From contig USCR01000065.1 in the NCBI GenBank assembly GCA_900553295.1, positions 1 through 12,410 on the forward strand: 12,410 nucleotides of DNA, in the 5' to 3' direction. The position numbers and the translations under genes were made by a program. This DNA is from an uncultured Eubacteriales bacterium. GTDB lineage: Bacteria > Bacillota > Clostridia > Christensenellales > Aristaeellaceae. Shown in pieces: positions 1-12,410 of this stretch. The first letter of the stretch is position 1; each line of letters begins with the position of its first letter. A model generated the notes under the pieces. The model was not told where the DNA came from, searched no databases, and saw nothing but the letters and a program-made list of their open reading frames with translations.

Positions 1-1035
1 GGGGATCTCCACCAGCCAGGCAGTGCCCAGCACATCGTTGGTCCAGTCCGTCAGGAAGGTGCCGAAGGGACCCATGGCGATCCAATACACCGCGAACATC
101 ACCACGGCGAAGATGGGCAGGGCCAGGATCCGGTTGGTGACGATCTGGTCGATCTTGTCGGAGGTGGAGAGGCGATGTTTCTCGCCCTTCTTCTTGACGG
201 CCTTCGTCACCAGATCGTTGATGTACGCATACCGCTGGTTGGTGATGATGCTCTCCGCGTCGTCATCCAGCTCCTTCTCGCAGTCCACGATGTGGTCCTC
301 CAGGTGGGCCCGGAGGTCTGTGCTCAGGTTCAGGTCCGCCAGGACCTTCTCGTCCCGCTCAAAGAGCTTGATGGCGTACCAACGGGTCAGGTGCGCGGGC
401 ACGATGCCCCCCTGGTGGACGGTCCCGTCCGCGTGGTGGTGATGCACCGGCTGCTCCCCGTAGTTGTGGACGATCAGGTCCTCAATATGGGCCAGGGCGT
501 GCTCCACGCTGCCCTCGAACACGTGGAGCGGCTGCCGGTGGCCGCCCTTGCGGGCCAGCTCCGCGGCCTGACGGGCGGCCTGCTGGCTGCCCTCGCTGCG
601 CAGGGCGGAGGTCTCCACCACCTGGCACTGCAGGGCCTCGCCCAGCTTTTTCAGGTTGATTACGTCCCCGTTTTTCCGGGTGACGTCAATCATGTTCAGC
701 GCCACTACCATGGGGATGCCCAGCTCCGCCAGCTGGGTGGTCAGGTACAGGTTCCGCTCAATGTTGGTGGCGTCCACAATGTTCAGGATGGCGTCGGGCT
801 TCTCATTGACCAGGTAGCCCCGGGCCACCACTTCCTCCAGGGTGTAGGGGGAGAGGCTGTAAATGCCCGGCAGGTCCTGGATGATGACGTCGTTCATGCC
901 CTTGAGACGGCCTTCCTTTTTCTCCACGGTGACCCCGGGCCAGTTGCCCACGTGCTGATTGCTCCCCGTCAGGTCGTTGAACATGGTGGTTTTGCCACAG
1001 TTCGGGTTGCCTGCCAGGGCGATTTTGATTGCCAT
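1..1035 (-). CDS. feoB: Ferrous iron transport protein B, FeoB (partial, N-terminal 345 residues)
   Basis: FeoB is the GTP-dependent inner-membrane Fe(II) permease of the Feo system. The gene starts at the ATG complementary to 1033-1035, preceded by a GGGAGGAA ribosome binding site about 6 bases upstream, and stays open to the left edge, so the rest of the membrane domain lies outside. The GTPase motifs are clear: G1 GNPNCGKT at residues 9-16, a G2 threonine near 36, G3 DLPG at 54-57, G4 NMID at 114-117 and G5 TSALR at 142-146. A helical (GDI-like) region follows. The first membrane segment begins near residue 313 (ILALPIFAVVMFAVYW). Between the G domain and the helical part is a histidine-rich stretch, VHHHHADGTVH, with four histidines at 198-201. 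It is the third gene of a leftward feoA-feoA-feoB operon, 72 bases after the second feoA. Confidence in the family is very high. Whether the missing C-terminus is intact cannot be judged. Confidence 0.97.
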   Translation of the reverse strand, partial: MAIKIALAGNPNCGKTTMFNDLTGSNQHVGNWPGVTVEKKEGRLKGMNDVIIQDLPGIYSLSPYTLEEVVARGYLVNEKPDAILNIVDATNIERNLYLTTQLAELGIPMVVALNMIDVTRKNGDVINLKKLGEALQCQVVETSALRSEGSQQAARQAAELARKGGHRQPLHVFEGSVEHALAHIEDLIVHNYGEQPVHHHHADGTVHQGGIVPAHLTRWYAIKLFERDEKVLADLNLSTDLRAHLEDHIVDCEKELDDDAESIITNQRYAYINDLVTKAVKKKGEKHRLSTSDKIDQIVTNRILALPIFAVVMFAVYWIAMGPFGTFLTDWTNDVLGTAWLVEIP

Positions 1036-1107
1036 GCGCTGTTCCTCCCGTCCGTATGTTAGATAACGCAAACCGATGGAGCCATGAAAAGCGGCGCCCC
1101 GTGGGGC

Positions 1108-1329
1108 TTACCGCACTTCGATGTTCTCCGCGTCTCCCTTGCGTACCGATAGCTCGTACCCTCGCACCGTCAGCTCCACGGGGTCGCCCAGGGGCGCCAC
1201 CTTGCGCACATACACCTCCGTGCCCTTGGTCAGCCCCATGTCCATGATGCGGCGCTTCAGCGCCCCTTCGCCGTGGAGCCGCTGGATCACCGCGTGCTCG
1301 CCCACCTTCACATCCCGCAGGGTTTTCAT
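1108..1329 (-). CDS. feoA: FeoA family protein (second feoA of the operon)
   Basis: This 73-residue protein is a small SH3-like FeoA protein, a cytoplasmic accessory thought to bind and modulate FeoB. Family hallmarks are the start MKTLRDVKVGEHAVI, the central segment RRIMDMGLTKGTEVYV, a PLGDPVELTVRGYELSVR strand pair, and a terminal ENIEV. The RIMDMGL and GDPVEL motifs are typical of FeoA. The start at 1329 is supported by an AAGGAAGG ribosome binding site about 7 bases upstream. It lies 56 bases downstream of the other feoA and 72 bases upstream of feoB. It is the more classical FeoA of the two and differs strongly from its neighbour, so the pair are paralogues and not a recent duplication. 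Confidence 0.95.
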   Translation of the reverse strand: MKTLRDVKVGEHAVIQRLHGEGALKRRIMDMGLTKGTEVYVRKVAPLGDPVELTVRGYELSVRKGDAENIEVR

Positions 1330-1385
1330 GTGACCATCCTTCCTTTCTGCGTGCCGGGTTTTTTCCGCGGCCCCGGCCTCAAGCG

Positions 1386-1598
1386 TTATACCAGGATGCG
1401 CATGGCCATGGATTTGTCCAGGGCCACGCGGCTGTCCTTCACCGAAAGAATCAGGTTTCCGCCCAGCTCGCTTACCACGCGAACCTCTTCGCCCACCACA
1501 AAGCCGATCTCTGCCAGGTGCTGGCGAACCTCATCCCGGCCGGTAATCTTGCGGATGATGTTCGTTTCGCCCACCTGAGCCATTCCCAAGGGCATCAT
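1386..1598 (-). CDS. feoA: FeoA family protein (first feoA of the operon)
   Basis: A 70-residue FeoA-domain protein of the shorter clostridial type. It contains MPLGMAQVGETNIIRKITG, then RQHLAEIGFVVGEEVRVVSE, then GNLILSVKDSRVALD and a terminal AMRILV, all recognisable for this subfamily. The family folds as a small SH3-like barrel and is presumed to act in the cytoplasm with FeoB. Two adjacent ATG codons are possible starts. The first (1596-1598) is 7 bases from a strong AGGAGG site and is preferred. This is the promoter-proximal gene of the leftward operon, and the upstream region carries the putative iron-repressor sites. In Clostridia, two FeoA proteins per FeoB is a common arrangement, and they may bind FeoB together or play distinct roles. 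Confidence 0.94.
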   Translation of the reverse strand: MMPLGMAQVGETNIIRKITGRDEVRQHLAEIGFVVGEEVRVVSELGGNLILSVKDSRVALDKSMAMRILV

Positions 1599-1614
1599 GC
1601 GCAGCCTCCTTTAT

Positions 1615-1652
1615 TTAGATAAGACTAACCTATGGGGGAAAATATAGGTTAG
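1615..1652. promoter_or_regulatory. Putative DtxR/IdeR-type iron-repressor operator in the feo leader
   Basis: Positions 1625-1633 (CTAACCTAT) and 1644-1652 (ATAGGTTAG) form a perfect 9-base inverted repeat with a 10-base gap. The segment 1615-1633 on the plus strand matches 15 of 19 positions of the DtxR/IdeR consensus TTAGGTTAGGCTAACCTAA, counted by hand. A weaker match of 12 of 19 starts at 1644. A further GGTTAG half-site lies in the predicted promoter spacer (1691-1696, minus strand). Position just downstream of the promoter, ahead of an iron uptake operon, supports repression by an iron-bound DtxR-family regulator. The same repeat could also form a stem in the transcript. Confidence 0.6.
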
Positions 1653-1678
1653 ACGCCGTTAACATCCAACCGCTGGAT

Positions 1679-1707
1679 AGTTTAATATATCTAACCGGCC
1701 TTGTCAA
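1679..1707 (-). promoter_or_regulatory. Predicted sigma-A promoter of the feo operon
   Basis: On the minus strand a perfect -35 box TTGACA (1702-1707) is followed after 17 bases by TAAACT (1679-1684), which matches four of six bases of the -10 consensus. It would start transcription near 1670, giving a leader of about 70 bases before the first feoA. A GGTTAG element lies in the spacer (1691-1696). A -10 alternative one base away (TTAAAC) is possible. Confidence 0.6.
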
Positions 1708-1776
1708 GGCCCTGGCTGGGAAAAACAAGAAAAAAATTTCGTTTTCTGTCCATGGCGGCACGGCGAAGAAAAATAC

Positions 1777-1805
1777 TTCAAAAAAACGGAAAGTTGTGCT
1801 ATACT
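1777..1805 (+). promoter_or_regulatory. Predicted promoter of the CNNM/CorC gene
   Basis: TTCAAA (1777-1782) and TATACT (1800-1805) are spaced by 17 bases, with four of six and five of six consensus matches. They lie about 40 bases before the TTG start in an AT-rich stretch. The region between the two divergent genes (1599-1843) otherwise holds only the feo promoter and its operator sites. Confidence 0.5.
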
Positions 1806-1843
1806 TCATATTGGATTGTTTTACAAATTAAGGAGGGATTTCT

Positions 1844-3217
1844 TTGTCATCCGACCCCATAGGCGGCCCGCTACTGTTGCAAGTGATTCTCATTGCCATC
1901 AATGCCTACTTCGCTTCCACGGAAATCGCCGTGCTTTCCCTGAATGACGTAAAGATACGCCGTCAGGCGGAGGAGGGCGACCGGGTAGCCAAGCTGCTGA
2001 TGAAGCTGGCGGAAAACCCCAACCGCTTCCTCTCCACCATACAAGTGGGCATTACCCTGGCGGGCTTCCTGGGCAGCGCCTTTGCCGCGGAAAACTTTGC
2101 CAGCGTGCTGGCCGGGGCCATTCTGGCCGCGGGCGTCACCGTGGATCCGCAGCTGCTCAATACCCTGTGCGTCATTGTCGTTACGCTGATACTTTCGTAC
2201 TTCACCCTGGTGCTGGGCGAGCTGGTGCCCAAGCGCATCGCCATGCAGCAGCCCGAGCGCGTGGCGCGGATGAGCTGCAAGTTCATCCTGGCCCTGGCGG
2301 CTTTCTTCCGCCCGGTGGTGTGGCTGCTGAGCAAGAGCACCAACGGCGTGCTGCACCTGCTGGGCATGAACCCCAACGCTGAGCCCGAGGAAGTCACCGA
2401 AGAGGAGATCCGCGCCATGGTGGACATGGGCGGCGAGAGCGGCGCCATTGAGGAAAATGAAAAGGAAATGATCGAGAACATCTTCGAGTTCAACAACCGC
2501 ACCGCCGAAGATGTGATGACCCACCGCACGGACGTAACCAGCCTCAATGTCAACGACAGCAAAGAAACCATTATCGCTACCATCCTGGACACGGGATTGA
2601 GCCGCTTCCCCGTCTATGACAAGGACATGGACGACATTGTGGGCATCCTGAATACCCGGGATTACCTGCTCAATAACCACGCGCCCCAGCCCCGCCCCGT
2701 GCGCGAGCTGCTGCGGGAGGCGTACTTTGTGCCCGAGACCGTCCAGGCGGACGTGCTCTTCCGGGACATGCAGCAAAAGAAAATGCACATGGCCATCGTG
2801 GTGGACGAATACGGCGGCATGAGCGGCATCGTCACCATGGAGGACCTGCTGGAGGAGATCGTCGGCAATATTTATGACGAGACCGACCCGCAGGCCGTGG
2901 CGGACATCGTCAAGGTGGATGACAACCTGTGGCGGGTCAACGGCGCGGTGAGCCTGGAAGAGCTTTCCAAGGCCATTGAAATCGAGCTGCCCACCGAGGA
3001 GGAATACGATACCCTGGGCGGGTTGATCTTCGACCAGTTCACCACCATTCCCCAGGACGGTACCCATCCCGAAGTGGACGCCGCCGGGCTGCACATTCGC
3101 GTGGAGCGGCTGACGGATCACCGGGTGGAGGAAGCCCTGGTGAGCAAGCTCGCCCCTGCGGAGGATGCCGGCCAGGAGGGCGAGGAAAAGGAAAATGCCG
3201 GAGCGGAACGGGAGTAA
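1844..3217 (+). CDS. CNNM/CorC family (HlyC-type) transporter with DUF21, CBS pair and CorC_HlyC domains
   Basis: A 457-residue membrane protein of the CNNM/CorC family. Characterised members move or control Mg2+ (Mg2+ efflux); the older label haemolysin is misleading. Residues about 10-180 form the DUF21 membrane domain, including [19 protein letters not shown] (57-75) and the conserved [10 protein letters not shown] (124-133). A CBS pair follows at about 226-348, ending in [20 protein letters not shown], which in relatives binds adenine nucleotides. Residues about 363-438 are the CorC_HlyC domain, with WRVNG and the TLGGLIF motif. The tail is acidic and charged. The start is a TTG at 1844, 7 bases after AGGAGG (1831-1836); no ATG gives a better N-terminus. 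The gene has its own promoter and a terminator, so it appears monocistronic and unlinked in function to the feo operon or the sugar cluster. The transported ion cannot be read from sequence. Confidence 0.93.
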
Positions 3218-3238
3218 AGCCTTCGGTTCCGTGTATTT

Positions 3239-3295
3239 GGGGGAGCCTCCCCGTCCGGGGCGCAAGCCTCGGGGGGAAGGCTCCCCCATTTTTTT
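3239..3295 (+). terminator. Intrinsic terminator after the CNNM/CorC gene
   Basis: A perfect 10-base stem, GGGGGAGCCT (3239-3248) with AGGCTCCCCC (3278-3287), encloses a GC-rich loop that can fold further (CCCCG with CGGGG). It is followed by A and seven T residues (3289-3295). It sits 21 bases after the stop codon and separates this gene from the sugar cluster. Confidence 0.9.
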
Positions 3296-3348
3296 GTCAC
3301 GCATAGGGAAAAACACGAAAATATGTATATTCTTCCAGGATTTTTCCC

Positions 3349-3376
3349 TTGACTTCCTGTGCGCAAACAGTATTGT
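3349..3376 (+). promoter_or_regulatory. Predicted promoter of the sensor kinase/response regulator operon
   Basis: TTGACT (3349-3354) and TATTGT (3371-3376) are separated by 16 bases, matching five of six and four of six consensus positions. This lies about 90 bases before the kinase start. A 9-base perfect inverted repeat, AGGGAAAAA (3305-3313) with TTTTTCCCT (3341-3349), flanks the upstream side and touches the -35 box, so it could be a regulator site. Confidence 0.5.
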
Positions 3377-3468
3377 AAGCAAAGAATCTTTTTTATTTGG
3401 ACACATAACAATGGAGCAATGGGTGGGAGCGGCGCGCCATGCGTTCCCATCCCGGAGGAGGGAGCGCC

Positions 3469-5229
3469 ATGAGGCTGCGCCGGTGGATGGCCAACCGACG
3501 GCTGCGGACAAAATTTGTGCTGATCCTGATGGCGGCCATGCTGCTGGTGTTTGCCATTACGCTGGCCACCATGCGCATTCCCTACGCGGCCTATGACCAG
3601 CAGCTGTACAACAGCAGCACCCAGCTGATCACCCTGTTTGCGGACAGAATCCAGGGGGAACTGGAGAACATCGAGGCCCTCTCCTTCCGTATGCTGGCGG
3701 ATAACGTCCTTCAGGAGAGCCTGCGGGATATGCTGGATAAGCCCATCACCACCTCCTCCTGGATGGAAGCACGGACTAACGTGGGAGAGCGGATCAGCTA
3801 CTTCAGCGTATGGTCCGACAGCGTGCTGGCCCTGCGGATCAAAACGGCCAATGGCATTTCCCTGGGGCAGGCCCTGGGGACCACCTACACCATGGGGGAG
3901 ATTACCCCGGCGCAGGTGGCACAGGCCGCGGAGGAAACAGGCCGCCCCGTATGGCAGGTGGAGGACGGGGACCCCGCCCGGCTCTATCTGGTGCGGGAGA
4001 TACGGGAGATCGAATGGCTCACCCTGCGCCCCCTGGCCACGCTGCTGATTCAAATGGACCTGAAGGGGCTGGTAAACAAGCACCTTACCAGCATGGACCG
4101 CCGGGGTACGCCCCTTACCTGCGCCATTTACAGCGGGGATACCTGCCTGTATGCCAGCGACGAGGGGATCCGCCAGCTGTCCCCCGGGGAGGATGGCTAC
4201 GCGGCCATGAACCTGGATGGCCGGGACGTGCTCTGCGTCCGCTACACCGCGCCCAACGGCTGGCGGTATGTGGCGCTGCAGGACTATGAAGCCATTGAGC
4301 AGACGATCAGCAGCTCCGTGCGGCTGACCATGGGCGTGCTCCTGGGGGCCATGGTGCTGGCCCTGCTCCTGGGCGTGCTGCTGATTTCCTCGGTGGTGCG
4401 GCACCTGAAAATCCTGGTGGACAAGTTTGACGCCTTTGCCCTTACCGGCAAGCCGGTTCCCGAGGACAACGGCCCTTACCTCACCCGCCGGGATGAGATT
4501 GGCCAATTGCACCGGCACTTTGACAAAATGACCCGGGACTATGACCGCATGACCCGGGATAACTACGAGCAGCAGCGCCTTTTGCAGGAAAAGCAGATGC
4601 AGCAGCTCCGGGCCCAGGTGCGCCCGCATTTCCTGTACAATACCCTGGAGTCCATCTACTGCCTGGCGAAAAACGCCCAGGACGAGCGCATCGCCGCCAT
4701 GACGGACGCCCTGGGGAAGATGCTCCGCGCCTCCTTGAACGACAAGCGGGACGTGGTCAGCGTGGAGGAGGACCTGCAAATCACCAAGGAATACCTGCGC
4801 ATCCAGCTTTTGCGCTACGGGGACCGGCTGCGGGTGGAATATGACCTGGAGGAAAGCCTGCTGTGCTGCCGCATCCCCGCCATGACCATCCAGCCCCTGG
4901 TGGAAAACGCCGTGCACCACGCCGCGGAGGAAATGCTGGAAACCTGCGTCATACGCATTGGGGGCAGGGCGGAGGACGGCGCCGTGGACCTGTACGTGGA
5001 GGATAACGGCCCCGGCATGGACGAGGATATGCTGGCCAAGCTGGAGAGCGGGGAGATCAAGCCCGAGGGCATGGGCATCGGCCTGCGCAATATTCACCGC
5101 CGGGTGCAGTACGCCTTCTCCGACCGCTACGGCCTGCGCATCCAGAGCCAGCCCCACCACACCCGAATCATCATTCATTTGCCCGACACGCGGCCGGAGG
5201 GACCGGGAGGAAGGAGTAACCATGTATAA
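3469..5229 (+). CDS. YesM-like sensor histidine kinase (HAMP, His_kinase, HATPase_c)
   Basis: A membrane sensor kinase of 586 residues. Transmembrane segment 1 is at about 15-36 and segment 2 at about 286-311. Between them is an extracytoplasmic sensing region of some 250 residues. A HAMP linker (about 312-365) leads to a His_kinase (PF06580-type) domain with RPHFLYNTLESIY, where the phosphorylated histidine is H387. The ATPase domain shows the N box QPLVENAVHHA (475-485), DNGPGMD (512-518) and GMGIGLRNIHRRV (534-546). All key residues are present. The ATG at 3469 is chosen because AGGAGG (3456-3461) lies 7 bases before it. An in-frame ATG at 3439 would add 10 residues but has a poorer site and no improvement to the N-terminus. 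The stop overlaps the next start by 8 bases. Such kinases typically respond to external sugars or oligosaccharides, consistent with the transporter downstream. The ligand is unknown. Confidence 0.95.
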   Translation: MRLRRWMANRRLRTKFVLILMAAMLLVFAITLATMRIPYAAYDQQLYNSSTQLITLFADRIQGELENIEALSFRMLADNVLQESLRDMLDKPITTSSWMEARTNVGERISYFSVWSDSVLALRIKTANGISLGQALGTTYTMGEITPAQVAQAAEETGRPVWQVEDGDPARLYLVREIREIEWLTLRPLATLLIQMDLKGLVNKHLTSMDRRGTPLTCAIYSGDTCLYASDEGIRQLSPGEDGYAAMNLDGRDVLCVRYTAPNGWRYVALQDYEAIEQTISSSVRLTMGVLLGAMVLALLLGVLLISSVVRHLKILVDKFDAFALTGKPVPEDNGPYLTRRDEIGQLHRHFDKMTRDYDRMTRDNYEQQRLLQEKQMQQLRAQVRPHFLYNTLESIYCLAKNAQDERIAAMTDALGKMLRASLNDKRDVVSVEEDLQITKEYLRIQLLRYGDRLRVEYDLEESLLCCRIPAMTIQPLVENAVHHAAEEMLETCVIRIGGRAEDGAVDLYVEDNGPGMDEDMLAKLESGEIKPEGMGIGLRNIHRRVQYAFSDRYGLRIQSQPHHTRIIIHLPDTRPEGPGGRSNHV

Positions 5230-6253
5230 GCTGTTGCTGGTGGACGACGAGCAGATCATCCGCGAAGGGCTGGCGCGCATGATCGACTGGGAGGGCCTGG
5301 GGCTGACGCTCACGGCCTCCTGCTCCAATGCCCTGGCCGCCCTGGACAGCATGACCGACGACATGCCGGACATCCTCCTGGCGGATGTGCGCATGCCGGG
5401 CATGAACGGCCTGGAACTGGTGGAACGGGCCATGGCCCTGCACCCGCAGCTGCAGGCCATCATCCTCTCCGGGTACGATACCTTTCAGTACGCCCAGCAG
5501 GCCATCAAAACCGGGGTGATGGAATACCTGCTCAAGCCCTGTTCCCAGGAGGAGCTTACCTCCGCCCTGGAGCGCGCCTGCCGGGCGGTGGACCGGCAGC
5601 GGCAGCATGTGCTGCACCTGTACGGGGAGCGCCAGGAGCGCATTGAGCGCCTTACCTGCCGCCTGCAGGAGATCCAGCAGCATGCCGTCACCGGCGAGCA
5701 GCTGCAAAAGCAGGTGCATGCCCTGGCCAAGTCCGCCGAGGACCCCGGCCTGCTCCAGGGCGCGCTGATTAACCTGGTCACCTCCAGCCTGGGCAGCGTG
5801 CAGCCCGAGTGGGGCCTGGGGGTGATTGTGGACGCGGTGCGGGAACAGGACAAGCTGGAGCAGCTGCTGGTGCGCAGCCTGACCCGCCTCCGGGGGGAAA
5901 GCGCCGGGGGCCGGGGCTTCATCCAGCAGATGACTGCCTACGTGGACGGGCACTATCAGGAGGAATCCCTGACCCTGCAATTCCTGGCGGACCACGTCAT
6001 CTACATGAACGCCGACTACATCGGCCGGGAGTTCAGCCGGGTCATGGGCAAGAAGTTCAGCGCCTACCTGCTGGAAACCCGCATGGAACGGGCCAAACTG
6101 CTCATGACCACCGACGCCGGACTGCACAGCTACGAGGTGGCCGAGCAGGTGGGCCTGGGCAATAATCCGCATTATTTCAGCCAGCTTTTCCGCAAGTATA
6201 CGGGGTTAACGCCCACGGAGTACCGCAGCCGTCTGGAAAATGAAAGATCATGA
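5222..6253 (+). CDS. YesN-like response regulator with REC and C-terminal AraC-type HTH
   Basis: A 343-residue cytoplasmic transcription regulator and the obvious partner of the kinase. The receiver domain (1-120) has the acidic pair D8/D9, the phospho-acceptor D55 in LLADVRMPG, S83 at the switch position and K106 in YLLKP. A linker of about 115 residues with helical, heptad-like character (about 120-175) follows. The C-terminal ~100 residues are an AraC-family double helix-turn-helix, with SLTLQFLADHVIYMNADYI and the signature NNPHYFSQLFRKYTGLTPTEYR. The start ATG (5222) lies inside the end of the kinase gene: ATGTATAA contains both the start and the kinase stop codon. It is preceded by GGAAGGAG, so translation is probably coupled. 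The likely target is the transporter promoter 130 bases downstream of its own stop, where a 12-base palindrome overlaps the promoter. Confidence 0.95.
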   Translation: MYKLLLVDDEQIIREGLARMIDWEGLGLTLTASCSNALAALDSMTDDMPDILLADVRMPGMNGLELVERAMALHPQLQAIILSGYDTFQYAQQAIKTGVMEYLLKPCSQEELTSALERACRAVDRQRQHVLHLYGERQERIERLTCRLQEIQQHAVTGEQLQKQVHALAKSAEDPGLLQGALINLVTSSLGSVQPEWGLGVIVDAVREQDKLEQLLVRSLTRLRGESAGGRGFIQQMTAYVDGHYQEESLTLQFLADHVIYMNADYIGREFSRVMGKKFSAYLLETRMERAKLLMTTDAGLHSYEVAEQVGLGNNPHYFSQLFRKYTGLTPTEYRSRLENERS

Positions 6254-6364
6254 CCCAGGGTGCGCACAGGCGATTCCCGCTTGATGCGCGCTTTGTTTAA
6301 TCTGGTATATAATTTTCCGAAATAACGGATAAGTGACCAAGAGGGTCTGATATTTGCATTTTGA

Positions 6365-6386
6365 TTTTCATGAAAAACGCTATAAT
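6365..6386 (+). promoter_or_regulatory. Predicted transporter promoter: perfect -10 box with an overlapping palindrome
   Basis: TATAAT (6381-6386) is a perfect -10 box 35 bases before the binding-protein start. No good -35 box lies at 16-18 bases (TTTTGA at 6359-6364 is weak; TTGATT at 6361-6366 is only 14 away). This is typical of promoters that need an activator. TTTTCATGAAAA (6365-6376) is a perfect 12-base palindrome directly upstream of the -10 and a candidate regulator site. A second TATAAT (6308-6313) also lacks a suitable -35. The rest of 6254-6420 shows nothing gene-like. Confidence 0.5.
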
Positions 6387-6420
6387 GAGGACAACCAAAC
6401 AAATCGGAGGTGTTCCCACA

Positions 6421-7707
6421 ATGAAACGTATGCTGTCCATTCTGCTGGCCGCCATGCTGCTGTGCGTGGCCATGGCGCCCCTGGCCACCGCCGGCGCGGA
6501 GCAGGAGCCCGTTACCCTGCGGGTGACCTGGTGGGGTTCCCAGACCCGTCACGACCTGACCATGGCCGCCATCGAAAAGTTTGAAGAGAAGTACCCCTAC
6601 ATCACCGTGGAGGCCGAGTTCACCTCCTGGGACGGCTACTGGAGCAAGCTGGCCACCCAGGTTGCCGGCGGACTGATGCCCGACGTCATCCAGATGGACT
6701 ATCAGTATCTGAACCAGTATGCCCAGAGCGGCGTGCTGGCCGATCTGACCCCCTTCTTCGAGTCCGGGGCCATCGATGTGAGCAATGTGGCTCAGAGCGT
6801 AATAGACAGCGGCGCGGTGAATGGCACCGTGTACGCCCTGTCCACCGGCACCAACGCCCTGGCCACCTTCTACCGCAAGGACGTGCTGGACGAGGCCGGC
6901 GTGGAGATGCCCATGGAGCCCACCATTGATGAATTCTACGAAATCGCCGCCACCGTATATGAAAAGACCGGCCGCACCCAGGATACCCTGGTGGGCAAGG
7001 ATGCCCTGCGCAACCTGCTGCGCTCCTACGGCCTGCAGCTGTTCAACGAGACCAACGACGGCCTGGGCTTTGATGATCCCAAGTACCTGGTGCGCACCTG
7101 GCAGGATCGTCTGGACGCGGTAGCCGCGGGCTGGTGCCTGGATGTGGGCGAAACCTCCGCCACCACCGCCTTTGACGCCATGGTCAGCGACAGCTGGGCC
7201 AGCTGGCACTGGACCAATGAGCTGGCCGCCTATCAGGAGGGTTCCGACTGCGAGCTGGAGCTTGCCTGCTGGCCCGTGCCCGAGGATGCCCAGATGTCCC
7301 CCGCCTATTTCAAGGCTTCCATGTATTGGTCCATCAATGAAAATTCCGCGGTGAAGGATGCCGCCGCCCTGTTCATCAACTTCTTCACCAACGACAAGGA
7401 TTGCTTTGACATCGTGGGTATCGACCGCGCCATGCCCATCTCCAGCGAAATGCTGGCCTACATCACCCCCAACCTGGACGAAACCAGCCAGAAGGTAGCC
7501 GCTTACCTGGAGTACCTGGGCCAGGAGGGCAAGACCACGCCCATCATGCCCCCGGATGCCTCCGCCAGCGGCGAGGTGGAAGCCCTCATGGGTGAATATT
7601 TCGAGGCCGTGCAGTATGGCCAGGTGGACGATCTGACCGCCTGGGCGCAGGAATTCATGGATGAAGCCAACGCCATCCTGAAGAAGGCCGCCCAGACCGC
7701 GGAGTAA
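6421..7707 (+). CDS. Extracellular sugar-binding protein of a CUT1 ABC transporter (SBP family 1)
   Basis: A 428-residue solute-binding protein. A Sec signal peptide spans about residues 1-24 (MKR, hydrophobic core, then LATAG) with likely cleavage after ATA. There is a cysteine at 15, but the preceding MLL does not make a lipobox, so this is probably not a lipoprotein, unlike most Gram-positive binding proteins. The mature part begins with VTLRVTWWGSQTRHDL and has the family pattern FEEKYPYITVEAEF, then PDVIQMDYQYLNQYA, then YRKDVLDEAG, typical of carbohydrate-binding family 1 proteins. Several tryptophans and tyrosines are present for stacking on sugar rings. The ATG at 6421 is used, with CGGAGG (6405-6410) about 10 bases ahead. 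The earlier in-frame TTG at 6361 would run through the promoter. It is followed by a hairpin and then the two permeases. The ligand cannot be named from sequence. Confidence 0.94.
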   Translation: MKRMLSILLAAMLLCVAMAPLATAGAEQEPVTLRVTWWGSQTRHDLTMAAIEKFEEKYPYITVEAEFTSWDGYWSKLATQVAGGLMPDVIQMDYQYLNQYAQSGVLADLTPFFESGAIDVSNVAQSVIDSGAVNGTVYALSTGTNALATFYRKDVLDEAGVEMPMEPTIDEFYEIAATVYEKTGRTQDTLVGKDALRNLLRSYGLQLFNETNDGLGFDDPKYLVRTWQDRLDAVAAGWCLDVGETSATTAFDAMVSDSWASWHWTNELAAYQEGSDCELELACWPVPEDAQMSPAYFKASMYWSINENSAVKDAAALFINFFTNDKDCFDIVGIDRAMPISSEMLAYITPNLDETSQKVAAYLEYLGQEGKTTPIMPPDASASGEVEALMGEYFEAVQYGQVDDLTAWAQEFMDEANAILKKAAQTAE

Positions 7708-7728
7708 ATTCCTATCGGTTAAGCCTGT

Positions 7729-7760
7729 GGAGGCCGCCCGGCGGCGGCCTCCCTTTTTTT
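7729..7760 (+). terminator. Hairpin with T-run between binding protein and permeases (partial terminator)
   Basis: GGAGGCCGCC (7729-7738) pairs perfectly with GGCGGCCTCC (7743-7752) around a 4-base loop CGGC, followed by C and seven T residues (7754-7760). It has all the parts of an intrinsic terminator, but the permease ribosome binding site begins 3 bases later and no separate promoter is visible. It therefore most likely works as a leaky terminator or 3' stabiliser that keeps binding-protein mRNA above permease mRNA. Confidence 0.85.
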
Positions 7761-7777
7761 CAAAGGAGTGGAGTCGC

Positions 7778-8677
7778 ATGCGCAAGCTCAGCAGGACGCT
7801 GGGGCAGGAGAAGGTGGCGGGATATGTGTTCATCCTGCCCTTCATCATCGGGCTGATCGTCTTCACGGTCATTCCCTTTTTCACCTCCCTGTACCTGGCG
7901 TTTACGGAATATGATATTCTTACGCCGCCCAAGTGGATCGGCCTGGACAACTTCAAGCGGATGTTCTTTGAGGACAAGTACTTCTGGAAATCTTTCTGGG
8001 TTACCTTCAAGTTTGCCCTGATCCAGGTGCCGATCAAGCTGCTGGTGTCCCTGGGTGTGGCGCTGATCCTCTCCCGCAAGACCAAGGCGATTCCCCTGTA
8101 CCGGGCTGCCTTCTACATCCCCTCCCTCATGGGCGGCAGCGTGGCCGTGGCCCTGACCTGGAAGCAGCTGTTCTCCTACGACGGGGCTATCAACCACATC
8201 ACCGCGCTCTTCGGTATGGAGCCTGTGAAGTGGCTCTCCAACCCGGATACGGCCCTGGGGGTGCTGATCGCCCTGGGCGTGTGGCAGTTCGGCAGCTCCA
8301 TGCTCATCTTCCTGGCGGCGCTGAAAAACGTCCCCGAAAGCTACCACGAGGCGGCCATTGTGGACGGCGCGGGCCCGGTGAAGCGCTTCTTCAAGATCGT
8401 GCTGCCCATGATTACCCCCATTTTCTTCTTTAACCTCATCAACCAGACCATCGGCGCGTTCCAGGCCTTCAACTCCAGCTACCTGATTACCCAGGGCAAG
8501 CCCCTGAACACCACCCTGTACTATGGCGTGCACCTGTACAACCGGGCCTTCACCTATTACGAGATGGGCTACGGCAGCGCCATGGCCTGGTTCATGCTCC
8601 TGGTGATCGCCGCCTTTACCGCGCTGATTTTCCGCTCCTCCACCGCGTGGGTCTACTATGAATCGGAGGGGAAGTAA
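7778..8677 (+). CDS. CUT1 sugar ABC transporter permease (MalF/UgpA type)
   Basis: A 299-residue inner-membrane permease with about six transmembrane helices, the first at residues 13-40 (VAGYVFILPFIIGLIVF). The EAA loop that contacts the ATPase is YHEAAIVDGAGPVKRFFKIV followed by LPMITP (189-214), with the conserved E191-A-A and G198. Segments FYIPSLMGGSVAVALTWKQL and PLNTTLYYGVHLYN are typical of the UgpA/MalF subfamily of CUT1 transporters. The ATG at 7778 is chosen because AAGGAG (7763-7768) lies 9 bases before it. An upstream in-frame GTG at 7727 would run through the terminator hairpin and give a non-family N-terminus. The stop is 3 bases before the next permease, so they form one translational unit. 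No ATPase gene lies in the cluster. Confidence 0.95.
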   Translation: MRKLSRTLGQEKVAGYVFILPFIIGLIVFTVIPFFTSLYLAFTEYDILTPPKWIGLDNFKRMFFEDKYFWKSFWVTFKFALIQVPIKLLVSLGVALILSRKTKAIPLYRAAFYIPSLMGGSVAVALTWKQLFSYDGAINHITALFGMEPVKWLSNPDTALGVLIALGVWQFGSSMLIFLAALKNVPESYHEAAIVDGAGPVKRFFKIVLPMITPIFFFNLINQTIGAFQAFNSSYLITQGKPLNTTLYYGVHLYNRAFTYYEMGYGSAMAWFMLLVIAAFTALIFRSSTAWVYYESEGK

Positions 8678-8680
8678 GCT

Positions 8681-9550
8681 ATGATTACCACCACAACGCG
8701 CTATCACAGCATCAAGCGCCGCAAGATCACCATGACCGTGGTGTACCACGTGCTGGTGGCGGCCGCCAGCCTGGCCATGCTCTATCCACTGTTCTGGATG
8801 CTTTCTTCTTCCTTCAAGCCCAATAACGAAATCTTCACCACCGTGGGCAGCCTGATTCCCCAGACCTTCACCACGGAGAACTACGTGAACGGCTGGCGGG
8901 GCTTCGCGGGGCTGAGCTTTGGAGTGTACTTCCGCAATTCCCTCATTGTGGCGGGGCTGTCCACCATCGGGGCGGCGCTGTCCTCGGCGCTGGTGGCCTT
9001 CGGCCTGGCGCGGCTGCACTTCCCCGGGCGGAACTTCTGGTTCGTGTGCATGATCGTCACCATGATGCTGCCCGGCCAGGTGATGATGATTCCCCGCTTT
9101 GTGCTCTTTAACCAGCTGGGCTGGGTGGGCCCCTTCCTGCCGCTGACGGTTCCGGCGTTCTTCGGCAGCGCCTTTGACATCTTCCTGGTGATGCAGTTCA
9201 TCCGCGGCATTCCCCGGGACATGGACGAGGCCGCCCGCATTGACGGATGCAGCTGGTACGGCATCTTCACCTACATCCTGGTGCCCATGATCGTGCCTGC
9301 GCTGGTGACCGTGGGTATCCTCACCTTCATCAATTCCTGGGGCGACTTCATGGGCTCCCTGCTGTACCTGAATTCTCCGGCCATGTATACCTCGGCCTAT
9401 GCCCTGAAGCTGTTCTCCGACAGCGCGGGCACGGACTTCGGCGCAACCTTCGCCATGTCGGTGCTCTCCCTGGTGCCGATCCTGATTATCTTCTTCTTCT
9501 TCCAGAAGCAGCTGGTGGAGGGCATCAGCACCCAGGGCCTCAAGGGCTAA
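8681..9550 (+). CDS. CUT1 sugar ABC transporter permease (MalG/UgpE type)
   Basis: A 289-residue second permease of the heterodimeric channel. A short basic N-terminus (KRRK) leads into the first helix at about 19-40, followed by the family motif LYPLFWMLSSSFKPNNEIFT. The EAA loop is MDEAARIDGCSWYGIFTYIL plus VPMIVP (181-206), with E183, A184-A185, G189 and P202 in place. About six helices are predicted. The C-terminus GISTQGLKG is a classic MalG-type ending. The ATG at 8681 follows CGGAGGGG by about 10 bases and lies just after the stop of the first permease. With the binding protein it makes a CUT1 importer lacking its ATPase, which in Bacillota is commonly supplied by a shared MsmX/MsiK-type protein. 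Confidence 0.95.
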   Translation: MITTTTRYHSIKRRKITMTVVYHVLVAAASLAMLYPLFWMLSSSFKPNNEIFTTVGSLIPQTFTTENYVNGWRGFAGLSFGVYFRNSLIVAGLSTIGAALSSALVAFGLARLHFPGRNFWFVCMIVTMMLPGQVMMIPRFVLFNQLGWVGPFLPLTVPAFFGSAFDIFLVMQFIRGIPRDMDEAARIDGCSWYGIFTYILVPMIVPALVTVGILTFINSWGDFMGSLLYLNSPAMYTSAYALKLFSDSAGTDFGATFAMSVLSLVPILIIFFFFQKQLVEGISTQGLKG

Positions 9551-9567
9551 TTGCAGAAAATTCATCC

Positions 9568-9600
9568 ATTCGGCAGGAGCGTTGTCGCGTCCTGCCGAAT
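9568..9600 (+). other. Stem-loop between permease and GtaA-family gene
   Basis: ATTCGGCAGGA (9568-9578) pairs perfectly with TCCTGCCGAAT (9590-9600), and GCG/CGC inside can extend the stem to a TTGT loop with one bulged G. It is followed by TCTTGTG, not a real T-run, so it is a weak terminator at best. It could set polarity between transporter and enzyme genes or protect the upstream mRNA from 3' degradation. Confidence 0.7.
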
Positions 9601-9631
9601 TCTTGTGACAGAATAAAAGGAGGAAAAATCC

Positions 9632-11536
9632 ATGGCTATGCTTGACCGGCTTCCAGCCCTGCCGCTGGTGGCCTCCGACCCTTATTTTTCCATATGGATG
9701 CCCGCGGATACCCCCACCCAGACCGACAGCTGTCACTGGAGCGGCCCGGAAAAGCCCCTGCGGGGCAGCCTTACCGTGGACGGCGCGGCCTTCCGCTTCC
9801 TGGGCACAGGCCCTGAGGCGGAGGCGGAGCTCACCGCCCAGCAGGTGACCGCCACGGCCACCCGCTTTGTACACCAGGCCGGGGGCGTGCGCCTGGAGAC
9901 GGTGTTCCGCACCCCCGCCCTGCCCCAGGACCCCGATCTGCTCAGCATGCCCGTGACCCTGGTGAGCTTTTCCCTGGCCAGCGTGGACGGCGGGGAGCAT
10001 CAGGTGGCCCTGCGCTTCCACCTCTCCGATAAGCTGTGCTACGATGGCAACATCCGCCCGGCCATGACCTCCGACAGCTTTGCGTTCCTGGGCCATGGAG
10101 CGGCCTGGTGCGGCCAGACCGTGCAGCGCCCCCTGAGCCACTCCGGGGACCATGTGACCATGGATTGGGGCTACCTGTACCTAATGGGGGACGGGCAAGT
10201 CTCCGCCCTGGGGGACGGCCTGGCCCTGACCTGGGCGGGCGCGGTGAAGGAGGAGACCGGCCTGCGGGCGGTGGTCGCCTATGACGACATCGCTTCCATC
10301 AATTATTTCGGCGACCTGTGCAAGCCCTGGTACCGCCGCCATGGGGCGCAGATCACCGACGCCATCCGCACGGCCTGGGAGGGCTTTGAGGCCATCGCCG
10401 CCCGTTGCCAGGCCCTGGACCAGGAGCTGGCCGGGGAGGCGGCGCAGGCCGGCGGCGCGGACTATGCCTACCTGTGCGCCGCGGCCTGGCGGCAGACCTT
10501 CGCCGCCCACAAGCTCATTGCCACGCCCCGGGGAGAAATGGCCTTCCTCTCCAAGGAGAACGACTCCAACGGCTGCATCGGCACCGTGGACGTGAGCTAT
10601 CCCTCCATCCCCGTGCTGCTGAAATACGCCCCCGAGCTGGTGAACGCCCTGTGCCGCCCGGTGCTGGAGTTTGCCTCCATGCCCGTGTGGACCGATGACT
10701 TCGCCCCCCACGACGTGGGCCGCTATCCCAACGCCACGGGCCAGGTGTACGCCGCCCGGCGCCGCGTGCCCAACGGGGAGACCCATCCGCCGTATTATCT
10801 GTATCCCGCCGGCGCCCCGGTGTACGATCCCCGCTATCAGATGCCCGTGGAGGAGTGCGGCAACATGCTGGTGATGCTGGCCGCCGCCCAGGCCTTTGGG
10901 GCCTCCGATGGTTTGGCCCGGGCCTACCGCCCCCTGCTGGACAAATGGGTGGGTTATCTGGTAACCTATGGGGAGGACCCCGGCGAGCAGCTGTGTACCG
11001 ACGACTTCGCCGGGCATCTGGCCCATAACGTGAACCTGGCGGCCAAGGCCATGGTGGGCGTGGCCTGCTACGGGCGGCTCACCGGCGACGCCTCCTGGGA
11101 GGACAAGGCCCGGGAGATGGCCGCGCGCTTCCTGGAGAAGGTGGGCGCGCAGGGCAACACGCCCCTGACCCTGGACGGCCAGGGCTGGAGCATGAAGTAC
11201 AACCTGCTGTGGGACCGGGTGCTTCACCTGGGCCTGCTGCCGGATGGCTTCTATGACGCGGAGCTGAACAGCTACCTGCCCCGGATCAACGCCTACGGCC
11301 TGCCCCTGGATTCCCGGGCGGACTACACCAAGTCCGACTGGATCTGCTGGACCGCGGCCCTGACCCAGGACAAGACCCTGCGCCAGGCGCTGCTCTCCCC
11401 CATTGCCCGGATGCTGCGGGAGACCACCTCCCGCGTGCCCTTCTCCGACTGGTATGATACCAAGACCGGCCGCTATCAGGCATTCATTGCCCGGAGCGTG
11501 CAGGGCGGCATTTACGCCCCCCTGCTGCGGGGCTAA
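9632..11536 (+). CDS. Glutaminase A (GtaA)-family protein, DUF4965/DUF1793-type, probably carbohydrate-active
   Basis: A 634-residue protein of the family named after fungal glutaminase A (DUF4964/DUF5127/DUF4965/DUF1793 architecture): an N-terminal beta-sandwich, then an (alpha/alpha)6-type catalytic region. It opens with LPLVASDPYFSIWMPAD, the family start motif. Conserved blocks follow: KENDSNGCIGTVDVSYPS (308-325), WTDDFAPHDVGRYPNATG (353-370), MPVEECGNMLVM (404-415), CTDDFAGHLAHNVNLAAKA (455-473), YTKSDW (565-570), VPFSDWYDT and ARSVQGG. Several conserved acidic residues (D355, D356, E407, E408, D457, D458) could be catalytic, as in glycosidases with this fold. No signal peptide is present, so it acts in the cytoplasm. 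AAGGAGG at 9617-9623 lies 8 bases before the ATG. Family glutaminase activity is known from fungi. Its place between sugar permeases and a sugar epimerase points to a glycoside substrate; this is inference. Confidence 0.85.
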   Translation: MAMLDRLPALPLVASDPYFSIWMPADTPTQTDSCHWSGPEKPLRGSLTVDGAAFRFLGTGPEAEAELTAQQVTATATRFVHQAGGVRLETVFRTPALPQDPDLLSMPVTLVSFSLASVDGGEHQVALRFHLSDKLCYDGNIRPAMTSDSFAFLGHGAAWCGQTVQRPLSHSGDHVTMDWGYLYLMGDGQVSALGDGLALTWAGAVKEETGLRAVVAYDDIASINYFGDLCKPWYRRHGAQITDAIRTAWEGFEAIAARCQALDQELAGEAAQAGGADYAYLCAAAWRQTFAAHKLIATPRGEMAFLSKENDSNGCIGTVDVSYPSIPVLLKYAPELVNALCRPVLEFASMPVWTDDFAPHDVGRYPNATGQVYAARRRVPNGETHPPYYLYPAGAPVYDPRYQMPVEECGNMLVMLAAAQAFGASDGLARAYRPLLDKWVGYLVTYGEDPGEQLCTDDFAGHLAHNVNLAAKAMVGVACYGRLTGDASWEDKAREMAARFLEKVGAQGNTPLTLDGQGWSMKYNLLWDRVLHLGLLPDGFYDAELNSYLPRINAYGLPLDSRADYTKSDWICWTAALTQDKTLRQALLSPIARMLRETTSRVPFSDWYDTKTGRYQAFIARSVQGGIYAPLLRG

Positions 11537-11557
11537 ACGATAAAGGAGGTATCCTGG

Positions 11558-12388
11558 ATGGAAAAACTACGCGTGTTTGCCTTTGCTGACGAGGCCAGCC
11601 CGGCCATTTCCGGGCAGATCGCCGCCATGGAGCGCAACGGGCTCCAGGGGCTGGAGATCCGCGGGGTGGACGGGGAGAACGTCTCCGACATCTCCCTGGA
11701 CAAGGCCCGTGAGGTGCGCCGCCGCCTGGAGGACGCCGGGCTGACGGTATGGTCCGTGGGCTCGCCCATTGGCAAGATTGACCTGGAAAAGGACGACTTC
11801 GCCGCGCACCTGGACAAGCTCCGCCACACCCTCGATGTGGGCCGGGAGCTGGGCGCCAAGCACCTGCGGATGTTCTCCTTCTACATTCCCGCGGGCCGCA
11901 CCCCGGAGAGCTGCCGCCAGCAGGTGGTGGATCAAATGGGGGAAATGCTCCGGGTGGGCGAGGGCAGCGGACTGCTGTTCTGCCATGAGAATGAGAAGGG
12001 CATTTACGGCGACGTGGCCAGCCGCTGCAAGGAGCTGCTGGATCTGTTCCCCGCGCTGGTGGGGGTCTTTGACCCGGCCAACTTCATCCAGTGCGGCCAG
12101 GATACCTGGGAAGCCTGGGAGCTGCTGGCTTCCCGCACCTACTACATGCACATCAAGGATGCCCTGGCCGACGGCAATGTGGTGCCCGCGGGCCACGGCA
12201 TTGGTCAGGTGAAGCGCATTCTGGACGCGTACCGCGCCCAGGGCGGCACCGCCGTGACCATTGAGCCCCACTTGCAGGTGTTCTCCGGCCTCCAGGGCCT
12301 GGAGCGCGAAGGCGAAAAGACGCAGATGGGCGCCTACTGCTACGAAAATTCCGACGCGGAACGGGCGCCTCTCCTCTCACCAGCGTGA
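11558..12388 (+). CDS. Sugar phosphate isomerase/epimerase-like TIM-barrel protein (xylose isomerase-like)
   Basis: A 276-residue cytoplasmic TIM-barrel protein of the AP_endonuc_2/xylose isomerase-like superfamily. The N-terminus FAFADEASPAISGQIAAMER and VGSPIGKI (67-74) are typical of proteins labelled sugar phosphate isomerase/epimerase. The usual metal-binding set is present: E144 in FCHENEKGIYGD, D172 in VFDPANF, H198 in YYMHIKD and E236 in TIEPHL. The start at 11558 follows AAAGGAGGT (11542-11550) by 7 bases, and the gene is 21 bases after the GtaA-family gene, so it is co-transcribed and likely co-functional. Members isomerise sugars or polyols, and some cleave 3-keto-glycosides. The exact reaction cannot be read. 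The C-terminal 12 residues (SDAERAPLLSPA) do not look like the usual final helix; a frameshift near 12357 that would extend the gene past the window is possible. Confidence 0.85.
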   Translation: MEKLRVFAFADEASPAISGQIAAMERNGLQGLEIRGVDGENVSDISLDKAREVRRRLEDAGLTVWSVGSPIGKIDLEKDDFAAHLDKLRHTLDVGRELGAKHLRMFSFYIPAGRTPESCRQQVVDQMGEMLRVGEGSGLLFCHENEKGIYGDVASRCKELLDLFPALVGVFDPANFIQCGQDTWEAWELLASRTYYMHIKDALADGNVVPAGHGIGQVKRILDAYRAQGGTAVTIEPHLQVFSGLQGLEREGEKTQMGAYCYENSDAERAPLLSPA

Positions 12389-12410
12389 AGCACGCCGGGC
12401 TGCCGTGGGA

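Follow-up and report, generated by a model that had tools for sequence, protein, structure and literature searches.

A GtaA-family protein encoded in a YesO-type sugar import operon is a predicted retaining glycosidase related to clan GH-O

What does a protein of the GtaA family, which bears the name glutaminase, do inside an operon for sugar import? The question is raised by a stretch of 12,410 nucleotides from an uncultured Eubacteriales bacterium (contig USCR01000065.1), here called the window, in which genes for a sensor kinase, a regulator, a solute-binding protein, two CUT1-type permeases, GtaA and an AP_endonuc_2 TIM barrel follow one another in this order (Table 1). We take the kinase to represent a YesM-like and the regulator a YesN-like arrangement, so that the upstream pair presumably matches yesM-yesN. 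The true start of the permease in the MalF position probably lies inside its open reading frame, at MRKLSRTLGQEK, as judged by comparison with the nearest operon found (locus L145). The TIM-barrel gene starts 21 bases downstream of GtaA with its own strong ribosome-binding sequence in front, and L145 encodes a protein 71% identical to it directly 3' of MalG. The sugar-import setting described in the original prediction, with two BPD_transp_1 permeases upstream of GtaA and the TIM barrel behind it, was thus recovered. Rfam gave no match at the gathering threshold, and no promoter-like site was found in 5000-12410.

Table 1. Features of the operon in the window, with predicted catalytic codons of GtaA
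Feature	Position	Strand	Basis or remark
Sensor histidine kinase	3439..5229	+	Pfam scan
Response regulator with AraC-type HTH	5213..6253	+	Pfam scan
Solute-binding protein, nearest solved relative YesO	6361..7707	+	Sequence comparison, contact residues
CUT1-type permease, MalF/YesP position, BPD_transp_1	7727..8677	+	Pfam; comparison with L145
CUT1-type permease, MalG/YesQ position, BPD_transp_1	8681..9550	+	Pfam
Perfect 11-base inverted repeat, loop 11, between MalG and GtaA	9568..9600		
GtaA-family protein, DUF4964 and DUF5127 N-terminal part and six-hairpin part	9632..11536	+	Predicted retaining beta-glycosidase
E309 codon, predicted nucleophile	10556..10558	+	Aligned with TxGH116 E441, GH52 E357
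D458 codon, predicted acid/base	11003..11005	+	Aligned with TxGH116 D593, GH52 D517
AP_endonuc_2 / xylose-isomerase-like TIM barrel, final operon gene visible	11558..12388	+	Pfam

The GtaA reading frame encodes 634 aa, and a strong ribosome-binding sequence, AAAGGAGG, is found 8 bases 5' of its ATG. In agreement with the motifs noticed earlier, all three Pfam profiles of the family match above their curated cut-offs: PF16334 at residues 6-59 (E 1.3e-16, 60.6 bits against a cut-off of 30.7), PF17168 at residues 75-185 (E 2.7e-23, 83.4 bits against 28) and PF16335, GtaA_6_Hairpin, at residues 275-630 (profile 1-342 of 343, E 5.3e-111, 371.7 bits against 24.9). At least 7964 of 7998 scored candidates proved to be homologues, so the match is not due to chance; none of the NCBIfam models matched the protein. 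Only 15 residues precede the DPYFSIW motif, which leaves no space for a signal peptide, as had been predicted, and by this pattern check the protein is expected in the cytosol. One relative of 833 aa (P0002) is a GtaA protein with an internal repeat, probably through an assembly fault, and was excluded from the set.

GH52 and GH116 together form clan GH-O (PMC6887791, PMC10167657), and the profile comparison of these two families (probability 93.3%, E 2.8e-7) was used as the yardstick for GtaA. In hhalign, 67 GtaA proteins matched 11 GH116 proteins, composed of locus protein L161 and its relatives, with a probability of 96.9% and E 1.6e-10 over 545 columns, a relation as strong as that between the two clan families. 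With 63 GtaA proteins against the same eleven the values were 97.7% and 2.2e-12 over 425 columns, and a third, slightly different set gave 96.8% and 2.2e-10. L161 itself matches the TxGH116 chain 5fjs with E 2.4e-64. Identity in the alignment is about 17%, and the GtaA-GH116 score of 93.0 stands against a best score of 27.2 among 100 column-shuffled GH116 alignments. Forty comparisons with random halves of the sets had a median E of 1.8e-7 and a worst of 0.019, with the probability above 50% in 38 of them. The relation to GH52 is weaker than the yardstick: 25 GH52 proteins were matched at 81.1% (E 1.2e-5) and, in a second run, at 88.9% (E 2.4e-6), and a set of 85 GtaA proteins gave 93.4% with 3 GH52 proteins and 86.8% with 43. 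Towards GH116 (the beta-glucosidase TxGH116) and the GH52 beta-xylosidases, the profile alignment spans both parts of the GtaA protein, although GtaA is placed in separate Pfam families.

When 22 DUF608-type ORFs were compared as single sequences, a usable signal came from L161 alone (37%, E 3.5e-4), and the set of 11 was built from there. The exo-beta-D-arabinofuranosidase-type branch of GH116 reached 48% over part of the length with 5 sequences and 9% with 65, and global-mode runs, with 1 and 44 columns aligned, were unusable; a residue mapping onto it (L086-L090, later with 60 more relatives) was weak and was discarded. In the PDB, a plain sequence search with the window GtaA returned no significant match (best E 0.46), and a profile search had the GH116 entry 12rj on top with E 0.057, below significance.

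Residue conservation was analyzed in the same 85 proteins, namely the window GtaA, 77 locus proteins with a length of 580-900 and seven proteins from the homologue search. E309, D320, H360, D361, E407, E408, T456, D457 and D458 are invariant in all of them; E309, D320 and H360-D361 were absent from the acidic residues listed in the original prediction. Five of the invariant residues, E309, D320, H360, T456 and D458, align in hhalign with L161 E433, D445, H481, T558 and D560, and the pairings of E309, D320, T456 and D458 were seen again in a second GtaA-GH116 alignment. The L161 residues correspond to E441, D452, H507, T591 and D593 of TxGH116, where E441 is the nucleophile, D593 is the acid/base, and H507, D452 and T591 bind sugar hydroxyls (PMC10167657). 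Adding 19 to the 5fjs chain numbering gave the expected letter at all eight published TxGH116 positions tried, and of the 11 GH116 proteins all have E at the first of the five site positions, eight have D at the second, eight H at the third, nine T at the fourth and ten D at the fifth. In the GH52 alignments E309 and D458 fall on E334 and D494 of L157, equal to E357 and D517 of 4C1O, which are the published GH52 catalytic pair (PMC6887791). One further GH52 alignment keeps E309 on the nucleophile, but D458 is one residue off the acid/base, on L157 Y493.

Across 40 repeats with random halves, the GH116 partner was unchanged in all 40 for D320 and for H360, in 35 for E309 (without partner in the other five), in 33 for T456 and in 26 for D458, which slid three residues in 10 repeats and further in four; E309 is therefore placed well and D458 somewhat less so. 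GtaA thus has a Glu and an Asp where clan GH-O has its nucleophile and its acid/base, and the three predicted subsite residues likewise match invariant GtaA residues. We regard it as likely that E309 acts as the nucleophile and D458 as the acid/base, and from this pair we infer a retaining mechanism. In the GH116 alignments no counterparts are assignable in GtaA to the TxGH116 contacts E777, R786 and R792. R621 was dropped as a candidate for R792, as the alignments pair it with His, and D606 as a candidate for E777, as it pairs with the residue beside the partner of E777.

The binding protein of the operon offers a view of the imported compound. Its nearest solved relative is YesO of Bacillus subtilis (E 1.6e-64, 34% identity, 133 of 396 aligned), whose ligand is the trisaccharide unsaturated galacturonate-rhamnose-galactose, and a published table lists 11 YesO residues that touch the unsaturated galacturonate (PMC7596534). 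The window protein retains nine of these (W20, R25, W52, D75, N127, N254, K284, S286 and M287), including all seven direct hydrogen-bond partners of this sugar, and differs at Y252W and Q255E. Most contacts to rhamnose and galactose are altered with respect to YesO (N172D, H175V, P176G, I179A, F180L, M236F, N251H, F259Y), with D178 and D239 retained. Counting the window protein, 13 orthologues have an identity of 46% or more, and 10 of them retain all nine galacturonate contacts; the exceptions are L081 with eight, L229 with seven and L232 with six. Five other GtaA loci supplied six putative binding proteins, chosen by position, length or weak match, and none of these keeps the nine-contact set. 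Based upon the conserved pocket, the ligand is predicted to end in galacturonate, perhaps unsaturated. With the yesOPQR genes of B. subtilis, part of yesOPQRSTUVWXYZ, the window shares the order of binding protein, two permeases and cytosolic glycoside hydrolase, a predicted one in the window (PMC7596534, PMC5730181). The B. subtilis locus, however, has YesR (GH105) where the window has GtaA, and no rhamnogalacturonan lyases lie within the window. The place of a GH105 or GH88 gene beside the permeases is taken by GtaA, and neither GH105 nor lyase genes were found within the window.

The enzymes behind this transporter type were then compared among related operons. Binding-protein orthologues were found in five of 396 genomes of one order and in 21 of 250 genomes of one family. 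The latter search listed 24 places, of which 16 were fetched, three were already part of the set and five were omitted (one a 67% identical fragment). The identity is at least 46% at 11 fetched places, and nine of these operons are readable, as contigs L227 and L232 end too early. GtaA is found within two genes after the last permease in two of the nine, directly in L231 and after a GH43 gene in L233. A GH2 gene follows the permeases in L156, and L145 has the TIM gene and three GFO/IDH/MocA genes at this place, with no GtaA. The remaining five (L155, L226, L228, L229 and L230) have no sugar gene directly behind the permeases, the next genes of L155 and L226 being outside the Pfam scan. In L229, 4 kb without a called gene follow the permeases, with a GH28 gene further on. 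Of the eight fetched places with about 32-35% identity, L234, the one that was scanned, has a GH88/105 gene and then a GH4 gene. The locus from a Subdoligranulum variabile record, L081, shows the order kinase, regulator, binding protein, two permeases, GtaA and GFO/IDH/MocA; it was found via GtaA and is thus outside the nine-operon count. Together with the window, L081, L231 and L233 make four loci with GtaA behind this transporter type.

GtaA is present in 25 of the 396 genomes of the order, so adjacency in two of nine operons is, by estimate, far above that of a random position. In a transporter tree of eight loci the window groups with L145, L228 and L155 (support 1.0) against L081, L156, L231 and L233, whereas in a tree of seven GtaA proteins it groups with L081 (0.96), and L231 groups with L233 (1.0). 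The discordance points to more than one origin or renewal of the pairing, and is read most simply as repeated entry of GtaA into this operon type, or exchange into it. An ancient presence of GtaA with losses and exchange would be the alternative. The pairing recurs under either history, which speaks for a functional link. The TIM-barrel gene was rejected as a marker of GtaA operons: its relatives occur in 152 of the 396 genomes, against 25 for GtaA, and phmmer found none of them in L001-L080. Other AP_endonuc_2 proteins were observed near GtaA in L003 and L141.

From gene order, homology, the conservation of residues and pocket, and the occupants of related operons, we propose with moderate confidence that the window GtaA is a cytosolic retaining exo-beta-glycosidase of clan GH-O type that trims an imported oligosaccharide of pectin type. 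The parts of this proposal differ in strength: that the protein is a glycosidase appears very likely, and that it acts on the imported sugar is fairly probable. This agrees with the original prediction, which had suggested a glycoside hydrolase or related carbohydrate enzyme for the compound taken up. The oligosaccharide, a pectin-type fragment with a galacturonate end that may be unsaturated, would enter by way of the YesO-like binding protein and the pair of permeases that the operon itself encodes. In the enzyme, D320, H360 and T456 would hold a sugar in subsite -1, E309 would attack its anomeric carbon, and D458 would serve as acid first and then as base. The sugar removed would most likely be a beta-linked neutral sugar; beta-galactose is our first guess, a tentative one. 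We consider it rather doubtful that this branch of GtaA is the intracellular beta-galactosidase, called 'unidentified' for Bacillus subtilis in 2020, which trims the galactose side group of YesO-type rhamnogalacturonan fragments, with GtaA being a third family of clan GH-O and one that bacteria plug into YesMNOPQ-like pectin import operons. Should the catalytic residues and the link to pectin prove correct, GtaA proteins would form the third branch of a small clan whose protonation is unusual, being perpendicular (PMC10167657), and would be candidates for a step still lacking in the degradation of side groups on rhamnogalacturonan.

The enzyme might also be a clan GH-O-like beta-glycosidase with another substrate that lies in the operon as a regulatory convenience; mannan-type neighborhoods elsewhere suggest, for example, a glycan of host or fungal origin. 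Relatives in other bacteria lie beside GH92, GH38, GH76 or GH125 genes, and the nearest operon, L145, with permease and binding protein 93% and 79% identical to those of the window, has no GtaA between MalG and the TIM gene; its genome carries a 51% identical GtaA at another place. Two genomes, G056 and G386, carry GtaA apart from the transporter; the close GtaA relatives L141 (68%) and L143 (51%) lie away from the window's transporter type. We nevertheless hold this explanation to be fairly unlikely, since the same transporter type is paired with GtaA in four loci whose trees are discordant, and other glycoside hydrolases fill the same operon place.

The neighborhoods of the wider family were surveyed in 80 relatives, the best among at least 589 when one genome per species is taken, and scored for transport genes (permeases or binding proteins) and for a short list of eight glycoside-hydrolase groups that recur. 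A hydrolase gene lies within 5 kb in 33 of these best 80 loci, a transport gene in 17 and one or the other in 43; among the closest 24 loci of the matches listed, 12 have either. The original prediction had named homologues lying mostly away from sugar transport genes as an observation against it, and the outcome is divided. The 48 of the best 80 loci that extend at least 5 kb to either side include 16 with a CUT1-type transport gene within 5 kb, and the density of transport genes does not rise towards GtaA (21 of 278 genes within 2 kb, 12 of 162 at 6-8 kb). On the other side, 21 of the 48 have a hydrolase gene and 30 have a gene of either kind (18 neither), and the pairing recurs in L081, L231 and L233. 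Genes of the hydrolase groups are denser near GtaA, with 28 of 278 within 2 kb against 7 of 162 at 6-8 kb, the 8-10 kb bin being an unfair control, since only genes up to 8 kb away had gone into building the groups.

The hydrolases beside GtaA vary. Hymenobacter tibetensis and Bacteroides finegoldii have GtaA with GH76, GH92 (GH125 in one) and SusC/SusD-type genes in mannan-type loci; lactobacilli, an enterococcus and bacilli have it with GH92 and/or GH38 and permeases; further loci adjoin GH127, GH2 or an alpha-L-arabinofuranosidase. Less clear loci are those of Halomontanus (sugar-acid-type enzymes), Parabacteroides (a GH2 gene, but at a distance of 5 kb) and L143, together with the 18 of 48 that have no gene of the scored groups. 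The family looks polyspecific, and the branch in the window is therefore to be read from its own operon.

The original prediction had pointed to the acidic pairs 355-356, 407-408 and 457-458 and to inverting (alpha/alpha)6 glycosidases for fold comparison. An inverting enzyme of the kind found in GH15, GH65 or GH92 would use two of these pairs. A six-hairpin domain is indeed present, E407-E408 and D457-D458 are invariant, and GH92 is a recurrent neighbor in the wider family. The pair 355-356 is no catalytic candidate, as D355 is retained in 7 of the 85 proteins, most of which have F or Y there, and D356 in 65. GH92, GH127, GH38, GH2, GH31 and GH29 profiles matched GtaA with a probability of at most 1.1% (5-11 sequences each); for GH92 and GH127, which we take to be (alpha/alpha)6 families, this is a weak negative result, as it is based on just five sequences each and GH15 and GH65 were outside the comparison. 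The best matches are the retaining families GH116 and GH52, with E309/D458 as the predicted pair. The window GtaA resembles, as far as the alignments tell, retaining rather than inverting glycosidases, and an inverting enzyme seems quite improbable.

The glycosidic nature of the GtaA family is already in print. GtaA-type proteins were proposed to be glycoside hydrolases in 2022; HHpred matched them to GH116 with E 7.2e-34 and to GH52 with E 7.1e-31, and for a fungal relative an AlphaFold model overlaps a GH52 structure (PMC9668830). In that paper a Streptomyces GtaA-type protein did not convert the glutamine substrate and showed weak beta-galactosidase activity (0.85 U per mg), with other aryl glycosides negative, and probe JJB111 labelled a fungal GtaA-type protein as well as 12 known glycosidases. 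The domain set of the window GtaA is shared by WP_074995790 of Streptomyces misionensis and by Phchr2|3002168 of Phanerochaete chrysosporium (PMC9668830); the P. chrysosporium protein carries a secretion signal, whereas the window GtaA has none and lies within an import operon. The main text of PMC9668830 mentions no catalytic residue, nucleophile or gene cluster, and no paper that names GtaA catalytic residues or a link to pectin import was found in the open-licence PMC text searched.

The gene gtaA is reported to have been cloned as a glutaminase gene, but the enzymes found to take part in glutamate formation in soy sauce are GahA, GahB, GgtA and Gls and do not include the GtaA type (PMC8399179). 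That the protein is what the family name implies, a glutaminase or gamma-glutamyl hydrolase, with the sugar operon a coincidence, is very improbable given these koji enzymes (PMC8399179), the Streptomyces relative without glutaminase activity (PMC9668830), invariant residues that fit the clan GH-O site and sugar enzymes that fill the place of GtaA in related operons. The family name probably misleads, as had been suspected, and it does so for thousands of members (at least 7964 matches) whose label points to glutamine. These members become testable glycosidases with named residues to mutate, provided that the catalytic assignment and the tie to pectin are borne out. Annotated relatives carry the labels 'glutaminase family protein' or 'DUF4965 domain-containing protein'.

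N251 of YesO, the Bacillus subtilis binding protein for unsaturated galacturonate-rhamnose-galactose, is described as contacting galactose (PMC7596534). Comparison of the solute-binding proteins (SBPs) of the sugar importers divides them at this position, in few and related cases, into a Gln type, found in L081, L231, L233 and L156, and a His type, comprising the window, its nearest operon L145, L155, L226-L230 and L232. All four Gln-type loci, again few and related, carry the glutaminase-named GtaA or a GH2 gene behind the transporter. Among the His-type loci GtaA was seen behind it only in the window, with the contigs of L227 and L232 cut off.

Relatives of the window TIM protein are encoded in L149 and L151 (65% and 64% identity, respectively), adjoining permeases of 45-50% identity and an SBP of ~31% identity to that of the window; GtaA is absent from both of these loci. 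The GFO/IDH/MocA genes behind the same transporter type in L145 and L081 hint at an oxidative step in the further breakdown of the sugar.

GtaA was also found close to permeases with GH92 and/or GH38 in L022, L028, L034, L035, L037, L052 and L062. All of these except L028 possess a protein of ~725-755 aa, and a Pfam scan of two such proteins gave no match.

Features of the window and of related loci
Feature	Position	Remark
FeoB-like ferrous iron transporter fragment (presumed)	window 1-1071 (-)	at edge; from motifs in ORF translation
GC-rich hairpin, 10 pairs, then T run	window 7729-7752	between SBP gene and first permease
Perfect 11-base inverted repeat	window 9568-9600	between MalG and GtaA
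Equivalent of YesO N251	window SBP residue 283	His
GFO/IDH/MocA oxidoreductases	L145:12318-15846	after TIM gene, same transporter type ahead
GFO/IDH/MocA oxidoreductase	L081:12010-13086	after GtaA, same transporter type ahead

The inverted repeat sits exactly where L145 is without GtaA, and a search of 241 loci found no identical copy of the repeat's inner 10-base arms. The hairpin and T run form the pattern expected of a partial terminator lowering permease expression, and the hairpin implies that the start of the first permease lies within ORF 7727.
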